Positions 1 through 64,000 of a DNA stretch of 64,000 bases are shown here, one piece after another. Under the pieces are notes generated by a model, which saw only the letters and a list, made by a program, of their open reading frames with translations, was not told the origin of the DNA and searched no databases. The stretch comes from Panorpa germanica (Eukaryota; Arthropoda; Insecta; Mecoptera; Panorpidae). Each line of letters starts with the position of its first letter. Position 1 is the first letter of the stretch. A program made the position numbers and the translations under genes. Location of the stretch: contig OY783208.1 in assembly GCA_963678705.1 (NCBI GenBank), forward strand, positions 21,168,207 through 21,232,206. The letters run 5' to 3'.

Positions 1-395
1 TGAGTAGGTCAGTTCCGTGATAATGTTCTGTAGCTTGAAATTTTATTGTTCCTTGAAATAGCTGTAAATAATATTTGATATTTTGATATTTAAATACAAA
101 TACATATGTATGAGCCGTAAGGTTGGTAGCCTGTAAACTTGTCAGAGTTCTGTCAAGAATAATAAGTAAAAGAGATAGCAACATAGCGATTATGAGGTTA
201 CATACATTTGGAATGTTGTACAACGTTGAATCCCTTTAATAATTAAAGAGACAAAATGACTTTTTTAATTGTTAATTTTTCCTAACATATAAGGAGTTAC
301 GAAAACATAATTGGATATTTGAGGTTCTAGTAACCCACTTTATCAATATATAGTACACTTTTATAGAAATTAAGACATAGGACACAAGCCCATTG
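1..395 (-). repeat. X-family repeat copy, window edge
   Basis: AT-rich interspersed sequence that recurs many times in the window. It runs from a segment shared with the arms of the zinc-finger units (stretch starting tgagtaggtcag) to the terminal motif ggacacaagccca near 381-393. The same terminus ends the complete copy at 49521-50104. It has no coding content and is cut by the window edge. Confidence 0.7.
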
Positions 396-1177
396 TAGAA
401 TATTTATTCATGTAAAGTTAAAAATACTTTCTTTTCATGAATGTGGTTATCGAAATACCCCTGTTGGCCATAATTTTTATTAATAGGATAAACTCACCAT
501 TTACGTCTACGCTTTCTTTTATTTTCTTCATTTTTATCAAAATAACTCCTGTAGCAATAACACAAATTCTTCTTCTTCGCACATTTTCTGCTAGCAGTAC
601 TTTAGGCTGCATTTTAAATTAGAGCTTATACAACAACAAATTATTTTCACCTGTATTTTTGACAAACTAAAATTGAACTTTTGTTAAAAATAAATCCAAC
701 TGCTTTTTGACAGATTGTCACATATTGTAGGTTATAATATTAACACCGTACGTTTGTATGCTGGTTATAAACTGGAATACAGTTTAATGTTTTTGTAATG
801 ATTGGTAAATAAATAAGTATAGTTTTTCATAGCATCCGTTTAGTTCTCACTCAGTTTTAAATGAAGAACGTACAGTTGTTATAAAACACACTTATTCCAA
901 TAAAACGCTGACGAGGTAGTGTTTGCATACAACATAAAATACACTTATTGCTGCGTTTACATTTCGTAATTGAATAATCTTACGTAGTGATTGTATTACA
1001 AACCAATTTCTTTTCAGTTTAGCAACTGTATGGAAACAAAGTAAAAAAACCTTATCTATTACGAGTGTTGTTAGATCTGGTGCTTAGTAAGATAGCTCTA
1101 GTTCATCTAGATATAGTTCTAGATTATTGTCAACAGACGTAGCAATAATAAACTGATACGGATTTACATCTTGACAG
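396..1177. other. AT-rich sequence upstream of the first visible FAS exon
   Basis: No exon of the fatty acid synthase could be recognised here. The ORFs of 61-69 codons show no family resemblance. Position 1177 closes a 3' splice acceptor (ttgacag) leading into the ketoreductase exon, so at least the end of this stretch is intron. The synthase, transferase, dehydratase and enoyl-reductase exons must lie before the window. Confidence 0.6.
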
Positions 1178-6038
<4,861 letters not shown>

Positions 6039-6096
6039 GTTGTTGTATTTAAATGTAAGAATTAAAGGGATGATGCAGGTGTTCGTGGTGTTGATT

Positions 6097-6102
6097 AATA
6101 AA
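6097..6102 (+). terminator. Polyadenylation signal of FAS
   Basis: AATAAA hexamer 58 bases after the FAS stop codon, the usual distance for cleavage and polyadenylation. Confidence 0.6.
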
Positions 6103-6876
6103 CGTACTAATATAAGAAAAATCTGCATTTGTTTTTGCTTTAGGTAATTCCTCATAACCCAATTTTAGTTTTATTTACTTTAATTCATAGAATTGGTAAG
6201 ATATCAGCCTAAATGATACCTTAAAAGAAGGTATAGTGAATGCAAAACGCTCAGTATTACCAAGAATAGTGTTTTGGTTGTAATACTTTTCTCATGCTAT
6301 TTCATCGGCGGAAAATGGATTGCAATTTGCAACAGATTCTACTTGCCAACATTTAGCAAGTTGATTCTGTATATTAGAATGATAACAATGTGACATATTA
6401 CCGGTAAGAGCTGCCCTGGCGCTGGTCATGACCCATCCCAAAGAAGTCTTTTGCACCGTATTACAATTATAACCTATTCTTAATCTTCTAACACGTAATA
6501 GATTCCAAAAAACAATCGCGCCAAATAATAGGTCAACACGGTCTGGAACGTTGAACTGAGGTTTCTGATATTCCTATACCGGATACTGTCATGTTAGCAG
6601 GTTATAATGAACTGCTTAATTTGTCGGCTAGGTGTTTTGTAATAAAACTACTTTGGTTTCCTTTATCTAGTTAAGTCCTAGAAATGATAGTGTAATCCCA
6701 GCGCTGTCACTAATGTAACCGGCGCTCGGCTATTGTCAATGAATTACTTGGAAAGATAATTTTAGCACTTAAAACAATCAGATCTCCAACGGGTAGCGGT
6801 TTAAGTCCAAGGGCATTCCACGGGAAATTTAAATCAACCGATCACAAGATATCAGGGAAACACACACTTGTTTAAT

Positions 6877-6880
<4 letters not shown>
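6103..6880. other. Intergenic, nothing recognised
   Basis: Slightly less AT-rich than its surroundings. No ORF with recognisable family features, no repeat shared with the rest of the window and no RNA gene were seen. Confidence 0.5.
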
Positions 6881-6946
<66 letters not shown>

Positions 6947-6950
6947 TATA
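6881..6950. repeat. (TA)n microsatellite
   Basis: About 35 TA units with one interruption near the end. It directly abuts the 5' truncated end of the LINE fragment that follows, and similar tracts border other insertions in the window (23649, 30121). Confidence 0.95.
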
Positions 6951-8124
6951 GGACACCTAAACGCGAAGTCTCTAACATGGGACTCTACCGTAGAAGACAA
7001 GAGAGGCCGAGCGTTGATGGAATGGATGGCCGAGCATGCAATGGTGATTCGCAACAAAGGCAATGATCCAACCTTTGTGAGGAGGCAAAGCAGCTCTCAC
7101 ATAGACGTCACAATAACCTCTGAAAAACTCGCTGACAAGATAATGGGGTGGAAGGTATCGGACGAAGAAAATCTCAGCTTCCATAGGAACTTATACTTTG
7201 AAGTAAAGCTGGGGAACACTGAGAGGAAACAAACGACGGTAATGAAGTGGAGAGTACAGGAGGAAAGACTGCCTGTCTTCGCTGCGATCCTGGAAGAGGA
7301 GTTTGGAAGAGTTCCAATAATAAATGCAAACACCTGCATAGAAATGATTAGGAGAGCGGCAGATCAGACGTTTACAAAAAATGGTCCGGCAGGTAAACGG
7401 AGCCCACTATACTGGTGGAACAACAAAGTGGCGCTTCTCAGAAAGGAATGTCTCACAGCGAGAAGGAAGTTAACTAGAGGAAATAAAAGTAGGGTCTGCA
7501 CAGATGAAGAAAAGGAACACCTACAGGGAAACGAGGAAGGCGCTTAAAAATGAAATCATCGCAGCAAAGCAGGAGTCATGGAAACGAATCTGTGAAGAAG
7601 TTGACCGAGACATCTGGGGCATGGGATACAAAATAGTGTGCAAAAAGTTCAGTACAATGCCACAGATTAAGATTGGGAAAGAAAAGCTAAAAGCAGTCGT
7701 CAGCGAATTATTTCCAACACGCAGGGAGAGACATTGGGCAGAGGATAGTCCCATAATAAGTGCTATTCCGTATTTTTCGAAAGAGGAGCTCGGTACAGCA
7801 GTAGAACGTATGAAAAGTAGAAAGTCTCCAGGACCGGACCAAATCCCACCAGAGCTAATCAAACCGGCGATTACCAAATTTCCGAATGTGTTCCTTAAGG
7901 TGGTAAATGATCAACTGGAAGAGGGGGTTTTCCCCAAAGTATGGAAAACTGCAAAGTTAGTACTCATACAAAAACCCAAAAAACCAGGAGATGTGGAAGA
8001 GAAGTACAGACCGATATGCCTCTTAGACTCGATGGGGAAACTACTCGAACAGCTAATAGCAAAAAGACTGAATGAGGAAGTCGACGACAAACTGTCGTAT
8101 TTTCAGAAACTGTCTCCTAGATAA
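6951..8124 (+). pseudogene. R1-like LINE fragment: endonuclease end and N-terminal reverse transcriptase
   Basis: Truncated at both ends. It opens at the endonuclease motif read as GHLNAKS where the family has GDFNAK, continues through the SSHIDVT region, then enters the reverse transcriptase (RKSPGPDQIPPELIK, then KYRPICLLDSMGKLLE). Two reading frames are needed: 6951-7547 and 7504-8124. A frameshift lies near 7510-7545, where the first frame is lost after TDEEKEH. The coding match stops after DDKLSYFQ, before the YADD motif, so no catalytic core remains. The 3' side drops into AT-rich sequence. The family call (R1/TRAS-type clade, no RNase H seen) is from motif style and is moderately sure. 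Confidence 0.8.
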
Positions 8125-8620
8125 AACTAAAGCTAAAGTTCAAGCCCAGTGTATATTCAAGTATATAGAATAGTTAGTGTATGATTATTTAATGTTTAAC
8201 AATGTAGACTAATGTTATATTAACAATTGATCAAAAATAATGCTGTAAATAAATTAAATTTAATAAAATATTAATAAAATTCTTACATAAAGTTATTGTT
8301 TTTTTTCATTATTAATTTGTTTTCTAATAAAAATCGATTTTATTTTTCAAAATAAATACTCTGTTTAAACTTCCCGCTTAATTTTATTGTAATATCACTG
8401 ACCAATCACAGCAGGGCATAAATTATAATTTATAACTCCGGTCATAAATCATAAACCGACTCCGCTTTTAATTCAGCAGTGAACCGTCGTTGCAATGTCT
8501 GTAGCTCATAAATAGGGCCTTTCCTATGAACGACTGAATAGAAAACGAACACGTTCCAGACAAAAAACTCATGATATGTAATAGAAATTAATTAGAATTT
8601 ACTCCAAAATGTTTACTGGG
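8125..8620. other. AT-rich spacer, no gene seen
   Basis: Lies between the LINE fragment and the first X-family arm. The stretch at 8400-8580 is less AT-rich, but no ORF or known repeat was recognised. Confidence 0.5.
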
Positions 8621-9225
8621 TAGCAGAGATTTATGAGCCGTAATGTTGGTAACCTTACACAAGGATTGTGATGTCACATGTACTTGGAATGTGTACAACA
8701 TTGAATCCCTTTAATAATTAAAGACACAAAATGACTTTTTTAATTGTTAATATCTCTTATACAAAACATATAAGGAGTTATTAAAAAATAATTGAACATT
8801 TGAGGTTCTAGTAACCCACTTTATCAATATATAGTACACTTTTGTAGAAATTAAGACATTGAAAACAAGCCCATTTTTTATAATAAGTAAAATAGTATTG
8901 ATAAAGTTGGTTACTAGAACCTTACAGCTCATAAATCTCTGCTTTATGTATTTATATATCAAAATATCAAATATTATTTACAGCTATTTCAAGGAACAAT
9001 CAAATTTCGATATTATGTCTGCTGTAACAGGGTTAAATAAAATAAAAACTTATTATTCTTTGATTTGACTTGATTATTTGACTACCAACAGCTATAGGAC
9101 ATTACCACAGCACTGACCTACTCAACAAATAACTGCGCTAAACCATTTCTAGCGCTAAAACTACAATTCAGATTTTTAATTGCTATATCTCCGTCAATAT
9201 TTAGATATTTAATAAAATAGACACA

Positions 9226-9241
9226 CCAATACACTTTTATT
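9226..9241. repeat. Target-site duplication of the I-clade LINE, 3' side
   Basis: ccaatacacttttatt occurs here and at 14992-15007, immediately outside the two ends of the LINE. Uninterrupted X copies (for example 26291 onward) show the joined site. Confidence 0.85.
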
Positions 9242-9426
9242 TTTTTTTTTTTTTATTTATTTAGGCTTTGGCTTATTCAGCCTTCTTGCCATTGCTTTTA
9301 TTTGTAAAATTATATAAAAATTTACATATAAATTATAATTGTTCTAATAAATACAAAACAAATTGATTCTTTTAAAAAATTAAACTTAAAATTAAATACA
9401 TACTAAATAAAATATTTTAACTTAAA

Positions 9427-12400
9427 TTACACTTCTATATTATTTTCTATCACAAAGTTTGTTAATATTTCCGCCGTTGCTTCACTTGTCATTAAACAGG
9501 ACATATTGACTGGGAACTGTGTTACATTACATAAATCATTTAAAAGTCTATCAATTTTTGATGTTAAAAGATGACACCCTAGAATTATATGGTCCAAAGA
9601 CCCTTCTTCTCCACATCTACAATTTGGTGTGTCTTTTATATTTATTTTGTATAGATGAGCTGGACATCTAGAATGCCCAGATTTCATTCGACAATTTGTT
9701 GAAATATATCTCCGTGAATGATTTTTATTAAACCATGTGGTTGTTGGAATTTTTTGATTCGCTGCAAAAAAAAATTTTCCAGTACTTTGACTTTTCTCAT
9801 TATATATATTCTGCCATTCTGCCATACAATTTTCTTTAATTATTTTTTTGGAATCATTTATTGACCAATTTATTTCGATTATTTCCCCATCTACACAAGC
9901 TTCTTTGGCCAGTTTGTCAGCCATTTCGTTTCCTTTTATGCCTACATGTCCAGGAATCCAAATAAGTTTAACATTGATATCATTTTTTTTCATTTTTAAA
10001 AGATATTCTTTAATTGAACATATTTTGTTATTATTATTGTTTTTGAATTTATTGTTATTTAAAGATACACAAACACTACGAGAATCTGTGAAGATTAATA
10101 TATTTTTATTGTCAGTTTTTTGTATTATTTCTAGTAATTTCATAATTGCTGTTATTTCTGTATTATAAGAATTTGTGATGTTGTTAAGTTTGTATTTGTA
10201 CTGTTGATCTGTATTATAATTGAAAATGCCAATTCCTCCAGTCCTAGAGTTTTTTTCGAATGAACCATCGGTAAACCATATACTCCAGTTTATATCATCT
10301 TTTGTTATATATTCCATATATTTTTGATAAGTTGTTTCCTTACTGTCATTCTTCTTGAACAAATTTATTTCTGTATGTATTGTTGTCATGCTTATTTCTA
10401 ATGGAAATTTGAAAAAAGGTATAATGTTGTGTACCTCTAAGTTCAAGTTATTATATCTATCAAAACTAGTTAAAAGTGCCGGTTTTTTATGAGTTGTCCA
10501 ATATGGTTTATTATAAAGAACATATAGTTTAGATAATCTTGTATTTAAGGGGCCACATGAGTTATGTCTGTTTTTACAAAAGAAACTGTCTGATATTTGT
10601 TGTATTCTGATATTTACCGGAGGAATATTAGTTTGATAGTTGAGGATTTGGATTGGTGTTGAAACCATTGCACCTAATATTATTCTTAAACATTTGTTTT
10701 GTATAATTTCAATTTTTTTTAATCTTGAGTTATTTGCGGTGCAGATCATAGTACTAGAATAGTCAATATGCGGTCTAACAATAGCTTTATATATTTTTAT
10801 TAAGGTTGTTGGGTGTGCGCCCCATTTGTATCCTGCTATACATCGCATCAAATTTAAGCCTTTTTGACATTTGTTAATAATATGTGCAATTTCTTTCGCC
10901 CAAGTGCTTTTCGTATCAAAGAATATACCCAGAAATTTGGTATTTGAAGTAACAGTTATATTTTTATTTCTGATGGTTATTTTTGGACTGCAGTTTATTC
11001 TATGCCTTGTAAATATAACTATTTTACTTTTTTCTGACGATATATTTAATTTGATTTCCTTTAATAAAATATCTAGTTTTCTTAATTTCGATTGTAATCT
11101 GTTTTGAGCTATATCTTGTGTATGACCCATACTATAAATAACCATGTCATCTGCATACATCAGTACTGTTGTGTTGTTATCTGATAATGTTGTTAACTTT
11201 TCTGTGTATATGTTGAATAATAAGGGAGATAATATTGAGCCTTGTGGAATTCCGTGATTACATAGTATAGGACCAGTTAACTTATTATTGTATCTAACTG
11301 TTATTTCTCTATTTTGGAAGTAGTTTATAATCCAGTTGGATATTTTGGAAGATATACCTATGTTTTCTACTTTTTCTTTTAATATTTTTAGATTAACATT
11401 GTCATAAGCAGCTTCAATGTCAATGAAAGCAGCTATCATATAATGATTTTTACTGTATGTTCTTTGAATATCGATATTCAATATGTTTAAGTTATGCTGT
11501 GTACTTCTTGTTTTTCTAAACGCAAATTGTAACTCAGGTAATCTTTTATGATGTTCGAGATACCACTCCAGTCTGTTTTTGATGATGGATTCCATAGTTT
11601 TGCCCATACATGATAGTAAAGTAATTGGTCTGAATGATTCTTCTTTGTTTGGATCTTTTCCTGTTTTTAATATAGGAACAACGATATGTTTTTTCCAGTC
11701 TAATGGTATATCAGCAGTGTTTAATGACAGATTGTATATTTGTGTAAGATGATTTATTGCATTGTCAGGTAAGTTTTGTATCATTTTGTAATTTATTCTA
11801 TCAAATCCTGTGCTACTGTTTTTATTATGATTTAACGCGAATTTTACTTCATTTTTATTTATGTTATTATCTAGAAAATTATCTTTTACGATGGTGGTGG
11901 TAGTAATATTTAAATTGTTGTTCTGTGGAAATTTTTTTTTAATGAATTCTTCTATTAAACTTTCATTATCACTTATCCTTTTAGTACTATAGCTTTTATT
12001 GTTAATTTTTCTTATATTGTTCCAGACAATGTTGGTTGTTGTGTTTGGGTTTAAATTCTCGCAGAAATTTTGCCATTCTATTTTTTTTCTGGCTCTAAAA
12101 TATCGTCTGGTTTTAGCTTGATGTTTTTTATAATTTAAATAATTCGCCATTGTCATGTTTTTATTAAAAATAGTTAGTGCTAATTTTCTTTGAGCTATCA
12201 TTTTATTGCACTCAGTGTCCCACCAAGACGGTTTTATTTTATTAGGAGTTATATTATACAATCTGGTAGATGGGATATGTATGTCTGCCGAATTATTAAT
12301 AACATCTCTAAATTGGTTGTATTTGTTTTCAACATCTTGGGGATTACTTGTGATTCCATTTGTGCTAAGGTTTGAAATTCTGCTTTCTATTTCAAGGCTA

Positions 12401-13155
12401 TATTTCTCCCAATCTGCTTTTCGGAAATTTCTCCTCGTTAAATATTCAGATGTACGGTAACGGTCTTTATTATAGTCATTCAAACAGAAAAAAATTGGGT
12501 AGTGATCACTACCTAAGCTATCTGCAAGAACTTGCCACGAAGTAATTTGTTGTGTTAAAGTCATTGATACCAATGTGAGATCCAATATACTGTCCCTTGT
12601 ACTGAGATTGCTTACTCTAGTTGGTTTATCATCGTTGATAATATTTAGATTTTCGTTTTCTATGAAATCTAACAATTCGTTACCTTCATACTGACTACCT
12701 GGACAATTTATATCCCAAGCAAGATTAGTCGCGTTAAAATCTCCAGCAAGTATAACAGGAACATCTATTTGTTGTTTTATCTGTGACCAATTAGAATTAG
12801 ATAGTTTATGATTCGGTTTAGCATAGATTGATAAAATACATATTACATCAGTTTCGTTATGTGTTAAAATTATTCCAACTATTTCGACCGAATTAAATGG
12901 GTTATTTAGCATTACTCTTTTATATTTTATAGATTTATGAATCAAGATAGCAACACCCCCGTGGGGATTATAGTTTGTATTCTGTATCCTATCTTCTCTT
13001 TCAATAAAATAACCTTTGATGTTGAAATTGATATTTTTTGTTAAAAACGTTTCTGATAGTATGCATATATGTATGTTATGCTTCTGTAACATATGTTGTA
13101 GTTCCTCTTTAATATATCTGACTCCTCTGCAATTCCATTGAATAAAATTTATCAT
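9427..13155 (-). CDS. LINE ORF2: endonuclease, reverse transcriptase, RNase H
   Basis: 1,242 residues, uninterrupted. Domains in order are an APE-type endonuclease (WNCRGV near 7, GDFNA near 137, SDHYP near 219), a reverse transcriptase (FRPITLLSCMGK, then GIPQGSILSPLLF, catalytic YADD near 667), an RNase H (FTDGS near 960, TDSRS, and the IPGHVGIKGNE box near 1065) and a C-terminal Cys/His cluster CRCGEEGSLDH near 1181. A carboxy-terminal RNase H plus a two-ORF layout points to the I clade rather than Jockey or R1. It nicks target DNA and reverse-transcribes its own RNA in place. It starts at the ATG just below ORF1's 3' end (205-base gap) and was probably translated from the same RNA. Confidence 0.93.
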   Translation of the reverse strand: MINFIQWNCRGVRYIKEELQHMLQKHNIHICILSETFLTKNINFNIKGYFIEREDRIQNTNYNPHGGVAILIHKSIKYKRVMLNNPFNSVEIVGIILTHNETDVICILSIYAKPNHKLSNSNWSQIKQQIDVPVILAGDFNATNLAWDINCPGSQYEGNELLDFIENENLNIINDDKPTRVSNLSTRDSILDLTLVSMTLTQQITSWQVLADSLGSDHYPIFFCLNDYNKDRYRTSEYLTRRNFRKADWEKYSLEIESRISNLSTNGITSNPQDVENKYNQFRDVINNSADIHIPSTRLYNITPNKIKPSWWDTECNKMIAQRKLALTIFNKNMTMANYLNYKKHQAKTRRYFRARKKIEWQNFCENLNPNTTTNIVWNNIRKINNKSYSTKRISDNESLIEEFIKKKFPQNNNLNITTTTIVKDNFLDNNINKNEVKFALNHNKNSSTGFDRINYKMIQNLPDNAINHLTQIYNLSLNTADIPLDWKKHIVVPILKTGKDPNKEESFRPITLLSCMGKTMESIIKNRLEWYLEHHKRLPELQFAFRKTRSTQHNLNILNIDIQRTYSKNHYMIAAFIDIEAAYDNVNLKILKEKVENIGISSKISNWIINYFQNREITVRYNNKLTGPILCNHGIPQGSILSPLLFNIYTEKLTTLSDNNTTVLMYADDMVIYSMGHTQDIAQNRLQSKLRKLDILLKEIKLNISSEKSKIVIFTRHRINCSPKITIRNKNITVTSNTKFLGIFFDTKSTWAKEIAHIINKCQKGLNLMRCIAGYKWGAHPTTLIKIYKAIVRPHIDYSSTMICTANNSRLKKIEIIQNKCLRIILGAMVSTPIQILNYQTNIPPVNIRIQQISDSFFCKNRHNSCGPLNTRLSKLYVLYNKPYWTTHKKPALLTSFDRYNNLNLEVHNIIPFFKFPLEISMTTIHTEINLFKKNDSKETTYQKYMEYITKDDINWSIWFTDGSFEKNSRTGGIGIFNYNTDQQYKYKLNNITNSYNTEITAIMKLLEIIQKTDNKNILIFTDSRSVCVSLNNNKFKNNNNNKICSIKEYLLKMKKNDINVKLIWIPGHVGIKGNEMADKLAKEACVDGEIIEINWSINDSKKIIKENCMAEWQNIYNEKSQSTGKFFFAANQKIPTTTWFNKNHSRRYISTNCRMKSGHSRCPAHLYKINIKDTPNCRCGEEGSLDHIILGCHLLTSKIDRLLNDLCNVTQFPVNMSCLMTSEATAEILTNFVIENNIEV

Positions 13156-13360
13156 TTTAACTGTTTTAATTAATTATTGATTTTTATATCTGTCCTTGGT
13201 CTTGTTGTTAGATTTATTTATATATTTTATTTTATTTTATTTTCTCTCCGTTTATATAATTATTGTTGATTTAATATTTTAGTAAATTTATTAAACGATT
13301 AGGTTTAGTGATGTGAATAGATTTTTAAAAAATAAACTTAATTTATATATCGATGTTTTC

Positions 13361-14788
13361 TTACGAGTTTGACCATTGTACACTAGATATTTGTTTCTTG
13401 TAGCTTCTAAGGGATTGGGATGTAATATTTGGGTCTTTGTTTGTATTTTTAATTTTGTCATCATTATTTTTATTATATATTGATGTATAGCAGGTATCAT
13501 TATCATTGTTTTCCATTGTAATATCAGGTGTCTCTTGGTTGATTTGCTTTCTGTTTTTTCCTTGATTAGTTATCTTAAGGTATGTGTCGCTTTCTTCATT
13601 GTTAGGTTTCTTTTCTTCTCTTCTTCTTTTTGGAATTGGTTCTTTAGTGGATGTCGTAGGTTGTGGTTGACTGTAAGATCTTTGTAACGAGTTACCTGTA
13701 TTTGATTTATTCACTCTGGTATTAGTTCTTCTGGTTAAAGGGTTTGGTTTGTATGTTGGAATTATGTTGATACTATTGTACTTATTAGTGATATTGGGAA
13801 AAGTCTCATTGTAGTTTAGAGCTTCAAAAGAGTTTTGAGTTCTTACTGAGTATAAATAGTCTGTATTTTTTTCTGTTAATTCTAATTTTGCTTCATAAAA
13901 ACTGAGATTGTGTTGGGCCATGAGATCTTTTATCTTGATTTGTCTTTTTTTTTCAGGACATTCATTGTCTGTAGCCTCGTGGTTAAGTTTACAATTTATG
14001 CATGTCGGATTAGGAGATGTGCATGCAGTACGTAAATGATCTTCACTTCCGCAGAATTTACATTTTGCTACTTTTGCTCTACATTTTGTGGCTGCATGTC
14101 CAAATTTAAAACAATTATAACATTGTATCGTCTGTTGTACAAATGGTTCACATGCTCGTCTCACTCTCCACATGTAAACATAAGCAGGAATAGCAAGTCC
14201 TTCAAAGAATAATTTCACTGTTGTACTGGGTTCATATTTAATAGCTCCGTCAACTCTTAGTTTTCGATTTAACCTTTGCACTCTCGTTACTTTAAAAGGT
14301 GGACACTCTATATTATTTAAAATTGTATCTTCCGAATATTCAATATCAACACCTTTTATAATAGCAACTTTTGTGCACCAGTAAAATGGGATAAACGCTT
14401 CATACCCATTGTTTTTCAGCAATGTTGATTTGGTAATTTCGTTAGCTAGTACTGCATTAGCACATTGAACGATTACTCTATTTCTTCCCACTTTTTTAAT
14501 TTCTATTATATTAGATTTATTGCTAATTTTACATATTATTTCTGCTAATTTAAGAGAACTAAAAAATGTATTTCCATCACTATTATTTTTAACTATCATT
14601 ACTTTATACGAGTCATATTTTGTTTCTGTGTTGTATAAATTATTAAATATTTTTTTAACATTGTCGCTATTGTTATTTAAGTTTTCTGTTATATCACTGG
14701 ATGTTTTATCTGTAGGAATTGATTTGTTAGTCACAGAGTTGTTTTTATTGATCGGATTTTTATCGGGAGGTTCAACCTCCATATCCAT
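13361..14788 (-). CDS. LINE ORF1: Gag-like RNA-binding protein
   Basis: 475 residues, uninterrupted. Three zinc knuckles lie in a row near residues 222-275: CYNCFKFGHAATKC, CKFCGSEDHLRTAC and CINCKLNHEATDNEC. The N-terminal 80 residues are Asn/Asp-rich and probably disordered. The stretch before the knuckles resembles the RRM-like region of insect LINE Gags. The tail after residue 350 is basic and polar. It coats the element RNA to form the particle used for retrotransposition. It precedes ORF2 on the same strand. Confidence 0.9.
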   Translation of the reverse strand: MDMEVEPPDKNPINKNNSVTNKSIPTDKTSSDITENLNNNSDNVKKIFNNLYNTETKYDSYKVMIVKNNSDGNTFFSSLKLAEIICKISNKSNIIEIKKVGRNRVIVQCANAVLANEITKSTLLKNNGYEAFIPFYWCTKVAIIKGVDIEYSEDTILNNIECPPFKVTRVQRLNRKLRVDGAIKYEPSTTVKLFFEGLAIPAYVYMWRVRRACEPFVQQTIQCYNCFKFGHAATKCRAKVAKCKFCGSEDHLRTACTSPNPTCINCKLNHEATDNECPEKKRQIKIKDLMAQHNLSFYEAKLELTEKNTDYLYSVRTQNSFEALNYNETFPNITNKYNSINIIPTYKPNPLTRRTNTRVNKSNTGNSLQRSYSQPQPTTSTKEPIPKRRREEKKPNNEESDTYLKITNQGKNRKQINQETPDITMENNDNDTCYTSIYNKNNDDKIKNTNKDPNITSQSLRSYKKQISSVQWSNS

Positions 14789-15068
14789 ATTGTTAATTAA
14801 CCACTGATAATTAAATAGAAGTTACTTCACTTCTAATTAATAACACTTAATAATAATATAAATTATAATTTAAAAAAAAAATAAATCACTAAAAAAAATA
14901 TTATAATTTGCAAAAAAAAAGATCACTATTTATTTTATTGTTTTGTTTATTGTAAATACGTGCGCTCACCAAGAAGACTCGATGTAAACTGCCAATACAC
15001 TTTTATTAACATCAATTTCAATCAACAATTGAAAAATCGACAACTAAAAAATGAGAACACAAGCCTAT

Positions 15069-15312
15069 TGTTTATATGTAAAATTGCCGTACTAACAATT
15101 TACCATTTACCATTACCGGGCCTTAAAAATGTAGTAATTAATACACAATTATAAAAAATAGTAGCAGATGATCTCAGAAGACCTTGAAATAAAACCTTGA
15201 TGTCTTCTTTTATTTAGAATACACGTTTATTAGTTCACAAATGAAAAACAATTAGTTACATACAAATTAATTGAATATAGTTAAATGTTGAATTAATATA
15301 AGGTTTGATTCA
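15069..15312. other. Left flank of the unit LINE insertion, shared by all five units
   Basis: A non-coding stretch found again at 26372, 34390, 50105 and 55061 onward. It ends in aatataaggtttgattcag, the left copy of the LINE target duplication. Confidence 0.6.
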
Positions 15313-15672
15313 GACAGATACTTAGAAAGTAGAGAGGAAAGAATGTGTAGAGTGTGCGGAACGGAGGACGAAACACTGGAGCACATTAAGTTTGATTGTA
15401 AGGAAAAAGTAGGGAGCGAGATAAATATTGGGCAGCTTTTAAAAGGGGGCAAGGAAGGGAACAGATGGATGGCAGAAAGAACTAGAAAAAGGGAGACTGA
15501 AGCTATTTAAATCTTCTAAAAATGTGCAAAACCATGTATTTTCTTTTAGATATTAGGAGAATATGTATTTTAGTTTTTGATAGAAGGAAATAGATATGTA
15601 TTTAAGGAATAAAATGTATTGTACTAAGGCAGAAGAATGTAATGCCGCAAGGTAAACATTAAATAAATAAAT
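15313..15672 (+). mobile_element. 5'-truncated LINE 3' end, unit U1 copy
   Basis: Encodes only the last ~60 residues of a LINE ORF2, with the C-terminal cluster CRVCGTEDETLEHIKFDC, and stops near 15510. The 3' region ends in a taaataaataaat tail. It is bounded by aatataaggtttgatt-type repeats (left ending 15312, right from about 15673), which read as an 18-bp target duplication with one or two changes. The same insertion with the same borders sits in U2-U5, so it predates the duplications. Confidence 0.75.
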
Positions 15673-16333
15673 AAATTAGGTTTGATTTAGATTTAATAGA
15701 TGAACCAGGGGTATGGGGTATGATGTTATTCAAGGGGTAGTTAAATTGTGGCGAGAATGTTGCCTGAGCCGCCTATTAATTGTGTAAAAGAAATCAGAGA
15801 GAGCTAAAGGATAAGTCGTGGGATGAGTTCTAATTTATTTTTATTATTTAAACTTTTTTACCTAATTTTTAAAACGTTATTTCCCAGCGCCACCTAATTT
15901 AAATATAAGACGTAAATTAGGAAAGCAGCTAATAAAATAATGAACATTAATAACAAAAAAAGGCAAAACAGTTAAATATAACTATTGATTAGTCATATGG
16001 ACTAATCAACCCCGACCTATATAAAGCGTACAAGTGTTTCAAAAACATTAATAAGAATAATAATTATTTACCGGAATCTAGAGCTACGCATGAATTTATT
16101 CGGGCTTTCCGAGAGAATGTCAAAGTGTCAGAAATTTATGTTTTAACTACCTTTTTACAATTATTAAGGTACTTAAACTACACTTGAATTTTTAAAATGT
16201 GGTTATTGAGTTTTGAAATAAGACTGTCCTCTTTTGTTGGACACGAAACTGTATATATAACCCCAACCCTCTGCAGATCTTCTTCATTCCTTATATATAG
16301 ATAAATTATTATTTTACGTCTAAATATGTAGTA
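15673..16333. other. Downstream region of ZNF1, shared among units
   Basis: Non-coding, about 650 bases, repeated at 26990, 39210, 50770 and 55690 onward. It includes a block around gcgccacctaatttaaatat. Relative to the other units, U1 has lost about 40 bases after the stretch ggactaatcaacccc. It ends at the Copia-1 insertion site. Confidence 0.55.
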
Positions 16334-16338
16334 CAAAC
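16334..16338. repeat. Copia-1 target-site duplication, CAAAC
   Basis: CAAAC here and at 20997-21001 directly flank the two LTRs. Units without the insertion (for example near 27660) show the single joined site gtacaaaccattaac. Confidence 0.9.
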
Positions 16339-16687
16339 TGTTGGGAACTATTCTTGCAGAGATTGAATAAAAGATAATAAATTAAAAGATGTATATTTAA
16401 TTAAAAAGTATTCTGTATGTAGTATTAGCACTGGTTTCACAAAGAGCGTCCTATCCGTATCACGTTTGGATTCACAAGCACAACTCGACTTCGTACAACA
16501 TGACGAAGCACTCTCGGTACTATCAGTTAATGTTACCAATCTCAGATGGCTCGTGTGTTCCTAGTGCTGGTACTACGATGGTATCTACAATAATATCTAC
16601 ACTGGTAACTTACTTTACTATGATAACACATATATATTTATAATTGGCGGTGAATACAAAACTAATTATTTACTTATAATTACAACA
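16339..16687 (-). repeat. Copia-1 3' LTR
   Basis: Begins tgttggg and ends tacaaca on the plus strand. It is paired with 20648-20996, with two differences visible near the end (ataattggcggtgaatac versus atcattggcggtgaacac). Confidence 0.95.
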
Positions 16688-16753
16688 CGCCCCCATATTC
16701 ACAGCTTATTATAAATACAAAAGTCCTTAAACCTAAACAGTCTTTGACACATA

Positions 16754-18757
16754 TTAAATCACTGATATTATCATAAGTTTAAAGGCACTTTGATTGTCTA
16801 TATTTAATTGTCCTTCACATTTAACACTTCTGTTAATTTCAATACTTGTAGGTCCTACTGATGCTTGACGTTTGCTGTTCCGCGTTTTAGCTCCCTTGCA
16901 TAACGTTAAGACATTTCTTGCGTCTCCGGCATTGGCGTAGTCAGCATCAGAGATATCTTCCGTATACATTCCATAATTTGTGTCACCTTCTCTAAATTGT
17001 TCTGTATCTTGCGAACTGTTGGGTACTGTGAAACTTGCTAGTAACACAGCTTCTCTATTTCTGGTCCTTATTATTTTCTCGGCGTCCTTTTGAACCTGAC
17101 TCAGTTGTACACATTGCTCTAATTTAACACGCTTCATCTTGGCTAAATTTACTATATTCATTTCGCGTTCCTGGAGGAGTTCTAGCAGCACCTGTACCAT
17201 AGTTTGTGTATCTGCAATGACACAAACTCCTGAAGATTCAATAAGCCGCGTAAGTTCTTGTCCCTGTTGCAAAACCTGGAACGTCGTGTTTTGCATTTGA
17301 CTGACCCTTTCATTGTGTAGCAAGAGAAGTTCCTTCGCTTTTTGCACATTGTGAGATAACTCGCTGTGCTGCAGTTCTTCAGTCCACATATCCAGTTGGA
17401 AACATGCATCCAGTGCATCTCGTTCAAATAGTCGTAGCCTTAAACATAAATCAAGTCGCATTTTTCTTGTGTCCCAGAATTCCTCAAGTTCTCCACGCTG
17501 TTTAGCAAGTCGTTCCACAGCTCCTTCTACGGCTGACATCGAGCCTGTAGAGTCTATATTTCCCATAGACCTTATTTCTTGTAGAAGCTTCTCTCCTGGT
17601 TCCTGAGCTACAGAGTGAATCTCCTGTACGTTGCATTCACTGGTCTGTGTTAGTTCTTCAACTGCTGTTAGTAATCTCTCAGCTTTCGTGTATGTGTTCT
17701 TAGCAATATTTTCAAAATGTTTATGTGACTTTTGAAACACTTTTGCCTCCTGTATATTTCTGCTAATGTCTGTATTATTCTTAATAAAAACTTCACTGTG
17801 ATTTTCAAGCCAATCTAATACTTGTTTCACATCTTCTTGCAATAGTTCTGCGTCTATGGCCTCTTGCCATTCTGTCCCATTTTGACTCTTTAACGCCTCT
17901 TCATACGAGTTTGGTATTTCAGCTTCAACAACGTTGGCTTCGGTGTAACGAATTAGTTTTCTCGTATTACGTCTCGGTCGATTTACCTGGTCGACTTCAG
18001 TTTCATTCCTTAATTCTGTGGTCTCATTTTCAATCGCTTCTTCTTGATTGTCGATTTCCCCTTTTTCGATTGCTATTTCCGACATCTGGGTTGGGTTTTC
18101 TCTGTCTAAGTTGTTATTTTCGTTGAATGTCACATTTCTCGATACTTTGATTTTCTTTGTGGTTGGGTCAAACAGTCTGTAATTTGTCGATTCCTTTTCA
18201 TAACCCACGAATATTAATTTCTTACTTTTACTTTCCAGCTTCGTTCTAAGTGCATCTGGAATATGCATGAATGCGTCACAACCAAAAGTTTTGCTATGGC
18301 TCAAGTTCGGTTTCTTTTTCATCCAGGCTTCATATGGTGTTGAATCTGTAATCTGTCTAGTTGCCGTTCTGTTGAGTATGTATACTGCTGTATTTACAGC
18401 CTCTGCCCACAGGTACATTGGTTTCTTGCTTGCGTAAAGCATTGATCGTGCACTTTCCATAATCGTCCTGTTATCACGTTCAGATCTCCCGTTCTGTTCT
18501 GGAGTATATGGTGCTGTAGTTTCCATTAAAATACCTTTGCTTGAAAGATAACTTTGAAACTCACGGTTGCAGTATTCTTTTCCGTTGTCAACTCTCAGAA
18601 TTTGCGGTCTGTATCCAAATTTATTTTCACATATCTTTACGTATTTTTGAAAGCACGGTAAAACGTCTGTCTTGTGTTTAACCAAGTTTGGTTTAAAACC
18701 AAACCATTCTAAAACCAGTATGGTCATCTTTGAATAGTACATAGTACCTACAACCAC
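16754..18757 (-). CDS. Copia-1 chimeric Pol: integrase fused to Trio-type spectrin repeats
   Basis: 667 codons in one frame. Residues 1-130 are the integrase core after a small frame disturbance (RVDNGKEYC with the second Asp, YTPEQNGRSE with the Glu). The usual linker follows, ending in NSYEEALKSQNGTEWQEAID (about 17838-17912). Where reverse transcriptase should begin, the sequence switches in frame to about 280 residues (about 16996-17836) of helical, heptad-rich sequence matching Trio/Kalirin spectrin repeats (for example KNTYTKAERLLTAVEEL and MKRVKLEQCVQLSQ). It then switches back to scraps of Copia RNase H (SDADYANAGDARN; NIDNQSAFKLM). No YVDD motif exists. The Trio part has no introns, so it was probably taken from spliced mRNA. 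The Trio assignment is from memory of the family. Whether the fusion is made as protein is unknown. Confidence 0.85.
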   Translation of the reverse strand: MVVGTMYYSKMTILVLEWFGFKPNLVKHKTDVLPCFQKYVKICENKFGYRPQILRVDNGKEYCNREFQSYLSSKGILMETTAPYTPEQNGRSERDNRTIMESARSMLYASKKPMYLWAEAVNTAVYILNRTATRQITDSTPYEAWMKKKPNLSHSKTFGCDAFMHIPDALRTKLESKSKKLIFVGYEKESTNYRLFDPTTKKIKVSRNVTFNENNNLDRENPTQMSEIAIEKGEIDNQEEAIENETTELRNETEVDQVNRPRRNTRKLIRYTEANVVEAEIPNSYEEALKSQNGTEWQEAIDAELLQEDVKQVLDWLENHSEVFIKNNTDISRNIQEAKVFQKSHKHFENIAKNTYTKAERLLTAVEELTQTSECNVQEIHSVAQEPGEKLLQEIRSMGNIDSTGSMSAVEGAVERLAKQRGELEEFWDTRKMRLDLCLRLRLFERDALDACFQLDMWTEELQHSELSHNVQKAKELLLLHNERVSQMQNTTFQVLQQGQELTRLIESSGVCVIADTQTMVQVLLELLQEREMNIVNLAKMKRVKLEQCVQLSQVQKDAEKIIRTRNREAVLLASFTVPNSSQDTEQFREGDTNYGMYTEDISDADYANAGDARNVLTLCKGAKTRNSKRQASVGPTSIEINRSVKCEGQLNIDNQSAFKLMIISVI

Positions 18758-20288
18758 TTACAGATGGTTCAGACATTGGGCCGCACACATCACTGTGTAT
18801 GATTTCACCAGGTCTTCTCACTGTTTTGGTGTGTTTCTCGAATTTCAACTTCTGTTGTTTTCCTTGCTGACAGCCTTCACAGAAGAATTCGTTGGTATTT
18901 TCAATATCCACGCCTTCCACTAACCCTTTCGAAACCATTTCGCAAAGAGTCTTAACATTCAGATGTCCTAGTCTCTCGTGCCAAACTTGAAGATTTGACC
19001 TTACTGTAGTATGTGCTTCCATGGTAATTACAGTTTCGATTTGTAGCTTATACAAGTTGTTTGATTCTCGGATTGCACTGGCTACTAACATTCCACGGTC
19101 GTATATCTCCGCTGTCTCGTTTTGTTTAACTATTTTCATCCCTTTTTTAGTTATCACACCTTCAGAAAATAAGTTCTTTCTCAGCTTGGGTATATACCAG
19201 ACATTTGTAATCAATCCATCCACGCTTCTACCTTTAATTAATTTCTTAATCTTTACGGTGCCGATGCCTTCCACATGTACTTCTTCATTATTGCCTAGTT
19301 TGACGGTGAGTCCCTTACAGTCACTAAACGTATCAAAGAATTCCCGTTTATATGTCATATGGGTTGAAGCTCCGCTATCCAGGATCCAACCTTCTTTGCT
19401 GATAGTCTGGTTGCATATTTCTGCGTTGAAGGCGCCGTGATTACTATGGTGTGGTTCTTCTTCGTCTTGATTCGTTATTCTCTTACAATCTCTCGCGTAA
19501 TGACCCTTCCGATTACATTTAAAGCATGAGACATTTTGCTTATTTCTTCTACTGATCATTACTGTTCTGCAATCCCTCGCGAAGTGACCCTTCCGGTTAC
19601 ATTTGAAGCACGTCACAATTTTCTTATTAATCTGCCTTCTTTCTGTATGTACTGCCCTAGTAGTTGTTAGAGCGACTTCTTCTTCTTCTTCATATTTCAT
19701 GAGATTCGCCTCTTCATCCAACAAACGTCCAGTTAAGTTGGCCATGTTCTGTTTCGAATCCTCCACTGACAACCATGCTTGCCTAAAGTTACGATACTTG
19801 GATGGTAGCGTACTCAATACTTTAGTCATGATTGCAGTATCACTGAGAGTATCACCTGACTCTCGTATCTGCTTGCCAAGATTTTCCACTTTAGAAATAT
19901 GTTGCACCATCGTCTCGTTGAGTGCCATTTTGTATTGATGAAACCTCTCGTGTACTAACATCTTGTTCGTTTCTGATTTCATCTCATAAATAGAGCTAAG
20001 TTTGTCCATTATTTCTTTGGCCGATTCACAATTTTCGATTAGCGTTATTTGCTGTAGTTCCATCGAGCTGGTTATGATGCACATCGCCGTTGCATCCTTT
20101 TGAATCCACGTATCCAAATCAGCTGTTGCGTTAACCCCTGGTTTAACTTCGGTGCCTGTTGTACACTCGTACACACCCTTCGATTTCAATATGCACTTCA
20201 TTTGAAATTTCCATTGCTGGTAGTTCTTAACACCAAAATTAACGATGCTAATACTGTTGGTCATCTTAATCTTGTCGATCGAGCACAA
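18693..20288 (-). CDS. Copia-1 Gag-protease-integrase N-terminus
   Basis: 531 residues. An N-terminal Copia-type Gag is followed by two zinc knuckles, CFKCNRKGHFARDC (near 226) and CFKCNRKGHYARDC (near 253), then the protease motif LDSGASTHMT (near 300), the integrase zinc-binding part (WHERLGHLNVKTL, CEGCQQGKQQ) and the first integrase Asp in HSDVCGPM. The frame ends 65 bases into the following ORF, which is in a different frame, so a frameshift near 18700-18757 splits the integrase. Gag should form the particle and protease should cut the polyprotein. The doubled zinc knuckle looks like a local duplication. Confidence 0.92.
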   Translation of the reverse strand: MCSIDKIKMTNSISIVNFGVKNYQQWKFQMKCILKSKGVYECTTGTEVKPGVNATADLDTWIQKDATAMCIITSSMELQQITLIENCESAKEIMDKLSSIYEMKSETNKMLVHERFHQYKMALNETMVQHISKVENLGKQIRESGDTLSDTAIMTKVLSTLPSKYRNFRQAWLSVEDSKQNMANLTGRLLDEEANLMKYEEEEEVALTTTRAVHTERRQINKKIVTCFKCNRKGHFARDCRTVMISRRNKQNVSCFKCNRKGHYARDCKRITNQDEEEPHHSNHGAFNAEICNQTISKEGWILDSGASTHMTYKREFFDTFSDCKGLTVKLGNNEEVHVEGIGTVKIKKLIKGRSVDGLITNVWYIPKLRKNLFSEGVITKKGMKIVKQNETAEIYDRGMLVASAIRESNNLYKLQIETVITMEAHTTVRSNLQVWHERLGHLNVKTLCEMVSKGLVEGVDIENTNEFFCEGCQQGKQQKLKFEKHTKTVRRPGEIIHSDVCGPMSEPSVSGCRYYVLFKDDHTGFRMVWF

Positions 20289-20633
20289 TCTTAATGTCTA
20301 AATAGTCTCTCACACACGATGACTTATTAATCTTAATGTTCGAACACAATCCTTTCATTAATTTCTAAATAGTCTCACAAGCACGTGTGGACTTATTAAT
20401 GTTACCGTTTTTCAGCCCAAAAAGTATATTAATTTCAAAATAGTTTCGATGAACTTATTAATATCACTTTTCCTTCACCACAAACACAATATTAATGTCT
20501 AAATAGTCTCACAAGCACATGTGGACTTATTAATATCACCTTCGTTTGCTTCAAGATGGCTGCCTCACTTTTTTTCTCAAAACCTTGATATCTTGTAATA
20601 TATCTTTTAATCGATGTTGCAGAAGATCGTAAT

Positions 20634-20647
20634 CTGGGCCCATAACC
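20634..20647 (-). other. Copia-1 primer-binding site, initiator tRNA-Met half
   Basis: On the element strand it reads GGTTATGGGCCCAG and directly follows the 5' LTR. This is the internal complement of initiator methionine tRNA that Copia elements use as a half-tRNA primer. Confidence 0.88.
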
Positions 20648-20996
20648 TGTTGGGAACTATTCTTGCAGAGATTGAATAAAAGATAATAAATTAAAAGATG
20701 TATATTTAATTAAAAAGTATTCTGTATGTAGTATTAGCACTGGTTTCACAAAGAGCGTCCTATCCGTATCACGTTTGGATTCACAAGCACAACTCGACTT
20801 CGTACAACATGACGAAGCACTCTCGGTACTATCAGTTAATGTTACCAATCTCAGATGGCTCGTGTGTTCCTAGTGCTGGTACTACGATGGTATCTACAAT
20901 AATATCTACACTGGTAACTTACTTTACTATGATAACACATATATATTTATCATTGGCGGTGAACACAAAACTAATTATTTACTTATAATTACAACA
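20648..20996 (-). repeat. Copia-1 5' LTR
   Basis: 349 bp, the upstream LTR of the minus-strand element, carrying its promoter. Its outer end touches the CAAAC target duplication at 20997. Confidence 0.95.
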
Positions 20997-21166
20997 CAAA
21001 CCATTAACGGAATTAACTAAGAAGAAAAGGATGTCCCTTACCACATAAAAGCGGTTCAGGGTCCTTTGTCTTCCTACCAATGTTTATTAAATAAGCTTCA
21101 TACAGTAAAACTAATACAAATATAAACACAAGTTAAGTTGGGAAATGTAAAAACGACTTACTCAAC

Positions 21167-22375
21167 CTAATGTAAATTACGTTTATGATGTCTCTTTAAA
21201 GAACCTGCAGTTGAGAAACATATATTACATAAACCACAAGAAAATGGTTTAAGACCTAAATGTGTGTTTTTATGTTGTTTTAAATTATATGAATTAGAGA
21301 ACGTTTTACTGCATTCGTCGCAAGAAAATGGTTTTAGACCTAAATGTGTGTTTTTATGTTGTTTTAAATGCGATGGACTAATGAACGTTTTACTACATTC
21401 ATTGCAAGAAAATGGCCTTTCACTTAGATGTCTAGTTTTATGTTGCTTTAAACCCAAAGAACTACTGAATGTTTTACTGCATTCGTCGCAAGAAAATGGT
21501 TTTAGACCTAAATGTGTGTTTTTATGTTGTTTTAAATGAGTTGATCGAGTAAACGTTTTACTACATTCGTCGCAAGAAAATGGTTTTACAACTAAATGTG
21601 TGTTTTTATGTCGTTTTAAATGCGATGAACTATTAAACGTTTTACTACATTTGTCGCAAGAAAACGGGTTAACAGCTAAATGTCTGTTTTGATGTAGCTT
21701 TAAACCCAAAGAACTACTGAATGTTTTACTACATTCGTCACAAGAAAATGGTTTTACAAGTAAATGTGTGTTTTTATGTTGTTTTAAATTTGATAATAGA
21801 CTGAACGTTTTACAGCATTTGTCGCAAGAAAATGGTTTTAGACCTAAATGTGTGTCTTTATGTTGTTTTAAATGAGTTGATCGAGTAAACGTTTTACTAC
21901 ATTCGTCGCAAGAAAATGGTTTCACAACTAAATGTGTGTTTTTATGTCGTTTTAAATCATGCGATCGACTGAACGTTTTACTACATTCATCGCAAGAAAT
22001 CGTTTTTACACCTAAATGTATGTTTTTATGTCGTTGTAAACTTGACGAATTAGCAAATATTTTACTACATGTATTACAAGAATGTAGTTTCTTTTCTGAA
22101 TGTACACGCAAATGTTTTCTGATTTCTGCCTTAGAGTCCAACAATTTGTTACATACATCACAGATGTAAGGCTTCAGGTTCGTATTCATTTCACTTTGAA
22201 GCTGTTGCTCTGGAACTTCAAGCTTAATGAGGTAAACATCTCGCAGTAAATGTGCAGCTTCATCTGAGTTATATTCTGGTTCTTTTTTAAATTCTATTTT
22301 TATTTCATCATATAGCGCTGCTTCTTTGACGATTCGTTCATCTTTTATTTCTATTTCCACACATTTGCCCCACAT
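21167..22375 (-). CDS. ZNF1: C2H2 zinc-finger protein, 12 fingers, N-terminus damaged
   Basis: Likely nuclear DNA-binding protein. Twelve fingers at a 28-residue pitch follow an acidic N-terminal segment. The finger pattern is FSCDECSKTFxxxxxLKxHKNTH with linkers LGLKP or LVVKP instead of TGEKP. The first finger (CDVCNKLL) and last (CGLCNICF, ending HKRNLH) are distinctive and shared by all five paralogues. The paralogous start codon lies at 22415, but a 32-bp deletion near 22371, relative to the sister genes, puts it out of frame. Translation would need the ATG at 22375 and would lose about 30 residues, including one IKVE-type SUMO site. It may be a weakly expressed or dying copy. An AATAAA signal lies downstream on the minus strand near 21080. 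Confidence 0.85.
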   Translation of the reverse strand: MWGKCVEIEIKDERIVKEAALYDEIKIEFKKEPEYNSDEAAHLLRDVYLIKLEVPEQQLQSEMNTNLKPYICDVCNKLLDSKAEIRKHLRVHSEKKLHSCNTCSKIFANSSSLQRHKNIHLGVKTISCDECSKTFSRSHDLKRHKNTHLVVKPFSCDECSKTFTRSTHLKQHKDTHLGLKPFSCDKCCKTFSLLSNLKQHKNTHLLVKPFSCDECSKTFSSSLGLKLHQNRHLAVNPFSCDKCSKTFNSSSHLKRHKNTHLVVKPFSCDECSKTFTRSTHLKQHKNTHLGLKPFSCDECSKTFSSSLGLKQHKTRHLSERPFSCNECSKTFISPSHLKQHKNTHLGLKPFSCDECSKTFSNSYNLKQHKNTHLGLKPFSCGLCNICFSTAGSLKRHHKRNLH

Positions 22376-23275
22376 CAACTTCTACCTTTGTTTGTTCTAA
22401 TTTGCAATTCTCCATTATATGTAAAACAATTTTGAAGTTTGCTAAAAACAAAAACAAATTTTAGCAACAAAAAAATAAGAAATCTGTGTTAATAAATTAA
22501 ATCTGAGGTGTTTAAGAAATGAAACAAAACTATGTGACATAATAAAAATAAATAAGAGAAGGTAAGCTAAATTAACGTAAAAGCTTTTATGTAATAAATG
22601 TATGCTATGTAAAACATTAACTATATAAATAAAGTTTATATAAAAGGCAAGATTAAAACCCTTAAGGCAATAACCATTTTAATATTTTGTTTCTCACTCC
22701 CTAAAATATAAAGTAATTAATTAAGTAAAATAAAAATTCATTTTAATATAATAGGGTATTTATATATTAATTTACCAGTTTTCTCAAAAATCTACAGCCT
22801 TCTATTAATCTTTTTATAAAATATGAATAGAATAAGATGAACTGAGTAAAACCTTACAATGGGCTGTCAAAATTAAGATATTACAGTTTTCTTTATTATA
22901 AATGCGTTTATGGTTCGAGGACGGGCGGGATTTATGAACCTGAATATTTATACGATGATTGATGTCAACTTTATTTTGTTGTAATACAATATCTATTTTC
23001 AAAGTATTTTTTAATTAATGTGTAAACCTCTCAATAAAATTGAACTTCACAAGCCTATTAACACAGTACTTTTTTAATCATTAAGCCAAGAATCATTTCT
23101 TAGAATTATATTCAATATTTGCCGTCATTTGTGTTTAATGTATTTTTATTAAATTTTTTGTGTTTTTATTATAAATAATTTTTTAAACATGATGAAAGCT
23201 GGGCAGTTACAATTTGTAACGTTTGTGCAAATTATGATTTAAATTAATCGACTGTGAAGATATTAATTAAGAAAT
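22376..23275 (-). promoter_or_regulatory. ZNF1 5' region: UTR intron and putative promoter
   Basis: On the minus strand a good acceptor (ttgtttttag) ends at 22442, just upstream of the coding exon. A donor (ctg/gtaaat) lies near 22778. A non-coding first exon upstream of it is therefore likely. A GC-rich island, cgaggacgggcggga on the plus strand at 22916-22930, stands out in AT-rich sequence and is kept in all five units (29416, 41505, 54251, 58144), so it may be the core promoter. The 62-codon ORF at 22814-23002 is broken by small indels in other units and is not supported. Confidence 0.4.
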
Positions 23276-23645
23276 GGGCTTGCGTCCTCATTTTTTAGTG
23301 GTCGATTTTTTAATTGTTGATTGAAATTGACGTTAATAAATGTGTATTGGCGTGTCTATTATAATAAATATCTAAATGTTGACGGAGATATAGCAATTAA
23401 AAGTTTGAATTGTAGTTTTAGCGCTAGAAATGGTCGGTCATATTAGTATGACGAGAAATGCATTTTAACGTCAGTTATTTGTTGAGTAGGTCAATGCTGT
23501 GGTAATGTTTTGTAGCTGTTGGTAGTCAAATAATCAAGTCCAATCAAAGAATAATAAGTTTTTATTTTATTTAACCTAATACATATAAGCCCATTGCTAA
23601 ATAATTAATTATTGGCATTGTTAAATAAAATAAAAACTTATTATT

Positions 23646-23648
<3 letters not shown>
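23276..23648 (-). repeat. X-family arm on the right of unit U1
   Basis: Opposite orientation to the left arm. It starts at gggcttgcgtcctcatttttt and runs to a small hairpin near 23550-23648, in which gaataataagtttttatt is echoed inverted about 45 bases later, just before a (TA)n tract. Confidence 0.75.

Positions 23649-23725
<77 letters not shown>
23649..23725. repeat. (TA)n microsatellite
   Basis: About 38 TA units. A shorter TA tract closes the other side of the Helitron-like palindrome at 25654-25668, so the palindrome sits within one former TA tract. Confidence 0.95.
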
Positions 23726-23727
<2 letters not shown>

Positions 23728-24267
23728 TAGCTGTCCCGGCCACGCGTTGCTGTGACTAACGTTTTTGTCATATTACATTACATAGCGCCATCTATTGAAT
23801 ATTTACTCAATCTAGTCAACAGATTTCGATTTACTCAACAGAATATTTACTCAATCTAGTCAACAGATGTCGCCATCATCGTCGCCCGATGTCATATGTC
23901 ATATACAGATAATTAATAGACAAATAATTAGCAATAAGATAAATAAATTGAGATGTAAGCTATCCTATCTTTCAAGTTGGGTCAAACTGCACACGGTGTA
24001 CAAATTTCATTAAAATCGGTTAAGTAGTTTAGGAGTCCATAGAAGACGTTGAGCACGTTGCTCTAAATTTTCATTTGCACGTGTTCATGCAGCTCGATCT
24101 CTTAAATTTACATTATCCATAGAATGTTCTTCTACTGTTCTATTCAATCGATGATCATGAACTAATTGCGCGTGCTGAGTACGTCGACCAATATTTCTTG
24201 CTCTTCCACGAAGACGTGGCATTTTTCTACAAAAATAAAATATTGCAAAATAATATACAATTAATAT

Positions 24268-25111
24268 GAGTTACTTATTGATAATGAATTTTTAATTAAT
24301 TAACTCAAAAGATTTATTATGACAAATTTTAGATAAAGAACATGTAATCGCATTTTGTGAGTTTTTTTATTTAATATCTCCAAAAATGAATTAATTGTCA
24401 ATAAAAATAATTAAAAAAATTCAATCCTCTAACTACACAAATAAACTTGAAGGTTATGTTGGTTGTTAATAAACGCATGATAGCGCCATCCGTCGAATCT
24501 GATGTAAAACATTCCAAAATCAAAAACTCCTTACAAATAAAAATTAATTAAAAAAACATCTGAATTCACAAAATTATTTATACACACTTCAAAACTCTTT
24601 AAAAAATAATTACATTTAATATTTTAATCAGCACATGAATTGAATAACAAAATTTTTTTCAAATTAATCGTAGCACCATCTGTCGGGACAAACTAAAATT
24701 GAAATAGAATAATATTGAATGCGATGATAGCGCCGTCCGCCGGATCTAATGTAAAACATTCCAAAATCAACAACTCCTTATAAATAAGAAATTAATTGAA
24801 AAAACATTACGACTGGACCAATTTTGATGAAATTTTTTGTGTGTGTTCGTGGAGATTCGAGAATGGTTTAGATTTACAGTTTGGTCTACTGGAAAATGTT
24901 TTTTCAATTAATTTCTTATATATCTTATATATCTTAATATATATATTTCTTGTGTGCGTGTGTATGTGACTGAACTCCTCCTAAACGACTGGACCAATTT
25001 TGATGAAATTTTTTGTGTGTGTTCGTGGAGATTCGAGAATGGTTTAGATTTACAGTTTGGTCTACTGGAAAATGTTTTTTCAATTAATTTCTTATTTATA
25101 AGGAGTTGTTG
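24268..25111. repeat. Core of the palindrome with a ~110-bp direct repeat
   Basis: Contains two direct copies (about 24809-24923 and 24985-25095) of a sequence starting acgactggaccaattttgat. Between them lies a gtgtgtatgtgactgaactcc stretch of the kind that starts full elements. No ORF. It also carries three gatagcgcc or gtagcacc-type motifs near 24479, 24669 and 24726. Confidence 0.7.
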
Positions 25112-25156
25112 ATATTAATTGTATATTATTTTGCAATATTTTATTTTTGTAGAAAA

Positions 25157-25369
25157 ATGCCACGTCTTCGTGGAAGAGCAAGAAATATTGGTCGACGTAC
25201 TCAGCACGCGCAATTAGTTCATGATCATCGATTGAATAGAACAGTAGAAGAACATTCTATGGATAATGTAAATTTAAGAGATCGAGCTGCATGTACACGT
25301 GCAAATGAAAATTTAGAGCAACGTGCTCAACGTCTTCTATGGACTCCTAAACTACTTAACCGATTTTAA
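25157..25369 (+). pseudogene. Helitron-like leader ORF, right arm
   Basis: 70 codons from the ATG: begins MPRLRGRARNIGRRTQHAQL, rich in Arg and Gln, and ends in WTPKLLNRF. An acceptor-like tttttgtag precedes it. It resembles the start of Helitron-encoded proteins but no enzyme domain follows. The mirror copy on the left arm (start codon at 24232, minus strand) has a stop at 24085-24087 where this copy has Cys. Probably a remnant, not a gene. Confidence 0.45.
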
Positions 25370-25674
25370 TGAAATTTGTACACCGTGTGCAGTTTGACCC
25401 AACTTGAAAGATAGGATAGCTTACATCTCAATTTATTTATCTTATTGCTAATTATTTGTCTATTAATTATCTGTATATGACATATGACATCGGGCGACGA
25501 TGATGGCGACATCTGTTGACTAGATTGAGTAAATATTCTGTTGAGTAAATCGAAATCTGTTGACTAGATTGAGTAAATATTCAATAGATGGCGCTATGTA
25601 ATGTAATATGACAAAAACGTTAGTCACAGCAACGCGTGGCCGGGACAGCTAGTATATATATATATATATCCATA

Positions 25675-26371
25675 TAGCAGAGATTTATGAGCCGTAATGT
25701 TGGTAACCTTACACAAGGATTGTGATGTCACATGCATTTGGAATGTGTACAACATTGAATCCCTTTAATAATTAAAGACACAAAATGACTTTTTTAATTG
25801 TTAATACCTCCTTAACATATAAGGAGTTATTAAAAAAATAATTGAACATTTGAGGTTCTAGTAACCCACTTTATCAATATATAGTACACTTTTGTAGAAA
25901 TTAAGACATAGGACACATGCCCATTTAATTTTTTATAATAAGTAAAATAGTATTGATAAAGTTGGTTACTAGAACATTACAGCTCATAAATCTCTGCTAT
26001 ATGTATTTATATATCAAAATATCAAATATTATTTACAGCTATTTCAAGGAACAAAAAAATTTCGATATTATGTCTGCTGTAACAGGGTTAAATAAAATAA
26101 AAACTTATTATTGACTTGATTGAAAACTTATAACTTGACTTGATTATTTCGACTACAAACAGCTACAGAACATTACCACAGCACTGACCTACTCAACAAA
26201 TAACTGTGCTAGACCATTTCTAGCGCTAAAACTACAATTCAGATTTTTAATTGCTATATCTCCGTCAATATTTAGATATTTAATAAAATAGACACGCCAA
26301 TACATATTTATTAACATCAATTTCAATCAACAATTGAAAAATCGACAACTAAAAAATGACACAAGCCCATT
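25675..26371 (+). repeat. X-family arm on the left of unit U2
   Basis: Starts tagcagagatttatgagc after a TA tract and ends at acacaagcccattg. Complete fold-back version like 8621-9242, and an uninterrupted reference for the I-clade LINE target site. Confidence 0.75.
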
Positions 26372-26615
26372 GTTTATTTTTAAAATTGCCGTACTAACAA
26401 TTTACCATTTACCATTACCGGGCCTTAAAAATGTAGTAATTAATACACGATAATAAAAAATAGTAGCAGATGATCTCAGAAGACCTTGAAATAAAACCTT
26501 GATGTCTTCTTTTATTTAGAATACACGTTTATTAGTTCACAAATGAAAAACAATTAGTTACATACAAATTAATTGAATATAGTTAAATGTTGAATTAATA
26601 TAAGGTTTGATTCAG
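26372..26615. other. Left flank of the unit LINE, U2
   Basis: Paralogous to 15069-15312, non-coding. Confidence 0.55.
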
Positions 26616-26985
26616 ACAGATACTGAGAAAGTAGAGAGGAAAGAATGTGTAGAGTGTGCGGAACGGAGGACGAAACACTGGAGCACATTAAGTTTGATTG
26701 TAAGGAAAAAGTAGGGAGCGAGATGAATATTGGGCAGCTTTTAAAAGGGGGCAAGGAAGGGAACAGATGGATGGCAGAAAGAACTAGAAAAAGGAAGACT
26801 GAAGCTATTTAAATCTTCTAAAAATGTGAAAAACCATGTATTTTCTTTTAGATATTAGGAGAATTTGTATTTTAGTTTTTGGTAGAAGAAATAGATATGT
26901 ATTTAAGGAATAAGATGTATTGTACCAATGCAGAAGAATGTAATGCCGCAAGGTAAACATTAAATAAATAAATAATAATAATAAT
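26616..26985 (+). mobile_element. 5'-truncated LINE 3' end, unit U2 copy
   Basis: Same insertion as 15313-15672, with the cluster CRVCGTEDETLEHIKFDC and an uninterrupted gtattttagtttttggtag near 26867. That stretch is the empty site for Copia-2 in U3. It ends in an ataataataat tail followed by the right target duplication. Confidence 0.75.
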
Positions 26986-27802
26986 ATAAGGTTTGATTTA
27001 GTTTTAATAGATGAACCAGGGGTATGAGGTATGACGTTATTCAAGGGGTAGTTAAATTGAGGCGAGAATGTTGCCTGAGCCGCTTATTAATTGTGTAAAA
27101 GAAATCAGAGAAAGCTAAAGGATAAGTTGCAAAATGAGTTCTTATTTATTTTTATTATTTAAACTTTTTTACCTAATTTTTAAAACGTTATTTCCCAGCG
27201 CCACCTAATTTAAATATAAGACGTAAATTAGGAAAGCAGCTAATAAAATAATGAACATTAATAACAAAAAAGGCAAAACAGTTAAATATAACTATTGATT
27301 AGTGATATGGACTAATCAACCCCGCTAATCGGTCCGATCTAAGACAGTTTTGCCTTCAATACAAAGCGTACAAGTGTTTCAAAAACATTAATAAGAATAA
27401 TAATTATTTACCGGAATCTAGAGTTACGCGATATATTACTGACATGATAAAAAAACAAACACATATTTATATATACACAATAAATAATTAAATAAAGTTA
27501 AACAAAAAAAGAATCTTAAAATTACATTTAAAAGAGTTACCAATTAATTTATCGTGAATTTATTCGGGCTCTCCGAGAGAACGTCACCTATCCCTCTGCA
27601 GATCTACATCATTCCTTATATATAGATAAATTATTATTTTACATCTAAAGATGTAGTACAAACCATTAACAGAATTAACTAAGAAGAAAAGGATGTCCCT
27701 TACCACATAAAAGCGGTTCAGTGTCCTTTGTCTTCATAGAGTAAAACTAATACAAATATAAACACAAGTTAAGTTAGGAAATGTAAAAACGACTTACTCA
27801 AC
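26986..27802. other. Downstream region of ZNF2
   Basis: Paralogous to the region below ZNF1. Contains the intact site gtacaaaccattaac (about 27656-27670) that Copia-1 entered in U1. No gene seen. Confidence 0.55.
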
Positions 27803-28915
27803 CTAATGTAAATTACGTTTTTGATGTCTCTTTAGATTACCTGCAGTTGAGAAACATATATTACATAAACCACAAGAAAATGGTTTTTGACCTAAATGTG
27901 TGTATTTATGTTGTTTTAAATGCGATGAACTATTAAACGATTTACTACATTTGTCGCAAGAAAATGGTTTTACAAGTAAATGTGTGTTTTTATGTTGTTT
28001 TAAATTTGATAAAAAACTAAACGTTTTGCTACATTCGTCGCAAGAAAATGGTTTTAGACCTGAATGTGTGTTTTTATGTTGTTTTAAATGAGTTGATCGA
28101 CTGAATGTTTTACTACATTCGTCACAAGAAAATGGTTTTACCAGTAAATGCGTGTTTTTATGTAGCTTTAAAACCGATGGACTAATGAACGTTTTACTAC
28201 ATTCATTACAAGAAAATGGTTTTACAACAAAATGTGTGTTTTGATGTAGCTTTAAAAGCGATGGACTAATGAACGTTTTACTACATTCATTGCAAGAAAA
28301 TGGCCTTTTACTTAGATGTCTAGTTTTATGTTGCTTTAAACCCAAAGAACTACTTAATGTTTTACTACAAACGTCACAAGAAAATGGTTTTACAAGTAAA
28401 TGAGTGTTTTTATGTTGTTTTAAATCATGCGATCGACTGAACGTTTTACTACATTGGTCACAAGAAAATGGTTTTACAACTAAATGTGTGTTTTTATGTC
28501 GTTTAAAATTTGACGAATTAGCAAATATTTTACTACATGTATTACAAGAGTGTAGTTTTTTTGCTGAATGTACACGCAAATGTTTTCTGATTTCAGCCTT
28601 AGAGTCCAACAATTTGTTACATACATCACAGATATAAGGCTTCAGGTTCGTATTCATTTCACTTTGAAGTTGTTGCTCTGGAACTTCAAGCTTAATGAGG
28701 TAAACATCTCGCAGTAAATGTGCAGCTTCATCTGAGTTATATTCTGGTTCTTTTTTAAATTCTGTTTTTATTTCATCATATAGCGCTGCTTCTTTGACGA
28801 TTCGTTCTTCTTTTATGTCTATTTCCACACATTTGCTTAAATTTTCTGTCTCGTTTGGTCCAGTTAATCCCACATCAACTTCTACCATTATTTGTTCTAA
28901 TTTGCAATTCTCCAT
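27803..28915 (-). CDS. ZNF2: C2H2 zinc-finger protein, 10 fingers
   Basis: 370 residues from the ATG at 28915, chosen because MENCKLEQ is the conserved start in ZNF3 and lies just inside an acceptor-bounded exon; the open frame extends 14 codons further. The acidic N-terminal segment (about 90 residues) holds SUMO-type motifs IKTE, FKKE and IKLE; the usual first one, IKVE, is IMVE here. Ten C2H2 fingers follow, the first CDVCNKLL and the last CGLCNICF. Linkers are LVVKP or LLVKP instead of TGEKP. Likely a nuclear DNA-binding regulator of unknown target. The gene looks intact. Upstream splice and GC-island features match those of ZNF1. Confidence 0.88.
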   Translation of the reverse strand: MENCKLEQIMVEVDVGLTGPNETENLSKCVEIDIKEERIVKEAALYDEIKTEFKKEPEYNSDEAAHLLRDVYLIKLEVPEQQLQSEMNTNLKPYICDVCNKLLDSKAEIRKHLRVHSAKKLHSCNTCSKIFANSSNFKRHKNTHLVVKPFSCDQCSKTFSRSHDLKQHKNTHLLVKPFSCDVCSKTLSSSLGLKQHKTRHLSKRPFSCNECSKTFISPSLLKLHQNTHFVVKPFSCNECSKTFISPSVLKLHKNTHLLVKPFSCDECSKTFSRSTHLKQHKNTHSGLKPFSCDECSKTFSFLSNLKQHKNTHLLVKPFSCDKCSKSFNSSSHLKQHKYTHLGQKPFSCGLCNICFSTAGNLKRHQKRNLH

Positions 28916-29774
28916 TATATGTAAAACAATTTTGAAGTTTGCTAAAAACAAAAACAAATTTTAGCAACAAAAAAATAAGAAATCTGTGTTAATAAATTAA
29001 ATCTGAGGTGTTTAAGAAATGAAACAAAACTATGTGACATAATAAAAATAAATAAGTGAAGGTAAGCTAAATTACCGTAAAAGCTTTTATGTAACAAATG
29101 TATGCTTTGTAAAACATTAACTAAATAAATAAAGTTTATATAAAAGGCAAGATTAAAACCCTTAAGGCAATAACCATTTTAATATTTTGTTTCTCACTCC
29201 CTAAAATATAAAGTAATTAATTAGGTAAAATAAAAATTCATTTTAATATAATAGGGTATTTATATATTAATTTACCACTTTTCTCAAAAATCTACAGCCT
29301 TCTATTAATCTTTTTATAAAATATGAATAGAATAAGATGAACTGAGTAAAACCTTACAATGGGCTGTCAAAATAAAGATATTACAGTTTTCTTTATTTTA
29401 AATGCGTTTATGGTTCGAGGACGGGCGGGATTTATGAACCTGAATATTTATACGATGATTGATGTCAACTTTATTTTGTTGTAATACAATATCTATTTTC
29501 AAAGTATTTTTTAATTAATGTGTAAACCTCTCAATAAAATTGAACTTCACAAGCCTATTAACACAGTACTTTTTTAATCATTAAGTCAAGAATCATTTCT
29601 CAGAATTATATTCAATATTTGCCGTCATTTGCGTTTAATGTATTTTTACTAAAATTTTTTGTGTTTTCATTATAAATAATTTTTTAAACATTATGAAGGC
29701 TGGGCAGTACAATTCGCAACGTTTGTGCAAATTGTGATTTAAATTAATCGAATGTGAAGATATTAATTAAGAAA
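28916..29774 (-). promoter_or_regulatory. ZNF2 5' region
   Basis: Same layout as upstream of ZNF1: acceptor next to the coding exon, donor near 29275, GC island cgaggacgggcggga at 29416-29430. Inferred UTR intron and promoter. Confidence 0.35.
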
Positions 29775-30117
29775 TGGCTTGCGTCCTCATTTTTTAGTGG
29801 TCGATTTTTCAATTGTTGATTGAAATTGACGTTAATAAATGTGTATTGGCGTGTCTATTCTATTAAATATCTAAATATTGACGGAGATATAGCAATTAAA
29901 AGTTTGAATTGTAGTTTTAGCGCTAGAAATGGTCTGGCACAGTTATTTGTTGAGTAGGTCAGTGCTGTGGTAATGTTCTGTAGCTGTTTGTAGTCGAAAT
30001 AATCAAGTCAAGTTAAAAAATAATAAGTTTTTATTTTATTTAACCCAATATATATAAGCCCATTGCTAAATAATTAATTATTGGCATTGTTAAATAAAAT
30101 AAAAACTTATTATTCTT

Positions 30118-30119
<2 letters not shown>
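29775..30119 (-). repeat. X-family arm on the right of unit U2
   Basis: Starts at tggcttgcgtcctcattttt and ends in the same terminal hairpin and TA tract as the U1 right arm. Confidence 0.75.

Positions 30120-30120
<1 letters not shown>

Positions 30121-30166
<46 letters not shown>
30121..30166. repeat. (TA)n microsatellite
   Basis: 23 TA units. The other side of the Gypsy element resumes TA at 33716-33725, so the element entered a TA tract. This junction is paralogous to the one entered by the Helitron-like palindrome. Confidence 0.95.
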
Positions 30167-30170
<4 letters not shown>

Positions 30171-30802
30171 GAAACGAGAGTACAATGCCACCTCTGATGT
30201 GGTAAACGAGAACTATCCAACTTCTTATGTGGAAAACAATAACCAATCCGCTAATCTGATGTGGAATCAAGGTACTCTTATTTAATTTAGGGCAATGTCA
30301 ATTCAATTAATATTCAAATATGTAATATCTTAGTTGGTTTGTCAGGATGATAAAGAATCACATAATTGGTTTAATACATTTATTGAATAAAATAATAACG
30401 ATGATAATAATAATGATAATAATAATGCTAATAATAATGCTAATACAATAAGGTTACAATATAAACGTTGATGTTTACTTTACAAATACAGAACAATGAA
30501 TGCATGCACAACCTTAAGTTCTAGTTAATATATACTCAGTCCTATACATTAGTTTTTAGCTTGACTTTAAAAAGGTTTGTTTTTATTACTTCCAAGAATA
30601 TGCCTGGTTTGTTTCAGTAAACACATCCCCTCATGTATTCAATCAGTGGTTTAAAGTTCCACACATTATAATTGCTTTTAACCTGTCACTTGGTTTCTAT
30701 TTAAATATATACCCTCATTAATCATACTATTTTACGACTTTTCTAGACCGGGTATTATAGTTACGCCTACTTTGCATGCTCGACTTATTTTTTCGTTTCA
30801 CA
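30167..30802 (-). repeat. Gypsy-type 3' LTR
   Basis: 636 bp. The last 76 bases of the coding region (30727-30802) overlap it, so the C-terminus of the polyprotein is encoded in the LTR and duplicated at the other end. Confidence 0.92.
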
Positions 30803-32769
30803 CGGCCATATGACTCCTCTTTGGCCTCCAAAGACGATACGTCATCTGTTTGCTGTTCGGCACCTGACACAACATTTCCAGTTTCAGAATCGCTGTCGTC
30901 TGAGAACACACCCCATGGCTTCATGTGGTTTACAGCTACAATGTCTCCGATTTTGTATGTCCCAGCTGGTTTCCTATTTCTATTGAAATTCCTGGGATTC
31001 TCTTCCTGTGTTTTCAATATTTGTTTCTGGGCGTTAACACGTAACTCGTGGAAGTCGTCCTCACGCATTTCTCGATTACCTCCTTCTAACAGCTGAGAGA
31101 TATGCGTCTCATCTTCTGTTTTCATTGTCACACCTGTTAACAACTTGAACGGTGTAGTATTTATGCTACGCTGATAAGTTTTGTTTAATGCTTGCTCTTC
31201 GACCTTGCCGTCGTTCAGCCAGGTTTCTACATGCTTCTCCGCTTCTTCTTGTTTGCAGTAAGCCATACGTCGCGAATTTTGAAAAACAGGAACCTCATCG
31301 GTCATGTATATTTCTGCTGCTTCAGTAACCCTTGTTACTTTTGATTCATAGGTTTTAAGTAGTTCCTCAACTTTAGCCCTGGCACCTGGACTAATGTTAT
31401 TACCCATGACGATTTCGTCGTCGGCTACACCTAATATTTTATTCTGCTCACTTTTCTCGTACTTTTTTCGCATGGTAATACCGTCTACACTTATTATGGT
31501 TTCTACTTGGTCTAGCAGAGGTTTACCAATTACAACACTATGTCTAGTTGTACTTGATGGAACTATTAAAAAGTTAGTACAGTACTGTTCATTGTCTACT
31601 TTTACTTGAGCACTAAATTCACCTAAAACTTTGATTTGAAATCCTCCGATTCCAGTCAATACAATATTGTTTTCGCGCACAACCGCTTTATTACTTAATT
31701 TAATATAATCGTCAGCTCTAATCAAATTCTGATCACTTCCGGTATCAATCAGACATTTAAAACTGTTACTGTCTATGGTCATGTCTTTTGTCATATCACA
31801 TGTTTTATTTGTGTTCACTAACAAAGCATCACTCGTTTTATTCGCGGTACAATTTCTCGAAATATGTCCCTCTTCGTGACATTTGAAACACTTTATTTTA
31901 CTTTCACTTTTTATCTTTTCACTTGATTCATCTCTTTTACTATTAAGGTATTCGTTGCTTTTTCGGCACACGTTTTCTTTATGTCCGAGTTCATTACAAT
32001 TAAAACATTTTATCGCGTTTGATTCTTTTGGCCTGTCTTTACGTACACTAAAATTATTCCTCTCTTGCACTTGCAATAATGTCGAATCATACCGTTTTGC
32101 TTTTAACAACAAATCGGGCACTGTTTTAAAGTCGCACATTGATAACACACTTATCAAGTCTTTGTTGTTTAGTCCGGCTATTATGTATTTTATCACGGCC
32201 TTTTCACTGATATTATCACTCTTACTGGCGATCGCTTTCACCGAGTATACATAATCTTCTATTGCTTCGTTTTTTCCTCGTTGTCTCTTCATTAGTTCCA
32301 TGTGTACGTCAGATTCATCGTACTCCACTGGAAAATTCCTGATTAATTCGTATTTGAACGTCGTCCAATCCTTGACTACGTTCAAACTAGCATCAAACCA
32401 GTTTTTCGCGGCACACTGCAGCTTGTTGACACCTTGATGAAGCTTCACTTTATCACTCCATCCATAAATGTCTGCTATTTCCTCCAATTTTCGCACCCAA
32501 GCTGTAGCCGTCAATACTGTGGTTGCTGGATTAAACACAGGTATACATTCCAGGTTCTGTGTCGGCATAAACCCATGATGATTCATCCTCTGTTCCTGTA
32601 TTGTACTGTTCCCGATACTCAACTGCAATAGTTCTGTTCTAAGCCTCGTCAGCTCTGCTTGCACTCCCAACCAACTATCTTCACTTGATGTTGAGTTTCC
32701 TGAGCGTCCAGCTAACAAACTATCTTCAACAGTAGTATCGTTCATGTTAACGTTATATGTTATTTTCAA
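30727..32769 (-). CDS. Gypsy-type Gag-protease fused to integrase tail
   Basis: 680 residues, open throughout. Gag with the retrotransposon capsid-like region (WVRKLEEIADIYGW, then KRQRGKNEAIEDYVYSVK) is followed by two zinc knuckles, CFNCNELGHKENVC and CFKCHEEGHISRNC, and a retropepsin with LIDTGSDQNLI. A short stretch leading to reverse transcriptase follows (RRMAYCKQEEAEKHVETWL). Near 31193 it passes in frame to the integrase C-terminal region (TYQRSINTTPFKLLTGV). The tail is basic (NKSSMQSRRNYNTRSRK) and reaches into the 3' LTR. Gag and protease could still make particles; polymerase must come from elsewhere. Neatness of the junction suggests the deletion arose by template switching, which is inference. 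Confidence 0.9.
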   Translation of the reverse strand: MKITYNVNMNDTTVEDSLLAGRSGNSTSSEDSWLGVQAELTRLRTELLQLSIGNSTIQEQRMNHHGFMPTQNLECIPVFNPATTVLTATAWVRKLEEIADIYGWSDKVKLHQGVNKLQCAAKNWFDASLNVVKDWTTFKYELIRNFPVEYDESDVHMELMKRQRGKNEAIEDYVYSVKAIASKSDNISEKAVIKYIIAGLNNKDLISVLSMCDFKTVPDLLLKAKRYDSTLLQVQERNNFSVRKDRPKESNAIKCFNCNELGHKENVCRKSNEYLNSKRDESSEKIKSESKIKCFKCHEEGHISRNCTANKTSDALLVNTNKTCDMTKDMTIDSNSFKCLIDTGSDQNLIRADDYIKLSNKAVVRENNIVLTGIGGFQIKVLGEFSAQVKVDNEQYCTNFLIVPSSTTRHSVVIGKPLLDQVETIISVDGITMRKKYEKSEQNKILGVADDEIVMGNNISPGARAKVEELLKTYESKVTRVTEAAEIYMTDEVPVFQNSRRMAYCKQEEAEKHVETWLNDGKVEEQALNKTYQRSINTTPFKLLTGVTMKTEDETHISQLLEGGNREMREDDFHELRVNAQKQILKTQEENPRNFNRNRKPAGTYKIGDIVAVNHMKPWGVFSDDSDSETGNVVSGAEQQTDDVSSLEAKEESYGRVKRKNKSSMQSRRNYNTRSRKVVK

Positions 32770-33079
32770 TTTTCTCCTCGTAAAACAGTTTACACACTTT
32801 TCTGATACAATTCACTTGCTAGTCCTATTATAAAGTCCGTCTTATAAATTCTCGACTATTCCGCTAATGAACTATCACTTGAAAGCACTGTTTATAGACT
32901 TCTTTGTATTATTCACTTGTGGATAACTCGTAGATAACTAATCCGCACTTAGTTCAATTCGCTATAAGTTACTAATCCGCACTTCTTTGTATTATTCACT
33001 TCGCGCACTTAGTTCAATTCGCTATGAGTTGCTAATCCGCACTTCTGATGTGGAAACGAGAGCTCAATCGCACTTCTGA
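32770..33079 (-). other. Gypsy-type leader with tandem repeats and primer site
   Basis: Between Gag and the 5' LTR. About 60-base tandem units share agttcaattcgctat and ctaatccgcactt. The element-strand sequence next to the LTR is TCAGAAGTGCGATTGAGC (33079 to 33062), close to the complement of the 3' end of leucine tRNA, so leucine tRNA is a tentative primer. A second TCAGAAGTGCGGATT lies about 30 bases inward, beside a partial copy of the LTR edge. Confidence 0.5.
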
Positions 33080-33715
33080 TGTGGAAACGAGAGTACAATG
33101 CCACCTCTGATGTGGTAAACGAGAACTATCCAACTTCTTATGTGGAAAACAATAACCAATCCGCTAATCTGATGTGGAATCAAGGTACTCTTATTTAATT
33201 TAGGGCAATGTCAATTCAATTAATATTCAAATATGTAATATTTTAGTTGGTTTGTCAGGATGATAAAGAATCACATAATTGGTTTAATACATTTATTGAA
33301 CAAAATAATAACGATGATAATAATAATGATAATAATAATGCTAATAATAATGCTAATACAATAAGGTTACAATATAAACGTTGATGTTTACTTTACAAAT
33401 ACAGAACAATGAATGCATGCACAACCTTAAGTTCTAGTTAATATATACTCAGTCCTATACATTAGTTTTTAGCTTGACTTTAAAAAGGTTTGTTTTTATT
33501 ACTTCCAAGAATATGCCTGGTTTGTTTCAGTAAACACATCCCCTCATGTATTCAATCAGTGGTTTAAAGTTCCACACATTATAATTGCTTTTAACCTGTC
33601 ACTTGGTTTCTATTTAAATATATACCCTCATTAATCACACTATTTTACGACTTTTCTAGACCGGGTATTATAGTTACGCCTACTTTGCATGCTCGACTTA
33701 TTTTTTCGTTTCACA
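33080..33715 (-). repeat. Gypsy-type 5' LTR
   Basis: 636 bp, upstream LTR of the minus-strand element. Visible differences from the other LTR: aatattttagt versus aatatcttagt, attgaacaaa versus attgaataaa, and attaatcacac versus attaatcatac. Confidence 0.93.
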
Positions 33716-33726
33716 TATATATATAT

Positions 33727-34335
33727 CCATATAGCACAGATTTATGAGCCGTAATGTTGGTAACCTTACACAAGGATTGTGATGTCACATGCACTTGGAA
33801 TGTGTACAACATTGAATCCCTCTAATAATTAAAGACACAAAATGACTTTTTTAATTGTTAATACCTCCTTAACATATAAGGAGTTATTAAAAAAATAATT
33901 GAACATTTGAGGTTCTAGTAACCCACTTTATCAATATATAGTACACTTTTGTAGAAATTAAGACATAGGACACATGCCTATTTAATTTTTTATAATAAGT
34001 AAAATAGTATTGATAAAGTTGGTTACTAGAACCTTACAGCTCATAAATCTCTGCTTTATGTATTTATATATCAAATATTATTTACAGCTATTTCAAGGAA
34101 CAATAAAATTTCGATATTATGTCTGCTGTAACAGGGTTAAATAAAATAAAAACATATTATTCTTTAACTTGACATGATTATTTCGACTACAAACAGCTAC
34201 AGAACATTACCACAGCACTGACCTACTCAACAAATAACTGCGCTAGAACAGTTCTAGCGCTAAAACTACAATTCAGATTTTTAATTGCTATAACTCCGTC
34301 AATATTTAAATATTTAATAAAATAGACAAGCCGAA
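33727..34335 (+). repeat. X-family arm on the left of unit U3
   Basis: Starts tagcacagatttatgagc and diverges from the other arms after aaaatagacaagcc, so its inner terminus is missing. Confidence 0.7.
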
Positions 34336-34619
34336 CATCAAAAACTATTAAAATTAATAAAGATTTTTATTGCATAGGATTTCCTCTTCAGACCAACCCA
34401 TTTACCATTACGGGGCCCTAAAAATGTAGTAATTAATACACGATAATAAAAAATAGTTGCAGATGATCTCAGAAGACGGTGGACTTGGATGACCTCGAAG
34501 AAATAAAACCATGATGTCTTCTTTTATTTAGAATACATGTTTATTAGTTCACAAATGAAAAACAATTAGTTACATACAAATTAATTGAATATAGTTAAAT
34601 GTTGAATTAATATAAGGTT
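34336..34619. other. Left flank of the unit LINE, U3
   Basis: Non-coding and paralogous to 15069-15312, with a longer variant (ggtggacttggatgacctcg) also found in U4 and U5. Confidence 0.55.
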
Positions 34620-34881
34620 TGATTCAGACAGATACTGAGAAAGTAGAGAGGAAAGAATGTGTAGAGTGTGCGAAACGGAGAACGAAACACTGGGCACATT
34701 AAGTTTGATTGTAAGAAAAAAGTAGGCAGCAAGATGAATATGGGGCAGCTCTTAAAAGAGGGCAAGGAAGGGAACAGATGGATGGCAGAAATAACTTTAA
34801 GGAAGGCTGAAGCTATTTTCTAAAAATGTGCAAAACCATGTATTTTCTTTTAGATATTAGGAGAATTTGTATTTTAGTTTT
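34620..34881 (+). mobile_element. Unit LINE 3' end, U3 copy, part before Copia-2
   Basis: Same truncated LINE as in the other units, interrupted after gtattttagtttt by Copia-2 and resuming at 39103. Its coding remnant has lost bases (ctgggcacatt, lacking the gag of other copies), so the reading frame is broken. Confidence 0.75.
34877..34881. repeat. Copia-2 target-site duplication, GTTTT
   Basis: GTTTT here and at 39103-39107. Sister LINE copies at 15567, 26873 and 50661 show the single unoccupied site attttagtttttg. Confidence 0.9.
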
Positions 34882-35076
34882 AGTTGGATTTAAATTTAGC
34901 GCCCTCTAGGGTTTGACTATTCTACCTTCCTTTTTACACTCGGTATTACTGTACTCTGTAATACCGTCCTACTATGTAATTCTATACTCTGTGACTCCAT
35001 AACGCATGTGTACATTTTAATTAAATAATAAACCTGATTAATATAAATTAATAGTTTATCTCTGCTAAATATAACA
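34882..35076 (+). repeat. Copia-2 5' LTR
   Basis: 195 bp, starts agttggattt (tgttggattt in the 3' LTR) and ends taaatataaca. It contains tagcgccctctaggg, whose complement fits the core of the CTCF motif. Confidence 0.93.
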
Positions 35077-35090
35077 GGTTATCGGCCCAG
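35077..35090 (+). other. Copia-2 primer-binding site
   Basis: GGTTATCGGCCCAG directly after the 5' LTR; one mismatch to the Copia-1 site and to the initiator tRNA-Met complement. Confidence 0.82.
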
Positions 35091-35233
35091 ATAAACCTAG
35101 AGACGTTTAATGTGTGTTTTTCGGAAAAGTGGATAAAGACTTTTAGTGTGGTGAACATAACCTTAAAAAAAAACGTGGCTGTTGAAACTGTTTCTGTTCT
35201 TTTTTGTGTTTAAAGTGTTCTTAACGAATAAAA

Positions 35234-38200
35234 ATGGCATCGAATAATTCACTGGCATTAATCGAGAAGTTAACCGGCCGTGAAAACTATTCGACTTGGC
35301 AATTCGCAGTGAAAACATACCTACAACACGAAGAATTATGGGATTGTATTGAGGTTAACCCGGCGTCACCCGCAGATTCAAAACGTGATACAAAAGCGAA
35401 AGCAAAGTTAATTCTTCTGGTTGATCCGATCAATTACGTTCATATCCAAGAGGAAAACACGGCCAAAGGAGTTTGGGACAAATTGGCTGCAGTGTTCGAC
35501 GACTCAGGACTTACACGCCGAGTTGGTATGCTACGTGATTTATGTAACACATCGTTAAGTGGATGTCAAAGTATAGAAGAGTATGTGAGCAAAATTATGT
35601 CAACTGCTCACAAGCTGCGCAACATTGGCTTTAAAGTGGACGACGAGTGGCTCGGGACATTGCTGCTCTCCGGTCTGCCCGAATCATATCAACCAATGAT
35701 TATTGCGATCGAAAGCTCAGGCACAAAAATAACTGCAGACGGTGTTAAAGCAAAACTATTGCAAGATGTTAGAAATTGAGACAAGAAGTTTCATAACAAC
35801 TCTGTAAACAAAAAGTTCTACAAGGGTCCGAGATGTTATTCCTGCAATCAATATGGACATAAACGCTCTGAATGCAACAAATACAAACCCATGAACAAGA
35901 CACAGAAACCTAGCTCTTCTCATGCTGCTGTGTTTGTTACATCATCCCACTATGATGATGCTTAGTACATAGACTCCGGTGCTTCGGCACATATGACTAA
36001 GACCAAGAATATAATTGTAAAGGAAACTACCCCTATAACAAAGAACATTCGTGTTGCTGATAACAAAGTGTTATCTGTGCAAAGCTCAGGAGATGTCAGC
36101 TTAAATATTTATGACCAAAACGGGCAAGAGAATAAGATTCTGTTCACAAATGTCTTATATGTTCCTGAATTGGCAACTAATCTAATATCTGTAAGCCAAA
36201 TTATTAAAAATGGAGGCCAGGTGAAATTTGATACCTCAGGCTGTGTGATCATGAACAGCAAGAATCAAATTATAGCAACTGCGAGCATTGTAAATAACAT
36301 GTACCGACTGAACATGCCTGAAAGCCTAGCGCACATGTCCAGTGTTGAACATGAACAAGATGCTTTTTGCTGGCACCAGAGGATGGGACATCTTAATTTC
36401 CAAACTTTGAAAAAATTGTCTGAAAACACAAAGCATTTAAATTTCTCAGGAAATACAGAAAATCTGAAATGCATAACTTGTAAAGAAGGAAAGCAGACAC
36501 GGTTACCTTTTAAAAGTGATGGATTAAGAGTCACCAAACCCCTAGAATTGGTTCATTCTGACGTATGTGGACCAATGGAAACCCAGTCTTTCGGTGGGAG
36601 CAGATATTTTTTAACCTTCCTAGATGAATATTCCAAGAAGATTTCAGTATACTTTCTTCACAACAAGTCTGAAGTGCTCAGTAAATTCAAAGAATTCAAG
36701 CAAGAAGTTAAAAATCAATCGGATGCTCATATAAAGGTTCTTGGTACAGACAACGGACTTGAATACGATAACAAAGCCTTCTCTGATTACCTGAAAGGTG
36801 CCGGAATCATCCATCAGACCACCACACCATACACGCCTGAACAGAATGGGACTGCGGAACGCATGAATCGGACACTGGTGAAAAAGCGAAGTGCATGCTA
36901 CTCAACGCTGGTCTACCGAAGTTGTATTGGGCAGATGCAATACACACTGCTGCTTACATCATCAATCGTTCCCCAACCAGATCCTTAGCTTTCAAGACTC
37001 CTATGGAAATCTGGTCTGGACGCAAACCAAATGTTAATCATATGCGTATATTTGGCTGCGAGGCAATGGTTCATCTACCTAAAGAAAAACGCAGAAAATG
37101 GGATCCAAAGGCTCAAAGAATGATCTTCATCGGATACTGCGACCATACAAAAGGATACAGATTCACATTACCAAATACTAGAAAGGTAATAAAGAGCAGA
37201 GATGCTACATTTCTTGAATCCTCAGTGAAAAGAGATTTTGTTTCGGTAGAATTGAATGAGACAAAAACTGAAAATGACAAAATAAATACAAGAAAAGAAG
37301 ATGTAAGAGAAAATGCAAAAACGGAAGAGGACAGCTTGATTGACAACGACACAAATTTAGAAAGTTCATATGAGACAGAAAAAGGAAACAGGTCAACATC
37401 CGACAGTGAATACTTACCTAACACCAGAATTGATTCTCCTCCTGTCAGTAATGTGACATTGAGACCAAGAAATAAAACAAAAAATAAGAATTTCAACTGT
37501 CCATGTACTGAAGAACATACTCATCTGTGTTTATTCTCATCCTGTGTTCCTGTAACATATGAAGAAGCGGTACATTCAACAAATAAAAATGAATGGATAA
37601 AGTCAATCAATGAAGAACTTGATGCACATAAGAAAAATGAAACCTGGACATTGATAGAAAAACCTCCGAATGCCAAAGTGATCGGCAGTAAATGGGTGTT
37701 CCAAATAAAAGAAGAGTCAACGGGTCCACGGTTCAAATCGAGACTTTGTGCTAAGGGATTTGCACAAACCGCAGGTATTGACTACACAGAAACCTTCGCT
37801 CCGACTGTAAGGTATGATTCAATACGTTTATTACTTTCCATGGCTGTTCAAAATAAACTTAAAATCTTACAACTTGATGTAAAAACTGCATTTTTATATG
37901 GTGAACTTGAAGAGACCATATTTATGTCTCCGCCTGAAGGTCTATCCTGTGAAAACAGCATGCAAATTGAGATATTTAGCAACGGTATTTTTATACATCA
38001 GACCAAGTATGTTGAACAACTGTTAGAGAAGTTTAACATGACTGATGCTAACCCGAACACTGTTCCAGTGGACCCCAATGTCAAGCTACAAAAGGAAGAT
38101 GGAGAACCAGAGAAAAACTATCCATACAGAGAAGCTGTAGGTTCTCTTATGCATCTGGCTACAGTCAGTTGACCAGAAATTATGTTTGCCGTAAGCCTGG

Positions 38201-38805
38201 TAAGTCGATTTTTAAGTTGCTATAACAAATCACACTGGAATGCTGTCACGAAGATCTTCAAGTACCTGAAGGATACTAAAGATTATGGCCTGAACTATTC
38301 ATCAACATCAGAGCCACCAGCTGTTACTGGTTATAGTGATGCTGAATATGCAAACGATATTGAAACAAGACGTTCAGTTACTGGCTACGTCTTCATAAAG
38401 AATGGTGCTGCTGTAACATGGTCAAGCCAACGCCAACAGACGGTTGCTCTGTCAACAACAGAAGCTGAATTTATGGCCGCCTGTGCTGCAACAAAAGAAG
38501 CTATGTGGATAAAGCAAGTGTTAAGTGATATTGGTGAATATAAACAAGACACTATGTGTTTACATTTGGACAATCAAAGTGCCATCAGTGTAATTAAGAA
38601 TATAAATTTTCATAAGAGATGTAAACATATTGATATTAAGTATCACTTCATAAAAGAAAAATATTCTCAAAAGATTATAGATCTTAAATCTGTAAGCACT
38701 GCTGATCAATATGCAGATATATTAACTAAAGCATTGTCAAAAGATAAATTCCAATTCTTAAGATCTAAACTTGGTATGTTTAACTACAACTCTTTTGTTA
38801 AGTGA
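35234..38805 (+). pseudogene. Copia-2 Gag-Pol, broken
   Basis: Gag runs from 35234 (TGRENYSTWQFAVKTYL) to a stop at 35777. The same frame continues with the knuckle CYSCNQYGHKRSEC, then a TAG at 35963 just before the protease motif YIDSGASAHMT, where the family has Trp. Integrase follows (WHQRMGHLN; HSDVCGPM; GTDNGLEYD; YTPEQNGTAE) until a frameshift near 36880-36895. The next frame (to 38172) holds the integrase end and the reverse-transcriptase start (KVIGSKWVFQIK, LQLDVKTAFLYGELEE), then skips from PPEGLSCENS to IFIHQTKYVEQLL, losing the YVDD core. A TGA at 38170 precedes an intact RNase H (GYSDADYAND, ALSTTEAEFMAA, LHLDNQSAI). Not able to make active polymerase. Confidence 0.92.
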
Positions 38806-38907
38806 TATGTTAGAATATCTTGTACTATAACTTGATTAATAGTTTCATGTATTTTTGACACTCAATTAATTATAATTTGTTGTTAGAATGTCTAAATTTA
38901 GAGGGAG

Positions 38908-39102
38908 TGTTGGATTTAAATTTAGCGCCCTCTAGGGTTTGACTATTCTACCTTTCTTTTTACACTCGGTATTACTGTACTCTGTAATACCGTCCTACTA
39001 TGTAATTCTATACTCTGTGACTCCATAACGCATGTGTACATTTTAATTAAATAATAAACCTGATTAATATAAATTAATAGTTTATCTCTGCTAAATATAA
39101 CA
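38908..39102 (+). repeat. Copia-2 3' LTR
   Basis: 195 bp from tgttggattt to taaatataaca, preceded by the purine tract agagggag, the likely polypurine primer. By eye it matches the solo LTR at 46428-46622. Confidence 0.93.
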
Positions 39103-39205
39103 GTTTTTGGTAGAAGGAAATAGATATATATTTAAGGAATAAAATGTATTGTACTAAGGCAGAAGAATCTAATGCCCCAAGGTAAACAATAATTAAATAA
39201 ATAAT
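39103..39205 (+). mobile_element. Unit LINE 3' end, U3 copy, part after Copia-2
   Basis: Resumes at gtttttggtagaagg after the Copia-2 insertion and ends in the taaataataataa tail. Confidence 0.75.
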
Positions 39206-40058
39206 AATAATAATATAAGGTTTGATTTAGTTTTAATAGATGAACCAGGGGTATGGGATATGATGTTATTCAAGGGGTAGTTAAATTGAGGCGAGCATGT
39301 TGTCTGAGCCGCCTATTAATTGTGTAAAAGAAATCAGAGAAAGCTAAAGGATAAGTTGCGGGATGAGTTCTTATTTATTTTTATGATTTAAACTTTTTTA
39401 CCTAATTTTTAAAACGTTATTTCCCAGCGCCACCTAATTTAAATATAAGACGTAAATTAGGAAAGCAGCTAATAAAATAATGAACATTAATAACAAAAAA
39501 AGGCAAAACAGTTAAATATAACTATTGATTAGTGATATGGACTAATCAACCCCGCTAATCGGTCCGATCTAAGACAGTTTTGCCTTCAATACAAAGCGTA
39601 CAAGTGTCTCAAAAACATTAATAAGAATAAAAATTATTTACCGGAATCTAGAGTTACGCGATATATTACTGACATGATAAAAAAACAAACACATATTTAT
39701 ATATACACAATAAATAATTAAATAAAGTTAAACAAAAAAAGAATCTTAAAATTACATTTAAAAGAGTTACCAATTAATTTATCGTGAAATTATTCGGGCT
39801 CTCCGAGAGAACGTCACCTATCCCTCTGCAGATCTACATCATTCCTTATATATAGATAAATTATTATTTTACATCTAAATATGTAATACAAACCATTAAC
39901 AGAATTAACTAAGAAGAAAAGGATGTCCCTTACCACATAAAAGCGGTTCAGTGTCCTTTGTCTTCCTACCAATGCTTATTAAATAAGCTTCATAGAGTAA
40001 AACTAATACAAATATAAACACAAGTTAAGTTAGAAAATGTAAAAACGACTTACTCAAC
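39206..40058. other. Downstream region of ZNF3
   Basis: Paralogous to the regions below the other zinc-finger genes. Non-coding. Minus-strand AATAAA-type signals occur near 39975. Confidence 0.5.
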
Positions 40059-41003
40059 CTAATGTAAATTACGTTTTTGATGATTCTTTAGATTACCTGC
40101 AGTTGAGAAACATATATTACATAAGCCACAAGAAAATGGTTTTACCAGTAAATGTGTGTTTTTATGTTGTTTTAAATCATGTGATCGACTAAACGTTTTA
40201 CTACATTCGTCGAAAGAAAATGGTTTTACAAGTAAATGTGTGTTTTGATGTCGTTTTAAATTTGATAATAGACTAAACGTTTTACTACATTCGTCGCAAG
40301 AAAATGGTTTTAGACCTGAATGTGTGTTTTTATGGTCTTTTAAACTTTGTGATTGAGTGAACGTTTTGCTACATTCGTCGCAAGAAAATGGGTTTAGACC
40401 TGAATGTGTGTTTTTATGTTGTTTTAAATGCGATGAACTATTAAACGATTTACTACATTTCTCGCAAGAAAAAGGGTTTACAGCTAAATGTCTGTTTTGA
40501 TGTAGCTTTAAACCCAAAGAACTACTGAATGTTTTACTACATTCGTCACAAGAAAATGGTTTTACAACTAAATGTGTGTTTTTATGTCGTTTTAAACTTG
40601 ACGAATTAGCAAATATTTTACTACATGTATTACAAGAGTGTAGTTTCTTTCCTGAATGTACACGCAAATGTTTTATGATTTCTGCCTTAGAGTCCAACAA
40701 TTTGTTACATACATCACAGATATAAGACTTCAGGTTCGTATTCATTTCACTTTGAAGTTGTTGCTCTGGAACTTCAAGCTTAATGAGGTAAACATCTCGC
40801 AGTAAATGTGCAGCTTCATCTGAGTTATATTCTGGTTCTTTTTTGAATTCTATTTTTATTTCATCACATAGCGCTGCTTCATTCACGACTCGTCCTTCTT
40901 CTATTTCTATTTTGATATCTCCGTTTAAATTTTCCGTTTTCATTGGTTCAGTTAATCCCACATCAACTTCTAGCTTTATTTGTTCTAATTTGCAATTCTC
41001 CAT
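40059..41003 (-). CDS. ZNF3: C2H2 zinc-finger protein, 8 fingers, one broken
   Basis: 314 residues from MENCKLEQ. The N-terminal acidic segment keeps four SUMO-type motifs (IKLE at the start, IKIE, FKKE, IKLE). Eight fingers follow; the seventh reads PFSFDECSKTF, with the first zinc-binding Cys changed to Phe, so it should not fold. It is the shortest of the five and has about 30 bases of altered N-terminal sequence (LNGDIKIEIEEGRV) unlike its sisters. Linkers are of the LxxKP or SGLKP type. Otherwise open and plausible as a gene. It lies next to DUF4806-like copy a, mirroring the ZNF5-copy b arrangement. Confidence 0.85.
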   Translation of the reverse strand: MENCKLEQIKLEVDVGLTEPMKTENLNGDIKIEIEEGRVVNEAALCDEIKIEFKKEPEYNSDEAAHLLRDVYLIKLEVPEQQLQSEMNTNLKSYICDVCNKLLDSKAEIIKHLRVHSGKKLHSCNTCSKIFANSSSLKRHKNTHLVVKPFSCDECSKTFSSSLGLKLHQNRHLAVNPFSCEKCSKSFNSSSHLKQHKNTHSGLNPFSCDECSKTFTQSQSLKDHKNTHSGLKPFSCDECSKTFSLLSNLKRHQNTHLLVKPFSFDECSKTFSRSHDLKQHKNTHLLVKPFSCGLCNICFSTAGNLKNHQKRNLH

Positions 41004-41874
41004 TATATGTAAAACAATTTTGAAGTTTGCTAAAAAAAAAAACAGATTTTAGCAACAAAAAAATAAGAAATCTATGATAATAAAAATAAATCTGAGGTGT
41101 TTAAGAAATGAAATAAAACTATGTGACATAATAAAAATAAATAAGAGAAGGTAAGCTAAATTAACGTAAAAGCTTTTATGTAATAAATGTATGCTTTGTA
41201 AAACATTAACTAAATAAATAAAGGTTATATAAAAGGCAAGATTAAAACCCTTAAGGCAATAACCATTTTAATATTTTGTTTTTCACTCCCTAAAATATAA
41301 AGTAATTAATTAGGTAAAATAAAAATTCATTTTAATATAATAGGGTATTTATATATTAATTTACCACTTTTCTCAAAAAGCTACGGCCTTCTATTAATCT
41401 TTTTATAAAATATGAATAGAATAAGATGAACTGAGTAAAACCTTACAATGGGCTGTCAAAACAAAGATATTACAGTTTTCTTTATTATAAATGCGTTTAT
41501 GGTTCGAGGACGGGCGGGATTTATGAACCTGAATATTTATTCGATGATTGATGTCAACTTTATTTTGTTGTAATACAATCTATTTTCAAAGTATTTTTTA
41601 ATTAATGTGTAAACCTCTCAATAAAATTGAACTTCACAAGCCTATTAACACAGTACTTTTTTAATCATTAAGCCAAGAATCATTTCTCAGAATTATATTC
41701 AATATTTGCCGTCATTTGCGTTTAATGTATTTTTACTAAAAATTTTTGTGTTTTCATTATAAATAATTTTTTAAACATTATGAAGGCTGGGTAGTTACAA
41801 TTCGTAACGTTTGTGCAAATTATGGTCGAAACTGTGATTTAAATTAAGCGACTGTGAAGATATTAATTAAGAAA
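41004..41874 (-). promoter_or_regulatory. ZNF3 5' region
   Basis: Acceptor next to the coding exon, donor near 41367, GC island at 41505-41519. As in the sisters, a UTR intron and promoter are inferred. Confidence 0.35.
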
Positions 41875-42170
41875 TGGCTTGTGTCCTCATTTTTTAGTGG
41901 TCAATTTTTCAATTGTTGATTGAAATTGACGTTAATAAATGTGTATTGGCGTGTTTATTTTATTAAATATCTAAATGTTGACGGAGATGTAGCAATTAGA
42001 AATTTGAATTGTAGAAATGCATTTTAACGTCAGTTATTTATTGAGTAGGTCAGTGCTGTGGTAATGTTTTGTAGCTGTTTGTAGTCGAAATAATCAAATC
42101 AAGTTAAAGAATAATAGGTTTTTATTTTATTTAACCCTGCTAAGGCAGACATAATATTGGAATTTTATTG
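41875..42170 (-). repeat. X-family arm on the right of unit U3
   Basis: Starts tggcttgtgtcctcattttt and reaches further outward than the U1 and U2 arms, to gctaaggcagacataatatt. Confidence 0.72.
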
Positions 42171-42524
42171 TTATTCCTCACTCTTATTCACATATGTAAA
42201 TTAAATAGAACATAAAATTATATAACGAAACCTTTGTTTATTAAAATTTTTATATAAAAATGATGTAATAGCTTGCTTACTACTCGAAGTACAGTCAAGG
42301 AAATAAAATTTTAAAATAAAACATTATTTGAAACTATTGAAAGATAGTTCTACTGCTCCTCATGAGTTTTTTGTACTTTTGATAGTTTCCTCCGATGTCC
42401 GTCCCAATACAGAGAATGCGTAAACGCCGTCCCAATGGCCGCACCAACTTTTGTCTCAGACTTTTTGAGTGATGAACTTAAAAACTCTGAAAATGAAATA
42501 ATTACTTTTACCTTATGAAATACC

Positions 42525-43330
42525 GACACGAGAACTAAGGAACAAATAAATTTAAGATATTATAAATTTAAATTAAATAACAAAGTTTGCTCTTACACTG
42601 GTGAAAAATTAGCATTATTAAAAGCATTGGAAATTAATGAAAATATCAACAATAATAAAATTATAATAATAACGGATTCTTTAAGTGTTTTAAAAAATTA
42701 AAATTCTAATGATAACAAATCAAATAATGATATTTTGACATGCAACATTAAGGAGCTGTATTTCAGTATAATAAATAAGAATAATACCATAAAATTTATG
42801 TGGATACCAGGACATTGTGCAAAGAAATCAATAAATTTAGAAATTGAGATGAAAGTGAAATTACCTTCATATGAAATTTTTAATATAATCAAAAAATTAA
42901 ACTTCAATTTGAGAAACACAGATTTCATTAACAAAAGTCAGTTAAAAGGAAGAGGTTATTATATGTTACATCCAATTTTAAGTAAGAAGAGATGGTTTAG
43001 AAATGAGCCCCGCAAAATTATATCAACTATAATCAGAATCAAAAGTAATTATTGCAAATCTCCAGCTCAATTGTTCAAAATTAATATTAAATCTGACGAT
43101 AGATGTCAATGTGGTGAAGAAGGAACTTTGGATCATATTATATTTGAATGCATAAATTATAGTTTAGAAAGATCCAAATTGAATAGTGGTATATTAGATG
43201 TGATTAAAACTTTTCCTGTTAATACTAAATTTTTGTTAAGTGATTCAAAATTAATTAGTGAATTATTGAAATATTTATAAATTTGTAAAATTGAATTATA
43301 AATTATAAAAGATCTATAAAAAATGTTTGA
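42525..43330 (+). mobile_element. Diverged I-clade LINE 3' fragment in the last intron of copy a
   Basis: Encodes the RNase H region (IIITDSLSVLKN, then FMWIPGHC) and the C-terminal cluster CQCGEEGTLDHIIFEC, up to a stop at 43278-43280, with an upstream stop and frame damage. It resembles ORF2 of the intact element at 9.4-13.2 kb but is clearly older. The copy b intron keeps only its first ~60 bases. Confidence 0.8.
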
Positions 43331-44130
43331 TGGTGGCTATGACGAAAGAAAGTCAAGGCAAATAAGTAAATAAATATATAAAAAAAAGAGAACTTTATCA
43401 TATTAATTTAATGCAGTAAATTATTACCCAGGATGCAGCGGTACGTTTTTGGGAGCCTTAAGGCAAAAACGATTTTATCTCCCATTTTACGGGTAGCAGT
43501 TAACTTTATTGCTAGATCACGTGTGAAAAGTTTTCTTATCACAAACGTAACGTTTTTTTGGAATGTGTCATCTGCGTCTAGCATGTGAGTCATAGCTGAA
43601 CACTGAAATACGAAATAACAATTAGAAAGCATTAAAAAATAAATCAGAGCTTGATTAATAAAGAATTATCAATCGATCAAAATTATTACCAAAGTGTTCT
43701 TTAATTCAGGAAATTCTTGTAATTGGGTTTCAACCAGATGTAAACTGTCCAGATCCCGTAATGGGAATTCTACTCCGAATGTTTCGATCCAAGTGTCTGT
43801 AGCAGTTCCCCTGTATTCGATATCTGGTCCATTTTTACGATCTGACTTAGTAGAAGACAATTTTCTTTTAATAGAAGACAATTCTCTTTTAACAGAAGAC
43901 AGTTCTGTCTCTACAGAAGACAGTCTTGTCTTAACAGAAGAAAGTTCTGCTTTGTATAATGTCTCAACAGAAAACAAATATTTAGAAAGCTCTGAAAAAA
44001 AATTAAAGAATTGTAAAATTAGATTTAAAACCAAAACTATAAATGGCTGCCAACCTTATTAAAATATTTTAATAATATTAATAGAGTAATAATAATGTTG
44101 AAACTTTCTGAATTGTTTTGAAGAGTTCAG

Positions 44131-44585
44131 TGGCGTAGCTAGCTAGCTAGCTTGGTTACCTAGGTAACCAAGGACCCCGGTGCAAAAAAAAAATCTGGGC
44201 CCCTAACTAAACTGTTTAGGTTTTTCAAGTCAGATATAAATATATATAAATACTTTAAAGGTACAAAGCTTTAAATGGCACAGCAAAACTACTTACTACA
44301 TGTATGTGCATGTGTGTCTTGTGTGAGCTTTAGTGATCGCCTAGGTGAAGAGTTTAGGAACGTATACTTGGATTTATAATATTGGTATTAAAAATATTGG
44401 TATATTGGTATTGGCGATAAAAATTGTAGTCACCTGGTTAACTAAATCAGCTGCACCATGTTTGAATGATGCATAAAAAGCTAAAAACGTTTCTTTTACT
44501 TCCATATCAACTGGCTGCCCATTTTCCGATCTAGTTATTACTGCATACCTCCCATTAGAATTAAATACCTAGTATACTATTTAGA
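44131..44585 (-). mobile_element. hAT-like fragment in intron 3 of copy a
   Basis: Left end cagtggcgtagctag matches a common hAT terminus. On the minus strand 44567-44433 reads as a piece of ZMYM1/DUF4371-type hAT transposase (RYAVITRSENGQPVDMEVKE). Joining this piece to the host exons would break their phase, so it belongs to the element. The right end is missing here but present in copy b. Confidence 0.6.
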
Positions 44586-45020
44586 ATTTTAGTTATTGTT
44601 CATGTTTTTGTTATAAAAGTTTATAAATCTCTGCTATATGTATTTATATATCAAAATATCAAATATTATTTACAGCTATTTCAATGGACAATCAGATTTC
44701 AATATTTTGACTGCCTTAGCAAGGTTAAATAAAATTAAAACTTATTGTTCTTTGACTTGACTTGAATATTTTGACTACAAACAGATACAAAACATTACCA
44801 CAACACTGACTTACTCAACAAATAACTGACGTTAAAATGCATTTCACGACATACAAATATGATCGACCAATTCTAGTGCTAAAACTACAATTCAAACTTT
44901 TAATTGCTATATCTCCGTCAACATTTTGATATATTTAATAAAATAGACACACCAATGACATTTATTAACATTAATTTCAATCAACAATTGAAAAATCGAC
45001 CACTAAGAAATGAGGACAAG
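44586..45020 (+). repeat. Partial X-family copy in intron 3 of copy a
   Basis: From ataaatctctgctatatg to gaccactaagaaatgaggac. It truncated the hAT-like fragment. Confidence 0.65.
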
Positions 45021-45631
45021 TAATACTGGAATATAGCATATTTACACTAAATAAATTAGTCTAAGTTAAATTTTCATTGATATAAAGAACAAAATAGAAT
45101 CAAAATAGAATCTAACTTAAATTAAAGGTAAATATCCTCAACAAAGTTACACTGTATAAAATAGTATAAGTAACAAAAATAGAAACAAATTCTTACGGTC
45201 GTGAGTTATGTACATTTCTCCATTAAGAGTGGCGTATTGGCTTTGATCGATAACTGCAGGAATTGCGTCATCATCTTGGTTATTAGAATCTGAAAAACAT
45301 TTTTTAATCATATTTTTAAAACTATAAGTACATATATAATTAATTAAATTTAGAAGCTATTTATCAAACGTTGGGACAATGGTGCTAATAAGCCATCCTC
45401 ATTAACATAAATACCTTCAATTGTATGAGGCAGACTTGCTGCACTAGTTGATGGAGGTGGACTACCTCGTGATTCCAGTTTAAGAATATGTCCTATTACT
45501 TCATTTTCTGAATCTGATAAAGAATATGATCTTGGGCGTTTCCTGGAGGGAGTACTTCTGTCTTCGAATATCAGTGTTCCAGAAAACTCTAAAATATAAT
45601 TTGTCATTAATGTAAAATAATAAAAACGAAA

Positions 45632-45784
45632 GTACGAAACACTGGAGCACATTAAGTTTGATTGTAAGGATAAAGTAGTGAGCGAAATGAATATTGGCCA
45701 GCCATTAAAGGGAGGCAGTGAAGGAAAGAGGTGGATGGCGGAAATAGAAAATAGGAAAGAAAAAACAGGACAATAAATTAGCTC
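45632..45784 (+). mobile_element. LINE fragment before the DNA transposon (copy a intron 1 side)
   Basis: Coding remnant with ETLEHIKFDCKDKV-type sequence, related to but distinct from the unit LINE. It continues at 48711 on the far side of the transposon. The uninterrupted counterpart is 61798-62262. Confidence 0.7.
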
Positions 45785-46279
45785 CCCGTCCGGCATAAAA
45801 GTCGGTAAGATGACATAATGTTGTCTGAAACATGTTGACTTTTAGAGTTCAGCAAAATGTTATCTTTCTGATAACTTTTTGTCGATGTCATTTCGAGTTC
45901 CAGGTATACGTCAGAAATACGTGGTCTCAACCAACGTTTTTTAGTGCTGAAGAAATAAAAATGAAAGCAGTTTGCATCCCCTATAAAAAGACCTTTTGTT
46001 TTCTACCCTTAATCCATTCAGATATCGAATCATAGTGCGATATAAATTTTTCATATAATTTTATGACATTAAAATTGATAGATATCTTATAATTTCTTTA
46101 TTTTATAATTTTCCTTGCATTACTTTTTTTGTTAATTTAATAAAACTTTAAAAAATGATCAGATTTCTGCTATTTTTCGATTTATTGAATTTCCATTAAT
46201 CATTGTTTAAAAACAATTTTAATTAGTTATTTTTTTTAAAATAAATTTGGTGTTCTATTCGAAAATAATTCGATATTGA

Positions 46280-46306
46280 AACCGCGCGCCAACAGCGGCC
46301 ATTTTT
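46280..46306 (+). promoter_or_regulatory. Possible promoter of the transposon gene
   Basis: A short GC-rich patch (accgcgcgcc) followed by gcggccatttt, which fits the YY1/Pho-type motif in reverse. It is the only GC-rich spot upstream of the gene. Speculative. Confidence 0.2.
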
Positions 46307-46427
46307 GTTTTCTATTCTACGGACCTCTCACTTCCATAAAAGAGTTGTTGTTGACAATCATGAATTGCATTTTTCTTTGTTCGGCATTGCATAGTGTTTT
46401 TAATAAATTATTACAATATAAACTTTT

Positions 46428-46622
46428 TGTTATATTTAGCAGAGATAAACTATTAATTTATATTAATCAGGTTTATTATTTAATTAAAATGTACACATGC
46501 GTTATGGAGTCACAGAGTATAGAATTACATAGTAGGACGGTATTACAGAGTACAGTAATACCGAGTGTAAAAAGAAAGGTAGAATAGTCAAACCCTAGAG
46601 GGCGCTAAATTTAAATCCAACA
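46428..46622 (-). repeat. Solo LTR of Copia-2
   Basis: 195 bp, inverted relative to Copia-2, complete from tgttatattta to taaatccaaca. Directly flanked by CTTTT at 46423-46427 and 46623-46627, a perfect 5-bp target duplication. Formed by insertion followed by recombination between LTRs. Confidence 0.93.
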
Positions 46623-46999
46623 CTTTTGACTTAGTATACTTGCTTAAAATATAATTAATAGTCTTTGTGATTCTGATTATTCATTCAGTTGTCAAGAATT
46701 TAACTGGCTAACAAATAAACTTGTAAGTATAATTATAGGTTATAAACACATTTTTTCATATTTTATATTTAATTTAATTATTTTAAATTATAACACGATG
46801 CCCGTCGCTCTTTTAATTAATTGCAGTTAAAATATTTAACTTTTCAAATTATTATTAATTTTAAATGTTTTTATACAATTTTAAAAAAAACTTTGCGACA
46901 TCATCTTTGTAAAAGTGTCTGATATAATTTAGAATGTGCTAAAATTTAATGAATATTTACAATTTCTGATTGGATATTTTTTTTAGGATTCAGCACAAG

Positions 47000-48359
47000 A
47001 TGTATTTCGTGGTGTTTTGGGATAAAACATCTGGAATCGTACCTGCATCGTGGGGTAGATTCAGAATCTCGAACTTTTAAGTGGCCGAAAACAAAAAATC
47101 CTACCTTACAAATTATTCGAGCTGAGAACGCTAAAGATAATTGGATCACTTATAATTATGTTCGACTCAGTGGTCCATTTGGTAAAATTATTTACACTAT
47201 ACAGTAAAATATGTAGTCGTTGATCAGGAATAATTTGTTATAATCTCTTCATGTATTTCTGTACTTTAATTTTCAAATATGGATATGCAAATATTTGCAG
47301 TAACTCGTTATTGGCTCTTAATTATCTAATTAACTATATTACATCTTACCTTATATAAATAGTGAGATAATAATGTATTTAATTATCATTATTTTTTTAT
47401 AACAGAGACATATGACGAAGCGCGCGATTTTGAATTAGATGCCCTAAATCTGTCTACAAATGATGATGAAGGTTTTGCTGCTATTAAAACAAAACAAAAA
47501 TTAGAAATAGTAGAAAAAGGAAAAAGAATCTGCAATAAACCTTTACGCTATTGTGATACAGAAGATGAATCTACGCCTGTACAAAAAAGTAAGGATCATA
47601 GAGTTTATTTTAAATTGTGAAATTTAATATTGCATGAAAATTGAAAAGAAAAATAAGTAGTAGTTATTTTACCTTTACCTAAAATCTTTTTTATAATAAT
47701 TCTAATATTAATTTTATTTATTTATTATATAGAAACTAAAAGTAAAAAGAAATTAAAATCATCATCAAGTTCTTCAGAAAGTGAGGGTATGAAACAAATA
47801 AAGTTGTTTAATTATAAATAATTATTTCGTTCCATATTAATAAAACACTTTATTTTCAGAAAGCGAAATCAATAATATACCAATGCCACCTACTACTTAC
47901 GTGAGTCAAAAGGATCAGGAATCACCAACAACATTTACAAGTCCTACACCACTTCATCATAGTAGAATTAAAAATCAAGTCAAGAGTTCACATTCAACTT
48001 ATAAATCTATAAACTCTTTTAATAATATCGATGAAAATAATACTGATAATGATTCAGTTGAGATTTCAATTAAGATCGACGGATTAGCATTTATAAAATT
48101 GATTATAGGTAAAGCTTGCCTATCCTACAAATAACGCAACTATTGAAACTCCTAAACTTTTGTTATTTTCTGACTCAATTTGTATTATTATATTGAATAG
48201 AATACGAATTAGTTTAATCATAATTGTAATATTATACATTCAAAAATATGTAAAAATTATAATAATAACTTTATACATAATTCTATTTTTTCAGATACAA
48301 TTTTACAAAAGTGGAGTGCCTCTGATAAGGAAAAAATTGAAAAAGTTATGCCTAAATAA
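47000..48359 (+). CDS. Spliced gene inside the DNA transposon, W-x-WP family, one frameshift
   Basis: Exons with matching phase: 46987-47181 (ATG at 47000), 47406-47588, 47733-47786, 47860-48108, 48295-48359 (stop). The start MYFVVFWDKTSGIVPASW, followed by a FKWPKTKN stretch, is the N-terminal pattern of a protein family found in many insects, often ahead of a DUF4806 domain; its function is unknown. The rest is basic and Ser-rich (KTKSKKKLKSSSSSSESE), with no DUF4806 domain. One extra G in the run at 47051-47055 shifts the frame inside exon 1; dropping back one base restores the family pattern. Either this is a recent pseudogene or the base is an assembly error. Lying within the inverted ends, it is cargo or an unrecognised element gene. 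Confidence 0.6.
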
Positions 48360-48710
48360 CATAAATAATTATAATAATTATTCGAGCCGTAAAAGTATTT
48401 ATAATTTTAATAATAAGATATTGAGATGTAATATTGTTATTATTCATTGTGTTATCAAATAAATAATATTTAAACAGTATTTTCCTTGTCAATTTTAATT
48501 TTACAATAGCCTCTTAATTTTAACATAAAAATTATCTTTATGATCTCTGGAAAATGTTATCTTTCTGATATGACTTTATGATCTCTAAAAGATGACACTA
48601 AATGGCTCGTAAGAGAGCTTTATGTTAACTTTTCTGATATCATTTCTGATATCAGATCTTGAATAATGTTAACATTAAGAGAGCTTTATGCTATCTTCTT
48701 GCCGGACGGG

Positions 48711-49300
48711 ATCGTAACTGGTATGCATAAGGAACATTAAGAGAGAGGAAGTACTAAAAGAGGCAGTGAAGGGAAGTAGGAGAAAGAAAGAAGTAGCGAG
48801 GAAACAGTTAAACTTCAATCCAGAAAAATAGAGGATTTGCGGAAAGGAGATAAAGACAAGAGGTAGATGACGGAGATAGAGAAAATAATAAAATAGTAAA
48901 GCAATAGAGTCAAGAAGAAATAGTAAAGTAAGAGAGTCAAGAGGAAATAGTAAAGATAGAGCGTCTATGCCTGTAATAGACATAAGTGGAGAAGTGAAAA
49001 CGAAGAGAGAGGGCAGGAAGGATAGTGAAAAGATAATAGAGGGTCTGTCGAGAGGAGACAAGGAAGGCAAGAGGTGATTGATCAAGATACATGCAATAAG
49101 GAAGGAGAAGCAGGAAACGATGTGAATAAAGGAGGAGTACGGGACATGAAGAGAGAGGATCAAGAAAAGAAGAAACAGAAAGTACTATTCGAAGTAGTAA
49201 TAGACTGGAATAGTTTAAGTTTAGTTTTAACTTTGACTTTATATGAAATGCATTAAGAAATATAATAATGTAGATTGTAAAGCCGAAAGGCACACAATTA
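48711..49300 (+). mobile_element. LINE fragment after the DNA transposon
   Basis: Purine-rich continuation of 45632-45784, matching 61955-62262, ending in tgtaaagccgaaaggc and an A/T tail. The minus-strand ORFs over it are compositional artefacts. Confidence 0.65.
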
Positions 49301-49520
49301 ATATAATAAATAATATTTCTTATCCAATAAATTTGAAATTATTCATTGATTTTTATAATTATGTGAGAACCATATATTTTAACAACAGTTGTAGATTTCT
49401 AAAATCCTTTTAAATAATAAATGATATGTTTAGATACTGTAATGGGTATAAGAAATACAGGCAAAATTGTAAGCGCATGTATTTATTGTTTTATGCCATC
49501 TGATGTTTTGAATCAATAAT
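49301..49520. other. AT-rich spacer, nothing seen
   Basis: Unlike the corresponding region in copy b; no exon 1 homologue of the DUF4806-like gene is present. Confidence 0.5.
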
Positions 49521-50104
49521 AATGGGCTTGTGTCCTATGTCTTAATTTCTATAAAAGTGTACTATATATTGATAAAGTGGGTTACTAGAACCTCAAATGT
49601 TCAATTATTTTTTAATAACTCCTTATATGTTAAGAGATATTAATAATTAAAAAAAGTCATTTTGTCTCTCTAATTATTAAAGGGATTCAACGTTGTACAC
49701 AATCCAAGTTCAACCTTACAGCTCATAAATCTCTGCTATATGTATTTATATATCAAATATTATTTACAGCTTTTTCAAGGAACAATCAGATTTCAATATT
49801 ATGTCTGCCTTAGCAGGGTTAAATAAAATAAAAACTTATTATTCTTTGATTTGACTACCAACAGCTACAGAACATTATCACAGCACTGACCTACTCAACA
49901 AATAACTGACGATAAAGTGCATTTCACGTCATACAAATATGGCCGATCATTTCTAGCGCTAAAACTACAATTCAAACTTGTAATTGCTATATCTCCGTCA
50001 ACATTTAGATATTTAATAAAATAGACAGGCCAACAGATATTTATTAACATCAATTTCAATCAACAATTGAAAAATCGACCACTAAGAAAGGACACAAGCT
50101 CATT
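49521..50104 (+). mobile_element. Complete X element, left arm of unit U4
   Basis: 584 bp with inverted ends tgggcttgtgtcct (49523-49536) and aggacacaagctca (from about 50088). Non-coding and AT-rich, so MITE-like. It is the best full-length reference for the repeat that brackets the zinc-finger units. No convincing target duplication. Confidence 0.7.
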
Positions 50105-50394
50105 GTTTATTTTTAAAATTGCTGTACTGACATTAAAAACTATTAAAACTAATAAAGATTTCGTCATCAGACCAACCCATTTACCATTACGGGGCCTTAA
50201 AAATGTAGTAATTAATACACGATTATAAAAAATAGTAGCAGATGATCTCAGAAGACGGTGGACTTGGATGACCTCGAAGAAATAAAACCATGATGTCTTC
50301 TTTTATTTAGAATACACGTTTATTAGTTCACAAATAAAAAACAATTAGTTACATACAAATTAATTGAATATAGTTAAATGTTGAATTAATATAA
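50105..50394. other. Left flank of the unit LINE, U4
   Basis: Paralogous to 34336-34619, non-coding. Confidence 0.55.
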
Positions 50395-50765
50395 GGTTTG
50401 ATTCAGACAGATACTGAGAAAGTAGAGAGGAAAGAATGTGTAGAGTGTGCGGAACTGAGGACGAAACACTGGGCACATTAAGTTTGATTGTAAGGAAAAA
50501 GTAGGCAGCGAGATGAATATTGGGCAGCTTTTCAAAAAAGGGCAAGGAAGGGAACAGATGGATGGCAGAAAGTACTAGAAGAAGGAAGACTGAAGCTATT
50601 TAAATCTTCTAAAAATGTGCAAAACCATGTATTTTCTTTTAGATATTAGGAGAATTTGTATTTTAGTTTTTGGTAGAAGGAAATAGATATATATTTAAGG
50701 AATAAAATGTATTGTATTGTAGTGTGTTGTATGTAAAGTAAACAATATTTAAATAAATAATAATA
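50395..50765 (+). mobile_element. 5'-truncated LINE 3' end, unit U4 copy
   Basis: Same insertion as in the other units, with a shared small deletion (ctgggcacatt) also seen in U3 and U5, which groups these three units. Confidence 0.75.
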
Positions 50766-51629
50766 ATAATATAAGGTTTGATTTAGTTTTAATAGATGAA
50801 CCAGGGGTATGGGATATGACGTTATTCAAGGGGTAGTTAAATTGAGGCGAGAATGTTGCCTGAGCCGCCTATTAATTGTGTAAAAGAAATCAGAGAGAGC
50901 TAAAGGATAAGTTGCGGGATGAGTTCTTATTTATTTTTATTATTTAAACTTGTTTACCTAATTTTTAAAACGTTATTTCGCAGCGCCACCTAATTTAAAT
51001 TTAAGATGTAAATTAGGAAAGCAGCTAATAAAATAATGAACATTAATAACAAAAAAAGGCAAAACAGTTGAATATAACTATTGATTAGCCATATGGACTA
51101 ATCAACCCCGCTTATCGGTCCGATCTAAGACAGTTTTGCGTTCAATACAAAGCGTACAAGTGTTTCAAAAACTTTATTAAGAATAATAATTATTTACCGT
51201 AATCTAGAGTTACGCATGAATTTATTCGGGCTCTCCGAGAGAATGTCAAAGTGTCAGAAATTTATGTTTTAACTACCTTTTTACAATTATTAAGGTACTT
51301 AAACTACACTTGAATTTTGAAAGTGTGGTTATTGAGTTTTGAAATAAGTCTGTACCCTTTTGTTGGACTTGAAGCTATATATATACCCCTAAACCCTCTG
51401 CAGATCTACATCATTCCTTATATATAGATAAATTATTATTTTACATCTAAAGATGTAGTACAAACCATTATCAGAATTAACTAAGAAGAAAAGGATGTCC
51501 CTTACCACATAAAAACGTTCAGGGTCCTTTGTGGTTCTACCAATGTTTATTCAATAAACTTCATACAGTAAAACTAATACAAGTATAAACACAAGTTACG
51601 TTAGGAAATGTAAAAACGACTCACTCAAC
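50766..51629. other. Downstream region of ZNF4
   Basis: Paralogous, non-coding. The stretch at 51237-51400 (gtgtcagaaatttatg) is shared with U1 (16126 onward) but missing from U2, U3 and U5. Confidence 0.5.
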
Positions 51630-53750
51630 CTAATGTAAATTACGTTTTTGATGTTTCTTTAAATAAGCTGCAGATGAGAAACATTTATTACATAAACCAC
51701 AAGAAAATGGTTTTAGACCTGAATGTGTGTTTTTATGTTCATTTAAATGCGATGAATAACTGAACGTTTTACTACATTCATCGCAAGAAAATGGTTTTAC
51801 ATCCAAATGTGTGTTTTTATGTCGTTTTAAATCATGCGATAGACTGAACGTTTTACTACATTGGTCACAAGAAAATGGTTTTACCAGTAAATGTGTGTTT
51901 TTATGTACTTTTAAATCATGTGATCGACTGAACGTTTTACTACATTCATCGCAAGAAACCGTTTTTACACCTAAATGTGTGTTTTTATGTCGTTTTAAAT
52001 GAATTAAACGACTGAATGTTTTGCTACATTCGTCACAAGAAAATGGTTTTACATCCAAATGTGTGTTTTTATGTCGTTTTAAATGAGTTAAACGACTGAA
52101 TGTTTTGCTACATTCGTCACAAGAAAATGGTTTTAGACCTAAATGTGTGTTTTTATGTTTTTTTAAATTAGATAATTGACTGAACGTTTTACTGCATTCG
52201 TCACAAGAAAATGGTTTTACAACTAAATGTGTGTTTTTATGTTTTTTTAAATTAGATAATTGACTGAATGTTTTGCTACATTCGTCACAAGAAAATGGTT
52301 TTACAACTAAATGAGTGTTTTTATGGTCTTTTAAATGCGATGAATAACTGAACGATTTACTACATTCGTCGCAAGAAAATGGTTTTAGACCTAAATGTGT
52401 GTTTTTATGTTCATTTAAATGCGATGAATAACTGAACGTTTTACTACATTCATCGCAAGAAAATGGTTTTACATCCAAATGTGTGTTTTTATGTCGTTTT
52501 AATTCATGCGATAGACTGAACGTTTTACTACATTGGTCACAAGAAAATGGTTTTACCAGTAAATGTGTGTTTTTATGTACTTTTAAATCATGTGATCGAC
52601 TGAACGTTTTACTACATTCATCGCAAGAAAATGGTTTTACAACAAAATGTGTGTTTTGATGTAGCTTTAAAAGCGATGGACTAATGAACGTTTTACTACA
52701 TTCATTGCAAGAAAATGGCCTTTCACTTAGATGTCTAGTTTTATGTTGCTTTAAACCCAAAGAACTACTGAACGTTTTAGTACATTCGTCACAAGAAAAT
52801 GGTTTTAGACCTAAATGTGTGTTTTTATGTTCATTTAAATGCGATGAATAACTGAACGTTTTACTACATTCATCGCAAGAAAATGGTTTTACATCCAAAT
52901 GTGTGTTTTTATGTCGTTTTAAATCATGCGATAGACTGAACGTTTTACTACATTGGTCACAAGAAAATGGTTTTACCAGTAAATGTGTGTTTTTATGTAC
53001 TTTTAAATCATGTGATCGACTGAACGTTTTACTACATTCATCGCAAGAAAATGGTTTTACAACAAAATGTGTGTTTTGATGTAGCTTTAAAAGCGATGGA
53101 CTAATGAACGTTTTACTACATTCATTGCAAGAAAATGGCCTTTTACTTAGATGTCTAGTTTTATGTTGCTTTAAACCCAAAGAACTACTTAATGTTTTAC
53201 TACAAACGTCACAAGAAAATGGGTTTACAAGTAAATGAGTGTTTTTATGTTGTTTTAAATCATGCGATCGACTGAACGTTTTACTACATTCGTCACAGGA
53301 AAAAGGTTTTAGACCTAAATGTGTGTTTTTATGTCGTCTTAAATTTGACGAATTAGCAAATATTTTACTACATGTATTACAAGAATGTAGTTTCTTTGCT
53401 GAATGTACACGCAAATGTTTTTTGATTTCTGCCTTAGAGTACAACAATTTGTTACATACATCACATATATAAGGCTTCAGGTTCGTATTCATTTTACTTT
53501 GACGTTGTTGCTCTGGAACTTCAAGCTTAATGAGGTAAACATCTCGCACTAAATGTGCAGCTTCATCTGAGTTATATTCTGGTTCTTTTTTAAATTCTAT
53601 TTTTATTTCATCACATAGCGCTGCTTCTTTGACGATTCGTTCTTCTTTTATGTCTATTTCCACACATTTGCTTAAATTTACTGTCTCGTTTGGTCCAGTT
53701 AACCCCACATCAACTTCTACCTTTATTTGTTCTAATTTGCAATTCTCCAT
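51630..53750 (-). CDS. ZNF4: C2H2 zinc-finger protein, 22 fingers
   Basis: 706 residues from the conserved MENCKLEQ start. N-terminal segment with IKVE, IKIE, FKKE and IKLE motifs, then 22 fingers, more than twice those of most sisters. The expansion is internal: fingers 4-8 are repeated as 9-13 (420-bp direct repeat, 52801-53220 and 52381-52800) and fingers 19-21 repeat 11-13. Fingers 15 and 16 (FSQLSNLKKH) are identical neighbours. All fingers keep the two Cys and two His. Linkers are LGLKP, LVVKP, LLVKP or LDVKP. Likely a nuclear DNA-binding protein with a long footprint; target unknown. Confidence 0.9.
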   Translation of the reverse strand: MENCKLEQIKVEVDVGLTGPNETVNLSKCVEIDIKEERIVKEAALCDEIKIEFKKEPEYNSDEAAHLVRDVYLIKLEVPEQQRQSKMNTNLKPYICDVCNKLLYSKAEIKKHLRVHSAKKLHSCNTCSKIFANSSNLRRHKNTHLGLKPFSCDECSKTFSRSHDLKQHKNTHLLVNPFSCDVCSKTLSSSLGLKQHKTRHLSKRPFSCNECSKTFISPSLLKLHQNTHFVVKPFSCDECSKTFSRSHDLKVHKNTHLLVKPFSCDQCSKTFSLSHDLKRHKNTHLDVKPFSCDECSKTFSYSSHLNEHKNTHLGLKPFSCDECTKTFSSSLGLKQHKTRHLSERPFSCNECSKTFISPSLLKLHQNTHFVVKPFSCDECSKTFSRSHDLKVHKNTHLLVKPFSCDQCSKTFSLSHELKRHKNTHLDVKPFSCDECSKTFSYSSHLNEHKNTHLGLKPFSCDECSKSFSYSSHLKDHKNTHLVVKPFSCDECSKTFSQLSNLKKHKNTHLVVKPFSCDECSKTFSQLSNLKKHKNTHLGLKPFSCDECSKTFSRLTHLKRHKNTHLDVKPFSCDECSKTFSRLIHLKRHKNTHLGVKTVSCDECSKTFSRSHDLKVHKNTHLLVKPFSCDQCSKTFSLSHDLKRHKNTHLDVKPFSCDECSKTFSYSSHLNEHKNTHSGLKPFSCGLCNKCFSSAAYLKKHQKRNLH
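52381..53220 (-). repeat. 420-bp tandem duplication of five fingers in ZNF4
   Basis: Two head-to-tail 420-bp copies (5 x 84), nearly identical, both starting ggttttagacctaaatgtg on the plus strand. Recent unequal exchange inside the array. Confidence 0.88.
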
Positions 53751-54621
53751 TATATGTAAAACAATTTTGAAGTTTGCTAAAAACAAAAACAAATTTTAGC
53801 AATAAAAAAATAAGAAATCTGTGTTAATAAATTAAATCTGAGGTGTTTAAGAAATGAAACAAAACTATGTGACATAATAAAAATAAATAAGTGAATGTAA
53901 GCTAAATTAACGTAAATGCTTTTATGTAATAATTGTATGCTATGTAAAACATTAACTAAATAAATAAAGTTTATATAAAAGGCAAGATTAAAACCCTTAA
54001 GGCAATGACCATTTTAATATTTTGTTTCTTACACCCTAAAATATAAAGTAATTAATTAGGTAAAATAAAAATTCATTTTAATATAATAGGGTATTTATAT
54101 ATTAATTTACCACTTTTCTCAAAAATCTACAGCCTTCTATTAATCTTTTTATAAAATATGAATAGAATAAGATGAACTGAGTAAAACCTTACAATGAGCT
54201 GTCAAAATTAAGATATTACAGTTTTCTTTATTATAAATGCGTTTATGGTTCGAGGACGGGCGGGATTTATGAACCTGAATATTTATACGATGATTGATGT
54301 CAACTTTATTTTGTTGTAATACAATCTATTTTCAAAGTATTTTTTAATTAATGTGTAAACCTCTCAATAAAATTGAACTTCACAAGCCTATTAACACAGT
54401 ACTTTTTTAATCATTAAACCAAGAATCATTTCTTAGAATTATATTCAATATTTGCCGTCATTTGCGTTTAATGTATTTTTACTAAAATTTTTTGTGTTTT
54501 TATTATAAATAATTTTTTAAACATTATGAAGGCTGGGCAGTTACAATTCGCAACGTTTGTGCAAATTATGGTCGAAACTGTGATTTAAGTTAATCGACTG
54601 TGAAGATATTAATTAATAAAA
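53751..54621 (-). promoter_or_regulatory. ZNF4 5' region
   Basis: Same acceptor, donor (near 54108) and GC island (54251-54265) as in the sisters. Confidence 0.35.
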
Positions 54622-55060
54622 TGGCTTGTGTCCTCATTTTTTAGTGATCGATTTTTCAATTGTTGATTACATATTGACGGAGATATAGCAGTTAATAATT
54701 TGAATTGTAGTTTTTGCGCTAGAAATGGTCGGCCATATTTGTATGACGTGAAATGCATTTTAACATTTCAATATTATGTCTGCCGTAACAGGGTTAAATA
54801 AAATAAAAACTTATTATTCTTTAACTTTACTTGATTATTTCGACTACAAACAGCTACAGAACATTACCACAGCACTGACCTACTCAACAAATAACTGTGC
54901 TAGACCATTTCTAGCGCTAAAACTACAATTCAGATTTTTAATTGCTATATCTCCGTCAATATTTAGATATTTAATAAAATAGACACGCCAATACATATTT
55001 ATTAACATCAATTTCAATCAACAATTGAAAAATCGACAACTAAAAAATGAGGACAATCCC
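54622..55060. repeat. Fused X arms between U4 and U5
   Basis: The right arm of U4 (minus) and the left arm of U5 (plus) are joined directly near 54765, at gcattttaacatttcaat, leaving no spacer. It ends at aatgaggacaatcccattg. Confidence 0.7.
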
Positions 55061-55317
55061 ATTGTTTATTTTTAAAATTGCCGTACTAACAATTTACCAT
55101 TTACTATTACCGGGCCTTAAAAATGTAGTAATTAATACACGATAATAAAAAATAGTTGCAGATGATCTCAGAAGACAGTGGACTTGGATGACCTCGAAGA
55201 AATAAAACCATGATGTCTTCTTTTATTTAGAATACACGTTTATTAGTTCACAAATGAAAAACAATTAGTTACATACAAATTAATTGAATATAGTTAAATG
55301 TTGAATTAATATAAGGT
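55061..55317. other. Left flank of the unit LINE, U5
   Basis: Paralogous, non-coding. Confidence 0.55.
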
Positions 55318-55685
55318 GTGATTCAGACAGATACTGAGAAAGTAGAGAGGAAAGAATATGTAGACGGAGGACGAAACACTGGGCACATTAAGTTTGATTG
55401 TAAGGAAAAAGTATGTAGCGAGATGAATATTGGGCAGCTTTTAAAAGGGGGCAAGGAAGGGAACAGATGGATGGCAGAAAGAACTAGAAAAAGGAAGACT
55501 GAAGCTATTTAAATCTTCTAAAAATGTGCAAAACCATGTATTTTCTTTTAGATATTAGGAGAATTTGTATTTTAGTTTTTGGTAGAAGGAAATAGATATG
55601 CATTTAAGGAATAAAATGTATTGTACCAATGCAGAAGAATGTAATGCCGCAAGGTAAACATTAAATAAATAAATAATAATAATAA
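55318..55685 (+). mobile_element. 5'-truncated LINE 3' end, unit U5 copy
   Basis: Same insertion; the Cys cluster is lost through a small deletion after gaatatgtag, so only part of the C-terminal motif (HIKFDCKEKV) can be read. Confidence 0.75.
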
Positions 55686-56530
55686 TATAAGGTTTGATTT
55701 AGTTTTAATAGATGAACCAGGGGTATGGGATATGATGTTATTCAAGGGGTAGTTAAATTGTGGCGAGAATGTTGCCTGAGCCGCCTATTAATTGTGTAAA
55801 AGAAATCAGAGAAAGCTAAAGGATAAGTTGCGGGATGAGTTCTTATTTATTTTTATTATTTAAACTTTTTTGCCTAATTTTTAAAACGTTATTTCGCAGA
55901 GCCACCTAATTTAAATATAAGACGTAAATTAGGAAAGCAGCTAATAAAATAATGAACATTAATAACAAAAAAAGGCAAAACAGTTAAATATAACTATTGA
56001 TTAGTGATATGGACTAATCAACCCCGCTAATCGGTCCGATCTAAGACAGTTTTGCCTTCAATACAAAGCGTACAAGTGTCTCAAAAACATTAATAAGAAT
56101 AAAAATTATTTACCGGAATCTAGAGTTACGCGATATATTACTGACATGATAAAAAAACAAACACATATTTATATATACACAATAAATAATTAAATAAAGT
56201 TAAACAAAAAAAGAATCTTAAAATTACATTTAAAAGAGTTACCAATTAATTTATCGTGAATTTATTCGGGCTCTCCGAGAGAACGTCACCTATCCCTCTG
56301 CAGATCTACATCATTCCTTATATATAGATAAATTATTATTTTACATCTAAAGATGTAGTACAAACCATTAACAGAATTAACTAAGAAGAAAAGGATGTCC
56401 CTTACCACATAAAAGCGGTTCAGTGTCCTTTGTCTTCCTACCAATGCTTATTAAATAAGCTTCATAGAGTAAAACTAATACAAGTATAAACACAAGTTCA
56501 GTTAGGAAATGAAAAAATGACTTACTCAAC
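55686..56530. other. Downstream region of ZNF5
   Basis: Paralogous to 39206-40058 nearly throughout, non-coding. Confidence 0.5.
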
Positions 56531-57643
56531 CTAATGTAAATTACGTTTTTGATGATTCTTTAGATTACCTGCAGTTGAGAAACGTATATTACATAAACCA
56601 CAAGAAAATGGTTTTACCAGTAAATGTGTGTTTTTATGTTGTTTTAAAACATGTGATCGACTAAACGTTTTACTACATTCGTCGCAAGAAAATGGTTTTA
56701 CACCTAAATGTGTGTTTTTATGTCCTTTTAAATGCGATGAATAACTGAACGTTTTGCTACATTCATCGCAAGAAAATGGTTTGACATCCAAATGTGTGTT
56801 TTTATGTCCTTTTAAATCATGCGAAAGACTGAACGTTTTACTACATTGGTCACAAGAAAATGGTTTTACATCCAAATGTGTGTTTTTATGTCGTTTTAAA
56901 TCATGCGATCGACTAAACGTTTTACTACATTCATTGCAAGAAAATGGCATTTCACTTAGATGTCTAGTTTTATGTTGCTTTAAACCCAAAGAACTACTTA
57001 ATTTTTTACTACAAACGTCACAAGAAAATGGTTTTACAGCTAAATGTGTGTTTTTATGTTGTTTTAAATGAGTTGATTGACTAAACGTTTTACAACAAAC
57101 GTCGCAAGAAAATGGTTTTAGACCTAAATGTGTGTTTTTATGTCGTTTTAAATGAGTTGATCGACTGAACGTTTTACAACAAACGTCGCAAGAAAATGGT
57201 TTTAGACCTAAATGTGTGTTTTTATGTCGTTTTAAATTTGACGAATTAGCAAATATTTTACTACATGTATTACAAGAATGTAGTTTCTTTGCTGAATGTA
57301 CTCGCAAATGATTTATGATTTCTGCCTTAGAGTCCAACAATTTGTTACATACATCACAGATATAAGGCTTCAGGTTCGTATTCATTTCACTTTGAAGTTG
57401 TTGCTCTGGAACTTCAAGCTTAATGAAGTAATTATCTTGGGGTAAATGTGTAGCTTCATCTGAGTTAAATTCTGGTTCTTTTTTAAATTCTATTTTTATA
57501 TCATCACATAGCGCTGCTTCATTGACGATTCGTTCTTGTTTCATTTCGATTTCCACACATTTGCTTAAATTTTCTGTCTCGTTTGGTCCAGTTAATCCCA
57601 CATCAACTTCTACCTTTATTTGTTCTAAATTGCAATTCTCCAT
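56531..57643 (-). CDS. ZNF5: C2H2 zinc-finger protein, 10 fingers
   Basis: 370 residues from the conserved start (MENCNLEQ). Acidic N-terminus with SUMO-type motifs IKVE, IKIE, FKKE and IKLE; it differs from its sisters by a changed stretch (THLPQDNYFIK). Ten complete fingers; the third and fourth have a doubled Cys (CDVCCKTF), and the last reads CGLCNIRF. Linkers are of the LxxKP type. Looks intact. It is next to DUF4806-like copy b, as ZNF3 is to copy a. Confidence 0.88.
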   Translation of the reverse strand: MENCNLEQIKVEVDVGLTGPNETENLSKCVEIEMKQERIVNEAALCDDIKIEFKKEPEFNSDEATHLPQDNYFIKLEVPEQQLQSEMNTNLKPYICDVCNKLLDSKAEIINHLRVHSAKKLHSCNTCSKIFANSSNLKRHKNTHLGLKPFSCDVCCKTFSRSTHLKRHKNTHLGLKPFSCDVCCKTFSQSTHLKQHKNTHLAVKPFSCDVCSKKLSSSLGLKQHKTRHLSEMPFSCNECSKTFSRSHDLKRHKNTHLDVKPFSCDQCSKTFSLSHDLKGHKNTHLDVKPFSCDECSKTFSYSSHLKGHKNTHLGVKPFSCDECSKTFSRSHVLKQHKNTHLLVKPFSCGLCNIRFSTAGNLKNHQKRNLH

Positions 57644-58514
57644 TATATGTAGAACAATTTTGAAGTTTGCTAAAAACAAAAACAAATTTTAGCAACAAAA
57701 AAATAAGAAATCTGTGTTAATAAATTAAATCTGAGGTGTTTAAGAAATGAAACAAAACTATGTGACATAATAAAAATAAATAAGAGAAGGTAAGCTAAAT
57801 TAACGTAAAAGCTTTTATGTAATAAATGTATGCTTTGTAAAACATTAACTAAATAAATAAAGGTTATATAAAAGGCAAGATTAAAACCCTTAAGGCAATA
57901 ACCATTTTAATATTTTGTTTTTCACTCCCTAAAATATAAAGTAATTAATTAGGTAAAATAAAAATTCATTTTAATATAATAGGGTATTTATATATTAATT
58001 TACCACTTTTCTCAAAAATCTACAGCCTTCTATTAATCTTTTTATAAAATATGAATAGAATAAGATGAACTGAGTAAAACCTTACAATGAGCTGTCAAAA
58101 TTAAGATATTACAGTTTTCTTTATTATAAATGCGCTTATGGTTCGAGGACGGGCGGGATTTATGAACCTGAATATTTATACGATGATTGATGTCAACTTT
58201 ATTTTGTTGTAATACAATGTCTATTTTCAAAATATTTTTTAATTAATGTGTAAACCCCCAATAAAATTGAACTTCACAAGCCTATTAACACAGTACTTTT
58301 TTAATCATTAAGCCAAGAATCATTTCTTAGAATTATATTCAATATTTGCCGTCAGTTGCGTTTAATGTATTTTTACTAAAATTTTTTGTGTTTTCATTAT
58401 AAATAATTTTTTAAACATTATGAAGGCTGGGCAGTTACAATTCGAAACGTTTGTGCAAATTATGGTCCAAGTTGTGATTTAAGTTAATCGACTGTGAAGT
58501 ATTAATTAATAAAA
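57644..58514 (-). promoter_or_regulatory. ZNF5 5' region
   Basis: Acceptor beside the coding exon, donor near 58010, GC island at 58144-58158. Inferred UTR intron and promoter. Confidence 0.35.
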
Positions 58515-58800
58515 TGGCTTGTGTCCTCATTTTTTAGTGGTCGATTTTTCAATTGTTGATTACATATTGACGGAGATATAGCAATTAAAAATTTGAATTG
58601 TAGTTTTAGCGCTAAAAATGGTGGGCCATATTTGTATGACGTGAAATGCATTTTAACGTCAGTTATTTGTTGAGTAGGTCAGTGCTGTGGTAATGTTCTG
58701 TAGCTGTTGGTAGTCAAATAATCAAATCAAGTTAAAGAATAATAGGTTTTTATTTTATTTAACCCTGCTAAGGCAGACATAATATTGGAATTTTATTGTT
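58515..58800 (-). repeat. X-family arm on the right of unit U5
   Basis: Starts tggcttgtgtcctcattttt; outer part ends ctaaggcagacataatattgg like the U3 arm. Confidence 0.72.
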
Positions 58801-58977
58801 ATTCCTCACTCTTATTCACATATGTAAATTAAATAGAACATAAAATTATATAACGAAACCTTTATTTATTAAAATTTTTATATAAAAATGATGTAATAGC
58901 TTGCTTACTACTTGAAGTACAGTCAAGGAAATAAAATTTTAAAATAAAACATTATTTGAAACTATTGAAAGATAGTT

Positions 58978-61900
58978 CTACTGCTCCTCATGAGTTTTCT
59001 GTACTTTTGATAGTTTCCCCCGATGTCCGTCCCAATACAGAGAATGCGTAAACGCCGTCCCAATGGCCGCAGCAACTTTTGTCTCGGACTTTTTGAGTGA
59101 TGAACTTAAAAACTCTGAAAATGAAATAATTACTTTTACCTTATGAAATACCGACACGAGAACTTATGAAGAAATAAATTTAAGAAATTTAGGCAAATAA
59201 GTAAATAAATATATAAAAAAAAAGAGAACTTTATCATATTAATTTAATGCAGTAAATTATTACCCAGGATGCAGTGGTACGTTTTTGGGAGCCTTAAGGC
59301 AAAAACGATTTTATCTCCCATTTTACGGGTAGCAGTTAACTTTATTGCTAGATCACGTGTGAAAAGTTTTCTTATCACAAACGTAACGTTTTTTTGGAAT
59401 GTGTCATCTGCGTCTAGCATGTGAGTCATAGCTGAACACTGAAATACGAAATAACAATTAGAAAGCATTAAAAAATAAATCAGAGCTTGATTAATAAAGA
59501 ATTATCAATCGATCAAAATTATTACCAAAGTGTTCTTTAATTCAGGAAATTCTTGTAATTGGGTTTCAACCAGATGTAAACTGTCCAGATCCCGTAATGG
59601 GAATTCTACTCCGAATGTTTCGATCCAAGTGTCTGTAGCAGTTCCCCTGTATTCGATATCTGGTCCATTTTTACGATCTGACTTAGTAGAAGACAATTTT
59701 CTTTTAATAGAAGACAGTTCTCTTTTAACAGAAGACAGTTCTGTCTCTACAGAAGACAGTCTTGTCTTAACAGAAGAAAGTTCTGCTTTGTATAATGTCT
59801 CAATAGAAAACAAATATTTAGAAAGCTCTGAAAAAAAATTTAAGAATTGTAAAATTAGATTTAAAACCAAAATTATAAATGGCTGCCAACCTTACTAAAA
59901 TATTTTAATAATATTAATAGAGTAATAATAATGTTGAAACTTTCTGAATTGTTTTGAAGAGTTCAGTGGCGTAGCTAGGTAACCAAGGACCCCGGTGCAA
60001 AAAAAAAATCTGGGCCCCTAACTAAACTGTTTAGGTTTTTCAAGTCAGATATAAATATATATAAATACTTTAAAGGTACAAAGCTTTAAATAGCACAGCA
60101 AAACTACTTACTACATGTATGTGCATGTGTGTCTTGTGTGAGCTTTAGTGATCGCCTAAGTGAAGAGTTTAGGAACGTATACTTGGATTTATAATATTGG
60201 TATTAAAAATATTGGTATTGGCGATAAAAATTGTAGTCACCTGGTTAACTAAATCAGCTGCACCATGTTTGAATGATGCATAAAAACCTAAAAACGTTTC
60301 TTTTACTTCCATATCAACTGGCTGCCCATTTTCCGATCTAGTTATTACTGCATACCTCCCATTAGAATTAAATACCTAGTATACTATTAATTTATTTGAT
60401 TAATTTTTGTTATTGTTCATGTTTTTCTTATAAAAGTTTTGTATGCATTGTCGGGAACAACTATTTACTAAGAGTATTACTGCACGGTGAAACCGTTAAA
60501 ATATAAAAATAATTAATAAAAGTCCGAGGGTCCCCTGAGCTTGGGGGCCCCGATGCACAGCACCGACTGCCTCATACCTAGCTACGCCAGTAAAAAAATT
60601 CCTAATAGTTAACTTTATCAGTACATTTTTAGAATTTAAGATATTGTTCGTAACCCTAATGGGCTAGTGTCCTATGTTTTATTTTCTATAAAAGTGTACT
60701 ATATATTGATAAAGTGGGTTACTAGAACCTCAAATGTTCAATTATTTTTTAATAACTCCTTATATGTAAGGAGATATTAACAATTAAAAAAGTCATTTTG
60801 TCTTTTTAATTATTAAAGGGATTTAACGTTGTACACATTCCAAGTGCATGTGACATCACAATCCTTGTGTAAGGCTACTAACCTTACAGATCATAAATCT
60901 GCTATATGTATTTATACATCAAAATATCAAATATTATTTACAGCTATTTCAAGGAATAATAAAATTTCAATATTATGTCTGCCTTAGCAGGGTTAAATAA
61001 AATAAAAACTTATTATTCTTTAACTTGACTTGATTATTTCGACTACAAACAGCTACAGAACATTACCACAGCACTGACCTATTCAACAAATAACTGTGCT
61101 AGACCATTTCTGGCGCTAAAACTACAATTTAGATTTTTATTTTTCAGTTATTCAGGGCTCATACCACCTGCGGCATCCTAAACCACCAAGTAATACTGGA
61201 ATATAGCATATTTACACTAAATAAATAAGTCTAAGATAAATTTTCATTGATATAAAGAACAAAATAGAATCAAAATAGAATCTAACTTAAATAAAAGGTA
61301 AATATCCTCAACAAAGTTTACTGTATAAAATAGTATAAGTAATTAAAATAAAAACAAATTCTTACGGTCGTGAGTTATGTACATTTCTCCATTAAGACTG
61401 GCGTATTGGCTTTGATCGATAACTGCAGGAATCGCGTCATCATCTTGGTTATTAGAATCTGAAAAACATTTTTTAATCATATTTTTAAAACTATAAGTAC
61501 ATATATAATTAATTAAATTTAGAAGCTATTTATCAAACGTTGGGACAATGGTGCTAATAAGACAGCCTCATTAACATAAATACCTTCAATTGGTTGAGAC
61601 AGACTCGCTGCACTAGTTGATGGAGGTGGACTACCTCGTGATTCCAGTTTAAGAACATGTCCTATTACTTCATTTTCTGAATCTGATAAAGAATATGATC
61701 TTGTGCGTTTCCTGGAGGGAGTACTTCTGTCTTCAAATATCAGTGTTCCAGAAAACTCTAAAATATAATTTGCAATTAATGTAAAATAATAAAAACGAAA
61801 GTATGAAACTCAGGAGCACATTAAGTTTGATTGTAAGGAAAAGTAGTGAGCAAAATGAATATTGGCCAGCCATTAAAGGGAGGCAGTGAAGGAAAGAGGT

Positions 61901-63133
61901 GGATGGCGGAAATAGTAAAAAGGAAAGAAAAAACAGGAGAATAAATAAGCTGGTGGCTGGGTTGCACAAGAAACAGGAAGAGAAAGGAAGTACTAAAAGA
62001 GGCAGTGAAGGGATGCAGGAGAAAGAAAGAAGTAGCGAGGAAACAGTTAAACTTCAGTCCAGAAAAATAGACTAGGAAATAGACCAGTCCAGAAGGAAGA
62101 CTAGGGAAAATGAAGGCAGAGGGTCAAGAGAAGAATAAGCATAAAGTACTTTTGGAAATAAAAAGGTCTAGAATAATGTAAATTTAATTGTAAGTTGAAG
62201 TATATGAAATGTATTTAGAATGTAGATTGTAAAGCCGAAAGGCGAACAATAAACAATTAATAATGATAATGTTGGTTATAGAACTTTTTAAGTATTTTTA
62301 CAACCAGAGTTTGTCAGTAAATTAAGTAATGAATTTTGATATATATTCCAGATAATAGTAATTTAACAGTTTTAAAACTCATGAATTTTTATAAGACACG
62401 TTGGGTCTAGTTTAGATGTAAAATCACGAAAAGAAAATAAGCAATTAAATTATAATAGGAATAGGCAATAAAATAATAGAACTTTTGTTTAAACTATGCA
62501 TTGGAAATTAACTTATTGAAACTAAGTAAGAAAGAAAGAGTACATACATATAGTAAAATTGCTGACGCCAGTGGTTTTAAAACAAAGAATCGATGAGATC
62601 ACGGTTCCAATATATTAAAAGAGTGAGAGGTTTTTCTAACTTTTTTTGAGCATACAATTATTAAAATCGAAGTCAAATTGCAAGCATACAAGCCGAGGCT
62701 TAAGATTAAGAGACATAAGATTTTTACCTTTTTTTTCAATAATTTACTGCATTAGGTAATTCAGTAACATATTTCTAGCTAGTACTTAGACTACGAATAA
62801 TAGAAACAGAAGTAAATACTTACCCTGAATATATTCGGTTTCATCTCTCACGTAAGGCAGAAATTCATCTAAATTAGGTTCATCCTCTTCTGAGGAAACG
62901 TTGACAAATTCTATTTCTTCTTTATAATTCTCTCCGGATGAATGGACATGTCGTAAGGGTGATGTGTCTGAATCATCTGCTGCAAATTGTGAAACTTCTG
63001 CAGTATCATTGTCACGCTCATCTTCTTCTTGTCTTTGCATTGCTTGATCGTGTTGTTCTACCATCTTTTTACTTGCTTGCTGCTTACGTACTCTGGATCG
63101 TGTATTAGGCAAGTTTATTTGATTTTGATCCAT
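58978..63133 (-). CDS. DUF4806-like gene, copy b, complete, 6 exons
   Basis: Exons: 63133-62824, 61757-61584, 61458-61366, 59827-59526, 59438-59264, 59114-58978. All borders are GT-AG, phases agree, and the total is 1,191 bases (396 residues plus stop). Residues 1-103 are acidic and Glu/Asp-rich after a basic start (TRSRVRKQQASKK). A Ser/Pro-rich part follows, then a heptad-rich coiled coil from 193 (SSVKREL repeats), and a C-terminal domain (GVEFPLRDLDSLHLVE, NVTFVIRKLFTRDLAIKL) that I assign to DUF4806 from pattern memory. Unspliced ends after exon 2 (..RLINSF) and exon 5 (..GNNLLH) also give stops, so shorter isoforms are possible. Its role is unknown. No damage is seen, though introns 1 and 3 hold transposons. 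Confidence 0.7.
59967..60593 (-). mobile_element. hAT-like remnant with both ends, intron 3 of copy b
   Basis: cagtggcgtagctagg at 59967 and its complement ending at 60593 bound about 627 bp. Inside, on the minus strand, is the same transposase piece as in copy a (ITRSENGQPVDMEVKE). Rest deleted. No clear 8-bp target duplication. Confidence 0.6.
60655..61165 (+). repeat. Partial X-family copy
   Basis: Starts at tgggctagtgtcctatg and is lost after ctaaaactacaatttag. Lies in intron 3 of copy b. Confidence 0.65.
61798..62262 (+). mobile_element. LINE fragment in intron 1 of copy b
   Basis: Uninterrupted counterpart of 45632-45784 plus 48711-49300, so it shows the empty site of the DNA transposon (aataaataagctggtggctg). 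Ends in tgtaaagccgaaaggcg and an A-rich tail. Confidence 0.7.
62263..62823. other. Intron 1 of copy b, remaining part
   Basis: AT-rich; nothing recognised apart from the splice donor (cagg/gtaagt on the minus strand) at 62823. Confidence 0.5.
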
Positions 63134-63309
63134 TTTATCGTTGGCTGTTAATAACAGAATAAATGATTTTGTTAATTATAGTCAGTTGACCATTTTTGTG
63201 TGTTCAGTGATCCTGAAATATCATCCAATATTATAATGCTCCAACTGTTTGTTTATATGTTTACTAGCATTTACCCCCGTAGCAAGCGACGACTATCTTT
63301 TGTGTGTGT

Positions 63310-63710
63310 ATTGAATTTAGCTCCTAAATCTCTGCTGTATGTATTTATATATCAAAATATCAAATATTGTTTACAGTTATTTCAAGGAATAATAAAATTT
63401 CAATATTACGTCTGCCGTAACAGGGTTAAATAAAGTAAAAACTTATTATTCTTTGACTTGACTTGATTATTTGATTACCAGAACGTTACCACATACTAAA
63501 CAAATAACTGACGTTAAAATGCATTTCACGTCATACAAATAGGCCGACCATTTCTAGTGCTAAAACTACAATTCAAACTTTAATTGCTATATCTCCGTCA
63601 ATATTTAGATATTTAATAAAATAGACACGCCAATACACATTTATTAACATCAATTTCAATTAACAATTGAAATATCGACCATTAAAAAATGAGGACACAA
63701 GCCCATTTAA
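63310..63710 (+). repeat. X-family copy at the end of the window
   Basis: From ctcctaaatctctgctgtatg to gaggacacaagcccatt. Could be the left arm of a further unit beyond the window. Confidence 0.7.
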
Positions 63711-64000
63711 TTTTTTTTTAATATTTGATTTCTTTTTACGTTATTTGACCAACATTTAATATAAACAAATAAACATATAAATTTCACTTGGAACATTATA
63801 ATATAGGATATAATGTATACGTGCCGTTATTTTGATTTTTAGATATTACTAATCTTTATAGAATATAATTTACATATTATTCGTAAGTGATATAAATTAT
63901 GATTTTATTAATTTGTAGTACAGCTTTATACGAATTAAGTAACCTTACTTATAGCACAACTATTTATTAACGAAAATAAATTTAAAAGACTTGTTTAAAC
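63711..64000. other. AT-rich end of window, nothing seen
   Basis: No ORF, repeat or motif recognised. Confidence 0.5.

Follow-up and report, generated by a model that had tools for sequence, protein, structure and literature searches.

An intron-free fragment of the host trio gene carried by a multicopy Copia lineage in Panorpa germanica

The window analysed here, a stretch of 64,000 nucleotides of the Panorpa germanica assembly (GCA_963678705.1, contig OY783208.1), contains on its minus strand an LTR element spanning positions 16339-20996. Its 5' LTR (20648..20996) and 3' LTR (16339..16687), each of 349 bp with TG..CA ends, mismatch at 2 of 349 positions, and the 5-bp target site CAAAC is duplicated, without strand assignment, at 20997..21001 on the 5' side and 16334..16338 on the 3' side. 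Along with these LTRs and the 5-bp duplication, the Copia features comprise a copia-type gag, zinc knuckle, gag_pre-integrase and integrase core. In the window copy, the frame running from gag to Trio is interrupted within the integrase region, leaving two minus-strand ORFs. The upstream one, of 534 aa (18693..20297), covers the Copia gag with two zinc knuckles, a protease region (Pol_BBD), the gag_pre-integrase domain and the start of the integrase. The downstream ORF of 667 aa (16754-18757) contains, in order, the second half of the Copia integrase, an SH3-like domain, a linker, 280 residues of Trio/Kalirin type and an RNase H remnant. The integrase remainder, SH3-like domain and linker to the start of the reverse transcriptase (RT) occupy 17846..18757, in a frame unlike that of the upstream ORF, and the captured trio coding sequence, without introns, occupies 16997..17836 (280 aa), with an in-frame internal deletion of 249 bp located approximately at 17595..17605. 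The 5' Copia/Trio join lies at 17830..17854, with host-like letters from ~17845 inward, and the 3' Trio/RNase H join at 16971..16999; both are in frame, as the sequence-only reading had stated. That reading placed the foreign segment at 16996..17836; the segment stands, and its limits need widening, since letters of host origin span ~16991-17845, up to ~10 bases further. The RNase H remnant (16754..16996) is short and degenerate and includes a stop codon. A purine-rich stretch read from the sequence, ATGGGGGCG (16688..16699, minus strand), adjoins the 3' LTR and is likely the polypurine tract. The Trio insert is thus bounded by the LTRs of one element.

A Pfam search of the 667-aa ORF returned SH3_retrovirus, rve and Kalirin-like spectrin repeats (PF23323, E 3.5e-7); no RT family, RVT_2 included, was found in the chimeric ORF, nor were the SEC14, DH and PH domains of Trio/Kalirin, the spectrin repeats being the only Trio domains present. 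Judged by sequence, the captured segment is a fragment of Trio and not a Trio gene. In a protein search with the window segment, in which matches were listed among proteins of up to 1167 aa, all 63 matches had spectrin-repeat Pfam domains (60 the Kalirin-like PF23323, 35 also DH; best E 3.5e-100) and none had a retroelement domain. An older copy used as query against proteins of up to 1270 aa, with the 7991 candidates sharing most words scored, gave the same picture: all 64 matches carried a spectrin-repeat domain, 61 of them PF23323, and a retroelement domain was found in 0 of 64. The earlier proposal that about 280 residues are of Trio/Kalirin type and foreign to retrotransposons is therefore borne out, the 63 matches being of the Trio family and none of Copia. 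A sequence search of the PDB yielded one weak spectrin match (E 0.0024). The structure model of the window segment (mean pLDDT 77.7, pTM 0.53) has a predicted three-helix arrangement at residues 99-268, mostly at pLDDT 79-95, and a helical part of pLDDT 50-65 at residues 1-90, where the 249-bp deletion falls; in Foldseek, spectrin repeats took the top nine rows, all of them at E > 0.001.

The resident trio gene was located on another contig (C20) than the element. Seven of its exons, all with GT..AG borders, gave a single open frame over the whole captured part when spliced by script. The element has these seven exons joined and, in the alignment to host trio, lacks all six donor introns exactly, which fits the proposed origin from spliced mRNA. 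Nucleotide identity between the host exons and L030, a copy retaining the whole captured stretch, is 83-90%, and overall, L030 differs from host trio at 13.7% of nucleotides and the window copy at 16.3%. When seven other Trio proteins served as outgroups, 21 comparisons assigned 43-57 amino-acid differences to the element side, 1-5 to the host side and left 7-19 undecided; this marks the host gene as being of the donor type and places the changes in the element. Across 14 copies, dS between element and host, host branch included, was 0.43-0.60 and dN 0.09-0.125. This set excludes six copies dropped because their ends were off the text pattern (L011, L017, L021, L023, L024 and L029), and three that had no ORF fitting the anchor were never in it (L019, L022 and L025). 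A 12-nt in-frame deletion relative to the host is found in all 14 copies of the set as well as in L029 and L031; it is absent from host trio and from all five Trio proteins compared. The L029 locus, on contig C21, had been considered as the host gene from its Pfam hit and was rejected, as it is an old chimera with Copia on either side.

The chimera belongs to a sizeable family. A DNA search of the same genome (59 candidates) placed the Trio segment in at least 40 scored places on many contigs, and 15 of 22 copies examined have two complete LTRs by our own criterion. Among these 15, the LTRs are identical in seven, an exact 5-bp duplication is present in 13, and eight have an unbroken ORF of 1150-1206 aa, the window copy not being one of them. 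The 3' join is identical in seven of ten further loci (the pattern was not found in L031, L041 and L045), so that the joins do not mark an assembly break; the deletion of 12 nt in the 14-copy set and in L029 and L031, together with one 3' join in 7/10 loci, points to a single origin. Near-identical LTRs and target duplications show that the chimera lineage moved until near the present, in agreement with the recent mobilisation proposed from the 2/349 LTR differences of the window copy. Two variations within the family may be recorded here. The gag region of L016 has an extra in-frame zinc-knuckle repeat relative to L009 (1206 versus 1177 aa), and on contig C5 (4235300-4308000) four places 9-33 kb apart have an equal match score to the Trio part, probably representing later duplication of a genomic stretch with an old copy.

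Some of the chimeras include the start of the RT, and the RT start from one set of them served as query in a search for related elements, with 150 of 979 candidates scored. At least 81 of 82 residues were matched at >=86% in 26 places, and in part in four others. Chimeras account for eight of the 26, and a further five contain open frames of 1262-1307 aa. The one of these five that was read, L038 on contig C9, has a full RVT_2 domain (E 1.8e-62), and it is closely related to the chimeras: across 979 bp of integrase it is 95.4% identical to the window copy, the LTRs of the two being 94% identical, and identity reaches 99.5% over 1142 bp with L028 and 94.2% over 966 bp with L030. The RNase H remnant is only 73-74% identical to this sibling and hence looks much older than the exchanged parts. 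The claim that the RT had been replaced holds: no RT family was detected in the chimeric ORF and RVT_2 is present in the sibling, which identifies the chimera, as far as domain content can tell, as a non-autonomous Copia derivative and not an autonomous Copia. The sibling would then supply RT to it in trans. An abundant Copia family (L037, one copy read) was also considered as the parent and rejected, its protein identity being 23-31%. As an observation apart, this second Copia group (example L037) accounts, by eye, for ~130 of the 150 RT places scored among 1235 candidates, in open frames of 1312-1328 aa; spread over many contigs, it is probably one family and looks like a recent burst.

A tree built from the Trio part only, with 32 copies from more than 40 places and rooted on the host gene, takes the form of a ladder. 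Its earliest branches are L029, L031, L039 and the L043/L044 pair, and the other copies make up a clade with support 100. For both the tree and the counts given below, L046 was cut at 830 nt beforehand (a 240-nt gap run in the counts), and L039 was the sole representative of the four C5 copies. The ladder parallels three forms of the chimera. In form I, seen in L029, Trio follows directly after the gag_pre-integrase region, with neither integrase nor RT between; L039, L043 and L044 have the same join as L029 (60-100 nt read upstream), and the integrase is absent from L031 too, the join of which is not readable. Early-branching copies such as L029 retain host-like letters upstream of the later join, for which reason form I is taken as the older state. 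The copies within the clade are of form II, with the integrase side and the join of the window copy, except that L045 is deleted across the join and that L040-L042 and L046 were read only ~60-130 nt upstream. Eight copies additionally have the first part of the RT (form III); the three fetched do not make up a single well-supported branch. The window copy and L009-L028, 21 of 21, share the in-frame loss of 249 bp (83 aa), whereas L030 and L039-L045 retain this piece. Where read, the frame is kept by the joins of all three forms and by the 249-nt and 12-nt deletions. Short shared letters are visible by eye, without a chance level, at the joins: the 3' join has ACTTAAA, the first 5' join ACAATG (with one mismatch in present integrase-bearing copies), and the two later joins show near-matches. 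The capture is thus old, much older than the insertion in the window, though movement is recent. The sequence-only reading was right about the capture, with the refinement that the 5' join of the window copy is not the original one; it most likely arose secondarily, when the integrase was regained through a later exchange with the sibling.

That LTR elements pick up spliced mRNA of their host at short shared letters is well established as a model (PMC5408686, PMC8616336, PMC9674220). By this route, a Copia element took up a stretch of spliced host trio mRNA, most likely when RT jumped from one template to another where the element RNA and the trio mRNA, packaged together, had short letters in common. 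For the template switching proposed earlier, the intron-free exons and common joins are in place, and the switch itself we infer from the short shared letters. The first chimera had gag joined directly to Trio and lacked both enzymes, integrase and RT. The sibling then most likely gave back the integrase through in-frame exchange, which produced the window form, and afterwards, in eight copies, the RT start, an order suggested by the tree and the joins. The chimera is presumed to be copied in trans by the autonomous sibling still in the genome, which would provide the RT. The predicted protein is a Gag-protease-(integrase)-Trio fusion, the Trio part of which could perhaps, as a guess, tether or move the particle inside the cell.

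Selection on the Trio part was assessed from shared and private changes: provided that a copy is dead once inserted, the changes private to it are neutral, and shared changes have gone through replication. Over 32 copies, private changes numbered 75 silent and 305 amino-acid changes (S75/N305, 28 stops) versus S65/N85 (6 stops) for shared ones (P = 1e-7), corresponding to N/S of 4.07 and 1.31, respectively, with a neutral expectation of about 2.5-2.9 from the mutation spectrum. The contrast persisted with positions near gaps masked (P = 3e-6), with the three most decayed copies omitted (P = 0.003), and in the fifteen old copies alone (P = 2.9e-5; masked, 3.5e-4). Shared changes also fell below the neutral expectation by themselves, with P = 8e-5 in all 32 copies and 0.005 once the three most decayed ones were removed. 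Private changes of the 32-copy set lay above it (N/S 4.07 versus 2.89, P = 0.007), so part of the contrast is noise from decayed copies; this excess was gone when the three most decayed copies were left out (P = 0.46, masked). In 22 mostly young copies, the test was not significant for the Trio part (private S34/N91, shared S26/N41, P = 0.105), and shared changes compared with expectation gave P = 0.056, the neutral expectation for these by-region values being taken from the 32-copy set. Among mostly young copies, the corresponding P-values were 1e-8 for gag (20 copies) and 3e-18 for protease-integrase (22 copies), with 0.51 for the linker and 0.74 for the RNase H tail (22 copies), i.e., no constraint on the RNase H tail. 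Thirteen young copies showed a weak depletion (S30.5/N56.5, N/S 1.85 versus ~2.3-2.7 expected), and neutral tests of L030 against eight of the 13 gave P-values from 0.0005 to 0.044, these pairs sharing ancestry and not being independent. By these substitution counts, the Trio part appears to have been under constraint during the older phase, though less strongly than gag and integrase, and constraint in the recent phase is suggested.

We favour, with a probability of about 0.88, a helper-dependent, host-gene-carrying Copia lineage that captured its cargo from spliced trio mRNA and to which the borrowed domain was useful at least earlier. Because Trio amino acids seem to have been kept by selection in the older phase, the Trio part probably served the element, at least at that time. 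Whether this amounts to reverse domestication, i.e., a host cytoskeletal scaffold domain placed in the Gag-Pol fusion of a retrotransposon and selected for the spread of that element, which is parasitic on its sibling and repeatedly regains lost modules, is in our estimation an even bet. Capture and spread could also have proceeded as described, with the sibling supplying the enzymes, and the Trio part have had no function, its frames staying open by chance or through few source copies. The absence of significant Trio constraint in the 22 mostly young copies, the weak depletion among the 13 young ones (N/S 1.85) and the mobility retained after deletion of a large piece are all what such cargo would be expected to show; the shared/private test (P = 1e-7 for 32 copies, 2.9e-5 for 15 old copies) and the frame kept, where read, by the form I-III joins and the 249-nt and 12-nt deletions are not, and we regard this reading as tentative, the less probable of the two views of the cargo.

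The remaining explanations fare worse. It is unlikely that the capture took place in another species and the chimera arrived by horizontal transfer: dS of 0.43-0.60 to the resident trio is high for an element with identical LTRs, but the same genome holds fossil copies of graded age and a sibling of 94-99.5% identity, and the early-branching L029 retains host-like letters upstream of the later join. We give slightly less credence still to a role of the captured stretch as nucleic acid, whether through small RNAs against host trio or because silencing the element would then come at a cost to the host. Silencing of the parent gene by captured copies is known in Plutella (PMC9674220), and crosstalk via small RNAs between captured fragments and donor genes in maize is treated in a review (PMC8616336); against this, a nucleic-acid role does not predict the deficit of amino-acid relative to silent changes in shared variants, and divergence of 13.7-16.3% from the host (L030 and the window copy) would leave few long perfect matches. 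Assembly error or chance similarity, in favour of which nothing was found, is refuted by the presence of the segment in at least 40 scored places on many contigs and by spectrin-repeat domains in 63/63 and 64/64 protein matches.

The favoured reading, a helper-dependent lineage with a useful host domain, has partial parallels. Acute transforming retroviruses are replication-defective, carry Gag-host protein fusions replacing pol and are moved by helpers. The Panorpa chimera resembles them as a defective element with a Gag-host fusion in place of pol and a helper; unlike them, it has no envelope, infection is not implied, and its cargo is the spectrin repeats of a Rho-GEF scaffold without the catalytic domain. 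Transposon genes tamed by hosts are well known; in the open-licence papers searched, we found no case of a host domain tamed and kept in use by a transposon, no paper on the capture of Trio or Kalirin by a retroelement, and no precedent for a long-lived Copia chimera lineage with fossils, a likely helper and a coding signal in the cargo. The maize element Bs1 reportedly has no complete pol. Bs1 is described as an LTR retrotransposon in which pieces of host genes have been captured and, as in the chimera, fused to gag (PMC8616336, PMC5408686); as portrayed there, it is a plant element with several donor genes. The Panorpa chimera, by contrast, has one donor and occupies at least 40 places; its copies form a series from old to young, it has repeatedly exchanged sequence with a living sibling, and the captured part itself bears a signal of selection. 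LTR-mediated retroposition in animals (via PMC5408686 and PMC9674220) likewise involves template switching at short shared letters and an intron-free insert between LTRs, but its products are described, in the parts consulted, as retrocopies, not as a lasting, multiplying family with one fused frame. The PxyMasc retrocopies of Plutella (PMC9674220) are a further case in which LTR elements captured the mRNA of an insect host, and a second element is proposed to have acted at a later step; they form tandem W-linked arrays with no identifiable LTRs and with silencing RNAs, in contrast to the complete elements with LTRs and a coding signal seen here. Exchange among members of one LTR family during replication is described for Onsen in Arabidopsis in the portion of PMC5668417 used; in Panorpa, the partners are a chimera bearing a host gene and its sibling, and the exchange shifts the capture border stepwise. 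Since the donor gene, the first chimera, intermediates, recently mobile copies and the likely helper are all found in one genome, capture, repair by exchange and selection on the cargo can be traced stepwise, and the family offers a natural setting in which to ask what a virus-like particle gains from a spectrin-repeat scaffold.

Two other features of the window were read by eye, both on the minus strand. Just past the 5' end of the chimera, a 404-aa ORF (21167-22381) consists of repeated C2H2 zinc fingers, and the ORF list shows at 9427-14821 a non-LTR element with two long ORFs, one of 1248 aa with endonuclease/RT/RNase H-like text and one of 486 aa with CCHC knuckles.
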